This document shows, piece after piece, positions 1-64,000 of a DNA stretch of 64,000 bases. Location of the stretch: positions 1,240,001 through 1,304,000 of the forward strand of contig JARFIW010000942.1 in NCBI GenBank assembly GCA_036346225.1. The letters run 5' to 3'. The notes beneath the pieces were generated by a model, which searched no databases, was not told where the DNA came from, and saw only the letters and a program-made list of their open reading frames with translations. The position numbers were made by a program, and so were the translations under genes. Source of the DNA: Platerodrilus igneus (Eukaryota; Arthropoda; Insecta; Coleoptera; Lycidae). Within the stretch, counting starts at the first letter, position 1. Each line of letters starts with the position of its first letter.

Positions 1-95
1 AAATGCTCACGTAACATTTTTCAAGCACACCGTGTCGAGATCTGAATCCGGAACCTTGGGCTTAGTAGTCACACTATTCAATGACAACCCAACTT
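1..95 (-). repeat. tRNA-derived SINE, truncated by window edge
   Basis: Reverse-strand head of the SINE family seen complete at 42317-42616. The segment holds the decayed B-box region (inverted; GAATCCGG-like around 50) and the region just after the tRNA-like head. The SINE tail lies outside the window. Assigned by direct similarity to the other copies in this window. Confidence 0.65.
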
Positions 96-990
96 AATTG
101 TTCAACAGTTCCTGGGTGATTCTCCCACACGCTTCTCTGCTGAATGTAAAACAACAGTCGCAAGTATTCGTTAACTTTATTTTAAAACCCTGGCAACACA
201 GCACATTATGTTACAGTAAGACTTCTGATAAAGGCTTACATTATAATAATCCCTTATTACTTTCAAGCTCCTAACAAATCACTCTAATAATAATCAGTGC
301 AAGCATTTAACGCCGACTTAAAATACAATACAGAGTGGTACAAGTGCACACCAAGGCTACAGGTTCTGCCAACAGCAGCATAAGTGGTTTTGTGCAGCTA
401 TAATATTACAGGCATACAATGATTGCATAATACGTCAGAATAGGTTTTAAGCAATAAAAATTAAGTACGGATATGTTTTATATAATAAAAAATTCAGAAA
501 TTCTTAATCAAAATTCATAAGTAGATAAAATTAATAACTTTCCATTATTTGCATTGCTTCAAAACAATCCATTCGTCCTTTGTGTGAATACTTAAACATT
601 AGAACAGTTTTATACCCTAAGATTAAAACATGAATGTCAAAGTAGTGTTGGATTTTGTTTTTAGGGAGGAATAAAGGGTCAACTCTTAAATGTATTAAGC
701 CCTATGCTCCTACGTTCTTGTAGAAGCACAGAACGATGTCACTGTTATCATTCGTACAGTAACGGGAATAAGCAAACTCACAGTAAAAGTCTTCATTCCT
801 TATTTATTGCACACAGACTACATACTAAATATTTGGTTTGTGAAAAGTACAATCCAGCCCATACCTTACTAAAAGAACATACGGCACCATTTATACAATA
901 CTCCTTGCTTCGATAACCTATTCGACACAATTTAAAAATATAAGTTAATAGTACCCAGTGTAAATATCACTTATAACATCATTTTACATC
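96..990. other. 3' flank of the TPR gene, no gene seen
   Basis: AT-rich sequence downstream of the minus-strand TPR gene stop at 991. It may include its 3' UTR. AATAAA/ATTAAA-like words occur on the minus strand but none can be chosen. No coding exon or known repeat was recognised. Confidence 0.4.
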
Positions 991-3900
991 TTACGATTTC
1001 CCTTTTTTCCACCTTTGGCGTGCTTGTGACTTTGTATATCGAGGTGCTGTATTTGTAGTAGTGCTGTTTGAAGCATCATCACTTGAATTTTCTTTCTCTA
1101 CAAAAAGATTTCATATATTTTTGGTATAAAGATTATGTTGTAATCCACCTAAATCAATTGGAGTTTCTAATAATGCACTTCTTCGACATTTTTCATAATA
1201 TCGGAAAACACGAGCTACTCCATAACCTATCATAGCAATTGCCATTGTCATTATTGCCATAAGAACTGGATGCTAAAAATAAGCACTTGATATCAATGGT
1301 TTATTGTTGTGTAAGTAACGTACCGTTAGTGTTGGTTTGTTCGTACAAAGATAGTCAGCAATTACTATCATCACACCAAGCACTATACCAACACCTGCCC
1401 CAAGCCATGGAATTTGGCTATCAGCTGCATGAAACATAAAAATAAATGTTAGTTATTACTTTAAAATGATATCACCCATGAAGACGTTTTAAATTTCCGA
1501 TGTCTTTAAAGAGACTTTAGAGCCAGGAATTGAATTATAACAATATGTATCTATTAAAATTATTTTTTTCTGAGACGGGAAAAAAATTTGGCATTTAATG
1601 TTTCTTGACAGGTAACAACATGTCACTTTTTATGAATTTACTTTTTTCCCTGGGAAAAAATTAGTATTTTTTCTCGGATATGTGTAAATAAGTAAGAACG
1701 CGGAGATATTTAATTTAAAGCCGGGTCCACACTTGTAACATTCGGGTGTAACATAACATCGTATCATAACTTCGTCGCGATCAAAACAACCGATATAAAC
1801 AACTTAAGTAAGCAATTTATGAAACCACTCGCAGAATTAAATTGACAGATATTTGATTACTTTAAATGTTTCCTTAGCAACGCAAGTCTAACTGTTCCTA
1901 TAAGTACAACGGCCTACTTGTTTGAAACTTCAAATTTGACATCGATTGATTCTTTGACTTTAATATATTGTAATATTTTTTTCAATAATAAATCATCGTT
2001 TTGCCTGTCACAGAAAAAATAGTGTATTATACACAGGTAAAAATGTAAGATTTTAACTCTCGGTGTTTTGTCTCCCTCCGTTTCGCATTGGGAGACAAAC
2101 ACACCTCGTCCTAAAATCTAGTACGTTTTTCCTTTGTATAATAAATAACTGTAATATCTAATCGACAAACCAGATAAATATGGAGAAATTTATATCTCAC
2201 TTACCTTTCATGTCTTTTTGTTGTTCTTTAACAGTTTTCATCATAGCATTGACAATCAATGTATCATCAGGTTGATATCTAAGGGCTTCCTGGTACGAAT
2301 TAAGTGCATCTTCATAACGAAATGTTGCAAACTCTACTTCAGCCTTCCGAAAATAGCCCTGCAAAAATGTATAATAATAAGAACAATTTATGTGTTATGT
2401 AAAAATTGGCTACAACCATGTAACATTAAATAGAAACCTGATGGAAAAAGAGAAAATTAATTGTAAACGAATAAAATAAATGTTGATGTAGTCTATATAT
2501 TCTGGTTTCATGAATAGTAGTGATGATTAAGCATGACATTTCGATAAATTTTTTGTTCTATAAAGGGGAATTCAAACAATGAACTTGAAACTACAAAAGC
2601 ATAGTTTTCTCTCTGTGTAATACATATTTGAACGTAACTCAGGTCCATAAACTATGTCAAAACCGCAAAAAAGGGAAAACAGATTTCCATATATCATATT
2701 ATGAAGTCAAATACAAAGATGTAAGATGAATAATACAAGAGCAATTGTGTAAACAGACAATTACAAAGTAAATTTTCATAACATGTTATTCTAAGGAAGC
2801 TTTTAGAATAACTAACAGTGAAATATTAATATGCATGTTCCATATCATAATTATCCCAAATATAGATGAGCTTTTTACAAATTAAGCAAAATTAACATAA
2901 CACGGATGCACGTGTAATTATAATACGAAGTAACTCCAGACATCATAATAAAAATTTTACAACACAGATGCTTATTTAGTAAAACTCGCAAACATCAGGT
3001 TACAAATAATGTAATCATATTATATAATACAATGTATCCATTTAGACAGCTGAGGATATGAAATAGCATTAGGCACGTGATCTTCACATAATGAAACCAC
3101 ATTGTTTCATGCTTGATTCACGTGGTCCTACACAAGCAATAGCAATATTACACAATGACATACTCCCGTCCGATGGAATAGAGAATGGGAAGGATAACAG
3201 AAGCTAGACACCCAACGGAAAAGAATGATCGACCACTTGCAAACCAGTAATAAAGAGACATGTGAAAGGTTATCAAAGATAAGGAAAGTCAACAAATCCC
3301 ATTGGCTGTGAGATTGGCAACTGAGAGTCGACGTGGTGATTTGTGGATAGATCTACAACAACCCGATATCTAATTTGGATAGGTTAGTTCCATACCATTT
3401 TCGTGGGAAATTAAGTAATCCTTTTTCAATGTGGATTCCAGCTGGTCAAATTGATGTCTTTATTTAAATTCGCACTCAGTTGTTAATTTAGTAGATAGTC
3501 ATAAATTGTTCTTGTTTTGTGGTGGCATATATTTATGAAACCTGTTTAGCTAAACATTAAGGGTATAATACGTCCACCCGTATTGTAGGTTATAGTGTTT
3601 ACTTTACTAGATTTACAAAGTCTGAACTTTGGAATTAGTCAACAAGGTGGAGGATGTGATTAAATCGTTATAGGTCAATACAAAAGGTGTGACCAATCGA
3701 AAGTGAGTGATTTATTTAATTTCAAATGCTGGTTACGTATATTTACAGGAAGATTGTTATACTACTTGTAATTAAATGGATTTAGGTAACTTTTAATTTT
3801 GTACGTACCTGTTTTCAGGAATATTGTTATGCTATTTGTGTGATTTAGGTAACTATATAGAACATTAAGCTTGACAGCACACTTGCCAAAAATATTAACT

Positions 3901-6900
3901 ATAATGGTACAAAGACAGGGGAACATGGGAGGCAATTTTATCGTTAAGGATGATAATCCAGAAAACAATAAAAAAGGAGAAAGCGTGTACATAGGATTTA
4001 TAGATCTAGAAAAAGCATTCGACAATGTAAAATGGGAAAAAATGTTTGAAATACTCAAAAAGATTGGAATGACTTATAGGGATAGACGGATAGTACACAG
4101 CTTATACAAAGAGCAAACAGCTGTAATAGAATTAGAGCAGGAACGTAGAGAAGGGTTGAGACATGGATGTGCCCTACCCCCGTTAATTTTTAACATGTAT
4201 ATCGATAAGTCCATGAATACTCCAAAAATTAAAAATTTTTATGTGTACCTCTTCACAGGAATAATGCTATGATAATTGTATTAAAATAGAGGAGTGCTTA
4301 TTTTCTTTGTTTAGAATATAATTGGTTGTAAAAAGAATTCCATTCCACCAGGAAGCCTAAATAATCGAGATCCACTAGGAAAATGCCTTCCACAGGCTTG
4401 TACTACAGACGAGGAGGTGGCACTGATTAATTAACCAAAAAAACCTTTCAGGTTAAATGTTTATGATAACATAGCTTGATAATTTTACTTACCCATTACA
4501 TTTTGCAATCAAAGTGTCATTGGTAACGTAGCCATGTCGTTGCAACTAGATCTTTTTACAATTTTTGTTGTTCTTTTGGATTTTTTATTTATATAGAGAA
4601 CCACTCTGCACCACTGTAATTAGTCGGTGCGCACTTAATTTGTTACTAGATTTTTCTTAATCTTCTTTGGGAATTAAACCACTCATAGTTTTTAAAATTA
4701 TCTTTATTTACGTTTCGATCCATGACCTAGGATCGTTGTCAAAATAATAAAATCTTCAAGTTTGACATTTATGACATAAATTGAAGGTGACTTTGATTTA
4801 TTGATGTTCGAAATATTTGGTTTGAGTACACTAAGCAAAAATTTTTAAAGTTTAAAAGAATGATTGCCTTCAATTTGTGTTACGGCCTGGGACCGACTTT
4901 TTTTAGGTAGCCAATACGCTTAACGTGAAATCAGCTGATTAATTGTTATTGGTGAATTTTATATAAATTCAATAAATTTGGAATTGGAAAACATTTTTTA
5001 ACATGTTTCTATTTATACAATTGAGAGGATGGTTATTAAAGAAGTGTGCGATTGCATTATTGAAAGGCTTAAGCAGTCATTTTTTTTTATATTTATGTTG
5101 AAGGGGAAAATCATTATGATTTAGGCTACCTCTTTGGTAGATTTTAACATGGTTCTGAGGCAACCTTATGGGGGGTTTACACTTGTCAGATACCAATGTT
5201 GTTCTATGAAGGTTGTATATGGATCTGAGGTGAAATAAGGCATAAAATTAGAAAACAATAGAAGGGAAACGAGGTATATACATGCTGTGTGAGAATTTCA
5301 GAGAACTATGTAGGCTAGCTCAGAATATAAATAAGTGCAGGTACGTATCCAACCAGTTTTGAGATGAAGATCTAATGATGATGATGATGAAGCATATTAA
5401 CAACACCCGTAAAACAGCATTGGTATCTGACAAGTGTAAACCCGCAATAGGGTTACCTCACAACCATATACAATCTCCGTTAAACAGTATTGGTATCTGA
5501 CAAGTGTAAACCCGCCATAGGGTCGCCTCAGATCCATATACAACCTTCATAGAACAACATTGGTATCTGACAAGTGTAAACCCGCCATAAGGTTGCCTCA
5601 GAACCATGTTAAAATCTACCAAAGAGGTAGCCTAAATCATAATGATTTTCCCCTTCAAAATAAATATTAAAAAACGACTGCTTAAGCCTTTCAATAATGC
5701 AATCGCACACTTCTTTAATAACCATCCTCTCAATTGTATAAATAAAAACATGTTAAAAAATGTTTTCCAATTCCAAATTTATTGAATTTATATAAAATTC
5801 ACCAATAAAAATTAATCAGCTGATTTCACGTTAAGCGTATTGGCTACCTAAAAAAAGTCGGTCCCAGGCCGTAACACAAATTGAAGGCAATCATTCTTTT
5901 AAACTTTAAAAATTTTTGCTTAGTGTACTCAAACCAAATATTTCGAACATCAATAAATCAAAGTCACCTTCAATTTATGTCATAAATGTCAAACTTGAAG
6001 TTTTTATTATTTTGACAACGATCCTAGGTCATGGATCGAAACGTAAATAAAGATCATTTTAAAAACTATGAGTGGTTTAATTCCCAAAGAAGATTAAGAA
6101 GAATGCTAAACAAACCACAACAAACATACAGGGAGTATTTATTGTTACTAGATACCTGCACTTTCTGGGCATTTCAAAATTTAAGACTAACGATTGTTTC
6201 ACCCATAACAGATTGTAGCAGTTTCTGAACCGTCAAACTTGATTAAGCTAATTCAAACCTATATACACTTTCTACTCCTTTTGGTACGTTTAAGTGTAAA
6301 AAGATGACTTCGGTTATATGTTTCTACAGAAGCATTCCAAGAACAAATAAGCACATTTTTAATAATATTAACAGAGTTGCCCTATATGTAGACAATTGGG
6401 TTGTATTTGTAAAAACGCTTTCCGAACATAACCAACGACTTAAAAATGTTTTAGAAATTGCAAAAAAACAACAATGTTAAATTTAATAAACAAAAGTCAT
6501 AATTTGCAAAGAATAAATTAATCTTTTGGGTGTAGTCAAAGGTAAGGGACGATGTTCACCCAGATCCTATCAAATGGCTGCAATAGCAAATATATCTCGA
6601 TTAAAAAATAATGATTTGAAAAGATTCCTTGGATTACCGAATTATTTGTCTAAAATCATAACACACTATTTGTCCACCACTGCCCCGTTAAAATATCCTA
6701 TCAAAGAAGATAACATTTTTACCTGGGAACCTGTATTAATATTAATATTTATTATGTGCTTTATATATATTTACACATGTCGAAATAAAGAAAGTACATC
6801 TAAAATAATATATAATATTTACACACGTCAAAATATTAGAAATTACATTTAAAAATAAGGTTCATATACTTAAAAAACTGCAGTGGTCAATAAACAATCT

Positions 6901-9900
6901 AGGGTAACTATATATAATTCAACTGGTAACAACATCAGCAGCATATGAAGTAGTGAGCATTAGCACGTCATAAATTGCTAAGTTATAATGCTAGTGCCAG
7001 TCTAACGAGCTGCAACAACAAAATCGGTCATTGGCTTTTCTCTTTTCAAAATAACCAACAATTTATATTAATTTTCGTCACTATACCCGAATTACTTCCC
7101 AATGTAAGATAAAATTATTTATTACTGAGTTAGAAAAAGTTGGTACGTAAGTTATGAAAGAAACGATGGTGACGTAACAGCAGAAGTGTAGACCGTATAC
7201 CCTTTAATAGGTGGCCGACAACCCATTGTTTTCAGCTGTACTGGATGATTAGGCCAGAAAGCTCAAGCATGCGTGTTGAGTGCGTAATTTAAATTGCGTC
7301 GGTGGTGCATCAAATAAAGAAATTATTTATTTAGTTTTATTTATTTTCAACAGGCAATAATCCAGTTACAGAAAACAATATATAGAAACAGTGAAAAAAA
7401 AACATACAAAAATATAAAGATATAAATTCTACCTGAGTATCCCGACGATGTCCAAAATGCACTTCAGAGAATTGATATGTTTGTCACATTGACCACAAAT
7501 GAAGATGAAATTGGAGCACATTACATATGAGGGTCGTCCGGAAAGTAGTACCCGTTTTTGAATAAAAAATAAACTAGTACATCTTAACAAATTTTAATGT
7601 TTTATTTGAAAAGAACAAACCTTACACTGCTTCTTCACATAGTCACCTCACAAATTTAAGCATTCATCATATCGTGAGACGAGTTTTTGTATGCCAGCTT
7701 CGTACTCCTCTGCCGCCAATGTATTGAGATATGTAGTCACAGCTGAAGGTGTTAATTAGCAATTTCATAAAAAACTGTTTGTGAAACAATGCTGAATTTT
7801 TCACTGATCTCGTCAATTGTTACGCGTTGATCGGCCTTCGCGAATTCATTAATTAAACTCAGCAGTTCGTCTGTAATTAATGACGGTTGTCTGGAACACT
7901 CTTCATCATGGGTATTGTCTCTGCCCAAACTGAAATTTCGACACCAATGCCGAAATGATGACTCGTCCATAACATTGTCTCCATAAACTTCCTTTAATTG
8001 ACAATGAATATCGCAGGGTTTCACATTTCTTGCGTTGAGAAATCTAATCACGGCCCTAATTTGACAACTGGTGGAGTTCTCTAATTTTTTGAACATTATA
8101 AACACACAGAAAGAACACAATCAAATCAGTACCAGCAAGGCGTAACTTTGCACATAGACAGCTGCAATATAACTAAATATGTTATAACTAGTCCGGATGC
8201 TACTCTACTCACCAGCGCCCCACACGGTACAAACGGGTAATACTTTCCAGACGGTCCTCGTATATAGGTGATATACACAGCAGGCTAGTTCTATTGGTAG
8301 GTATAAAAACAAGCATGTTTGTCTAGATTCAACATGCGTAACCAGAAATTTGATACAAGCAACCAGATCAACAAAATCAAAATTATTGTGAAGCAAATTG
8401 TACAAAAGGGTGATAAGTAAATTTTCACTCGACAAGTAAACGTGGGAATTTAAATACCTAGAATGGGTGAACTCACGTGTCGAGAAAATAAAAGATGACC
8501 GAGTGGACTTACCTGGATTTCCTTAGATTTTTAAACTGTTAGTATTGTTTGACCACTCCAAATGGACCTGCTCCTTAAAAAACTTCTAGATTACTAGAAC
8601 GGGTGGAATGGCTTGTGGGTTTCAGTGATCTAAAGAGGCGAACTATAGGTTCAACCAATCAGTAGGATCCTTATTAAGAAACCAGACTAAGACAGGTCCC
8701 CAAAAGAGGGCAGCGGTTCTTTCGGTACTTAGATTAGCAGAGACCCTAGGGGACTGTATGGCATTCTAAGCCACACTACTGCTTTGTGCAAGGCAACGGG
8801 AAACCACCACATTACCTCCCAAGTACACAGCGTACTGAAATTGTTATTTAAGATAATGGCATCCTCTGGGATAAACAATTCCACAATTAAAATAGTCCTC
8901 CTTCTGGAACTCCAAGAGGGGACTACGTCAGAGATGTGTTCCGAAAGTTTAGAAAAAGAGTCTGGAACATTTTGTAAGTCGGAGCGTGGAATGTCAGAAG
9001 TATGAAGCAAGTAGGCAAGCTAGAGAACTTGAAAATTTAAATAGATAGGCTATCATTAGCGACGTTCGGTGAAGGCAAGCAAGAGAACTTGAAAATTTAA
9101 ATAGATAGGCTATCATTAGATATAGTAGGGATTAGCAAAGTTTCGTGGCCAAAGGCGAGGGATTTTTGGAGCAGGGACTTTAGGGTAATTCATACACGAT
9201 CTGAGGAAGGAAATTCGAGTGTGAGGATAGTTATGCAAAAAAAAGATAGTTCAGTGTAGAAAGCTACTTATAAAAGAACGAAAAAGTACTCATGGTTAGA
9301 TTAGAATCTAAACCGATAAATACAGTAATAGTACAAGTATACATGTCCACATCTAGCTACAGTGAGGAAGAAGAAGAAATTTACAAAGATATCGAAGACA
9401 TACTAAGATATGTAAAAGGACATGAAAATTTAATAATTACGGTTAATATTAATGCAGTGGTAGTTGAGAGAAGGGAAGGAGTGGTAAGAGGTTTATTTGG
9501 TTTAGGCATAATAAACGACAGGGGAAATAGGCTGGTGGAGTTTTGTGACAAAAACAATTTAATCATCACAAACACATTATTTCAACATCGTGCTAAAAGA
9601 CGATACACGTTGAAGATGCCAGGAGATATAGGAAGATATCAAATAGATTACATTCTTGTTAGACAATGGTTTAGGAATCAAGTAAAAGACTATAGAAGCT
9701 ACCCCGAAACAGATATAGACTACTACATGCCGAAAATTGGCTATGTATCATATTTAGTTTAAGTTTAGATTTGTGAGTAAATTCCCGCGATTATTTCAAA
9801 TAAACTTGTGCATTTCCGTCATTTCGGACAGTTGCGTTTGCGCAAAAGGAATGTGCAGACGCGTAGTGATGGCGCAAGTGCGCGGTGTGTGACACGACAT

Positions 9901-12900
9901 TATTAGCCAACGAGACGTCGAAGAGTGAAGTTTACCTGTGTCGTTCCTTTGACTTTTTTCTTTCAGAATGTAGGTTTCCCTTTACCTCTACCTTCTAACG
10001 TTGCCTTTACCTTATTGCTACGTCCTGCCTACAACAGAAAAAGAGGTAAGACATTAAATCTGGATTCAACGATGGCATAACGTAACCCACGCCCAAACAA
10101 CGCCCAAACGAGATACATGGAAATCAACATGGCCCCTGCGCAAGGATGACCGCGAAATCGTGAAGAGTTCCACATTATGGGTGAGTGCTTTTTATCTTTT
10201 TTATGTTGCATCTTGTATCACTGTAAACATATTTGGTACATGATACAATTTGACACGAAATTGTGTCGTAATATCTTTGTTGTGCAATAATGTGAACGTG
10301 GATAGTACCAGTGTTGCCAACTGTGGAAGTGGCTCTAAACACGCGCGCGCGGGATTATAACAGTTACGCCGGTAATATAACAGTGCCGCCTAAATGTTGT
10401 GTTGAAAATTTGTCTTCACCTACGATTTATCCTAAAAGGGTTAGTTTTGAATATATTTGTAGAAATTGGGTTTTGTTCACTCAAATATAATAAAAAATAT
10501 TTTTTTCAAATTTTTAATGGCTGTTGAATAGAAAAAATATAATCTGGCAACATTGCATTTGGCAACATCTATTTTATGTTGGCGTGACATTGAATGCAGC
10601 TGAAATATCAATCTGAAGAATTTAGTCGGCCATGTTTGAACAGTATTTGTTTACCTTTCATATAACTTATTTCTAACTTAATTAATTGGCATTTTCCCTT
10701 ATAAAAACAGTGTATTTATATTTTAAATTCTCTCAAATAATTACTTAACCTAATTCAGGATGAAACTAAAGGATATACCTTTCAAATGTGTTTAGCAAAT
10801 TACATAACCACACTTAAACCATGTGCTTTTGGACTGAATAATTCTTTTCGTAAGTAACTTTATATAATTAATTAACTACATTGTTTATTCGTTATCCCGT
10901 ATGGAAAATTTTTTGATATTACCTTAAATTTGATTATTTACCTGGTTTAACAAATTTTGTTTAGGTTATTAAAAGCGTGTTTTAGATAATTTCTATATTA
11001 TCTTAGTTTACTATGATTTTAAAGTGTCCCCTTACAATCTAACTAATTAACTATAGGTTACGAATTCTTTCTCAAAGAAAATTTTGCTTTTAATACAGCT
11101 AACGTAACTAACTGAATTTTTATCTTGATATATCTATACCTTCTAAAACACTATAGTAAACTTGATTTCATTATATCAGCTTTCTTAAACACTACAATAG
11201 TGAGGTTTGTATTTAAGTTCATTTACTATCCCCTTTAGTTGCGAGGGTTGCTTGATAAATCCCTCGATATAAAAGTAATGCTTTAATAATTTGGTATACT
11301 GATTTTTTTTATAGATGTATCGCTAAAATATTGCCTTGTCATGTGAGCACGATTTTGTTTTGATAGCATATTTTTTAAATTTATCGATATTGCAACGCAG
11401 CATTTTAAGATCTATTTCGTCTAGGCGAGACTTGTCGTCGAAGTTGGTCGCTCAGCAGTATGTTAGTCTAGACTAGACTCATGAAGAGTTGGTCGCTCAG
11501 CATTACATAAGTCTAGACGAGACTCGTGGTAAGTTTGTCGCTCTAGTAATTTTCGAATCATTTTTTGAGGATGATGTTGAAGATTTTGTTTATTAGTCTA
11601 GGTAAAGCTCAAAGGAGGGATGGTCACCCTAGCAATTATATGCGTTGTAAGATATATTTCTTGATCTTCAACAATTTTGTTATCATTAAATCGAGTCTTA
11701 ATTACCGCTATCTCTTCATATATCGATTCAGACCACACTAGGTGGAATGAAAATATCTTTAAAATCGCTCCAGCTTTGCGTACATCCAAACACGAAGCAA
11801 CCCAATTCACGCCTTCATTTCTTGTTTTTGGAAGATATACTCCAATCGATGATGATTTTTATGGTTCAGTTCCGGACGATACTAACGTAATTGAATTTGA
11901 CAAAAAAGTACGCTGGGACAAAGACCAACAATCATTACCTTCTATCTTTAACGACGTTAGAAAAAATTTGTTAAAAGCTTACGAAAAGAGTAAGGACCAC
12001 TATAATCTGCGTAAACGAGATATTTCCCTTGCTTTAGGCGAACATGTTTAGAAAAAATTGTCTTATCGGATGCTACTAAAAAATTCTCTTCAAAATTAGC
12101 CCCTAAATTCATTCTATGTTAGCCATATATCGGTTTATTGTCTAGGTCCCCCCAGTATAACTCTGTCGCTTCATTTAATCAATCCTCGCACCTTTTCTAC
12201 AACAGATTATTTTGTTTTCAGCATTTATCTTACATTGTTGAATTTTGTGGTGATTGTCATAACTTTGGTTGCAATAACTCATTGAATTTTTATGATTGGT
12301 TTTAGCTGATGTTTTGAGTGGATGCTTTTTTCTTTGGACTCCCATAGGAGCCGCGGCCTATGCCATTATAAGAAATGGTCCATATTCACAGTTGCAAAAA
12401 ACTAGGAGTTGCTATTCCATGCATTTTTCTTCTGAATTATTACAGTCGCCCACTTTATCCTTTATCATCACTTGTTTTCTCCTTCTATTAAGTTTCCAGA
12501 ACATATAAACATTTTTTTGTTGTTTTTTATTGAACTTCGTGGTGAGGTGCTATCACTTTTTATTGATATCTTATCAAATTCTCGGTTGTTTTAGCATATT
12601 GGAACAGTGTGTTTGTATTTAACTGCTTATAGTTAGGCATTCTTGTGTGTTTATGGCGTTACAGTTTCTAAAAAATTACCTTGAAACAGTTAGTTTTTTG
12701 TGTGAAGGTATCTCTAGTGATACTTTTAAGTTGTTGTTTCAACTCTTGTCTGATTTTCTTATCGTACTGTATGCACTCGTTAGAACCTAGAAAAATTTTT
12801 TTTAACCTATATGCCTTATCTTACCTATATAACGGCTTCAATGAACCACCCTATCTTGTATCTTTGCGATGGATGACAAAACGGCTTGGTGAGCTGGGGA

Positions 12901-15900
12901 ATTCTACGCTATATCTATAATGTATGTAGTCGTAGTGTGCCTTAGCGTGCTGGGATGTTTTTCGGATCTAGTTTTATCTTAATATCTTTATCTTCCCTAT
13001 TATCTTTGATAATAACTTGAGATTTAGCCTTATCTTTTTTGCCTTCCTAACGTTTGGTATTTACATAGGAATTATTTTTTGAATATTGAGTGAAGAAGCT
13101 AACCTGATGGTAGCAATATAATTTGTTAGGTTAGCAATGTAATAAATTAGTAAGATGGTACTGTTGGTAAATTTGTAGATTCACAACCATGTCATGAACA
13201 AGTATTGACGTGTATTGTTTATTAAGCCAGAGTACCAGTACATAAAAATTTGCTAAAGTGCAGAGTAACTTGCTCTTTTGAACATTTTGGAATTTGGGCA
13301 TTTTCTTGCCAAAGAAAAAGCAGTTTAGATGCAATGCTTATGTGCGTATGCACTTAAAAAAACTGCAACGTTAGCTTTAGTTATAGTATAAATGTTAGGC
13401 GACTCGTATTTGTTTTAGTTTTAGTAGTGTTTCATGCTCTCCGACAAATTTGTGCTGTCGATTATAACTGCGCCACATTAAAGACTCGTGTGTGCATTTA
13501 TAAATGTAGTTCATAAAAACAATGGGGCTACACATTCCGTTTCCTGGTTAATCGTAAGACGTGTTATCGGTTGAAAAAACCAGGTGGTGCCTAAGATAAA
13601 CATTTTCTAGAATTTAAGTTAGGGTATATGTAGGTTAGTTAGGCTTTAGATTTTAAGCTTTTACCGTGATAACAGTCATTTTCTTTTTTTAAGATTTTTT
13701 TCTTTTATGGCTTTGTCGCGATTGTTACATGCCAAAAATCGGCTATGCATCATATTTAGATTAAGTTTAAATTTGTGAGTAAATTCCCGCCATTATTTCA
13801 AATAGACTTGTGCATTTCCGTCATTTCGCAAGTGCGCAGTGTGACACGACATTATTAGCCAACGAGACGTCGAAGAGTGATGTTTACCTGTGTCGTACCT
13901 TTGTCTTTTCTCTTTCAGAATGTAGGTTTCCCTTTACCTCTACCTTCTATCGCTGCCTTCACCTTATTCCTTTGTCCTGCCTACAGCAGAAGAAGAGGGA
14001 AGACTTTAAATCTGGATTCAACGATGGCATAACGTAACCCACGCCCAAACGAGATACATGGAAATCAACATGGCTCCTGCGCAAGGATGACCGCGAAATC
14101 GTGAAGAGTTCCACATTTTTGGATGAGTGCTTTTTATCTTTTTTAGGGTGCATCTTGTATCACAGTAAACATATTTGGTACGTGATACAATTTGACACGA
14201 AATTATGTCATAATATCTTTGTTGTGCAATAATGTGAACGTGGATAGTACCAGTGTTGCCAACTGTGGAAATGGCTCTAAACACGTGCACGCGGGGTTAT
14301 AACAGTTACGCTGGTAATATAACAAGACACTGACCATTGTAATTATCAAAGCCGCTTGTAAATTAAAAAAATTGAAAAAAAGAAACGGAAAAAGGCACTT
14401 TGACTTTGAGAAATTAAAAGATAAACATATCAATAAAAGATTTTTAAAAAAATTTAATTAATTACTGAAAGGTATCGGAAAAATTTCTTATTTATAAAAG
14501 TAGAAACAGAATGGAATAACATTAAATTCCGCTTAGACGTGGCGGCCAGATATATTCTGGAATATACACAAATAGAAACTAAGAAACCATGGATAACAAA
14601 GGGTATCTTGAATCTAATAAAAGAAAGACGAAAATATAAAAATAGATCAGACGAAGCAAGAAAACAAAGATACAAAACCACAAAATGGGAAATTATTCGC
14701 AAAAGCAGGAAAGCTAAAGAAGAATGGATTGATGAAATGTGCAAAAAAGTACAAACTATGATTGAAATAAGAAAGACAGACAAAGCATACAAACTAATTA
14801 GAATGAATTTTAGGAATATAAAACTGTATATCAAGAATATAATGGGTGCAGAAGGAAATATCATTATAGAAAATGTAGAGAAAATGGTTAGATGGCAAGA
14901 ATATATAGGGAATTTATATGCAGGAAAGGAACTAACAATATTAGAATAGGAATCAGACATTGAAAAGGATGACTTGGGATATCTCATACTTAGAGCTGAG
15001 TTTGAATTAGCTTTAAAGGATCTGAAAAATGGTGGGGCATCGGGTACAGATAAGGTGAAAGTAGAAACTCTAAAAGCCGCTGGGCAAGCAGTAACAGAAC
15101 GTCTCTACAAACTTGTAAGCTATATGTATGAGACAGGTGAGATACCCAAAGATTTCAAACGTAACATCATAGTCACTACACCAAAAAAGAGAGGTGTGGA
15201 TAGATGTAAAAATTGTCGAACAATAAGTTTGACAGCACACATGTCAAAAATATTAACTAGAACTGTACAAAGACGGATGGAAAAACTGACTGAAGAAAAA
15301 CTAGAAGATCAATTTGGGTTTAGACGAAACAGGGAAACACGGGGGGTTATTTTAGCTGTGACAGTAATAATGGAGAAACAATAGAAAAAAGAGAAACAGG
15401 TATACATCTGGAAAAAGCATTCAACAATGTAAAATGGAAAAAATGTTCGAAATACTCATAAAGGATTGGTATGAGTTTTAGGGATAGATGGATAGTACAT
15501 AGCTTATACAAAGAGCAAACAGCGTTAATAGAATTAGAGCAGGACCGTAGAGAAGTAAATATTAGGAAAGGGGTGAGACAGGGATGTGCTCTATCCCTAT
15601 CAATTTTTAACTTGTACATTGAAGAGGCAATGAATACTGTTGAATGCAGGAAAACATTTGGAATTATTATGCAGACAAAAAATGGATATGCTTAGATAAG
15701 CAAATGATATAACGGTATTAGCATCTAGCAAAGAAAAGTTAAGAGCTGCTCTTAATGAAATGGAAACATTCTAACAGAGAGATAATGTATAAAAGTTAAC
15801 AAAAACAAAACTAAAGTACTAGTATGCAAAGGAGGGGAAAATAAATTAAAAACTAGAATACAAATAGATAACGAAAACTTACAAGAGGTTAAGCATTTCT

Positions 15901-18900
15901 CTTACCTAGGAAGCCAAATAATGCAAGATGGGAAGAGTACATAAGATATAAAACAAAAATTAGCACAAGGTTGTGCTACAATTAACAGAAACAAGGAAAA
16001 GATTGCTTAAAACATGTATGTGGAGCACTGTGCTATACGGCTCTGAAACTTGGACAGTAGGAGAAGCGGAGAAGAAAAGATAGAAGCCTTTTAAACGTGG
16101 TGCTACAGACGTACAATGTAGAGATCATGAACAGACAAAGAGGTACTAGGAATGGTAGGGGAAGAAAGAAATATGTGGAAAACAGTAAAAAATATGAGAG
16201 ATAGAATGATAGGCCACATACTAAGGCATGAGGGAATAGGGCGTAATATATTAGAAGCAGAGATAGGAAAAAAGAGAAGCAGAGGAAACCTAGGCTAGAC
16301 TGTTGCACACATATAGTGAAAGATGTAGGATGTGGGAATTTCAGAGAAATGTGTAGGCTACCTCAGAATAGAAATCAATGGAGGTATGCATCCAACCAGC
16401 CCCAAGATGGAAAAATTCATGACGAAAAAAATAACTGTACTTAAGCATGAATGATATTATAAACAACTACACAGGTATTGGTCTTGCAATATTCTCAACA
16501 ATGTTAATTGTGTAAAAGGATTTACTAGAAAAATATTAATACAGCAAATGTCTAAGTGTTGGGGGATCCTTGGCAGCCACAGACTGCTTAACCTCCTTCG
16601 CATACCACCGAATCTCGGTGAAATAGGGCATATAATTAGAAAACAATAGGAAGGGAATCAAGCTGTATATAGGTTGTTGTGAGAATTTCAGGGAACTGTG
16701 TAGGCTAGCTCAGAACATAAATAAGTTGAGGTACACCTCCAACCAGTTTCAAGACAAAATCTAATGACGATAAAATAAGTGCACTTAAATCTGATTATTA
16801 TAAACTACTACAGGTGTTGGTTCTGAAATATTTTCAACTGTTGTTGATTGTGCAAAAGGATATATTTGAAAAACTACTAATTTGGCAAAGGTTCAAGTGC
16901 TGGGGGAACTTGGCAGCCAAAGGCTGCTTCTCTCCCCCCCCTGACATACCTTACATGTGATTTTCCAGTGCTCCACCCGAAGGTACTACATTGGCCAGGA
17001 AGCGAGTTTTTTTTACATGGAAAATTTGGAATTTTGCCGAACCCTTGCTGTTCCAAGCAAGGTAGGGATCTTTAACGTGGGTGACAACACCCACACACGG
17101 GACCTCCATTTTACCTCTCATCCGAAGGAGGGTGTATTTTTGTGAAAAATGCTCACCTAATATTTCTGAAGCGGACCGTGTCGGGATTCGAACCCGGGAC
17201 CCCTTCACATACCACTGAATATTGGAGAAATAGGGTATATAACTGTATAACAATAGAAGGTGACCGAACTGCATCAAACAAGAAAGAACAGCAGCTATGT
17301 TCAAAGACAACGGACATAGAAACAAGAAGAGAATTTTTCAAAGCATATGTATGGAGCACAGCACAGTACGTCTATGAAATAGGTGCGATAGGAAAAGCAG
17401 ACAGAAAGAGATATAAGCCTTCTGGAAAGCTGTGCTTCAGATGTATGAGGATGGTGTAGCATGGGCAGACAAAGTTAATAACAAATAGGCTATAGAAATA
17501 GTAGAAGAATAAAGTGTGGAAAACAAAAAAAAAATAGGAGAAGTAGGACAGGATACATTCTAAGGCACTTCTGAGAAATAGTATGGGATATATTACATGA
17601 AAAGATAGGAAATAGAGGTAAAGGTAGACTGAGATCAGACTTTCGCATACAGATAGTGATAGATGCAGACTGTGCAAATTTCAGGGAAATGTGAAGGTTA
17701 GTTCAGAATAGGAAACAATGAGGCTACGCATCTAACCAGTTCCACGACTGAAGACCTAATGATGATTGAAAGTTTCTATTCCTAGTTTCGAGAAATGCAC
17801 GTTATGACGGTTAAACATAACATTTTTTTGTAAACTCGCTCTCATCAAACCAAATTATTTGTTTAACAATATCAGGATTTTCCTGAAATTTAATAATAAT
17901 CTATTTGCAAAACTGGATTTTCTTTAAAGAATCATTTTTACAAAGCTCTTGTACTAATCTGTATTTGTATGGATGCATATGTAGTGGTACCTATAATGGG
18001 CCATGTACCAGTAGTAAGCCATCAGATTTGCAGGGTTAAAAACAAACTTCAAGGTTAAGCTTTCAATACAATAGGACAATAAGTGGTGGCTTGGCATATT
18101 CACCCACTACCTGCCAAAGGACATGCATCATTAACCTATTAGTGTTTGAGTTATAAGGACGTTTAACTGAAGTGGTGTTATTTTAGTAGTTTTTTTTACT
18201 TGTTCTAATAGCATTCACTAGGAGGTAAGTTTTATAATGATATATTTTTTTTGAGATTACAATAGATTCTGCATTCAAACAGTATACTGTGATTATATAG
18301 AGCATTTAATATTTTCTATATTATTATAAAAAATCAAAATTTAAAAGGGGCTGCAAGTTTTAAGGTGTGGGCCACTATAAGATCATGATTTTTCCACTTG
18401 TTCCTAAAGCGGGCACTGGGGGCCCAGTACTAGCGCATAGCTTTTACTTGACTTAGAAAATTCAGTGTTTACTTTATGTTGTGGGGATATTTTTATATAT
18501 TTAATTCTATGATATGATGCCTGGAACCAGAAGTGGGCACCCAAGGCTCACTATTGGTGCACAAGTGGCCTACTATTACAACCTAATTTCGGATATTGAT
18601 GTATTTATTTTAAGTATTGTAGAACAATGGCAGAAAGAAAAGAACAAAGCTATACCATACAGCAAATTCAGCAAGCAATAGCTGACATTGAAAGGGGATT
18701 TAGTGTTCACAAAGTTTCTCGAATGCATGGCCATTCCAAGAGCAACTTTGCAAAGGAAATTAAAAGTGGGGACAAAACTGGCCACATAGAAGGGCCCATG
18801 TACAGTGTTCACTAAGGATCAAGAAAGACACATTGTCACATGGATAAAAAGCATGGCAACCGTGGGTTTCTCCGTTACGAAGGAAACTCTTGTCTATAGT

Positions 18901-21900
18901 ATTGAGAAGTTGGCAAAGTAATTAAAACTAACCTTCCCCGGAGGAGGAACTCTTCCTGGTAGAAAATGGTATGAAGGATTTCTAAAACGAAATCCAGACA
19001 TTTCATTACGAACAAGTCAGAATCTGACAACGAGAAGAAAAGATGTATCTCAAAAGGACATAGACAAATGGTTCTTAGAGGTGGAAACGTATTTGAAAAA
19101 TAGCAAGCTTGAAAATGTTTTATTAAATCCCCAAAGAATTTTTAACTCGGATGAAACTGCTTTTTTCTTAAACCCAAAACCAGGTAAAGTTCTTGCTGAA
19201 AGAGGAACAAAGAAGGTATATACAGCAGCAGGATCTGATGAAAAATTCAACTTGACTGTCCTTTTAACAGCAAATGCGGCTAGAGAGCTTGCACCACCAA
19301 TGGTTGTTTACAGGTAAGGAGATCATACTTTTTAACATTTCCTAAATTTGTTATATGTTCTTAAATATTTTAGATATGCAAGAATCCCACAACACGTGGC
19401 AGAGGCTATGCCTGATGACTGGGCTATTGGAAGGTCAGAAAATGGCTGGATGACTCAAGAAACATTCTATGAATACACGACAAACATTTTTGAATCTTAC
19501 TTAAGAAAACAAAACATCGAGAAGCCAGTATTATTTTTCATGGATGGACACGTTTCCCATCTGTCTTTTGCCTTAAGCACTTTCTGTAAGACCCATGGAA
19601 TTGAACTAGTGGCTTTGTTTCCAAATTCCACTCATCTAATCCAACCAATGGACGTTGCTGTCCTTCGTGCTCTCAAAGTTGATTGGAGGCAGGTGGTCAT
19701 GAATTTTAGAATGCGCCACGAAGGCAAACAGTTACAGAAGCAGGATTTTCCACAAGTATTAAAATCAGTCCTGTCTCGATTAACACCTGAAACAATCATT
19801 AATGGTTTCAAGGCATGTGGGCTTGTTCCATGGGACCCAAAAAAGGTTGCTGTAACAACAGCAGCAAAGTCAAAGCGACTGATGTCGACAACACCAACAA
19901 AGAAAAAAGAAATGGCATCCTTCTTTAAGATCTTAGAAGAAAAAATAGGCGAAGATAAATTAAAGGCATTTAAAGAAAATGAAGATGAATGGGCAGGTCC
20001 TGTTGAGCAAACAGATTTGTACTACTTATGGCTAGCGACCAAGAAATTTCTAAATACCAAACCAGTTGTTCAGGTAAATTAAACTCTGTAAAAATAGTTA
20101 TCAAACATAGTATACTTCTATTTATTTTTCCTTCTGATCTCACATAAGTTTACATTTTATTTTTAATACAGTTTGTGCCGACAACACCTGAAGAGAAGAA
20201 TAAAGAACAAACCTGCAATCCTACAAATGATGCTGAATCTCCTCTACAATTGAATAATATTAGCCCTATGCCTGGATCATCAAATGTAGCTGAACCATCC
20301 AATGTAGCTGGACCATCAAATGTGCCATTCCCCTTCAAAAGAGCTCTTTTCTGGCCAGAAGAGGAAGAAAAAGGCAAACCTAAGAAAAGGAGGTAAGAAA
20401 AGCTTTCTGCAGTTGTGACCTCCAGATATGTTAAAATATTTTAAAAAGAAAGAAGAGAAGAAAAAGACTAAAGCTGCAGAAATTGAGAAAAGAAAGATTG
20501 AGAGAGAACTTAAGAGAAAACAGTCGGAAGAAAAAAAGAATACTCAAAAAAATATCAAAAAGAAATCTTTAGTCACTTCATCATCATCTAAAAACGATGA
20601 CCCTGAATTGGATGATTCAGGAAATTCACCTTGGGAAGAAATGGAAGACACTGAAAGTGAAGCAGGAGATCCTATTGTAAAAGAATCTTATGTTCAAGAA
20701 GGAAAATTTGTCCTTGTTCCATTTTTTGGTGGAAAAAGAAATGCGACAAAATATATTTATCTGTGTGTGGTTCAAGAAGTACAAGGGAAAACCATTCACG
20801 TCCAAGGTCTTAGATCAGCAGGGAGCAAAAAAAATTTATCATAATGGAAAAGGACATATTTGATATATTGGTAATTGAAATTATTGCAATAGTTCCACAA
20901 CCACAACTCGGGATGCAAGATCGTCAGTTGGTCTACACTTTCAATAAAAATTTGCCTGTGAAAGAAAAGTTGTAATGACGTTGGTTATTTTTCTTTTTTT
21001 TTAAAATTTCGCTTCTAGTTATATTGTTTAATCTACATTGCTGTATATTGTTATTAAAATATATATATACTCGACTGGCCCAGTTTTAAGGGGCTCATAA
21101 TAAGTACATCAGAAATTTAGTATGTCCAGTAATGGCTCATTGCTGATGTTTATATTTTAAACGTTTTTTGCAAATGTAAGTATGGTGTTGTACCATTTGA
21201 TGTGTTTCTTGTAATAAGTAGGTGTCTAACTAGTAACATACAATCAATTTGTTTCTTAGATCTCTCAAGTTTTGATGATACCTTATTGAACACCCTTAAG
21301 GGGCCCACTATAGGTACTACTACGATATGCTTTTTCAAAATTTTCACAGTGTTGAGTGATTCTGCATCGAGATACAACTTGTCATGTAGAAGTATTAGGA
21401 TCAACAGCAAAAAAAGCCATTACTGTTATTTTGAGGTTTTCTTCAACAACTTTACTGTCGTGTTGTTTCTTACTAATGCTAAATGACCCAATACTCTTCA
21501 TATTATAAAAAATAGTGCGAAGACTTTGGCGAGATGACCTGGTCTTCAACGGATATCTAATTGAAAATTGACAATTCGTTTCACTTAAGTTTCGACCGCA
21601 TTTGCCATAGCTAACTGTTACTTAAAAAAGTCAGAATTATTTAATTATTGAAGAGCCATTTCAATTAATTCACAATCTGACAAGTAAGAACCAGAACAAA
21701 TGAGTAAGCATTATAAAAATCACATCCAGCCATGATAACGATAAGAGTTGATGGGTCTTGCTACAGGATCGCCTCTACGCATGCATACACATTAATACAT
21801 TTTTGGTTTATTGTTTATTTTAGGTATAGGGATATGTTACCTATATTGAAACATAGCATTTTTAAAGCGCTATCCGATACGATAACTAAAAATACCACTT

Positions 21901-22543
21901 TCTATTTAAAAAAAGGTAACTATATTTTACTGGAAAAAGCTACTGAAAAATTTTCAGAACTGTCTCCATAAATGTGTGTCCCCCTTCATCAGCTATAACT
22001 TTTATCTGAACTTTTTTTTCTATACCTTATACTTTTTAAATTAAACGCATTGGTTCGTTTAAAAATTACACCCACTATATACAAAGCTTAGAGCAAAACT
22101 GAAGTCATGTTTAGTTCATTACAGCTCTGCTTGTCTACAAGCAAATTCATGTTTAACATCAAATAAAGATGAACAGAATGCCTCGTTTAAACACGTACTA
22201 CCTTATTAAAACTAACCTTAGCCCAAGTACTATTTAGTTTAATAGTTTGGATCGCATCTTCCATAGCAAAATAATACTGCTGAACTTTTAAAAATGCTAA
22301 AGAGCGATTACTGTAAAGAGCACTGTTTGTTGGTTCCAATTTGATGGCATAAGTGTACACTAATATAGCTTCTTCGTATTTGGAATTACGAACGGCAGCA
22401 TTCCCTTGTTCTCTTAGCTGCTCGACTGAAACCTAGAACAATAAAGTAATGGTACAAATTAAATACATCATATGACAAAATAAACATAACCTTAAAATTA
22501 TTTTTCAATTTATACAACCAAGCATTACCTTTTCTTCTGCCAT
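991..22543 (-). CDS. Small TPR-repeat protein with two C-terminal membrane segments (five exons)
   Basis: Five exons join on the minus strand: 22529-22543 (MAEEK), 22217-22432, 2205-2358, 1324-1424 and 991-1272. All junctions have GT/AG and phases agree (0,0,1,0). The product is 215 aa to an in-frame TGA (1111-1113), or about 255 aa or less if that TGA is bypassed or spliced out. Residues 6-110 form about three tetratricopeptide repeats: GNAAVRNSKYEEAILVY followed by ALYSNRSLAFLKV, then GYFRKAEVEFATFRYEDAL. This is the co-chaperone-like pattern of STI1/TTC-type domains, which bind Hsp70/Hsp90 tails or other peptides. Residues about 134-155 and 164-185 are hydrophobic (WLGAGVGIVLGVMIVIA; VLMAIMTMAIAMIGYGVA) and predict a two-pass membrane anchor, followed by a basic tail ending RQRWKKGKS. 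The second intron is 19.9 kb and full of transposons. Exact orthology is not assigned. Confidence 0.8.
1098..1148 (-). other. Possible 51-nt mini-intron removing an in-frame TGA
   Basis: Inside the last exon of the TPR gene the frame meets TGA at 1111-1113 but stays open after it to TAA at 991 (reading VEKENSSDDASN and a basic tail). A GT at 1148-1147 (context TTAG/GTGGAT) and an AG at 1099-1098 preceded by CTTTTTGT could define a 51-nt intron. It is a multiple of three and contains the TGA, and splicing would keep the frame (G+AG = Glu). The donor is weak and the intron is very short. A simple nonsense mutation or a true stop are the alternatives. Confidence 0.35.
2359..3865. other. Intron 2 of the TPR gene, first part; no feature recognised
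   Basis: AT-rich intronic sequence between the exon at 2205-2358 and the first LINE fragment. The stretch around 3120-3420 is less AT-rich and may be an old repeat, but I could not place it in a family. Confidence 0.4.
3866..4262 (+). pseudogene. LINE (APE-type non-LTR retrotransposon) reverse transcriptase fragment
   Basis: A 133-codon open stretch (3871-4272) matches the RT of the LINE at 14.3-16.4 kb. It starts in the LTAHMSKILT-like block, then jumps over an internal deletion to the motif A region FIDLEKAFDNVKW and on to YRDRRIVHSLYKEQTAV and a damaged RQGC block (LRHGCALPPLIFNMYI). The motif A aspartate is kept here, unlike in the longer copy. The YADD motif and both ends of the LINE are missing, so it is a dead fragment. 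Confidence 0.85.
5231..5392 (+). repeat. LINE 3' tail ending in a (GAT)n run
   Basis: The segment from GTGAAATAAGGCATAAAATT to the GATGATGATGATGA run matches the 3' ends of the LINE copies at 16.6 kb and 17.2-17.77 kb (GAGAATTTCAGAGAACT and the block following CCAACCAGT). The short trinucleotide tail is the normal 3' terminus of this family in the window. It sits inside the spacer of the foldback element. Confidence 0.75.
5399..5608 (+). repeat. Tandem repeat, three copies of a 70-bp unit
   Basis: The word ATTGGTATCTGACAAGTG starts at 5419, 5489 and 5559, so the period is exactly 70 bp. Each unit continues with GTAAACCCGC and a CCTCA-CCATATACAA block. The last unit runs into the right arm of the inverted repeat, and one unit in reverse (about 5160-5230) forms the inner end of the left arm. 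Confidence 0.85.
6240..6760 (+). pseudogene. Degenerate Ty3/Gypsy reverse transcriptase remnant
   Basis: Conceptual translation gives TPFGTFKC, then YVDNWVVFVKTLSEHNQRL (the YVDD box with the last Asp changed to Asn), KNVLEIAKK, and LKRFLGLPNYLSKIITHYLS, which is the typical thumb block after the RT palm of Gypsy elements. Several frame changes and stops break it. It does not belong to the same family as the 26.2-32.8 kb element; the wording is closer to K02A2.6-type Gypsy pols. Confidence 0.75.
6761..7527. other. Intronic AT-rich DNA, nothing recognised
   Basis: Unassigned sequence between the Gypsy RT remnant and the mariner. No coding pattern, tandem repeat or known repeat end was identified. 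Confidence 0.35.
7528..8260 (-). mobile_element. Internally deleted mariner-like element with TIRs
   Basis: The left end, GAGGGTCGTCCGGAAAGTAG followed by TACCCGTTT, is matched in reverse at the right end (AAACGGGTAATACTTTCCAG then ACGGTCCTCG). TA dinucleotides flank it at 7526-7527 and 8261-8262, as expected for Tc1/mariner. The element is about 733 bp, against about 1.3 kb for complete mariners. The transposase centre is missing. Confidence 0.85.
7552..8120 (-). pseudogene. Mariner transposase, N-terminal HTH half fused to its C-terminal end
   Basis: From 8120 down, the 122-codon frame reads the paired HTH region of mariner transposases (IRAVIRFLNARNVKPCDIH, then QLKEVYGDNVMDESSFRHWC, HDEECSRQPSLITDELL, VTIDEISEKFSI). 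It stops at 7754. The sequence then continues with the family's C-terminal block (LAYKNSSHDMMNA, then an FLFKNGYYFPDDP-like end at the TIR). The catalytic D,D(34)D domain is deleted, so the product could bind DNA at most. Confidence 0.8.
8261..8639. other. Spacer between mariner and LINE, nothing recognised
   Basis: About 380 bp without a recognisable repeat end or coding pattern. The 5' boundary of the following LINE is not sharp and could lie in here. Confidence 0.3.
8640..9720 (+). mobile_element. LINE, 5' part (5' UTR and endonuclease region)
   Basis: Upstream half of an APE-type non-LTR retrotransposon whose other half resumes at 14325. The start is estimated. From about 8982 the APE endonuclease begins (GAWNVRSMKQVGKLENL), continues past a tandem duplication with LDIVGISKVSWPKARDFWS, and the open frame 9292-9720 carries VIVQVYMSTSSYSEEEEEIY and the block ending RRYTLKMPGDIGRYQIDYIL. 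It is interrupted at 9720, in the codons after TDID, by a Gypsy LTR. Confidence 0.8.
9013..9119 (+). repeat. Tandem duplication of about 47 bp inside the LINE endonuclease
   Basis: The stretch ending AAAATTTAAATAGATAGGCT and ATCATTAG occurs at 9013-9059 and again at 9073-9119, separated by 13 bp. It adds extra residues and shifts the endonuclease frame, so it post-dates loss of function. Confidence 0.8.
9721..10382 (+). repeat. Gypsy-1 5' LTR
   Basis: The 662-bp LTR is aligned with 13723-14324. Its start reads TACTACATGCC where the 3' LTR keeps TGTTACATGCC, so the canonical TG has mutated. Both LTRs end GGTAATATAACA. It is longer than the 3' copy mainly because the 3' LTR lacks about 46 bp after CGTCATTTCG and one ACGCCCAAAC unit. 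Confidence 0.85.
11415..11555 (+). repeat. Short minisatellite, about three copies of a 50-60-bp unit
   Basis: Words AGTTGGTCGCTCAGCA and GTCTAGACKAGACTC recur in three consecutive imperfect units (around 11440, 11492 and 11542). It lies within Gypsy-1, about 120 bp upstream of the integrase fragment. Confidence 0.7.
11680..12130 (+). pseudogene. Gypsy-1 integrase C-terminal fragment
   Basis: The open frame 11677-12051 reads RVLITAISSYIDSDHTRWNE and ALRTSKHEATQFTPSFLVFG. This is the part of a Gypsy integrase just after the catalytic Glu, followed by the coiled region (LLKAYEKSKDHYNLRKRDI). After the stop at 12051 the +1 frame continues VLSDATKKFSSKLAPKF, the GPY/F-type tail, so one frameshift breaks the gene. 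The zinc-binding and DDE core upstream is deleted. Confidence 0.8.
12131..13722 (+). other. Gypsy-1 3' internal region, no assignable gene
   Basis: Long AT-rich stretch between the integrase fragment and the 3' LTR, where an env or ORF3 may once have been. Short open frames exist (for example 12296-12508) but none shows a recognisable domain or a signal/transmembrane layout I can defend. Confidence 0.4.
13723..14324 (+). repeat. Gypsy-1 3' LTR
   Basis: The 602-bp LTR begins TGTTACATGCC and ends GGTAATATAACA (TG...CA). It is co-linear with the 5' LTR, including the CGACATTATTAGCCAACGAG and AATATCTTTGTTGTGCAATA blocks, and is followed by the target duplication AGAC. Confidence 0.85.
14325..16440 (+). 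pseudogene. LINE, 3' part: reverse transcriptase and C-terminal region
   Basis: Continuation of the LINE interrupted at 9720. Open pieces 14539-14949 (KKPWITKGILNLIKERRKYK) and 14974-15384 (LKDLKNGGASGTDKVKVETL, CRTISLTAHMSKILTRTVQR, LEDQFGFRRNRETRG) are the linker and RT fingers. The catalytic sites are lost: motif A reads HLEKAFNNVKW (Asp to Asn) and motif C at 15691-15708 reads L-R-stop-A-N-D instead of LRYADD. The C-terminal block CMWSTVLYGSETWTVGEAEK is visible near 16015-16070, and the 3' end lies near 16400-16430. It is dead. Confidence 0.85.
16430..16951 (+). repeat. Tandemly repeated segment: about 170-bp spacer plus LINE 3' tail
   Basis: After the first LINE end, a spacer (16430-16600, containing GTGTTGGGGGATCCTTGGCA and CATACCACCGAAT) is followed by a second LINE tail (16610-16775). 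A second copy of the spacer then follows (16776-16950, GTGCTGGGGGAACTTGGCAG). A third LINE tail comes after the SINE at 17215. The repeated order shows tandem duplication of a LINE-end/flank unit rather than independent insertions. Confidence 0.75.
16952..17202 (-). repeat. tRNA-derived SINE, head truncated
   Basis: On the minus strand it runs from the B-box region (inverted ATTCGAACCC near 17187) to the family tail (GGAGCACTGGAAAATCACAT in reverse). It is inserted in the LINE-flank unit, with ACATACC on both sides (16944-16950 and about 17208-17214). The A-box half of the tRNA-like head is missing. Confidence 0.8.
17215..17770 (+). pseudogene. LINE 3' end fragment
   Basis: The segment encodes, with stops, the C-terminal region of the same LINE (TRREFFKAYVWSTAQYVYEI; GKLCFRCMRMV) and ends with the CCAACCAGT-like block (AACCAGTTCCACGACTGAAG) and CCTAATGATGAT. 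It is the third LINE tail in this cluster and the longest. Confidence 0.8.
17975..21330 (+). mobile_element. Pogo/Tigger-like DNA transposon
   Basis: About 3.35 kb with inverted ends. The left end GCATATGTAGTGGTACCTAT followed by AATGGGCC is matched on the complement of 21299-21330 by GCATATCGTAGTAGTACCTA followed by TAGTGGGCC. Subterminal GGCCCAC/ACCAGTAGT-type words recur inside. It encodes one transposase with two small introns. The exact outer boundary and TA target duplication cannot be fixed because the similarity extends into GCATAT. Confidence 0.8.
18627..20844 (+). pseudogene. Pogo-like transposase (three exons, lightly damaged)
   Basis: The start ATG at 18627 gives an N-terminal HTH (YTIQQIQQAIADIERG; HKVSRMHGHSKS). 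A frameshift near 18795 moves the frame to VFTKDQERHIVTWIKSM, a TAA lies at 18919, and then the CENPB-type block and the DDE core follow. Exon 1 ends at 19313 and exon 2 is 19374-20073. Exon 3 starts at 20172. The introns are 60 and 98 nt with GT-AG. The catalytic aspartates sit in NSDETAF, FMDGHVSH and IQPMDV with 35 residues between the second and third, a DD35D layout that fits pogo. The C-terminus is Lys/Glu-rich (about 20428-20560), then a small domain (VQEGKFVLVPFFGG) ending at 20844. A TAA after KKRR (20392-20394) and a frameshift break exon 3. Confidence 0.85.
21331..22216. other. TPR gene intron 2, last part; nothing recognised
   Basis: AT-rich DNA between the pogo element and the donor of the exon ending at 22217. 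No coding or repeat signature was identified. Confidence 0.4.
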
Positions 22544-23700
22544 TTTATAAAGTTTTTATGTAATTAAACCAAATATATTTGTTATTTCAATTGACTTCCC
22601 ATGGTTTTACATTATTTGAATAAAGATATATAAATCTAGGCCACAGCAGACGGTATATGTACCTTTAGTTGACAGCTAATCAATTATATGTTATTAATGA
22701 GGGATTCCAATTTTCAACTATAGATGCTACTAGATACGTACATCAAAATCGGTGCATAGGATCAAAACGTCCTTGGGAGCAAACATGAAATTCGTTCAAT
22801 GAGTGAAAAATTTCACCAGAACGCGTTACTTAAACATTCTAGTTATTAAACTCTATTTTAATTACAGAACAATAGCAGGTTATTTCCTTAAGCAATAGAA
22901 ACATAAAGTAGTGTGGATTTGCAACTTTGTTGTTGTGTATGTAAATATCTATCCCACCGTTATTTATTAAATATAATTAATGAAATCTGAAATGTGTTTA
23001 AGCTTTTCGTTCAAATTAATTATTACTTAAAATTAATTGAAAATGTTTCCTTCCTAACGGTAATGCCAATTGTGTGTTATTGAAAATTTGATAACATACA
23101 TCAATCTTCACGTAAAACTAATTTAAAAGCATTCTCTTCTTCATGAACACTATTGTAAAGCCGATCGGTCTGCCTGTGGCCCGAGTAATTACCTTGGAAC
23201 GTAGGGAGGCGTTTGTGCACAAAAGATCATTGATGGTTCCCTGGAGCGTTACAAATTTTGGATGAATTTTTATTCACGGTACATATAAGCGTTATTTAAA
23301 GTGCAGTAGAAAATATCTAGAATGTGTTAGAGTAATCGAGAACAATTAAATTATATATAACTTTGCGGTCATAGTTATAGCAAGTCAGTTCTGTTCGAGC
23401 TTTTGATCACGATGTTAATTCTGAAGTTACGTTCTAATTAAAGCTCTGATACATATGTGATATAGGTTTTCATATGTATAACTGTTTATATAAATTACAG
23501 TAGTGATTAGATAAATTAGTTATAGTGATTCGATATTAAGTTAATTAGGAAGATACCGTAATTTTAAGAAGATAATACTAGTAATGTTAGCGATTAGTTC
23601 GGAAAGTATTTTCAGAACTTTTAGAAATTTGATTGTAGGTACAACTTGTTCAAGAGGCGTTTTATAACGAGTTTGAAAGTAAAGAACTGTTGTTATTACA
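22544..23700. other. 5' flank of the TPR gene; possible LTR remnant at its right side
   Basis: The minus-strand promoter of the TPR gene should lie just above 22543; no TATA box or initiator can be chosen with confidence. The stretch about 23160-23700 precedes a gag-like start and ends TTGTTATTACAAATAGAGTT, similar in style to the LTR end of the 26-32 kb Gypsy element. It may therefore be a decayed 5' LTR and leader, but no second copy exists in the window to prove it. Confidence 0.3.
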
Positions 23701-23728
23701 AATAGAGTTTTCGTTACATTAGTGTCAA

Positions 23729-25643
23729 ATGGTGGGATTAAAATTTTTTTGTACGATTTCTATTTGCATGCCTGTCACTCGTACTAAAAAAAAAGAAATG
23801 GGCAGCGATATTTTTTTGTTTTTAAAAAAGTTCAAGTCAGGCATGGGAAAACACGCTGAGAAACAAGACCAAAACTTTGAAAACTTGGCAGCAAAGTTAG
23901 AAGAAAAAGGGGAAAGTTATTCTGGGAATGGATATCTTGAAGAGATATGGACTCCAAGTAGATATGAAAGAGTATGTCTTGAGAGTAGGGAATGAGGAAG
24001 TGCCGTTTTGAGAAACATATGACATACGGTGCAAGTTTGTTCGACGAGCAATGTTGTCCTACCTGGAAGAACAAAGTGTGATGGTGAAACACTTGGATGG
24101 TGCTCTCCGCGAAGCCTTTCTGTGCGCTAATGAACCGATTAGTAACAAATCTCTTGTAAAGGGCGTGCTTATAGGAAAGGCTCTGACCAAAGTGACAAAT
24201 TGTGTACCCGTTAAGATCTTAAACGCCAATGACTACGGTATAGCACTTGGAAAGAATACAACAGTTGGGTGGTGTTCTTCGGCTGTTTACGTGACAGGGT
24301 AGGCCAGTTGAAGAAACGGTATCAGCCATCTTGAACAACCACAACTGCCCGGACTTAAGAATTTGATCTGACGGTACTCGGGCGTGTTGGCGGTAAGGGT
24401 GGTCGATTAGGAAAGATAACAGTAGTCAGTCGAGTCTAGAATCGATACAGGAGATGCACGTCCAATAAGACAGCATCCATGAAGAAGCCAAGAAAATTAT
24501 TAGAGATTTAGAGGACAAAGAGCGATTGATCACTCTGATAACCCTTCACCATGGCCTGTTGTGCTTGTTAGGGTCAACGAGATTTTATGTGGACTACTGG
24601 CGATTGAATAACGTACCCAAAAAGTATAGCTACCTACTTCCAAAGATTTCGACACCCTAGATATACTTTTAGGGTCACGTTGGTTCTCAACCAACACCCT
24701 AGATACACTTTTAAGGTTGCGATGGTTCTCAACCTTGGTTTTGAAGAGTGGCTACTGGTAAGTGAATATGGAACCCAAAGCTTGAGAAAAAAAGCTTTCA
24801 CTATTGGTACTGGTCTATAGCTGTATATTTACACTCATTCCATTTGGACTCTGTAACGCTTCTGCCACTTCTGTATTGGATAACATCTTACGTGGGCTTT
24901 TGTGAAAAACATGTCTGGTATATTTGGATGACGCGGTCGTGATTGGGAAGTCGTTTGAGGAACACTTCGAAAATCTAGGAGAAGTGTTTCGTAGACTCAG
25001 AGGAGCCAATCTATAGCTAATCCCAAAGAAGTGTCACGTGCTAGGCAAAGAGGTGAAATATCTAAGGTACGTAGTTTCACGCAACGGAGTCAGGTTATAC
25101 CCAGAAAAGATTAAGGCGGTACAAAAGTGGCCGACCCCAAAAGACAAACAACAGCTACGCAACTTTCTAGGGTTGTGCACCTACTATAAAAGATTTGTTT
25201 CCGGGTTTATGAATATAGTCAAGCCCTTAACCAAGCTGATTGAAGATGGGCATGATTACGTTTGGAATCGAGATTGTCAGAACGCGTTCCAACAACTAAG
25301 ACATTTATTGACAACAGCTCCGATCTTAAGTTATGCTCGGTCGGAACGCAAATTCATCGTAGACACAGACGCAAGCAATTACGCCATCGGAAGTGTACTA
25401 TTCTAAATGCAAGACGTGCAAGGGAGAGTCCTTGGCTACTTTAGCAAGGTGCTCCTGAGACCGTAACCGAATATTGCGTTACTAGAAGGGAACTGTTAGC
25501 TGTGGTAAAATCCGTAGAACACTTTTATAAATAACTCTACGGGAAAAAGTTTCACCTGATAACCGACCACGCAACCCCAAAGTGGCTAATACAGATTAAA
25601 AACCACGAAGGGCAAGTCTCCAGATGGATAGAAAGGCTGCTGG
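23729..25643 (+). pseudogene. Gypsy-3: decayed Gypsy gag-pol fragment
   Basis: The 5' piece (MPVTRTKKK then FLKKFKSGMGK) resembles the gag start of the element at 26171 (MPITRS, FLKDFKSCMGK). At 24050-24300 a pol linker (EEQSVMVKHLDGALREAF; NCVPVKILNANDYGIALGKN) follows directly, so most of gag and protease is deleted. RT pieces continue (WPVVLVRV, YLDDAVVIGKSFEEHFENL, open frame 25038-25406 with [18 protein letters not shown] and the RNase H start VDTDASNYAIGSVLF), then RWIERLL. Many stops and frameshifts occur. It ends abruptly at about 25643 in unrelated coding sequence. Confidence 0.8.
24652..24735 (+). repeat. Tandem duplication of about 42 bp in the Gypsy-3 RT
   Basis: ACACCCTAGATA-ACTTTTA-GGT-GGTTCTCAACC appears twice in a row (24652-24692 and 24694-24735). 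It adds an extra copy of the RT segment encoding the [16 protein letters not shown] block, after inactivation. Confidence 0.7.
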
Positions 25644-25878
25644 TTGTTTTCAAGTACGTGGGTTCATTCTTTCCAGGGAAAATTGAAAAGCTAGATAAAG
25701 ATGGAGCATCTGTAACTTCAATGCAGAAACGTGGACGGTTGTGGAAGTGGCCAGAAAGACCTGATGTGCTCGATTATCCTTGGGCATCCATACTAGGTCA
25801 GATTAACGAGCCACGAAAAACGAGTAGGACCCGTAATGTCTATTCCGTTCGAGAATTAGATTTTCTTTGGGACTGAGA
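25644..25878 (+). pseudogene. C-terminal coding fragment of an unidentified DNA-transposon protein
   Basis: An open frame reads VGSFFPGKIEKLDKDGASVT, then RGRLWKWPERPDVLDYPWAS and VYSVRELDFLWD before TGA. The pattern (F-PG-I, two aromatic blocks, W-P) is an SH3/Tudor-like fold seen at the C-termini of some transposase-derived proteins. It is not Gypsy. The N-terminal side was replaced by the Gypsy-3 fragment. AATAAA-rich sequence follows (about 25910-25975). Family not firmly assigned; pogo-related is my guess. Confidence 0.45.
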
Positions 25879-26170
25879 ACCAAATAAGTTAATCTCAGGC
25901 CTATTGTTTTATTTTATGTTTTTTTTTGCTGGATTATTGTAAAATGTACAATAAAGTGTAAATAACTTAATAAATATTTATAATATTAAACTATTTTGGC
26001 TTGTATTGCTTGGTTTATTTTTACCTTTAAAATAAACATCTATTTTGTTTTCTTTCTTCCATCTGGTCAACTACTGGTACAACACAAGGTCAACTACAGA
26101 TTTTTTCATTTTTTGTTAATGACCAACTACTGGTTCATTAGCAAAGTTAACTAATTTTTATTTTACTTAT
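25879..26170 (+). other. 3' part of a DNA transposon interrupted by Gypsy-2
   Basis: Contains the 3' UTR and subterminal repeats with the word GGTCAACTACTGGTAC (26067) and variants at 26091 and 26133. The same word, GGTCAACTACTGGTGC, recurs at 32980 on the far side of Gypsy-2. This indicates that the Gypsy element split one transposon tail. Confidence 0.45.
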
Positions 26171-26703
26171 TGTTACGAGCTACTATTAAGCAACCCGTCA
26201 AACAACGAAGCGCCGTATGCACTGTATATTCTCAAGGGACCGAGATTTTTCTAGCAATTACTGGAGGATGAATCATCCTTTTAATTCAGGGTATAAATAA
26301 GACCAATGATGAAGTACAGAGTTAGTCTATATCAGAATGTCGAATATAAATTATATCGTGTTAAGTTAAATAGTTAAGGTTTTGGAAGTCCAAGAGTAAA
26401 CATAAATTATATGATGTGAACGTGTCTATTGTACATGCAGCTTGTAGAATACATAAATTGACAAAAGTGTAATAAATAAATAGTGGTGTTAGTGTTGTTA
26501 ATACACCTATGGTTAAGGATTTAGTCTAAGAAGATAATAGTGCTTGTAAATTCATTAGTGTGATAGTGCTTCATTGTTAATTGGACTGAAAGCATCTATA
26601 AATAAGCATATACTGTTAATTAGACTTGTGAACAGTGAGTAATAAAGACTTTTGTTATTACTTGTTTTAAATTACTGAAACACGGTAGTAGTAGCCCGCT
26701 ACA
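26171..26703 (+). repeat. Gypsy-2 5' LTR
   Basis: Starts TGTTACGAGCTACTATTAAG and ends GTAGTAGCCCGCTACA. It contains TATAAATAAG (about 26291) as a candidate TATA region and several AATAAA words (about 26471-26480, 26641) as candidate polyadenylation signals. Paired with 32289-32823. Confidence 0.9.
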
Positions 26704-26704
26704 C

Positions 26705-26722
26705 TGGCGTCAGGCTGTGTTG
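26705..26722 (+). promoter_or_regulatory. Gypsy-2 primer-binding site
   Basis: TGGCGTCAGGCTGTGTTG begins one base after the LTR end. A TGG start next to the LTR is the hallmark of a tRNA-primed PBS. The CGTCA wording suggests a Leu/Ser-type tRNA end, but the matching tRNA is not identified here. Confidence 0.65.
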
Positions 26723-26762
26723 GCTGATTAATTAAGTCTAAAGACATTTGAGTAGTTTGTAT

Positions 26763-28042
26763 ATGCCAATTACAAGAAGCTAAAGTAAAATGGACGCAGA
26801 AACTTTAATGAATTTCCTTAAGGATTTTAAATCCTGTATGGGGAAAGTTAAGTGAAAATACTGCAAAAATACAAAAAAAGTTTAGTGAAAATGCTGATAA
26901 AAAGGAAAGGTTAAGTGAAAATTCTGAAAAAAATGAAAGAGAGGTCAGCTAAATTAGAAGTGCCACTTAATGAAAACATAGTGAGGCCAGTTGAACTGGA
27001 ATCGACCCTTAAAGAGTTTAAATACGGTATGGAAGTGACACTTAGCGAAAATGCTGCGAAAATGAAAGCAAAGTTGAATGAAAATACAGCCACGCTAGAA
27101 CAAAGATTTATGGAAGGATCTATTGCACTGAAAGCAGATTTTACTGAACAGGCAAAAACAGTTGACCAAAAGTTGGACAGTAAATTGATAAAATGGAAGG
27201 AGATATGATGAGGCTGCAAGAACAAGTGATTTCACTAACAACGCGGCCACTTGAATTAGCAAACCAAGTTGTAAATCAGAATATCCCAGAAATAAGAAGC
27301 ATGGAAGGAAGCGAGTCAATACCGTCAAAATTTAAAGTGAAACCACCCACATTCGATAGTAAAACACCTTGGCCCACATATTTGAAACAATTTGAAGCTG
27401 CTGCAATAGCCAACGGTTGGTGCAACAAAGAGAAGGCTATCTCCTTAATAGTGGCCCTCCGAGGGGAAGCTCTTAACATCTTACAAACGATTTCCGATCA
27501 CCAGCAGAATGATTACGGCCTCTTAACATCGAAGCTTGAAATGAGATATGGAAACGCTCACCTTCAACAGGTATACCATGCACAAGTTAAAAACCGTTCG
27601 CAAAAGACAAATCAAAGTCTGCAAGCATTCGAAGCTGACATCACCAGATTAGTTAGATTGGCATACCCAACGGCATCAGATAGCTTCCTTGAACAACTGG
27701 TTGTTGAAACATTTGTGAATGGCGAAATACGGCAAGCGCTAAGACTAGCACGGCCAAAAATGTTAGATGACGCACTGGCTCATGCGCTTGAATTTGAAGC
27801 AGGTAAGCAGATATCACACAGGAAAAGTCACAAAGTTTGGTCTGCTTAGAAGAACCTGGCCAATCGCAGAACAGCATAGAAGAAATAATCAACCGTGTGT
27901 TTGAAAAGCAAAAAGCGGAAAAGCTTGAAAGACAACGACCGCGGAGATGGGGTTTGCGATGCTGGAACTGCGGTGAAGTTGGTCATATACAGAGACGCCG
28001 TACTCAACCAAAAAAACAACCGGTTGAGCAGCAGGAAAACTA
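26763..28042 (+). pseudogene. Gypsy-2 gag
   Basis: Gag begins around 26763 or 26790 (MDAETLMNFLKDFKS), with stops and frame changes in a repetitive, coiled-coil-like N-terminal part (26915-27208, Glu/Lys-rich). The main open piece 27193-27849 is a typical Gypsy capsid region: FKVKPPTFDSKTPWPTYLKQ, then KEKAISLIVALRGEALNIL, LEMRYGNAHLQQVY and LEQLVVETFVNGEIRQALR. After a frame change the zinc knuckle appears at about 27960 (CWNCGEVGHI), but the last Cys of C-x2-C-x4-H-x4-C is lost through an indel. Gag binds and packages the element RNA. Confidence 0.85.
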
Positions 28043-28069
28043 GAACAAGTCGACGTAAGGGGGCGAACG

Positions 28070-28426
28070 TTGACAGCACAACGTAGTGTCCCAGAGATTA
28101 TCATCCGTTCTGCATCGTCGATGGGGAGTCTGGACAGCATTTATATCGATGGTAGAATTAATGGTAGGGTTGTCCGATTACTCATTGATACAGGAGCGAC
28201 AAGGACTATTGTGAGACCATATTTGGTTGGTCGTGGAAAAGTGCTACCTGTATCAGTATGTCTTCGAACGGTAAGTGGTGAGAAAATTTCTACTCACGGA
28301 GAGACTGCCGTAACCTTGGGAATTGGAGACAAACTAATTAATCATCGGGTGTTGGTAGCTGGAATTACAGAAGAAGTGATCTCGGGAATTGATCTCATGA
28401 CAGAATATGGGTTTCGTGTGACATGA
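28070..28426 (+). pseudogene. Gypsy-2 aspartic protease
   Basis: The frame reads IYIDGRINGRVVRLLIDTGA; the catalytic Asp-Thr-Gly-Ala is at 28187-28198, with the flap block following and the second conserved motif near VLVAGITEEVISGIDLM. Retropepsin matures gag-pol. The stop at 28424 comes from a one-base shift (the other frame continues DMKENVLRIDDDEIPF), so the link to RT is broken. Confidence 0.85.
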
Positions 28427-28429
28427 AAG

Positions 28430-30240
28430 AAAATGTGCTACGGATAGATGATGATGAAATTCCATTTCAAGGGACGAGTAACCAGACGATGCAAGTTTAA
28501 ATGATTTGTGATATGAAAATACCCGAGAAGACGGAAATGATAGTAATGGGACGCCCGGATGCTACGCTCCGGGAAGGACAAGTATGCATGATGGAAACAA
28601 CTGAATCGGGAATGGTCAGGAGGGCTTACTGATTGGAAGAACGCTAGTAAAGCATCGAAATATGATACCAGTAAGGGTGCTAAACATTAATCCGCATACG
28701 ATGACCCTGAAGAAAAACATTATTGTGGGAAGTTGCATTCCAGTATGCCATATTAAACGTTGTGTGGACGACACAAAAGATAAACCAGCTAACGGTTGCT
28801 CACAGAAATTGTTGGATATGTTGATACCTTTGTGTCAAGGAATAAACGGCGACCAACTGGGCAAGGTAAAAGAACTGGTCGGACGATATCGAGGTGTGTT
28901 TGCAGTGGATGATAGTGAGTAAGCAAGGACGAATGTTGTGCAACATAAGATCATTACTGGAGATGCGCAACCGATAAGACTACACCCCAGGCGGCTTCCT
29001 TTGGCAAAACGTAAGGAAGCCGAGCAAATTATCACCGATGGAAAAACAGGGAGTGATTAAACCCTCGAATAGTCCATGGGCATACCCGGTAGTGCTTGTC
29101 AAGAAAAAGGATGGGTCGACAAGGTTTTGTGTAGACTACCGGCGGCTTAACAATGTGACAAAGAAAGACAGCTATCCTTTGCCCAGAATTGATGACACTT
29201 TGGATACTCTATCCGGATCTAAATGGTTTTTGACCTTGGACTTGACAAGCGGATACTGGCAGGTAGGCTTAGAGCCAAACAATAAAGAAAAAACTGCGTT
29301 TACAATTGGAACTGGATTATGGCACTTCAAGGTCATGCCATTTGGATTATGCAATGCCCCTGCTACTTTAGAACGTTTGATGGAGTCGATACTGCGTGGA
29401 CTGTCCTGGAAAACACGTCTGGTGTACCTAGACGACGTGATAGTGTTAGGCCGGTCTTTTGAAGAACACCTTAAGAACCTACAGGAGATATTCCAAAGAT
29501 TACGCGGGGCAAACCTTACATTGAGCCCCAAGAAATGTCACCTATTTGGAAAAGAGGTGAAATACCTAGGACATGTCGTTTCGGAGACCGGAATAAGAGC
29601 TGACCCTGACAAAATAAAAACGGTACAAAATTGGCCTACACCAGCAGATATACACCAACTACGCAGTTTTCTAGGATTGTGCACATATTACCGACGGTTT
29701 ATACTTGGGTTTGCGAACATTGCCAAACCATTAACGAAATTAACCAAAGATGGTCAAGAATATGATTGTAATGACGACTGCCACAGTGCATTTCAACAAC
29801 TGAAACGGCTACTAGTTACAGCACCAATTTTGAGCTATCCACGGATGGAGGGGAAGTTTGTGTTGGATACCGATGCCAGTAACACAGCTATAGGAAGCGT
29901 TCTTTCTCAAGTGCAGGCCGGACAAGAAAAGTTTATTGGGTATTTCAACGAGGTCTTGTCGCGGCCAGAAAAGAACTATTGTGTGACAAGAATGGAGCTG
30001 TTGGCCGTCGTCAAATCCGTAGAGCACTAATATAAGTACTTATACGGCCGTAAATTTCTATTGAGAACAAACCATGCTGCATTAAAATGGTTACTGCAGT
30101 TTTGAAATCCCGAAGGACAAGTTGCAAGGTGGATAGAACGGCTGCAAGAATATGACTTTGACACAGAACATCGTGTAGGAACTAGCTATCGGAATGCAGA
30201 CGCTCTGTCAAGGAGACCTTGTCCGGCAGACTGCAATCAT
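28430..30240 (+). pseudogene. Gypsy-2 reverse transcriptase and RNase H
   Basis: The linker is open at 28662-28922, then TAA at 28921-28923. RT begins in [18 protein letters not shown]. The open frame 29038-30030 holds [35 protein letters not shown] (motif A Asp), [16 protein letters not shown] and YLDD at 29425-29436 (catalytic Asp pair intact), then [14 protein letters not shown]. RNase H begins [17 protein letters not shown] and continues past stops at 30028 and about 30103 with WIERLQEYDFDTEHRVGTSY and RNADALSRRP. The enzymes copy the element RNA to DNA and degrade the template strand. Confidence 0.9.
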
Positions 30241-30249
30241 TGCTCCAAG

Positions 30250-31425
30250 ATGGAAGAGAAAATAAGTGTCATCCATAAAATGAAGGTAACCGATGATACT
30301 TGGCAACCCGAAAAAATACGACAAGACCAAGAGAAAGACTTCGAATTGGTACGTATTATTGTGTGGAAAAGTAGAGGACAACGACCAGCTTGGGAAGAAA
30401 TTAGTATTTCATGTAGGAGTCTGAAGGCATACTGGACACAGTGGGACTCCTTGGTGATTGAAAATAGAATCTTGCAACGAAGCCTGGAATGTGAAGATGG
30501 CACTGAGAGACTTCAAGTGATAGTGCCGAGAAGCAGAGCGCCGGAAGTGTTGCAGCACTTGCACTATGGTATTTCCAGAGGGCACTTTGACGTGAAAAGA
30601 ACTCTCGAAAGAGTGAGAGAAAGATTCTATTGGGTGAACTGCAAAAAAGATTTGAAGGTGTGGTGCCGGAAATGTGAGTTGTATGCCTTTGCAAATGGCT
30701 CGGTCACAAAACGTAAAGCCTCAATGAGACAGTATAACGTGAGGAATCCTTTTGAGAGAGTAGCCATTGATATAGATGGTCCGTTTCCTGAATCAGAGAA
30801 AAGAAATAAATACATCTTGGTTGCAATGGATTATTTTACCAAATGGCCGGCGGCATATGCTATACCTAACCAAGAAGCTGAGACGGTTGCAGATGTACTA
30901 GTGAGGGAGTTGTTTTGTCGCTTTGGAGTTCCGTTGGAATTACACTCCGATCAAGGTCGGAACTTCGAATCAGCTTTGTTTCAAAACGTCTGCAAGCATC
31001 TTGGAGTCAGGAATACTAGAACCATGCCACTTCATCCTCAATCGGATGGAATGGTTGAAAGAATGAACAGGACGTTAGGAAAGTACCTAGCCAAAGGTGT
31101 CTCTGAACATCAACGAGACTGGGATCAATATTTACATTTGTTCCTACTGGCGTACCGATCTTCGGTACATGATAGCACATGATACTCTCCCGCTTGCGTG
31201 ATGTTAGGACGTCAATTGCGGCTACCATGTGATCTTCTGTTTGGATTTAAACCTGGAGAACAGATCGCAGGTGAAGATTACGTTAGTAAGCTTCGTGAAA
31301 GATCAAATAGCATTCACGAAAACGTCCGAAAAAATATCTTAGCAGCAAGCGATCGAATGAAATCACAATATGACACGAGAGCTCAAGAAGGTGGTTATCA
31401 ACCGAGATTTAGTGTGGTTGTATAA
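30250..31425 (+). pseudogene. Gypsy-2 integrase
   Basis: Open 30250-31182, a TGA at 31180-31182, then open again to 31425 in the same frame. The N-terminal zinc-binding HHCC is seen as H-x3-5-H (LHYGISRGHFDVKRTLERV) with CRKC. The catalytic core has Asp in AIDIDGPFPESE, Asp in LHSDQGRNFESALF and Glu in DGMVERMNRTLG, the normal D,D(35)E set. The frame ends at 31425 through a small indel around 31400; the natural continuation is the frame starting at 31370. Integrase inserts the cDNA into the host genome. Confidence 0.9.
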
Positions 31426-32320
31426 TCCACAAAGAAAGCGTGGGTTGTCGCCAAAATTACAAAGACAATGGGAAGGCCCGTACGAAGTGTTAACAAGAAT
31501 TAATGATGTAGTGTACCGGATCAGAAGATCTCCCCGTGGTAAACCGAAAGTGGTATACTTTGACCGATTAACATCTTATGCTGGCAACAACCAGGGGGAC
31601 TTGAGTAATGAGAATGGTGTGCGAAGAGTTATTAATCGTGAGCCAAATGTAGATTTTGAGAGTTTCATAGCGGCGCATGGTTGTTCTGCTAAGGCGAGAT
31701 TTGGCGTTGTTGTTGAAAAACAACAAGATCTGTTTAGAACACCAGAAGAGTATTCCCTTGCACATTGCGTAGCTCAGGACCTGCAAATGTCAAGAGGGAT
31801 AGCTATTGTTTTCAAGAAAAAGTTTGGATATGTGAATGAATTAGTACAACAGCAGCCAACTGTAGGAAGAGCTTTTGTTCTTCAGGATAAAAATCGTTAT
31901 GTTTACTATCTGGTCACCAAAAATCCTTCATGGCAGAGACCTAGTTATGAACCTTTATGGAAGGCTTTGCTAAATCTTAAGGCTCAGATGATGAAAAATG
32001 GAGTAACAAAACTAGCGGAGCCCAAGCTAGGCTGTGGACTGGATCGCTTAGATTGGAGGATAGTCCGAAATATGCTAGAAGTAGTTTTTCAGGAAACCAA
32101 CGTGCAGGTCCTTGTTTGTTGTTATCAACCGGTTGCCTACCAAGACCAAGAAAAGAGTGTTGACTGTTATTTCCAACGACGTGGTGGATGCACCAGAGGA
32201 GATAGCTGCCGATACCGTTATCAGGCATCGAATTGGCGTCAACATGTATTTACAGTTACGAGACGTAACGGTTTTAAAGAGGAGGCAGTGTTACAAGCTA
32301 CTATTAGGCAACCCGTCTAA
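31370..32320 (+). CDS. Gypsy-2 pol C-terminus: GPY/F region, TARG1/OARD1-type macrodomain, CCCH-like zinc finger
   Basis: One uninterrupted 316-codon frame. Residues about 13-68 are the integrase tail (DLVWLYNPQRKRGLSPKL, WEGPYEVLTRIND, VYFDRL), that is, GPY/F. Residues about 113-252 match the macrodomain of human OARD1/TARG1, which removes ADP-ribose from glutamates: SLAHCVAQDLQMSRGIAIVF, KKFGYVNEL, RYVYYLVTKNPSW, PKLGCGLDRLDW. The lysine and aspartate used for catalysis in TARG1 (Lys84 and Asp125 of the human protein) are present as Lys184 and Asp225. Residues 266-284 are a CCCH-like finger, C-x7-C-x5-C-x3-Tyr, with Tyr in place of the last His. The stop codon lies 30 bp inside the 3' LTR. 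The first ATG is internal; in an intact element the frame would be the end of pol. Function in the element is inferred, not shown. Confidence 0.88.
   Translation: MTRELKKVVINRDLVWLYNPQRKRGLSPKLQRQWEGPYEVLTRINDVVYRIRRSPRGKPKVVYFDRLTSYAGNNQGDLSNENGVRRVINREPNVDFESFIAAHGCSAKARFGVVVEKQQDLFRTPEEYSLAHCVAQDLQMSRGIAIVFKKKFGYVNELVQQQPTVGRAFVLQDKNRYVYYLVTKNPSWQRPSYEPLWKALLNLKAQMMKNGVTKLAEPKLGCGLDRLDWRIVRNMLEVVFQETNVQVLVCCYQPVAYQDQEKSVDCYFQRRGGCTRGDSCRYRYQASNWRQHVFTVTRRNGFKEEAVLQATIRQPV
32276..32288 (+). promoter_or_regulatory. Gypsy-2 polypurine tract
   Basis: AAAGAGGAGGCAG directly precedes the TG of the 3' LTR, the expected place for the plus-strand primer. It overlaps coding sequence of the C-terminal frame. 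Confidence 0.75.
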
Positions 32321-32823
32321 CACAGAAATGCCGTAAGCACTGTATATTCTCCAGGGACCAAGTATTTTCTAGCAATTACTGGAGGATGAATCATTCTTTT
32401 AATTCAGAATATAAATAAGACCGATGATGAAGTATGGAGTTAGACTATATCAGAATGTCGAATACAAATTATATCGTGTAAAGTCAAATAGTTAAGGTTT
32501 TGGAAGTTCAAGAGTAAACATAAATTTATATTATGTGAACGTGTCTATTGTAAATGCAGCTTGTAGAATACATAAATTGACAAAAGTGTAATAAATAAAT
32601 AGTGGTGTTAGTGTTGTTAATACACCTATGGTTAAGGATTTAGTTTAAGAAGATACTAGTGCTTGTAAATTCATTAGTGTGATAGTGCTTCATTGTTAAT
32701 TGGACTGAAAGCATCTATAAATAAAGCATATACTGTTAATTAGATTTGTGAACAGTGAGTAATAAAGACTTTTGTTATTACTTGTTTTAAATTACTGTAC
32801 CGCGGTAATAGTAGCCCGCTACA
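32289..32823 (+). repeat. Gypsy-2 3' LTR
   Basis: Starts TGTTACAAGCTACTATTAGG, ends GTAGCCCGCTACA, and is followed by the target duplication TTAT. Its first 32 bases also code for the end of the pol frame. Confidence 0.9.
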
Positions 32824-33653
32824 TTATCTTACAGGTTTATTTTTTTTGGAAAAATAGTACTTATTCCTTAACTTAGAAGTGGTACTTGGTTGTTTAAAAC
32901 ATTCATTTCGTTGTTTTAAGATAATTTAAGGTGCACACACACACACACACTAAAACTGTCTAGCAGCTTTCTTAAACGGTCAACTACTGGTGCCTTTACC
33001 TTATGTCCAGAAAAAACTTAAATTCCAAGGAACAATCCACTTAGTATATTTGTATTTAGTTAAGCACTGCTAAAATGTAAGATTACTTACAATTATAACT
33101 TTATGAGTTTGTAGTTAACTTGTAACTGCATTCTTCTCACTTTAGTTTTCATGTGAATTGGTTTCTTCTTATAAAATTAAATCCAAAAGGTAACAATTTG
33201 GATACTAGACTAATTTGGGGTTTTCTACAGTGATTGTGCATTTTGGTACACAATAGATGAAAATTAGAAACGGTGTGGTGATTGTGCTCATTTATAACAC
33301 TCATAGCTACTTGTAACTAGAGATAAGATGTAATACATTAGCCAAGGGTATTTTTAAATTGTTCCTACTGATATGATGGTTGTCTACGTTTCGGTTTCAG
33401 TATTCTTTTTAACCACTTATCATTTGAGAGACTGATAATTCTAAAACGTATTTGATCATAACAGTCGTGTTTGTATATCTGTTAGATAGATTTGTTAGTA
33501 AAACTGGAACCAGAGTAATATATTTTGCATTTTACATTAAAATTTTCCCACGGGCAAATTAATATAAACTTTATGAATCTAGGATTTGTGTTGTGTAATT
33601 AAACGTCAGCTGGTTGGGTCGGGAGATCTGAATGCCAGACAGAGATAACAGAA
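32824..33653. other. DNA-transposon tail and 5' flank of ELL
   Basis: Begins with the second half of the transposon tail split by Gypsy-2 (GGTCAACTACTGGTGC at about 32980), with a short (AC)n run at 32934-32950. The rest up to 33653 should contain the ELL promoter and 5' UTR. No core promoter element can be singled out. Confidence 0.4.
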
Positions 33654-33785
33654 ATGGCGGCGCTCTGTCCAGGTGTGAAGTATGGATTGCAATCGCGAGA
33701 AAATTGTAGTGGAAATAAAGACTTAATTTTTGTGAAATTAACAGATTCGGCGTTTCGTGCAATAGAAGATTATATAAAAAACCAG
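33654..33785 (+). CDS. ELL: ELL elongation factor, first coding exon
   Basis: ATG at 33654 opens 44 codons ending CAG at a good donor (CAG/GTGAGT at 33786). The peptide contains KYGLQSRENCSGNKDLIFVK and LTDSAFRAIEDYIKNQ. This matches the start of the conserved N-terminal domain of ELL/ELL2 (Drosophila Su(Tpl)), in which a YGL block is followed by HVKLT-xx-AxRALE. ELL proteins raise the elongation rate of RNA polymerase II by suppressing pausing and are part of the super elongation and little elongation complexes in the nucleus. The ATG context (GAAATGG) is fair and MAA is a usual start. No further ELL exon was found, so the first intron exceeds 30 kb or the next exons were missed. Confidence 0.75.
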
Positions 33786-36700
33786 GTGAGTTTTTAAAAA
33801 AATCCTGTTATGATTTTTCCACTTAATAAATTTGACAGCTAGAGCTTTCCTTTTTAGTCGCCATATTCAGGTCTTATTAACCTACTAGAATTGTTTTTAA
33901 AGCAATAAATAATAAATAAATCGATAGTTTGTACTTTTAGGCATGTTAAATTCTATTTTTTTAAGTAAATCAAGTTAGATAAATTATGAAACATTTGATT
34001 CAAAGGTGACGCCACGTCAACATATTGAACCATTTTAATGTATTATTTAGCAATATGAATGATTTAAAATATCATTTCTTATAGTATCCAGTTGGATTCT
34101 GTTTATATAGGTCTTAAATAATTATAATATTTGAATATTAGGCCGAGTTTGAGTCATACAAAGTTGTTGCCATACATGGTTGTGTGTGACACTAATAGAT
34201 TTTCTTGAGAAAGTGATAGTCTTGTTTTTTAAACATTTGAAGTTCATGATTTTCATATTTTAAACTTTATTTTACCAAAATACAGATTCCATTTATATCA
34301 CTTTAAAAACTGAATAAACAGCACCAACAAAATAGGTTAGTTATGTTGGAATAACCCAATGACATCAAAATGTGGCAACACAAATTTTGCTAGTATATTT
34401 GTTTTGATATTCATTTCGATTATTATCATTGTAATGATTCTGCTTTACATGGAGTCTGTTATTGTCTTGACTATCTATCTTACTTCAAACACTGCTTACG
34501 AGTATGAGAGATTATTAAATCTAAAATTTGTATGTAGATATCATTTAAATGTCAATGAAACTAATTTCTAGATATTGAATATATTTTGCAATCGTATCTA
34601 CGTCTAAGCTTAGCAGAACAATGTTGAGAACTAGTCCAAGAATCATATTAATTGAATTAATTGTAATCCAAATAACACACCCATGTAGTAATTGCATACT
34701 GTATTGCACATTTGAAGAATGCTAATATGTAAATGAAAAAATTTAATAAAATACTTATAACAGGACTAGTCTAAACAAACTATTTGTTAATATTAAAAGT
34801 ACAAAATATTTGGCTAGACAAGTTTTAGTGAACTATTACAAATTGTACGTCTTAAAAAATATTGCACGATTTTTTGTCTTATTAAGTAATTGTATAGCTA
34901 TGAGAACAGCTTATAAAAGTGTATTTACGTATATCGTTAAGCATTCAATCGTCCTTTGAAACGGTAAATTTAGTTTATTAAAAATCAATTTTCTATTAAA
35001 TTGTATAATTTGCCTTTCACTTAGAAGTACTATTTTTTCTTCTGTGTCATAGTTACCAGGTAGTACAAGTTGTTTTCTAAAGTTTTATAATAAAAATGTA
35101 ACAGAAAATTACTTTGAAACCTTCTAAAATATAAATAAAAATAAATTATTTACTTAAACGATTGTAAAATCTTAAATTGAAGCACGTATTTTAAGAAACA
35201 AATACTTGGGTAGCAATATATTAGAACTTTAAACAATTCTTAATATGTTCAAGAGCCTGAAAATGAAGAAAAGTACTGATGGAAGTTGTAACAGGCTAAT
35301 CGAGAACATGTGCACACACATGTATACGTGCTACCTGCAACAAGCACGTGGAGTCTAGCAAACCATGACAATCAAGCTGTAGAGCAATCTATGGCAGGAG
35401 CTACATCGCACAAAAGGCCATAACGTCACACGTGACTGCCTATAAGATACCGCAATACCCTACAGTAAATAACCTTACCTGTGGGCAATGCGGGTTTGCT
35501 TAGGTAGAGTGTCACCACTATGATAGTCATAGGAAAGCGATAAATAAATAAAAAGAACTCCAATAATCGCACATCAAGTACAGGATATCTTACGAACTTT
35601 GCACCTGACTAAAAAGTTGATGATGTAAACAAATTGAGAGCAAATTCGAGTAATAATCAAAAACAATTGAATTCCTCAACCTGAAATCGCTTCTACGAAC
35701 ACTTAGCTAAAATAACCAAATACAAAACAAACAACAAATCAAGCATGTAGAAAAAGAACAGCGAAAAGGAGACACAAATAAGCATATAACACACACTCAT
35801 ATAAAATAACCTAAAGTAAAGACTAAACAAAACTTGTAGAAGCTACAGACAGCGCAAGTATAAACACAAAAATAACAGGCATTACCACAATTATAGGTAA
35901 TAAAATTCATAGCAACACTACATGTAAGAACCACAACTACTAATTTATGCAGGAACAAAAAATACACCTAAAATTAAAACAATCAACATTAAAAAACACA
36001 CAAAAAGAAATAAAACTACACCATAACAACACAGAATCCAAACAAAAATAAATGTATGTAAGAAAACATCTCAAAAAGAAGCAAAAACTAATTGAAAAAA
36101 TCTCAAAACAAACGCCAATAGAAGAACTAAATGAAAAGAAACAAAAGAGTATTAACAGAATACAACAATCAAACTTTCAAGCACAATCAAAAGAAATTCG
36201 TTCAGGTTGTAGACAACACCAAATTACAATTTAAAATTCACCACACACACAAACACCTGAACTCGGTACGATACAACCAATATACACAATGGATCTAAAC
36301 AAAAACAAATAAATTCAACACAGTAAACGAAATACTAAACAAAAAAATCTTCAATTTTGAGGGAAAGAGTTGATTATTTTATTATTTTCTTTTCATTCTT
36401 TAGAAATAATTATAATTAATTTTTATTTTCGATCGAACTTTGCAGCTCAAATGGTAACCACAAGAGTAATAGAAAGTAAATGAGAAACTCCTTAACACTA
36501 ATAACATTTGCATGTAAAAGACTGTAATTTTTTTAACGTTAGAACATTTCCCATGAGCTACCATTGTCCTGTGCTCCATAAACAAGCCAAATTTGTCATT
36601 TAATTTATGCCCAAATACATTTTACAAAATTAATTAACAATGAAATATATAAAACATATAACATGACTGACACCTTCAGGACTGGAAAAACTGTTTGCAT

Positions 36701-36800
36701 GGAAATTTTTTAAAAAAAGTTGTAACGTAGTGTGATTGGGCATAAATTGTATGATTTTAGCTCAACTGATATGTAATTAACTTAATTCTAAGTACGTAAA

Positions 36801-36805
<5 letters not shown>
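33786..36805. other. ELL intron 1, first part
   Basis: AT-rich. The plus strand becomes strongly A-rich and poor in G from about 35560 to 36340, which yields a Lys/Gln-rich open frame (36052-36234) with no domain. The stretch 35290-35540 is less AT-rich and may be an old repeat. No gene recognised. Confidence 0.4.

Positions 36806-36839
<34 letters not shown>
36806..36839. repeat. (TA)n microsatellite
   Basis: About 17 TA units, abutting the TTGCTGTGATAAGG end of element C. Confidence 0.95.
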
Positions 36840-36841
<2 letters not shown>

Positions 36842-38660
36842 CTGTGATAAGGGGTTGTTTAAGGGTGCACGACATAGTGAAGGTCACTAGAGAATGAGTA
36901 ATTAGAATAGGCAGCAGAAAATGGTAGTTATTTCAGGAAATAAGTAAGAAATAGAAGTAGATAGTAAGTAGGCAACACCCTGTGTACAAAGTAGAAATAG
37001 TTTTGGGCGACGAGGAAAGACATAGGAAGACGCATAGTTGGCGAGGAATGAGAAATACAAGTATTAAACGGATGGTAAAGATTAAATACCCTGTAGATAG
37101 TGTTCAGTTGATATAAGTAAAGCGAATAAGAATATTTTTCAGTAGAAGCACGCGTATAAATGATAAAGTATAATTAGACACGCATTAAGAAAAGAGTCTC
37201 AGGACGATTAATGTCTGGATGTGAAAATAGAGTTTCATGTAGCTAATATAATGCGTATAAAGATCTAACCATTTTGATAAGAGAAATGAGTAAAATTGCG
37301 TGAATCGCATGTAAACAATGAAAGTTTAAAGTAAAATTGCATCAGTTGTTTATGGAAAGGCGACTATTCTATCAAAATACAGCATGTTGATAAGTGAAGA
37401 CACCTGCAGGCAGGTGGGCATTATGAACGAACGCAGAGCATTACATCAGAAAATATTCGAAATGGAATTATTTGATTGGTCCGAACCAAACGACAGGTTC
37501 TAGACCACACCACGGATGCAGTGGGGATTCGAAATTATATTAGCAAGCACCGCGATAAGAAAGTCAGTTTTGAACTCAATGAAGGCCCAAGTGCATTGCC
37601 AGTAATACTGAATAATACGTAACAAGTGGTACAAAGTGAAATAAATGAGTGTGTATATGAAAATTACCGTTTAAAACGTAAGTAGGATTATTTTTATGAA
37701 TTAATCGTAAACTAAGACATAAAAATAATAGGGCTTCGAGGTCTGAGGAAAATAGGCCAGAATGCTTGATGTTAAGAAAGATTACAATAAAACAATTTAA
37801 ATGTCGAGCGAAAGGAAGAACATAATCTTGAAGTATAGGGGTGAGCAATTACAAATTTGAAGTCTATGGCAAGAATGATTAAAGTATAAAATTATAATTT
37901 AAGGGTGTTGGTCCATAATGGTGATAAGTTAAATGGAATCGAAAATTGGGAAGATTAATTTTAATGGAAGCGTCGTCGTAAAAAGATAAAACCAGGTCAG
38001 ATTGTTAGTTATAAGGCATCTGTTTTTCTACAAGAATTTTATTTTATTTTTAATATCAAATTGGCTAAATATTATATGCTTGTAAACAAGTCAACAAAGG
38101 GTTGAATACGTATTGAAATAATAATAAGAAAACGGATTTAGAATATTCTACATTTGTTGGTAAAGGTAATGAGTTTTCTTTGGTGACTTTGGTTTTTGTA
38201 CAAATTAAATGGTTGTTGATAAATGAAATTTATAAAGGTGAATTAATTTGAAAATGTATTGTAAATAACGTAAAAGCTGTACATAAAGCATTAGTTTCAT
38301 TAAATGGGATCCAAACTTACTGAATTTTTATAATTACAAATATATGCTAGCCGAGGTCTTAAGATTGAAATAGTACAGAGGAGGAGCCACAAATTAAGTA
38401 GGGCAGAGATAACCCGCAAAGGCGGTAACTTGTTGAATTTTGTCATTGGTCGATAAAGTTGTTTATGATAAACTCCAGTTGATAGCAACGTTAAGAAACA
38501 GCTGGAGGAGGAAATAATCACAAGCTGTAGGAAAGATTAAAATGGTGGTTCAATAATTTAATTTAGTATTATAGCAATTAAAATAAATAGGTCGCTCAAC
38601 GTAAGGACACGTGATATTACAGAATTAATAGGTCGACCCCCAAAAAGGGGTATGTACAGC
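36839..38660 (-). mobile_element. Element C: (TA)n-flanked non-autonomous repeat
   Basis: On the plus strand it starts ATTGCTGTGATAAGGGGTTG and TTTAAGGG, the reverse of the right end of element A. Inner blocks CAGTAGAAGCACGCGTAT, ACACGCATTAAGAAA and CATTTTGATAAG (37140-37300) match element A in reverse (40480-40640). The other end (about 38655) reads into CAGCAATATATATA. No coding capacity seen. Confidence 0.65.
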
Positions 38661-38691
38661 AATATATATACATATATATATATATATATAA
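38661..38691. repeat. (TA)n microsatellite
   Basis: TA tract with one CA interruption, between element C and the palindrome. Confidence 0.9.
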
Positions 38692-38727
38692 AATTAGTAA
38701 TATTGACTGTTCTTATAATGTATATGT

Positions 38728-39010
38728 AAGTTAAATATTGGGGATACAGTCAGATTGCGTACTTATTTAGAATAAACTTCTTTTAACCATTTCAAGCTTT
38801 CGAAAATTGTTTTATTTTCTTCATCAGGATAGATTATAAAGTTTACAATTATACAAACATAATATGACATCTAGATGTCATATTATGTTTGTATAATTGT
38901 AAACTTTATAATCTATCCTGATGAAGAAAATAAAACAATTTTCAAAGCTTGAAATGGTTAAAAGAAGTTTATTCTAAATAAGTACCAATCTGACTGTATC
39001 CAATATTTAA

Positions 39011-39014
<4 letters not shown>
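38728..39014. repeat. Near-perfect palindrome with hammerhead-like cores
   Basis: Two arms of about 143 bp meet at TGACATCTAGATGTCA (centre 38872/38873) with no spacer and only a few mismatches or 1-2-base indels. Each arm carries CCTGATGAAG ... TTTTC(G)AAAGC, in opposite orientation; the left arm keeps CGAAA and the right has lost the G. It is flanked on both sides by TA tracts. It looks like two pLTR-type ends of a Penelope-like element joined head to head (inference). Confidence 0.8.

Positions 39015-39053
<39 letters not shown>
39013..39053. repeat. (TA)n microsatellite
   Basis: About 20 TA units between the palindrome and element A. Confidence 0.95.
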
Positions 39054-39055
<2 letters not shown>

Positions 39056-40788
39056 CTATGTATTAACAGGAACTATCGAACCTCGACGTTGGGCCGTTCA
39101 ATAAAAATTGATATGATAACGCCGTTCTCGGTGTCAATGGCGTTTTCTACTTAACTCCACCTCTCTGTGTTTTCCTAATCAAATTTCACTCCCACTAATT
39201 TTATTATTATTCTACACAGAGTGCACAACCTTACGATGATCAATTTTTCTCTCTCTTACCCCTTTATGATTACCTCTTTGTTTGAATTATAAAATGAAGT
39301 TAATTAATTCCATATAATGAAAAGAAATATTATGTACAGGTTTTGAAAATTATTAAAATACACTCTTCAATCAATCAATATCATAAGTCTTATTTATCTC
39401 AAAATTAATATGCTTTGCAATTAATCTAAAGTCACCAAAAACTACTCTTTTTACCAAAGAAGCCTGGAATGTTCTAAACCCCTTTATAATCTTACGTACT
39501 TTTAACGTATGCCAAGTTTGTTGCTGACTCTGTTACACAAGTTTTAATAAATTCAGTAATAAAATTTAAAATAGAAAAATATCTTAAAACTAATAAGATC
39601 TAACCTGCTCTGCTTACTTCGTGCTTCTTTATTGATTCTCGCAACTCAAAATTATACCAAACTCGTCAACGCCTCAATTAGAATCTTCCATGCATTATTA
39701 TACCATCCATACACTCGGATTTATTACACACCCATTTAAATCATTACCATCGGCCTCAAATTATTGTCGTCACCCTCGAATTTATTATACACCCATTTGA
39801 AATTTTATCTATCCACTCGCTTGAATTATTATATTATTACACCTCGAATTATTGTAATCAACACCCTCGAATTTATTGTCATCCGCCTCAAATTTATTAT
39901 CATCTTACTTGAATTATGGTCATCTGCCTCAAATTATTACATCTATCTTGAATTATTGTCATCCGCCTCAAATTATTACATCTTACTCGAATCAGGATTA
40001 TGCACCCCTTTGGAATTTTATCTATCCACTCGGAGCCATTAATCGGCAAAAGAATTCTTCATGTTTGTATCACTTATCTGTCACTATACAATTTCACTAT
40101 TAAAATATTATTATGCATGACTTTTTGATTCAGAGTATCGTAGCTTGGCCTTGTTGAGTTAAAACTGAGTTCTGTTATCATTGCTCGCTGTTAATATATG
40201 GACTGATCCCCATTGGATGTGGGTTTGGCTTACAAGTCCGTCGCTAATTTTAACCAATGAGGTCTTTGTATTTCCTACACTTTAAGTGGTTTTCTGATGT
40301 AACAAATTCGTTTCTCAGGTAATGGTTGTTTGCTTCTAGATACCTCGTTATCAGACCATACGGTGTTTTGAGTAAATAATCGCTTTTCCATATTATACAA
40401 AAATACCTGATGCAATTTTAATTTCAATTTTCAAGTATGTTTATGTATTTACGCATCTTTAATTACATTTACTTATCAAAATGTTAATTGTTTCTACGCA
40501 CTTACACAAAGCTTTGTTAACTTTTTTCAATGCGTGTTTAATTACATTTATTATCATTCTCTTCTAAATACGCGTGCTTCTACTGAAAAATATCGTTGTT
40601 TGCATTACTTAAAATTACTAAAGCTCTATATACCGGGTATACAGGGTGTTAAATGCTTACTATTTACAAACTATCCCAATTACTCAATTTTTTACTAAAT
40701 AAATGCAGTTTTCTGCTTCCTATTGTAATTTATGATTACTAAACGACCATTGCTATAAAATACCCCCTTAAATAACACCTTATCACAG

Positions 40789-40790
<2 letters not shown>
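39053..40790 (+). mobile_element. Element A: (TA)n-flanked non-autonomous repeat
   Basis: The left end TTGCTATGTATTAACAGG and the right end CCCCCTTAAATAACACCTTA then TCACAGCAAT are both set against TA tracts. It shares CACAGAGTGCACAACCTTAC with element B (39218 versus 41268) and its right 300 bp with element C in reverse. It contains the AT-rich minisatellite at 39740-40045. No protein-coding region recognised. Confidence 0.65.
39740..40045 (+). repeat. Degenerate minisatellite (CCTCAAATTATT/CATC units)
   Basis: Imperfect repeats of about 20-40 bp built from GCCTCAAATTATT, CTCGAATTATTGTCATC and TTTTATCTATCCACTCG. The last appears twice, at about 39805 and 40015, marking a larger duplicated unit. 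Open frames here are repeat artefacts. Confidence 0.7.

Positions 40791-40819
<29 letters not shown>
40791..40819. repeat. (TA)n microsatellite
   Basis: About 14 TA units at the right end of element A. Confidence 0.95.
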
Positions 40820-40824
<5 letters not shown>

Positions 40825-41096
40825 CAGGTTATTTGCAGTCCGCAATAAGAAATTGGATATATAAAATAAGATATATCTGTAAACAAACTCTATGAAAATA
40901 ATAGAGTCTATTGACGAATACAAATCGGGCTGGTAGTTATATAGCCATTAACAAAACATTAGCTTATTACTTCATAGGGAGGAAACATCCACTGACCGAC
41001 GGTTTCGCTTTATTAAGCCTCCTCAGAGTGAAATAGTCTCCAAGAACCCTATGAAGTAATCGAGCTATTATACTGGTATAATTTGAAACAATCTCT

Positions 41097-41099
<3 letters not shown>
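40820..41099 (-). repeat. Penelope-like terminal segment with hammerhead-like core
   Basis: Read on the minus strand around 41030-40985 it gives CTGAGGA, GGCTTAATAAAGC and GAAACC, the order of a hammerhead core (CUGANGA, stem II, GAAA). The same segment is related to both arms at 54.7-56.3 kb (shared ACTATTTC-TTCTG and TGTTAATGRCTAT blocks). It lies between two TA tracts. Confidence 0.5.

Positions 41100-41150
<51 letters not shown>
41100..41150. repeat. (TA)n microsatellite
   Basis: About 25 TA units before element B. Confidence 0.95.
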
Positions 41151-41153
<3 letters not shown>

Positions 41154-43215
41154 CTATGATAACGCTGCATGTCGATGTAATTAACGTTCAGTTTCCTGCT
41201 GCCTGCCACCGCTCTGTCTTTAAACAACCTAAAATTTAAATATGCCTTGACTAGCCCAGTCTAATCCACACAGTGCACAACGTTACAATAACAAAGAATT
41301 TACCTCCCTTTTTATGTAATACTTTTCTATTTGAATGAGACAAACAAAATTGACCAAGATTTGTATAATGACAAGGAAAGAATATATACACTTTACAGCT
41401 TAATATGATTCACTATTCGACAAAATAAACCCCAGAATCAAATAACAATAATATCAATTTGTTTATCCCCAAAATTATAGCTCCCTTTAGTTAGTTTAAA
41501 GCCAGTAAAATGATACTGTACACTATTGGAAACACCCTTGAACGTTCAATGACTTTTCCCCTTTACGTAAATTTTCATGTATAAGAAGATTTTTGATGAC
41601 CCTTTACATAAACATTCTTGTATAATAGAAAAATGTAGTAAATGTTCAATAAAAAAGAAAATAATGCCTTATGCTATTTAGATAATGTTCTGACCTGTAG
41701 TTTTCCTCGTGTCTCTTTTTGTTGTCCCTATTCATGGATCTGCTACTGCGTGCTGTTAACCAGTACCTCTGGATTGCTTTCAGTTCAGTTCACTTGTTGA
41801 TTTTATAGTACTGCTTGGCCAAACACCCATTCAATGCTTAGAACAATCCTCCGTTTTGTGCTCCGATGTGTAGATGCAAACCAATATTTTTATGCAATTT
41901 TAGACCGATTTAAATTCAGATTTATTCGCAAATTTAGATTCATCCCTAGAGTTTTCCCAAATTTTTCTAGAGCCGTTATCCAGTTAACAGCAAAACTTCT
42001 TTCGTATATTTTTCACTGTTTAATTTCAAAATTTTTCTATCACTTCTTCTACGGAATATAATTATTTAATTTTTCTATGTTCACTTTTACGTAAATTTTT
42101 AATTTGAACTGATATGAAGCGTGATCAGGGTGAAGGAAGACTGCTAGTTTATCAAATTTGACTGATATATAAAGCAACGCCGCCATCTGACACCATTGGT
42201 TATCGGCGTTCTTTGGTCAAAGTTTAAGGCATGCTATAGGATATTGTCCATACTCTGGGCTTTCTCAGGTATGAATTTGATAAAAGCCAGCCGAAACAAT
42301 GCTGTCGGTCACGTAGGCGTCGCCGTGGATCAATGTAGTAAGCGTAAGACTACGGATCCCAAGGTCCCGGGTTCAAATCCCGACACGGCCGACTGCTTGA
42401 AAAATGGCAGGTGAGCATTTTTCACAAAAATTACGCCCTCGTTCGGATGTGAGGTTAAATGGAGGTCCCGTGTGTGAGTGTTGTCACGCACGTTAAAGAT
42501 CCCTACCTTGCCTGGAACGGCAAGGGTTCGGCAAAATTCTAAATTTCCAGGCAACAAAAAACTCGCCTCCTGGCCAATGTAGTACCTACAGGTGGAGCAT
42601 TGGAAATCTAAATGAACTGTCGGTCACGTAGTATTCAAGTTCTATATAGTGGATTTCTATAAACTATGTATTTTGATCCGTCTGTTTTGTGTTGTTATAG
42701 GAAATTTTAACTCTACTTCCGTAAACAAACTTATGGCTTTATGTTTGTCAATATAATGTTTTAGGTTTTGTTAAAAGTCACATAGGCGAAATTTCTATAA
42801 CGACATAAATTGAAATGCTTTTATTTGCATCCTGCATTTCCGAAACGTATTTGTTTTGAAAGGTGTGTTTATTACCAGAAAGGTTTGTTATTTCTTTGCA
42901 CTATTGTGTGTTTAATTTAACAGAATTCGTATCATGACTTTCTAGCTTTCAATGCTTTTAATGCGTATTTATTTAGAATTTATGAATGCTTTTCTGGTTT
43001 AAAATAAGTTTGATTGTGTACAGAGTTATTTATCTTACTGAATGTGGTTGAACTATTGAAGGATGAGCTTCCTCGTATTAATTAAAGTTAACTGTGATGT
43101 TTATACAGTGTGTTAAATGTTTGTTTTTTGCATAATTTGCGAATTACGTACTTTTCATAATAAAATTGTTTAGTTTTCTAGCTTTTAGTAATACCCCCAA
43201 ATAACCCTATTATAG

Positions 43216-43217
<2 letters not shown>
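41151..43217 (+). mobile_element. Element B: (TA)n-flanked non-autonomous repeat
   Basis: Same family and orientation as element A. The left end is TTGCTATGATAACGCTGCAT and the right end is ACCCCCAAATAACCCTATTA then TAGCAAT. It is interrupted by a SINE at 42317-42616. Shares the CATTTAACACMCTGTATA word near its right end with elements A and C. No coding region seen. Confidence 0.6.
42317..42616 (+). repeat. Full-length tRNA-derived SINE with 15-bp target duplication
   Basis: A 300-bp body flanked by CTGTCGGTCACGTAG at 42302-42316 and 42617-42631. The first 75 bp are tRNA-like, with A-box-like GTGGATCAATGTAGT and B box GGTTCAAATCCC, so RNA polymerase III transcription is expected. The middle has ATTTTTCACAAAAATTACGC and CGTTAAAGATCCCTACCTTG. 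The tail ends GGAGCATTGGAAATCTAAAT and has no long poly(A). Confidence 0.9.

Positions 43218-43259
<42 letters not shown>
43218..43259. repeat. (TA)n microsatellite
   Basis: About 21 TA units, followed by TTGATGTGATTAAAGC, a weaker match to the element ends. Confidence 0.95.
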
Positions 43260-43261
<2 letters not shown>

Positions 43262-45693
43262 ATGTGATTAAAGCTCATAGTCATATTACATCATATGATA
43301 AACATGACTTCATAAATTTGAGCAAATTTGAGAAAGAATCAATTTGTTAGATATTTAGGCGTATAGAAAACGCATTTGTAAAGTGCACAGTAAAAAAAAT
43401 ATCATTTATGTTTGCCACATAAAAACCGTGATTATTAGATAAGTTAGATAACAAGAGGCATGTTATAGATAAAAATAAAGGTATTTATTACGTTCGACGC
43501 ATAAACAATTGGTTATTAAAATAGTTTGACCCATAATTTTATAATAAAAGCATTGTGTTTAGTGAAATTTACGTTCAAATGCATTTAAATATTCAATACA
43601 TGTTATAACAAGAAATTCACATGACTAAATGTTCTAAAAGAAATTTCAGTATCAATTTGTGGTCAAATGTGTGTCAATTTTATGAAAAGTCGCATGTTCA
43701 TTTAATCACAAGTACGTTAGTATTTTAATTGAAAGCATATTTAATCAAATCTGATACCTTAAGGCATAAAAAGCGTATTAAATGCCCCCGGGTTCTAGAA
43801 CGATCAAATATTGAAGTAAAATATGTAAACGATCCACCCAATTATTAAATATCTCGATGCTGTAGCGAAACAATGAATTTTAAATTCTTGAATAAATTGG
43901 AAATCGGACAAACATATGTAAGTGACATACTTACATTCTCGAATAAAGATCTCAACTCACCAGACACATGAATAACTACGCGATCAATGGCGAACACTCT
44001 CGAATCTGTTATGTCAGAGAGAGCTTGCTTTATTTAAAGGCTAGTCGGTGCTTTGTACAGATCAGTGTTGATTGAAACTTTGACGTTCACATACTGTCAG
44101 TGTAATTATATAATATGTTACGTAGTTAAATTAGTACACAAAATGTACAATATTTGATAGTAATAATTATTTAAATATATTAAGATGGAAGATAGACGAT
44201 TTGAAACCAATTACAAACTGTTGTAAGAGAAAATTTACTTAAAGATACGAAAATAAATTAAAGATCAATGTGTATATGGAATGGATGTTTGCATGAAAAT
44301 TTTTACTTTTTAAAACCATTTAATGGAAGATGGAACATGGATTGGTAATTAAATATTTTGGAAAAGTCAAAGCTGGTAAATGTAAGCCAAGCAACAAAAG
44401 GATACAACAATAAAATTTAAATTCATTTGTTTAGGTATTTTAAGTGATTTATAGACTCATATATTTTTTTAATTTAAGTTTCATAGTAAGACGTGTGTAA
44501 ATGTCAACTTATTGTAATCGAAATTGTTAATACTTACTCAAATGCATTTATCTGCATTTATCTAAGAGAAAGTAGTTTGGTTAGAGGTTCACATTTCTGC
44601 AATCGCTGCAATTTCAGCTAGTTCAGGAGCTTATAAGAAATTATCTTTAAAATTTTATAGAAGCTTGTGGAATTTACATTTTGTAAAGGGGTTATTTCAC
44701 CATAATGTTAAATCAGAATGAGTAAATAAACCAAACGCATAGTATATAAATGACAATAGGGGTTGTACACTAGTTGTATTCAATTAGAAAAATCACGGAT
44801 AAAAAGTCAGGGACATTACGATCCACGATAATATTTGTATCAATTTAGATGGGAGTTCAAGAAACCCAAACAACCACATAATAATAAAATGTCATAAAAC
44901 TGAATGCGTTTACACGATCTGAAAACATTGGCCTTGACCCTACGAAAGCATTAGACGCATAACGTGTGAAAACGGAATTCGGAATTTTAACAAAGAATGC
45001 GAGATTAAAAGGACTAAGTTTGAACGGAATTAGTATACAGAGGTGATCAGAAAGAGTACGAACTTATGAGTCAGTGACGTGTACGTAGGCCGTTGTACAG
45101 TGCTCATATCAAATTATTTTGAACTGTACTGGATATCTAGAGACCAGTAAGAAAAATACGTGAATCGTGGATTTATATTTGTATTGGTCGGGGTGATTAA
45201 TAGGGCAAGGGTGTCGAATTGGTTTTACTGATCAATTGTAGTTGAAATTTTGTGGTCATACAGTGCCAAAGGAGTACACACCAGATATATTTTTGACGTC
45301 CCCCCTGGACATTCTATATCATTAATTAGAAGAATCATTTGGAACATTAGAACTGTGAGTATTGTATGAGCTTTTTGTTTGTTTATGACGTATAATTATG
45401 TTTTTGTGGATTTAAAATGAAAATAGCATGTATCTATGTAGCGGGAAATTAATATTTCGTTACATAGGTATTCTGTTGGACTGTGAAATAACAACGGAAA
45501 TAGTTTTGTTTAAATTTAAGCAATATTATTAGAGAAAGAAGTTTGAATAATTTAAAATGGTTAAGAAATATGTACGTGTAAGCTCAAGTGTGAAATTATG
45601 TTAGCTAACGAGTGTATACTCCTTATTTTAAATGGTCAATGAAATGGTTAAACGTGAACAGTTGGGATTGGACGGTATTGTTGTTTGAAGTAT
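43260..45693. other. ELL intron 1, nothing recognised
   Basis: AT-rich DNA. A further (TA)n-family element may start at 43260, but its other end was not found. No exon pattern. Confidence 0.35.
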
Positions 45694-46335
45694 TGTAGTA
45701 CTTATGCGTGGAGCATTGGAAAATCAAATGTAGTAGAGGACGGCTTTGTGGCTTAGTAGTGTGTGACTAATAAACCCAAGGTCCCGGGTTTGAATCCCAA
45801 CACGAACCACTTGCGAAAAGTTAGGCCAGTATTTTCCAGAAAAATACGCCCTCGTTTAAATGAGAGGTAAAATGTAAGTCCAGTGGGTGTGTTGTCACCC
45901 GCATTGAAGATCACTACCTTGCTTGGAACGGCAAGGATTCGGCAAAATTCAAAATTTTCAGGTAAAAAAACTCGTTTTCTGGCCAATTTAATACCTTTGG
46001 GTGCAGGAGCATCGGAAAATCAAATATAGGATATTCTTATTAGAGACGGTTCCGTGGCTTTAGTTGGAATGCGTGTAACTTCTAAGCTCAAGGTCCTGGG
46101 TTCGAATCCCGACACAGTGTACTTGAAAAATGTTAGGTGAACATTTTTCACAAAAATACGTTCTCGTTCGGACGAGATAAAATGTAGGTACCGTGTGTGT
46201 TGTTATGCACATTAAAGATCCTTGCCTTGCTTGAAACAGCAAGGGTTTGGCAAAATTCAAAATTTCTAGGTAAAAAAACTCACTTCCTGGCCAATGTAGT
46301 ATCTTCGGGTGGAGCATTAGAAATTCAAATGCAGT
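45694..46335 (+). repeat. Head-to-tail SINE array: tail fragment plus two full copies
   Basis: A SINE tail (45694-45734, GGAGCATTGGAAAATCAAAT) is followed directly by a full copy (about 45735-46028, A box TGGCTTAGTAG, B box GGTTTGAATCCC) and a second full copy (about 46041-46335, A box GTGGCTTTAGTTGG, B box GGTTCGAATCCC). The copies have different substitutions, so they are old. Confidence 0.85.
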
Positions 46336-48285
46336 GTATTGTTGTTAGTGGCATTTCCAAATAAATGGGATTTAAAATGTCATCTAGATCAATCGTGGAA
46401 AAATTAGAACAATGTAATGGTAGTAGTATTATTTATGGATTAATGTTTTCTTCTTTTTGGAGTTCTGTTAATAATATCTGGTCAGTAGGATGTCGATTAG
46501 GTTTGTTTTATTTAAGGTTAATGCACGTGCCATGATATATTTCGAAATTTACTGTTAGTAGTCCAAATTTAGATGGAATTTTATTTGTAGTTAGATATAA
46601 TAAAAGTAAAGGTAAGCATTGTTAAAGGAAATTTAGCCATTCTAATGAAGAAGTCATATTTTGGGAAATGCTTTTATTTTGAGAAATTGTTTTAATTTGA
46701 TAAAACGTTAAAGGAGTGTTTTTAAGGTGTGATTACAAAAGGTAAAAGATGAGAGAATGAAGTTCAAGAAAACCGACATTAAGGAGGCTTATCGGCCATT
46801 TTACATTTTAGATTTTTTTAATTTTCTCATAGGAACTCACTCCCGCACCACTGAATGTTAGCCGGTGTATCCTTGTTGGGTTCCCGCCCCTTCTGGGCAA
46901 TTTGAAATTTATAAGGTAACGTCATTTTCAACCGTAACAAAAAAGTACAAATCATTTTTAACCAACGCTACAATTTAATCAGCAAGCAGTTTCCATATGT
47001 CATCAATCATATTTCTTCAATAATATTTTTATAACATTGTGCGTTTACAATTTAGAAGATATTTGTGTATAAGTGTAATATAATATGGTTAATGCTTATA
47101 AAATTTGTGTATATCACTATTAATAATTAAGTTGAACATTATTAGTTTAATACATTTGTTATTGGGTAATATTTTTATTATAACACAATAAGCAGAAGGC
47201 GTTAAAAAAGGTTCACAATGTTGCAATGGACTATGAAGTAAATGAAAAAGAAATACATATGAAGGTAACATGAAAAAGTTGAAGCTATAGAAATAATTGA
47301 TAGTAGGGGATCACAACGTACCCAAAAAGTTTAACCATAGATACCCCACAATAATAAGTCGATTTCCAAAAGACATGATAAAAGGAAGCGATATACAAGT
47401 TTTTGGAATAACAATATTAAATACTAAAAATAATTAACATAGTACAATTTAATAATTCTTAAATGCTACTTAATGGGATGAGTGCATCAATCGACTCAAT
47501 ATTTGGACGACATATAATATATACACAATTTCAACATATTACTGGTAAACAACAGTTACAGATGTACTTCAGTTCAACATGTTATCATACAGAGGTCGTA
47601 ATAATATTACACAAATTTTCAATGCCAAATAAACAAACGACTCAATAAGTAAATCAAGCATAACTTGTGAAATCCAGATAGTTAAGGTAGATACAAAGCT
47701 AATGGCTGCATCCTCATATTATGGTCATTTTTGCACAACATATATTATATATTAGTTTTTCTGTATGCATCTCAGAATCCTCTTTGGTTGATTGACCTAT
47801 TTACTGCAAATTAGCAGCGGATTTCGATGAGTTAGTGTACAATATTATACAGGAAACATTAAGAAATGGTTCAGTTTGGTAACCCAAGATAATCTGCTTC
47901 AAACATGGCATTCTTTCACATCAACTTGTCAAAACCCCCAAATAGCCGAACGTTTTCATTGGTTGAGGCAATGACCGCATATTCTTTGAAACGTGTGCCC
48001 ACAGATTACATACAGTAAACTATAGGTTGTTCACCTACTAGTGCATGGAAATTCAACAAATGCTCTCTTACCTGTCATAACCTATTTATATTACAAAAAT
48101 AATGATGGGAAAAACATTCCCATTAGCACTGGAAATCCCCTATACCTAATATTGAGATTAAGCTTGCAATTCCAAAAAAGAAGCAAAACAAACAAAAGCT
48201 GTTAATTTTTGTTTATTGAAGTGCATTTTGACCCATCAAATCTAGTTTCATTGAAAAATGATTCCTTCCTGTTGCCGCTGAAGAT
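46336..48285. other. ELL intron 1, nothing recognised
   Basis: AT-rich DNA without recognisable coding or repeat structure. The short block 46840-46920 (CCCGCACCACTGAATG) resembles 53510-53560 (CCCACCCTTACCACTGAACG), so it may be an unclassified repeat. Confidence 0.35.
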
Positions 48286-48890
48286 GCATATTATTAACAT
48301 TACGCTTGATTTTCCAATGCTTCACCCAAAGGTACTACATTGGCCAGGAAGCGAATTTTTTTATCTGGAAATTTTGAATTTTGTTGAACCCTTGCTGTTT
48401 CAAGCAAGGTACGGATCTTTTTGCATGACAACACACACAGGACCTCCATTTTTCCTCTCATTTGAACAAGGGCGTATTTTTGTGAAAAATGCTCTCCTAA
48501 CATTTTTCAAGTGGACTGTGTCGGGATTTGAGTCAGGGACCTTGGGCATAGAAGTTACACATACCAATTATGCCACGGAACCGCCGCATATTATTAACAC
48601 TACATTTGATTTTTTCCAATGCTTCACCCGAACGTACTATATTGTGCAGGAAGCGAGTTTTTTACTTGGAAATTTTGAATTTTGTCGAACTCTTGCTGTT
48701 CCAAGCAAGGTTGGGATGACATGACAACACACACGGGATCTACATTTTACCTCTCTTCTGATTGAGGGTGTATTTTTGTGAAAAATGCTCGCCTAACATT
48801 TTACAAGCGGATCGTGTCGGAATTCTAATCCGGGCATAGTAGTCACACACATACCAACTATGTCACGGATCCGCCTGCATGTTAATAACA
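48286..48890 (-). repeat. Tandem SINE dimer with triplicated flank
   Basis: Two reverse-strand SINE copies (about 48305-48585 and 48604-48876). The 14-bp flank GCATATTATTAACA occurs at 48286, again at 48586 (exactly 300 bp on) and in altered form GCATGTTAATAACA at 48877. This is what a tandem duplication of SINE plus target site would leave. Confidence 0.85.
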
Positions 48891-50782
48891 GCAGTGGTAA
48901 TGCATTCACATAATTTGTCAACAATTTTCAGTATGAGGTATTACATTTTTGTTAAATATTCGAAGGTGGAGGAATTATATTTGGGTGATCATAGTGGATA
49001 AGTGCTAATCCATTTTGTTCTGTTATAATTACTTCAAAAAAGCTCTGACTTCTACACAAAAATGTATTGACGCACGATGGTGTAAACACACACTAAAGGC
49101 ACATCTTTATTGAACCCAACTAGTCAAAATGCCAGATATTGTTGACTTCTTCTGATTTGACAAAATGACCGATCTAATTAAGGATGTCATTGACATTCTA
49201 TGTTTAAACATTTGTTACAGGTAAAATGAGCGGTAAGTTAATAAATTTTGATTTGCTCCGAAGGAACGGAGATGTCGTAACCATATAATGGTGCATCAGC
49301 TTACCTTAAAAACTCTTATTCTGTCATATTTAAAGAAGTTTCTCAAAATAAAATGCTTCTTACAAATAAGATTCAATTACTAGGTAGCCGGATTTCCTTT
49401 ACAATTAGCTGACTTTACCTAGTTCCTAAATAAATTCAAATAAAATTCTACCTAAACTTAAATTCATTTAACAGTAAATAATTTTAATATATATACACAA
49501 TATACTTTTATTAAAAGTACCTACATTTCTTAACTTCAGGTCAGGTATTATTAAATGATAACATCAAATCCAGCAATAATAGTATCACTCCAAACTTTTT
49601 ATGTTTTTCATATTAAATTATATAACATTATAAATCCATTTTTTTTAACTGCCTTTAATAACATAGAAAACAGTTAAATATAAACTTTCCTTTTATCCCA
49701 TACAAAATAGTAAAGTTGCATATTTTAATTAATACTAAATTTCACCAATAAAACTCATTTTAAAATCAATATACACATTTCCGTTGATTAATTCCACAAA
49801 TTAATTATTTTCACTTTAATTAATTTCTTGTTTCATAAATACAAACAATAACAATAAACCTTTTCAGGCCACAAATGCATACTTAAGAATTCTAAACATA
49901 AAAGCTCGTAAGTACTCAGTTTTATTTTAGGTTATTTACCAACACCCATGTTTTTCTTACAACCATTTCTTACATTATCCAATAACAGAAACTCCTTGAA
50001 CCAAACTTACCAAAAATCCTAATTATTGGAAGGGCGAACTAACTAAATTCCTAACCCCTTTTCTTGAATCGATCATAACGACATTACTTCCATGAACCCT
50101 TGAATTGAAATCTATTTCCTTTGTATGCATAGTTCAACAAATTAAGTTGCACACCACGTTTTCTCCTGTAGGAAATCAATATTCTTATCTTAGAACTCTG
50201 TACTTTCACTTTAATTTTTAACTTGTTCTCGTACCATCCTCCAGCCCCATCCCCATTCCCCACGGTCACATGTCTTTGTATTGCTACATTTTCGATGTGT
50301 TCTTATTACCGGTTCGTGAATAATTAATTAATTTCTTTGTCGGATGTAATTATTGTCATTTAATTTCTTCTACTTTTTTATGATGTTAGGGGTTCTTGTC
50401 ATAGTGCAATCTTCCTATTGAGTCTGTGGATTAAATCCTGGAGAAAGTACTAGTGGAATCGTGTGATTTACTTTTGTTAACGTTTGTGTTTACTTCTGTT
50501 TTTGTACTATTATTGGAATACATTGTAACATATTGTATGAAAAGATTAAATCATTTGCAATCTGATATCTGTAAACTTTCCCTACTCAGTTACTAGATTT
50601 TTACATTGTAATAAATTTAGTCCGAGGCTTTCTTTATCTCCTACATTGATTCTAATTTATTTAACTGAAATTTGTAAAAAGCTCTCGTATATTTGAGATG
50701 CATATTAATGAATTTATTGTTATTTGCCTAATAATTTTATAGCTTTCTTTAAAAAAGACATGTTTTGTGATGAAACTTTAGT
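48891..50782. other. ELL intron 1, nothing recognised
   Basis: AT-rich DNA with no recognisable gene or repeat end. Confidence 0.35.
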
Positions 50783-51075
50783 AGACCTGTGGCTTATTTA
50801 GCATGCATGTGACTACTAAGCCCAAGGTCACGGGTTGGAATCCTGACACGGACCGCTTAAAAAAACGGTAGGCGACCATTTTTCACAAAAATACGCATTC
50901 GTTCGGATGATAGGTAAAATGTAGATCCTGTGCGTGTTGTCGCGCATGTTAAAAATTTGTACCTTGCTTGGAACAGCAAGGGTTCGGCAAAATTAAAAAT
51001 TTTCATGTTAAAAAGAACTTGCTGCCTGGCCAATGTAGTACTTTCAGGTGGAACATTGGAAAATCAAATGTAGTG
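50783..51075 (+). repeat. tRNA-derived SINE, full length
   Basis: A-box-like TGTGGCTTATTTAGC, decayed B box GGTTGGAATCCT, then the family middle and tail (GGAACATTGGAAAATCAAAT). Boundaries approximate. Confidence 0.85.
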
Positions 51076-51638
51076 TGAAATTTTACTGAAGTAAATCTTA
51101 GGTGTACCTTTTTTGTGATTTAAAATAATTTATGATCCTAAGTACCATACTAATTTGTGTTATATAGAAACAAAATGTTTTTGTAGATTTTACATTTATG
51201 ATTTGAATAGAACTACCAATTTTTTGCAATCTTATGCCTACTGAACGCTACTATACATGAAATCCGAATTGTACAGGGTGCTATACACGGATTCCGAATT
51301 ATACACGGTGCTTCACTGTTAATAAGTCCGCTTAAGATTGTTTTCTCATTTTGCCTTGGTTTTTTATTTACCGTGATGCCCATGTGTTACACATTAACAC
51401 ACAAACTAAACTGGAAGAGGTCCGAAACAATCATATGTAAATTGTTGTGTCCAAATGTGCGCATTTGCAAATTGGTTATTCCAAAATGCATTAAAATTGT
51501 TTAAAGTAAAAACACGTTTTAGGCAAATCCAACGCACTTCTTGACCACGATATGAGTATAAATTTCTTGCTACCCTGTATACTGAACCATGTCCATCAAC
51601 TTTACTTTTTTGTCATTCAATGGTGATCTCCAAATTCC

Positions 51639-51641
<3 letters not shown>
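51076..51641. other. AT-rich DNA with a short duplicated unit
   Basis: At 51247-51313 an approximately 33-bp unit built on CTATACA-GRATTCCGAATT-TACA-GGTG is present twice. Otherwise no feature recognised. Confidence 0.4.

Positions 51642-51680
<39 letters not shown>
51642..51680. repeat. (TA)n microsatellite
   Basis: About 19 TA units followed by GCAGTATATACG. Confidence 0.95.
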
Positions 51681-51681
<1 letters not shown>

Positions 51682-54600
51682 CAGTATATACGATGAAGAA
51701 TTCTGCATACTGCACCAGAGATAATCTTTGTTTTCCAATTAAACATGTGTGACATTTTGGCTATTGTGTATCATATTCTGTACAGCCAATAGTGTTTTCA
51801 GGGATGACTGCAACTTTTCGCTTACTTTCACATATGTCAACCTGTAAAATTTTGTTTTCTTACCAAATTCTGTAAACCACTTCTGTACAGTTACTAGAGA
51901 TATGCTGCAACTCTAAAAAGCAGACTGCAAGCGTTCTGTGCATTGTGTCTATTTTAAACCAATTTTAAAAACATAGTATATGTGAAAGATTCTTTGTATT
52001 TGAAATAATTTATATTTTGCATTACTTACATCAATGTTTCTAATTTGAAACATTACTTTTCTTTCTAGTTAAAATTAAACCTGGATTATGTTAGTGATTA
52101 AATGGATGGCTTCTTGTGCGTTATTTAAGCAAATATTAGTTAATTGAAAAGTTATTAATTTCAGTTAGTTTGGTAGTTCACATTTATAAGGTGGCTATTT
52201 CATTATAATGTTTAAACAAAATACAGAAATAAACAGGGAAGCACCTAATGTATATTAAATATACCAGTAATAAAAATCAGGATTTTACACTCTTCATCTT
52301 AATTTAGAAAAATACAGACATTTCAGTAAATTGCCATCCTAGGAAAATATATTCATAAATATTCATGCGAGATTACATAAACAGAAACTATAGTAAATTA
52401 CCCCAATAGAAATAAACTAGGAAAATTATAGTTATAAAAATTTTGTTGCGAACATAAACAACCATGCCGTTTTCAAAAGTATGAGAACCAGATGACCGAG
52501 AAACTATTAAATTCAAAATAGAATAGCTTTAGACGTACTATCAGTGTTAACAAGAAGAAAATAGTTAATCCTCTGGACCATTATAACTTTAAATACTGAC
52601 ATAATAATAGTGGGGGCTTTCAAACCTTTTATCTTCAGTTGTTCGATTGGCATACAACTATTACCGAGCGGGTTAAAGGTTGAGTAATTCAAATGACAAA
52701 ACTAAAACTCGGGATTGTTAGAGAAACTAGTGTCCAAACGCGAACGTAAACGTGGATTTAAAAATTGTTGTTACGGGTGAAAGTGTTCCTGTAGTGTGGA
52801 TGCTTTTCTGCTTGACAAAGTTGAATTATTGGATTACTTACAACTCTTTTTGTCCACGACAAGGTAGCTTGAGCTTTGTATAAGATTAACAAACATGTAG
52901 GTCATTGAATTTTTGCTCTCCACCTGCTACACATTTCATGCTGATGTATTTTTAATAATCGGTTGTATAAAACTTATTTTATATTATTATATTAAGACGA
53001 CTTTTCTTTGGTGCACACTTAGTTAAAAGCGTTTGTAAACAGGAAATTCTAACATGGAAAAGCACCACAATTAATTGTATTTGTATAAATTATAACAGTT
53101 AATTTAGTTTAATACTACAATTGATAAATTTAAGATGTTGTTGTTTTTTAGATAATGCATATTTGACTAATTAGGGATATAGCTTCGTTTTGTCGTGTTA
53201 GTTATATACTGTGATATGTATGTTTGGATAATATAAGATAGGTGAACGACTTGGAGTTTTCTTATTATTTGTGTTTATTTTAAATAACAAGTGAGATAAG
53301 AGTACACACATAAGGCACCATCGACCTATAAAGAATCATTAAAAATCGTTTCTTGGAACACCCATCTTCTAGGGAGACTGAAATCCAGGTGGGTTGGTAC
53401 TCAATGGCTTTTTATTAGACAGAAAGTGCATGGACTTTTCCAGGTAGGTGTAAAAGTAGTGTTGAAATTTGTATATCACTAAAGAGATTTGTATTTGCTT
53501 TTATAGAACCCACCCTTACCACTGAACGCTAGCTGGTGCATTGTTTACTGTTACGTCTCTTTTGTAAAGTAAACTAATTCAGGTGACTAGCGTTAATTAA
53601 CACGTAACAGAACGTATAATACACACCACAAATTTGATAGAGGGATAAATTGCATAATAGAAATGGTTTTTATTATAGTTCTCAGAAGAGCATATTTAAA
53701 GGATATGATTAGAATATTGAATGCTATATTGTATAGTCGGTTTTTATTTGCTTTTGAGATTTGTAGCTATAGTGCGCTCAACGAACACATTTAGTAAGTG
53801 CTCCTCACATAGTTTAAATAGAAATTTTGTATTGGTTGGACGGGTTCACACAGGCACTCAATAAATTTTGTATTGCTAACCTACAAACATCAATTAGTGT
53901 CTCGGATATATTTATAGTTACCGACCGCAATGTGTTAATTTGTTAGGTGTGAATCAACGCTGTGCTCAGTTTGTACTGCGCAACTGAAGCACATCCTATT
54001 ATTTTAATTATTTAAACCGTTCATTAAACACGCTATAGATTAAAATTTAGTTATTGTAAAGATTACTTTGCTTTTGCGAATATAACTTATTTGTCAAAAT
54101 AAAAATAAAAGATTGTTTTTAACTTAAATGTTATAATATTTCTAAATCTGTTATAAATTAAATGCAAGTTCAACTTGACATCATCGCATATGCTAACAAA
54201 CCTAACAACAAATTAGTAACTATGTTGGACGGCAGATAAAAAAACTGGATTATATGATTGTATACCAAGAATTTAGTTAATACTTTTTGAACCAAGCTGT
54301 TATATAGACACATACATCGTAAAGTGTGTGCTACTTGATGAGGATTTATTTCATATGAATTATTAAGTACATTATAATTAAATACATCAATAATCTTATC
54401 TTGAAGTAAATTGATAATTATTACTTAAAATTAATAATTTAAGTTCCTTTTAGAAAATGGTTATTCTGTAATATGACATTTTTTGTAGAAAATTGAAATT
54501 TAAAAATTTTATTAACTGGACATTTTTCTTGCATTTTAGTTTTTAAAATCTGAAATCCAACTTTGGTGTATCATAAATATTAGGGTTTTTACTATTCTTG

Positions 54601-54724
54601 TATTTCTTACAATTATCAATTTTTATCAAGCTTATAGTGTCAAATATAAGTTGTCGAAACTCAAGTGAATCACTTCTCATTAAAAAGCAGTTTATATGAT
54701 AATATAAAGCACTAAGATGTACCT
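51681..54724. other. ELL intron 1, nothing recognised
   Basis: AT-rich DNA without recognisable exon or repeat ends. A short reverse open frame at 54543-54734 has no domain and overlaps the inverted repeat. Confidence 0.35.
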
Positions 54725-56300
54725 GTAAATCCAACTTTCATGGAAATCATAAAAGTAAATTTTCCCAATAAATTGAACTAAATATTTGTATAGCCATTAA
54801 CATTTGATTATTTGATAAAGGGAAAAAAACATCTATTGACCAATGCTTTCAACCTTTTTGGTCTCACCAGAATGGAATAGTTTAACTCCTTTTAATGCAA
54901 CCAAATAATACACGTCAATATAAATAAGAAAACACCTCAATACAATGGCAAAAGTAAATATGAACCGCTATGTAGTATCTTCCACAAGCAATACGCAGTA
55001 AACGTAAAGTAGTGTTTTAAATCTACATTGCAACAATTTAAGAAATGACCATACAAATATGTCCTGCCTTTTTGTACTTGAAAATGTTACCAACATGAAA
55101 ATAAACAAATGACCGATCACCTATTTATTTACTTCCTCAATGCCAGACAAAATTATTCATTACTATGTTACAAACATATTTAATGCTTTTAATAACATAT
55201 CATGCCATAGCAACGTTCTTTTCTTACAAGTGTAATGGTACATGTAGCTTTGGAAACTGCTTCACAGTTAATGTACTGTTGTAATTTATAGTATTTCGTA
55301 CCATTAGATTGCAATTCTCTATGTTGTACAATTCTTTTTTTACTTTGTAACATTTGGTACTATTATTTTGTTTCATAATTTACTTTCAAGGCACAAGCTT
55401 GCTTCATTTCAACTCCTTGATTTTTAGTGTGGAGTTTCTTGAAAGCGAAACTTTGTTTTAGATTTTTGTAGTCGTCCAGTTTAGGGGTATATTCTTTTAG
55501 TTTTCTGCCTTTGGTAGTAAAGCTGAGTTTTACTATTAGACGTATTGGATGACTTGTTCACCAGGGTTTTTATTGTTTAATAAGACGCTTTTGACCCCAG
55601 AAAAATTACTTCCGATATAAAATACTTTACTTAGCGGAATATTGTTTTGTAGAAAAACTGTAATTTAATTTTCTTTTTTCTTTCCTTTTTGAACATTAAA
55701 AATAGGGAAAAAAAATTATGATGTGATCATATCTTGCTTTGGAATATCCTAACTAATTATTTAAACGTTAATCGGACCTCAAGAGAGGTATTGCGATTTC
55801 TTTTTTTTTTGTTATTGCCAATTACTTTTGGATGCCTCTACCTGTAATTTAAGTTCAGTATCAGCGATTTGTCGCAATAGTAGTTACCATTCATGTAGTC
55901 AAAATCCTGAAAAACTGTTTTTCATCCTCCTGCGTTTAAACTTCACTCGTAACCTCATCTGAGTTTTAGTAATTTTATGTACCGAGTTTTTTTTTTTATT
56001 ATTAGGGTAACAGCAAATGCTCACGGCTGCACCTTGGTAACTGGCTTGTTTAGGTGCCATTAACATTTTGCCATTGTAATGAGGTTCTTTCTTATTTATA
56101 TTGATGTGTATTATTTGATTGTTGTAAGGGGTTAAACTATTTCGTTCTGTTGAGGCCTAAAAGGCCAAAACCGTTGGTCAAGGAATGTTTTTCTTTTTAT
56201 GAAACAAACAAGTATATATGCTGTTAATGACTATGCAAATATTTAGTACGATTTGTATAGGTAAATTCACTTTTATGATTTTCATTTGATTTATAGACAC
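54725..56300. mobile_element. Penelope-like inverted-terminal unit
   Basis: Left arm about 54725-54975 and right arm about 56075-56300 are inverted copies (for example ACTAAATATTTGTATAGCCA against its reverse at 56225-56248). Each carries a hammerhead-like order: right arm CTGTTGA-GGCCTAAAAGGCC-AAAACC; left arm, read in reverse, CTGGTGA-GACCAAAAAGGTT-GAAAGC. The 1.1 kb between them has no RT or GIY-YIG coding that I can see, so it would be non-autonomous. Confidence 0.5.
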
Positions 56301-59001
56301 ATTCAGTGCTTTATTTTATATATATTTCTATGTAATCTGTAGGTTAAAATTAATTAGAGAAGTCATTGGACAATTTAGTGTAGGCGGTGCGTGTAAATAC
56401 CACTTATTAATAAGTTAAAATGTGTCTTAAAAATCTAGGGTAATAATTAATTAATTAATAATTAATTTTTCTTCATTTTCAGCTTTACAGATATTTGCAA
56501 GGAACTTTCATAATATTTTAGGGAACAGAAACAATTAATTTTACGTATTTATCATAAAGGTAAAATCATTAGAGTACAGTGTAAGGATGCAGCTTCAATT
56601 ATTACCGAATTAATGTATAGTAGTTAAAAAGCTTTTTATTTGACTTTGAGTAAAATCAATAATTTTACGGGCATAATTCTAAGGAAGTTAAAATATTAAT
56701 TTAGTATCATTTAGCGTGTGTAAATATTCCTAGGGGATAATTTAGCGTAAAATAGCGTTTAAAAGCAAAAGTTTGGTAGAAAGAGATATTTTCTGAGTAT
56801 TAAGTATACGAAAGTGTTTTCGATAAACAAGCTCGGCGGTTACGGGGCTCATTAGTACAACACGTTCCGAGTAACAATTTATTTCGAGTATAGAGAGCAT
56901 TGTAAACAAGCTCATAATAATATCTATATTTTCTACGAATGGAGGTGGACGTTAAAACAAGCAGAGATCAATATGAAACAGATTGTTTTTAGCATACAAA
57001 TGAGTGAGATGAAATTGTCAGGTGTTGGTTTGACTTGGAAACGAACTAGGAAACACGAATAGATTCGAGCCTATAGTTAAGAGTGAGTTGGAGAATGTAT
57101 AAGACATCAATTTAAATGGGGATGAGAAATAAGGTAGGGAGGCTATAGTCAAGCTATTACGGATGAACAAAGAAAGCTTATTAGATTGGGTATTGATAAG
57201 AGTAAGACAGAGGTAGGGTCTATATTATTTAGAAGTAGTGAAGCTTCAAAGACTGATGTAGCGTGCTTTTGAGAAACAAAGAAAGGTAATTGGACTTCAC
57301 AAATAGAAGCGAGGCGCGCGACAGTTTAAGATTGAGAGAGGGTATATGTGATAGGAATTCGTAAGCGAAGCGAGAGGAAAAATTTTGGTATGTAAGATGG
57401 AGAGAGATGTGGCTAATACGTATCGTATGAGGGGCGTGAATTAACTAAGAATTTGATGTCAGTAGAGGCTAGGTTTAAGGAAATAAAGTATTAGTTGGAC
57501 GGTTGAAAGCTATTTTTGCTGTAGTTTGTTGTTTTCGAGTGTCAAAATTGTGAGATTTTGAAGTCCGTCACTGTTTGCCTACAGAAATACAAGGAATTAT
57601 TGAAGGTTAACTCTGGTGTTTTTAGAATTTTGTTTCGGTTAAGAATTTTATTTCGAGAAGTGTGGCGACAGTTTGAAATTTACCAAGAAAGCTAGTTTGT
57701 GTGGGGTGGTGAATTGTGAGAAAATTAAATTTTTGGTCTATATAAACATCTGTAGGTGGTGACAGAGCTCTCTTTCTCTTTTTCTTCGCTTGTCAACGAC
57801 GTAAATACAAATAGTAGTCTACAAATAATAATAAATAATCTACAAATAATCTACAAATAATAGTCTTGTCAATATATAACAAATGTTTTTAAGAAATTTA
57901 ATTTATAACTACATACACAAGTTGGTGTGCTGTGGTACTTGTGGTCCTGTAAAATAATGAAGTACGTTTAGAAAAACAAAAGAGATGCTTATTAAAGATA
58001 TGTAAGTACAGACTACAGTTTACTTTGGTTGTTGGGTTTGTAAGGCGTCTTAAGATTGAATAGAAATTGTTTATGCATCGAGTAGTGGTTTGCTGATAGT
58101 GGATGGACCATTAGAGGAGTTTGGGGAGTTTGGATGTGCTATCGATTGATAGTTAGAGAGATTTGGATAGCTGTGTGCCGACAAGGATGGTGTGTCAATT
58201 TGGAAGCGGCTCCATGACATATAGTCATAGTGGAGGGCAACATCATCGATGGTTGGATTGCAGATACATGTGGTGTGATGCTTCAAGGTAACTGATTTTT
58301 ATGAAAACATTTCTTTTTTATGTGTTTTGACATTTTGTGCTTTATGCGTGTATTTTTCTGAATTCTATGTACTAAAGAATTTAGTATTGAACTTTATAAT
58401 TAATTAATTGAAAATATGTTTATGTAGAGATGGTTATTTGTCATAATTGTGTAATAGCTATTTATGTACAAAGTAAAGGGGACTTTTTGTAATTTCTGTG
58501 CGAAAATTTGCAAACATGTTTAAAAGGGTTTTACTGTGAGCTCATATTAAGCCAGGGGTTAATGTCAGGTGTGAGGTTAAACCCAATTACTGTATGATGA
58601 GAAAAAGTTTATATAACAATATTATGAAAAAACGAGGATAGATGTAATTTAATGTCTGTGAGCCTTAATAATTGAAAAAGTTTTGGATGTAGGACTTTTC
58701 AGTGTGAATAAATTGTGATGAATTTTTGTAGTTCAGTTTCGTGTATAGAATAGTAGGGAAGTATTTTGCAGATTGCAGCATAGTTGCAGTTAGGTGAAGT
58801 TGTATTTTTAGCAGCCCAGGTAAGCGACGTAGTTTATTATCGACCCAAGCAGTGAAGCTTCATCCTAGGTAAATTCGCAAGATTTATGGTGTCCCAACAG
58901 TGGAGCTTGAATTAGTAACTCAGCAGAGCAGCCCAGGCAAATTCGTAGAGTCAATGACTCTCAATTTGTGGGGCATGAATCTTCCTGGTATAAACTGCAT
59001 A

Positions 59002-59003
<2 letters not shown>
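56301..59003. other. ELL intron 1, nothing firmly recognised
   Basis: The plus strand is purine-rich (G and A) from about 56940 to 57480. Short repeats of CTACAAATAAT occur at 57818-57861. The words CAGCCCAGGYAA and AGTGGAGCTTG/AGTGAAGCTTC recur at 58800-58945, suggesting a small duplicated unit. No gene recognised. Confidence 0.35.

Positions 59004-59046
<43 letters not shown>
59004..59046. repeat. (TA)n microsatellite
   Basis: About 21 TA units, preceded by TAAACTGCATAGCA. Confidence 0.95.
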
Positions 59047-59047
<1 letters not shown>

Positions 59048-61037
59048 CAAATTATAAAAGCGTTTTTATTTTTCACAATGCTCATCTATACAAAAGTACG
59101 CTCAATATTAATTAAATAGATGGACATTTTGAGTATTTAGCAAAGAAAATCATTAACATTACATTAGGTCAAACAGGAGAAATTGCATCTTGAAAAGCCG
59201 TGTAAATGTTAATATTATGCGGATGCATCTATTTGTAATATGAAAGTACACTTTATATAAATTAAGTGAATAGACATTCTTTGCCTTCATTCATCAAAGA
59301 AAATTAATACAAAGGATTCATTTATTTTCATTAAATTAAAAGAAAAAATTGTATTAATCTTGAAAAATTATTAAGAAGTAAGAGTCAACATCCTTATTCC
59401 AAAACCTAATCTCTTAAATTCCTGATCTTTTCAACTGTTCCATACTATTTGTATAACTAAAAGCAGTCAGTTACTTTCATTAAACCAAGACTGAAAAATT
59501 GCATTTATATTGAAAAGTCGACTAAATGTTAATATTATGAGGAAGATTTAGTTTTAATATAACATCAAGATGAGTGAATTGTCACGTATGTCACAGCTAG
59601 TTCTTTGTGTAAAACTATACATTTGGCAGTGATAACGGCGATATCAAAATAAATTGTTATTTACCTAGAGAAACATTCGGCATGGTTACATACTTAGGAA
59701 AATTGAATTGGTGGATTTTACATATCGCAAATAACATTGAACTAACCGTAATCAAAGCGATTAACAATGGGATTTCTTGTTATGAACAGAAAGTTCTGAT
59801 TGGTTATGGTATATCTGCATTTCACCAAGTTTTCTAGACTTTGTTATAATGAAATTCCTAGAAGAAAGGATTCGATAATCGGAACTAAATGCTAGACATA
59901 TGAGTAAGTTTATTTTGAAAACTATTTCTACATTTTCTGTGACTCAGTAAAGTGATTTTAAAATAACAAAGTTCCACTAAGAAGTGAAAGTACAAATTGT
60001 GTTATAAAAATGTAGTTCAGTTTTGCCAATATTAAAATAGTAAGTAAATTAGTATGTTTTAAATTAGTTAGACAATGGGATGTTTTAGGGCTCCAAGTAG
60101 TACTCCTAGTATTTCGACAAATATTACTTCAAGGGTTAGACTTCAAGTATTAGAGTGCAAATATTAGTTCGAATTTTTAAATCTTCATGTTGCTAATTAT
60201 TTTGGCTTTAACTTACTGGCTTGATGGTGCAGAAATTTGGGTCGTTGCTAATTGGTTTTTGACTTGGACCTGGTTTGGGTTTTGAGTAATTTTACTCGAG
60301 CATCAATCTTTGAGACTGTAGTTTCTGTTCAAAGCTTGTAAGTATTGGGAGGTCGTGCATCTGGAGTTAATTCCAGATACCTGAATTTAAAGGTCAGGCT
60401 AGCTTTAAGCATTTGCTTGCTCTATAAAGGACTTTTTGAGATAAGCATTGTATTGAATAATTTTTGTGGATTTAGTTACTTTAAGAATTAATTAGTGCAA
60501 AAATTTATGTAGGTAATTATGTACAATGAAACCCAATTTACACATATCTTTAATAAAAGGCATATTTTAAAGAAACAATCACAGAGATAAGAATACCCTG
60601 ACCATTAGATGGTTAATGTAAGTATAATATAAGTGTAAGCTGGTACTTTGGTTATTTTATTGTATTTTATGTGATAAATACTGGTATAATTTTCAATTTT
60701 TATATGCTGATTAATTGTAAATATTTGTTCTCAAATTTTTGTAGTTTGATATACTGATTTATTCGACTTGTAGAGTGCTTATGTTCAAACAACTGAGATA
60801 GTCGAGGAAGTGTTTTTTTTTATTAGAATCTCACTAATAGGGTTAGGTTATTTCTTTTAAGAAATATAATTTTTACATTACATGCATTCTTGATTTAAGG
60901 AAGAATTATTTATGTATCTTATATTGTTCACACTCTAAGGTGGTCAATTCATTATTGCAGGTTTAAAGGTTAGAAATGATATCAGCAACTTGTATTCTAA
61001 AATTATTACAGTTATTAATAATACATCACGCTGGCAC
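59047..61037. other. ELL intron 1, nothing recognised
   Basis: AT-rich DNA. The words GAAAAATTGCATT-ATATTGAAAAG and TAATATTATG recur at 59170-59220 and 59490-59540, so a diffuse duplication of about 320 bp is possible. Confidence 0.35.
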
Positions 61038-61337
61038 CTACGACCTCAATGTCTGAGCACAAGGACGTTCACATGCAAAATTGTGCTGATTAAAGAAAAA
61101 AGGAAAGCCCTTTCCTTTGAATCTAGAAAAAGATTTCAAGTAAGTTAATTTTACATATATTAGATAGAGAAAACAACACAACGTAATTTCAGGTTGCTGT
61201 CTTAATTCATATGTCTCAATTTCGCCAAAGATATCTCGAATTGTTTTATGGATGGAGGAATTTTTTATATAAAGCACTTCGTTTTTAACCTCCAAAGAGA
61301 TAACATGTAGCTTCAGTAGGTTAGTTTTTAAGTCCAC
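61038..61337 (-). other. Unassigned 99-codon open frame
   Basis: The first 56 codons (LKLHVISLEVKNEVLYIKNS; IRDIFGEIETYELRQQPEI) have a protein-like amino-acid mix and then degrade into low-complexity residues. It could be a fragment of a decayed element protein or an exon, but no family is recognised and chance is possible. Confidence 0.25.
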
Positions 61338-63605
61338 GTGGGATCTGGTAAAAACAAAATATGCCCAGGAGATAAAGGCTTTAAGTCGTGTCCGATTTAT
61401 CTACGGTCAGAAATCACTCATCAGGTATTTGTGATTAAAATTTCTGAAATCATAACCTACTGTTACTGTAAATGAATCAACATTTTTAGTTAATTGCATG
61501 AAATATATAAACGTACCCACAGTACGTTCTTGTTATTAGGTTAAGAATTTAGATAGTAATTTTCTTCAGCGAAAAAGTTTTCCATTAAGCTAAGTAATTT
61601 TTGATATATTTGATTTTTAATGTTTGATTAAGAATGTCTATCGGGTATTTGTAATGAAAAAATAATTCTGTAATAGAGCTGAAAACATAAACATGTAGTA
61701 GAGTAAATACTGTTTTTATTATTGGAATTTTTCACAACTAATGTGATGGTAATAGTTCCAGTTTTGTTGTAATAAATATTTTGCAATTACCTAGAGGCAT
61801 GATTAAAATTCAGGTAATTTAGCTTTTGATTTTAGAAACCTTTCTTTCAGCTGTCAGTTTTAAATAAGTCTTGTGGTTAAAGTTTGTTTATGTTTGTTTT
61901 TACAATAGTGTACATAATTTCTCATGGGATTTTTAGGCCAGGATTCCTTTCCTGACCTTAGGTTTTGGCATCCTCTTGTTATTCTTTCTGTAGCTTTTCT
62001 CTAGAAACCCTTATAGTTCAAGATTAGGCGATGTCCAAGATACTTTTTGATTAAGACGTATTTCACACACAATGACATTCTGGGATACGCTTCAAACACT
62101 TACACCACCCGTCCCAGTGAGTTAGTCGGCAACCATTCTTGTTAATACAGTCGAGGTTACTGAAACAAAAAAAATTTCTGTGAATTACCGGCTAGATTTT
62201 CTGGGGTCAAAACTGTGCATAGCAAGTTACTTTATTGGTAGCTTTTGTTTCAATCAGTGACGTTTTTACAAAATGTTTAAACTAATATTTTTGTACAAAC
62301 TATCTCAAATGGTATAAATAGTGAGCTGAGAAGGGTTTGGAGAATGTCTCTAAGAGAACTAGTTTTGTGTTATAAAAATTGTTAAGAACTATTGAGCTTA
62401 GTATAATGAAATTCAGTTGGTTTTTTTTTGTGTAATTGGTTAAAATAAATTATAGGGGTACAAATTAATAAAAATAGCTTTTTTTCATATTCACCTACTT
62501 CTAATTGAATTGCTGGCTGAATATTAAGGCAGCAGTGCCAGGTTTTTATTTTGGTGACACACTGTATCGAATTATTGTGGTTTGTACTAAAGATAAATGC
62601 TATATAATCCAACAGGTTTGATTTAGTTCTACGAACAGTCTTGCTAATTTTGCAGGCATAAAAAATGTTGTGTTTAGTTTCATGTTAGTAATTAAAATGA
62701 ATATATGACACTAGCTGTGATTCCTTATCATATCCTTGTGCCAGAAAAATGTAGAGTAATAAATTATATGTTAATCTTCATTGTAATGCTTTTGACATAA
62801 GAGATTACAAAGTCATCATCCTACAATTGTTGTAATTTCCCTATACATGTATTCATAATTACAGTCATGATCTCAATTAATTGAATAATGCATTAAATTA
62901 ATTTATGAGTTGTACTTAGCATTCAAGGTTACATAAGCAATTTACGTTTTACAATTTATTAAATATTTAAAATAACAAAAAAATATATAAAGAAAATTTG
63001 TATTTCAGAATTGTGTCACTCGATTACAACTGTGTGTTTTTTATTTACCTTTCAGATAGAAATGTATGCTTACAAAAGAGTTAATTAGATTGGAACTAAA
63101 TAAATATAAGGGAAATGTAGTACTTCATTTACATCTAGTTAATGTATGTGTCACGTTTTACATATTAGTACGAAGCTGCAATTAATATTTTGCATTGTTT
63201 GTATCTACTTTACAAATTCTTTTTTAATTTGAGAATATTACGCTGCCTTCTAAATGATTGTATTATTATATTGAATAACAAACATGAACCCATGCTATTT
63301 TTCCTTACAGTATCCTAGATTATTTAAATGATTATATTCATTTTGTCATCAGTTGCTATTACAAAATTAGTTTGCCTCTAAAGATGCGTTTAAGTCCATT
63401 TTCTCTTTGTTTAGTAATATAATTGATTCATGATTATGTTTCGTATTCTTCTTGGGATGAGCCCAAACTTAGCCATGAATACTTATAAGGGCATCTATGT
63501 CTCAATTAAATTCATTATCTGTGTATTAGTAACACTTGATTTACAGACCTATATTCTTTAGAACATTTTTTAACAAGTATAGATAAAATATTTGATCATT
63601 TTTAA
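61338..63605. other. ELL intron 1, nothing recognised
   Basis: AT-rich DNA with no recognisable exon or repeat end. Confidence 0.35.
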
Positions 63606-64000
63606 ACACCCATCATCATTAGCTCTCCGGTCCTAGAACTGGTTGGACACGTACCTTCATTGTTTCCTATTCTGAGCTAACCTCCACATTTCTCTGAAAT
63701 TCCCACAGCTTTCACTATCTGTGAACAATAGTCCAATCTATATTTATCTCTACCTCTCTTTTTCGTTTCTCTACTTTTAATATAAACCGTGCTATTCCCT
63801 AATGCCTTAGTATGTGTCCTATCATTCTATCTCTCCTATTTTTACCATTTTCCATATATTTTTTCTTCCCCTGTTATTTCGAGAACCTCTTTGTTCTTAA
63901 CTTTGTCTGTCCATGATATCTTCATCGTACGTCTGTAGCATCGCATTTCAAGGGTTTTATATTTTTTCTGTCGGCTTCTCCTACTATTCACTTTTCACAG
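63606..64000 (-). pseudogene. LINE 3' end, reverse orientation, cut by window edge
   Basis: The minus strand gives the same LINE C-terminal region and 3' tail as at 16-17.8 kb: blocks for AGGACACATACTAAGGCATT (his-arg rich RHILRHxG region), GGGAATTTCAGAGAAATGTG and GAGGTTAGCTCAGAATAGGA, ending with CTAATGATGATGGG. The 5' part is outside the window. Confidence 0.85.

What the first reader, a model, noticed from the sequence alone, without database searches (positions are those of the whole stretch)
31700..32130. Gypsy retrotransposon with a TARG1/OARD1-type macrodomain at the end of pol
The frame is continuous from the integrase GPY/F tail into a macrodomain whose blocks (LAHCVAQD, GIAIVFKKKFG, YYLVTK, LGCGLDRL) are those of the TARG1 class. 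That class cleaves ADP-ribose from glutamate. Both TARG1 catalytic residues are kept (Lys184, Asp225 of the 316-codon frame). A capture of a host ADP-ribose eraser could let the element undo PARP marks on integrase, gag or chromatin, much as some RNA-virus macrodomains counter host ADP-ribosylation. I know of no established description of this, but cannot search.
Basis: partly seen in the sequence, partly recalled or inferred. Interest (0 to 1): 0.92.

Follow-up and report, generated by a model that had tools for sequence, protein, structure and literature searches.

The report
Retrotransposon integrase fused to ADP-ribose eraser
A copy-and-paste mobile element in this genome carries, joined to the end of its integrase, a domain that closely matches the animal enzyme TARG1, which strips ADP-ribose tags; the same fusion recurs in several families of beetles, and it is predicted to let the element remove a host chemical mark while it inserts itself, which would be a new trick for such elements.

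Summary
Confirmed and extended. The 316-codon frame at 31370-32320 is an integrase C-terminus, a TARG1/OARD1-class macrodomain (about 31703-32122; E 1e-39 to human TARG1; model within about 1 A of it) and a CCCH-like zinc finger (32165-32221). It lies inside an LTR element (26171-32823) with 6% diverged LTRs, a TTAT target duplication and a polypurine tract. Pol of this copy is broken upstream. It is not a one-off: three protein searches gave 102 element-type full macrodomains, 94 with the integrase GPY/F region in the same protein, from eight named beetles of four families and unnamed sources; pieces come from more beetles and a leafhopper. One natural frame runs from the end of RT to the zinc finger. 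The element macrodomains form one clade (99/98) next to long OARD1-like proteins of leaf beetles; 24 of 27 clusters keep the Lys-Asp catalytic pair, and two lineages lost it with the frame kept. Another Gypsy protein has a TARG1-like macrodomain between RNase H and integrase. Function is untested. I favour an integrase-tethered ADP-ribose eraser; a chromodomain-like reader is the main rival. I found no description in LTR retrotransposons; fish endogenous retroviruses with macro-domain ORFs are the nearest precedent.

The parts
26171..32823 (+). Ty3/Gypsy-type LTR retrotransposon, 6653 bp, as it stands (pol broken)
   Evidence: LTR pair, TSD, PPT, ordered PR-RT-RH-IN domains
26171..26703 (+). 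5' LTR (533 bp, TG...CA)
   Evidence: direct repeat; 32 mismatches in 533 aligned bases and 2 gap positions against the 3' LTR
32289..32823 (+). 3' LTR (535 bp, TG...CA)
26167..26170 (.). left target-site duplication TTAT
   Evidence: matches 32824-32827
32824..32827 (.). right target-site duplication TTAT
27193..27849 (+). gag fragment (weak capsid match)
   Evidence: Retrotrans_gag E 0.014, below cut-off
28070..28426 (+). aspartic protease
   Evidence: gag-asp_proteas E 1.9e-7
29038..30030 (+). reverse transcriptase and start of RNase H; frame ends at a stop codon
   Evidence: RVT_1 E 3.3e-35, RT_RNaseH_2 E 1.9e-24
30250..31182 (+). integrase zinc-binding and core domains; frame ends at a stop codon
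   Evidence: Integrase_H2C2 E 5.2e-15, rve E 1.6e-15
31370..32320 (+). 316-codon frame: integrase C-terminus, macrodomain, CCCH-like finger; stop codon inside the 3' LTR
31475..31570 (+). GPY/F-type integrase C-terminal motif (Integrase_p58_C)
   Evidence: E 7.8e-12
31703..32122 (+). TARG1/OARD1-class macrodomain; Lys184 (codon 31919-31921) and Asp225 (codon 32042-32044) match TARG1 Lys84/Asp125
32165..32221 (+). CCCH-type finger C-x7-C-x5-C-x3-Y (last ligand Tyr here, His in 19 of the 20 clusters that have the motif)
32276..32288 (+). polypurine-rich tract AAAGAGGAGGCAG, read as codons of the ORF

Best explanation
In this Ty3/Gypsy-type LTR retrotransposon lineage the integrase frame continues into a TARG1/OARD1-class macrodomain that keeps the Lys-Asp catalytic pair, followed in most relatives by a CCCH zinc-finger motif; the tail was probably captured from an insect OARD1-type gene and is predicted to strip ADP-ribose from glutamate/aspartate or nucleic-acid ends next to the integrating element, which would help it past PARP-dependent damage signalling or silencing. 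Shown here: the anatomy, its position inside the LTRs, its recurrence across beetles, the single clade, the kept catalytic pair and the TARG1 fold of the model. Inferred: that it hydrolyses ADP-ribose; that the integrase tether brings it to the integration site, where strand breaks would call PARP1; that the CCCH finger binds RNA and holds the domain on the element's RNA or particle. I prefer action at the integration site to a vertebrate-like antiviral conflict because insects lack most of the PARPs found in vertebrates (PMC10221186, passage).
Against: No activity was measured. Two lineages (P0012+P0018; P0014 of Diabrotica) lost both catalytic residues and keep the domain, which suits binding better than catalysis there. 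The two residues before the conserved GIA loop differ: Ser in 22 of 28 element clusters and Arg/Lys in 24 of 28, against Gly in 9 of 15 and Ala in 7 of 15 others, so the substrate pocket may differ. The macrodomain evolves faster than the integrase core (52% against 79% mean identity, the latter from only 21 of 136 pairs). Pfam's own Macro model scores several members below its cut-off or not at all (P0125 E 0.056, P0014 E 0.034, none within 0.1 for P0002 or P0145), so these rest on the family profile. The CCCH motif is absent in a subclade and its last ligand is Tyr in the window copy. Insects have few PARPs. This copy itself cannot make an uninterrupted pol.
Confidence: 0.5

Rival explanations
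1. One reading: the macrodomain binds ADP-ribosylated chromatin (break sites, PARP1-marked nucleosomes) and steers integration there, as the chromodomain at the same place in chromoviruses is held to steer integration by binding histone marks.
For: Same position, after GPY/F at the integrase C-terminus (chromovirus anatomy in PMC3605345, abstract and passages). Domain kept where both catalytic residues are gone (P0012, P0018, P0014). Macrodomains include readers (PMC7050489 passage); TARG1 is drawn to damage sites depending on PAR (PMC8053099 passage).
Against: 24 of 27 clusters keep the hydrolytic pair, which a pure reader would not need.
Confidence: 0.25
2. Nucleic-acid repair: the domain, brought by the CCCH finger, clears ADP-ribose from ends of the element's own RNA or cDNA before integration.
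For: TARG1 and its kin DarG and SCO6735 remove ADP-ribose from nucleic acids (passages); a CCCH motif, in many proteins an RNA binder, follows the domain in 20 of 27 clusters.
Against: No such modification is known to me on retroelement nucleic acids in insects (recalled, not searched); a subclade lacks the motif.
Confidence: 0.15
3. Passenger: a captured exon carried along without a function in the element.
For: Catalytic pair lost at least twice; macrodomain less conserved than integrase.
Against: Kept in frame, with its active site, across members about 50% identical and from four beetle families among the full-length named ones.
Confidence: 0.08
4. Artefact: a host OARD1 gene fragment that happens to lie by, or was inserted into, one element copy.
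For: The window copy is broken.
Against: The domain lies between integrase and the 3' LTR, and a GPY/F region and the macrodomain stand in one protein in 94 of 102 element-type proteins, the window's included.
Confidence: 0.01

Closest known systems
TARG1/OARD1 (C6orf130), ALC1-like macrodomain hydrolases
   Same: Sequence, predicted fold, Lys84/Asp125 pair
   Different: ALC1-like macrodomains are described as minimal, without extensions (PMC7050489 passage); here it is the tail of an integrase, followed by a CCCH motif, with Ser and Arg/Lys before GIA in most element clusters
Chromoviruses (Ty3/Gypsy with an integrase C-terminal chromodomain)
   Same: Extra chromatin-type domain after GPY/F in an LTR retrotransposon (PMC3605345 abstract and passages)
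   Different: Macrodomain instead of chromodomain; no Chromo match by Pfam in P0001, P0002, P0095 or P0125
Fish Epsilon-like endogenous retroviruses with macro-domain ORFs (Basta et al. 2009, cited in PMC4977317)
   Same: An LTR retroelement that carries a macro-domain gene (one passage of the review read)
   Different: Described there as additional open reading frames in vertebrate retroviruses; macrodomain class and place not seen by me, as the DOI I recalled for the original is not held. Here it is fused to Gypsy integrase in insects
Macrodomains of arthropod RNA viruses (Kadipiro virus VP8, a Frankliniella flavi-like virus) and alphavirus nsP3
   Same: TARG1-like or general macrodomain folds in viruses of arthropods (Kadipiro VP8 42% identical, E 6.3e-21, though rmsd 8.7 over 179 columns)
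   Different: Viral proteins, not integrases

Membership tests
Ty3/Gypsy LTR retrotransposon | Paired LTRs with TG...CA ends and 4-6 bp target duplication | tested here: met
   26171-26703 / 32289-32823, TTAT both sides
Ty3/Gypsy LTR retrotransposon | Order PR-RT-RNase H-IN with a GPY/F-type integrase end | tested here: met
   in this copy spread over broken frames
Ty3/Gypsy LTR retrotransposon | Polypurine tract before the 3' LTR | tested here: met
   AAAGAGGAGGCAG (one C) at 32276-32288
Ty3/Gypsy LTR retrotransposon | tRNA primer binding site after the 5' LTR | tested here: inconclusive
   TGGCGTCAGG... one base after the LTR; not matched to a tRNA
TARG1/OARD1-class macrodomain | Best match to TARG1 by sequence and fold | tested here: met
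TARG1/OARD1-class macrodomain | Catalytic Lys84/Asp125 pair | tested here: met
   Lys184/Asp225 in the window; 24 of 27 clusters
TARG1/OARD1-class macrodomain | ADP-ribose-binding loop as in cellular TARG1 | tested here: inconclusive
   GIA kept in most, the two residues before it changed in most element clusters
TARG1/OARD1-class macrodomain | Hydrolysis of Glu/Asp-linked ADP-ribose | not testable with these tools
   needs protein
Chromovirus | Chromodomain at the integrase C-terminus | tested here: not met
   no Chromo match; macrodomain there instead
CCCH zinc finger | C-x7/8-C-x5-C-x3-H | tested here: inconclusive
   window copy ends in Tyr; 19 of the 20 clusters with the motif end in His; Pfam scores in the window below cut-off

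The most novel reading that the evidence does not exclude
A mobile element's integrase carries its own ADP-ribose eraser: on insertion it wipes the PARP1 and silencing mark from its landing site, so that it escapes both the damage response and the start of heterochromatin. Some lineages then turned the eraser into a reader that picks landing sites, and a second Gypsy lineage took up the same domain at another place in pol.
Probability: 0.3. Interest if true: 0.93.

Novelty: new variant of a known kind. Interest (0 to 1): 0.82.

Why it matters
Viral macrodomains are known to counter ADP-ribosylation, and chromodomains are held to aid retrotransposon integration. An ADP-ribose hydrolase fold fused to a retrotransposon integrase joins the two ideas and makes a question testable: does ADP-ribosylation restrain transposons in insects, and do transposons fight back? 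It also indicates that some genes annotated as OARD1-like are pieces of this element, which matters for any count of ADP-ribose erasers in insects.

Tried and rejected
Artefact or single capture: rejected by the relatives. Second macrodomain copy in the window: none by tblastn with the ORF or blastn with the element. Independent second capture in P0169: its integrase lies far from the others and the domain sits elsewhere in pol, but the macrodomain tree does not reject joining it to the element clade (p-AU 0.162) and it shares the S-R before GIA; left open. dN/dS: no DNA of relatives in viral contigs or genome contigs. Own genome: the genome search did not answer in 7 tries, so copy number and host OARD1 in this genome are unknown, and the host species was not identified. 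Literature: (open-licence PMC only) gave no report of a macrodomain in an LTR retrotransposon. Searches listed 30 of 642 and 30 of 340 papers, so the rest of those lists was not seen; two gave no paper, 14 gave one, 49 two and 58 three. Searches gave the fish retrovirus mention; the aphid virome paper (PMC11642819, passages) has a macro-like domain in a flavi-like virus, not a retroelement. Integrase-core tree (16 rows): no starred branch, and two rows without a macrodomain match (P0066, P0071) mix with macro-bearing ones; whether these are cut short or truly lack it is not known, so the tree neither shows nor excludes a single gain.

Full report
What is there. The window holds an LTR retrotransposon at 26171-32823. 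Its LTRs (533 and 535 bp) differ at 32 of 533 aligned bases with 2 gap positions, begin TG and end CA, and are flanked by a 4-bp duplication TTAT. Inside, in order, are a weak gag match, an aspartic protease, reverse transcriptase with RNase H, integrase zinc-binding and core domains, and the integrase C-terminus. Pol of this copy is interrupted: frames end at stop codons at 30030 and 31182, and the last frame (31370-32320) is in another phase. I describe it as it stands. The host was not identified.

It is a family. A search with the ORF gave 89 proteins, one with the macro-CCCH part of a Harmonia relative 102, and one with the macrodomain alone 25; each sees only proteins of 0.55-1.75 times the query's length. 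With the window ORF this makes 179 distinct proteins. Of these, 158 match a macrodomain profile built from the set and 122 cover more than 85% of it. In one search I set aside 16 as OARD1 or other, by name and build, leaving 106; two of the 16 (Macrosteles P0049, P0051) later fell inside the element clade. For one search I also dropped P0164, P0166, P0167 and P0169, leaving 102. Of these 102, 94 hold a GPY/F-region match upstream of the macrodomain in the same protein. The named hosts among the 102 are Harmonia, Aromia, Molorchus, Exocentrus, Callosobruchus, Diabrotica, Gonioctena and Pyrocoelia, that is four beetle families; partial proteins add Leptinotarsa, Holotrichia, Aquatica and Ignelater, which would make six. 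Families were checked for Aromia, Pyrocoelia and Holotrichia; the others (Coccinellidae, Chrysomelidae, Elateridae and the remaining genera) are recalled. Sixty of the 122 full macrodomains fall in one 85% cluster, named Aromia, so raw counts are heavily weighted to that genome. Natural single frames exist: P0125 runs from the end of RT through RNase H and integrase to macrodomain and CCCH motif (945 aa), P0095 from RNase H on, P0145 of Callosobruchus from RT into the macrodomain. Pfam's Macro match is weak or missing in several members (P0125 E 0.056, P0014 E 0.034, none within 0.1 for P0002 or P0145); the family profile and alignment carry them.

Conservation. The Lys-Asp pair is present in 98 of 102 element-type macrodomains and in 24 of 27 clusters. 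The exceptions among clusters are P0012 and P0018 (Arg, Gly) and P0014 (Arg, Glu); one Aromia copy, P0136, has Lys and Gly. On the tree the double losses take two changes. The motif C-x7-C-x5-C-x3-[H/Y] is found in 20 of 27 clusters, His in 19 and Tyr in the window; 7 lack it, of which 3 have tails of 30 residues or fewer. Over all 102 rows it ends in His in 75, in another residue in 4, and is not found in 23, 14 of which have tails under 45 residues. Among 17 members, mean pairwise identity is 79% in the integrase core (21 of 136 pairs measurable), 73% in the C-terminal region (120 pairs), 35% in the linker (120), 52% in the macrodomain (136), 52% in the finger (120) and 22% in the tail after it (19). 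So the macrodomain is held more than its linker but less than the integrase. A second model, of Harmonia P0002 from 34 sequences, folds the macrodomain with high confidence and the finger region with block values of about 64-83, with low-confidence linkers between domains and pTM 0.47 overall.

Origin. In a 47-row tree, rooted at the midpoint for drawing, the element macrodomains form one clade (31 rows, 99/98). Joined to it at 97/91 are P0167, P0054 and two long leaf-beetle proteins (Diabrotica P0166, Diorhabda P0164) with no retroelement domain by Pfam. Lizard and mosquito OARD1 are on the other side. This fits capture from an insect OARD1-type gene; 26 of 44 inner branches are open and the donor is not fixed. 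Proteins named OARD1-like from the leafhopper Macrosteles (P0049, P0051; Hemiptera) and from Leptinotarsa (P0074) fall inside the element clade (P0049 as a member of P0051's cluster); P0074 begins with integrase sequence by eye. So the family also occurs in Hemiptera, and these names are probably wrong. Of 21 proteins without a macrodomain match, five (P0073, P0075, P0077, P0080, P0089) end 6-28 residues after the GPY/F motif, which looks like the older build; whether each ends at a stop codon or at a contig or model end is not known, and others of the 21 are cut short or odd gene models.

A second architecture. P0169 (585 aa, unnamed source, 2 member sequences) has the end of RNase H (by eye), then a macrodomain (117-211, E 5.9e-5), then integrase. 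Its integrase is far from the others (end branch 3.64). Its macrodomain falls with cellular OARD1 in the tree but on a long branch; joining it to the element clade is not rejected (p-AU 0.162) and it shares S-R before GIA. It is either a second capture or a transfer between elements.

How it may work. TARG1 removes ADP-ribose from Glu/Asp and from nucleic-acid ends (PMC7050489 and PMC8053099 passages). SIRT6 represses L1 by ADP-ribosylating KAP1 (PMC4695847 passage). The CCCH protein ZAP/PARP13 restricts L1 (PMC4441479 abstract and passages). Insects lack most vertebrate PARPs (PMC10221186 passage). The reading I favour is that an integrase-tethered eraser acts at the integration site on marks laid by PARP1 at strand breaks or by silencing enzymes; each step after the anatomy is inference. 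Recurrent loss of macrodomain activity is also reported in alphaviruses and mammalian PARP14 (PMC10221186 abstract and passages).

Novelty. Seven searches of open-licence papers (two of them capped listings) gave no description of a macrodomain in an LTR retrotransposon. One review mentions fish Epsilon-like retroviruses with macro-domain ORFs (PMC4977317 passage, citing Basta et al. 2009, not held). Preprints and most subscription papers were not searched. I therefore call it a new variant of a known kind.

Noticed in passing
P0169 (protein): Gypsy pol piece with a TARG1-like macrodomain between RNase H and integrase, a different place from the window element (recalled: dUTPase sits there in some lentiviruses).
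   Followed up: partly
P0049, P0051, P0074: Database genes named OARD1-like in Macrosteles and Leptinotarsa fall within the element clade and look like pieces of the element.
   Followed up: yes
P0012, P0018, P0014: Two element lineages changed catalytic Lys to Arg and Asp to Gly or Glu while the frame and CCCH motif stay intact: possible pseudoenzyme readers.
   Followed up: partly
P0164, P0166: Long leaf-beetle proteins with a TARG1-like macrodomain after a low-complexity-looking part and, by eye, a second degenerate macro-like region; nearest named cellular relatives of the element domain.
   Followed up: partly
P0113 and other Aromia proteins: Gag of the related Aromia elements begins with a SAP domain (P0113, E 8e-9); none found in a 21-residue piece at the window gag start.
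   Followed up: partly
BFVD A0A8E0KJF2: Kadipiro virus VP8 matches the TARG1-like model, 42% identical in the structural alignment.
   Followed up: no
window 24722-25640: Fragment of another Gypsy element (RT/RNase H), 65% identical DNA to this one.
   Followed up: partly
window 19348-20082: ORF with a DDE_1 transposase domain (E 1.9e-15).
   Followed up: no
P0152 (Holotrichia): Gene model joining a macrodomain piece with an HTH_psq domain and a weak DDE_1 match, probably an element next to another transposon.
   Followed up: no
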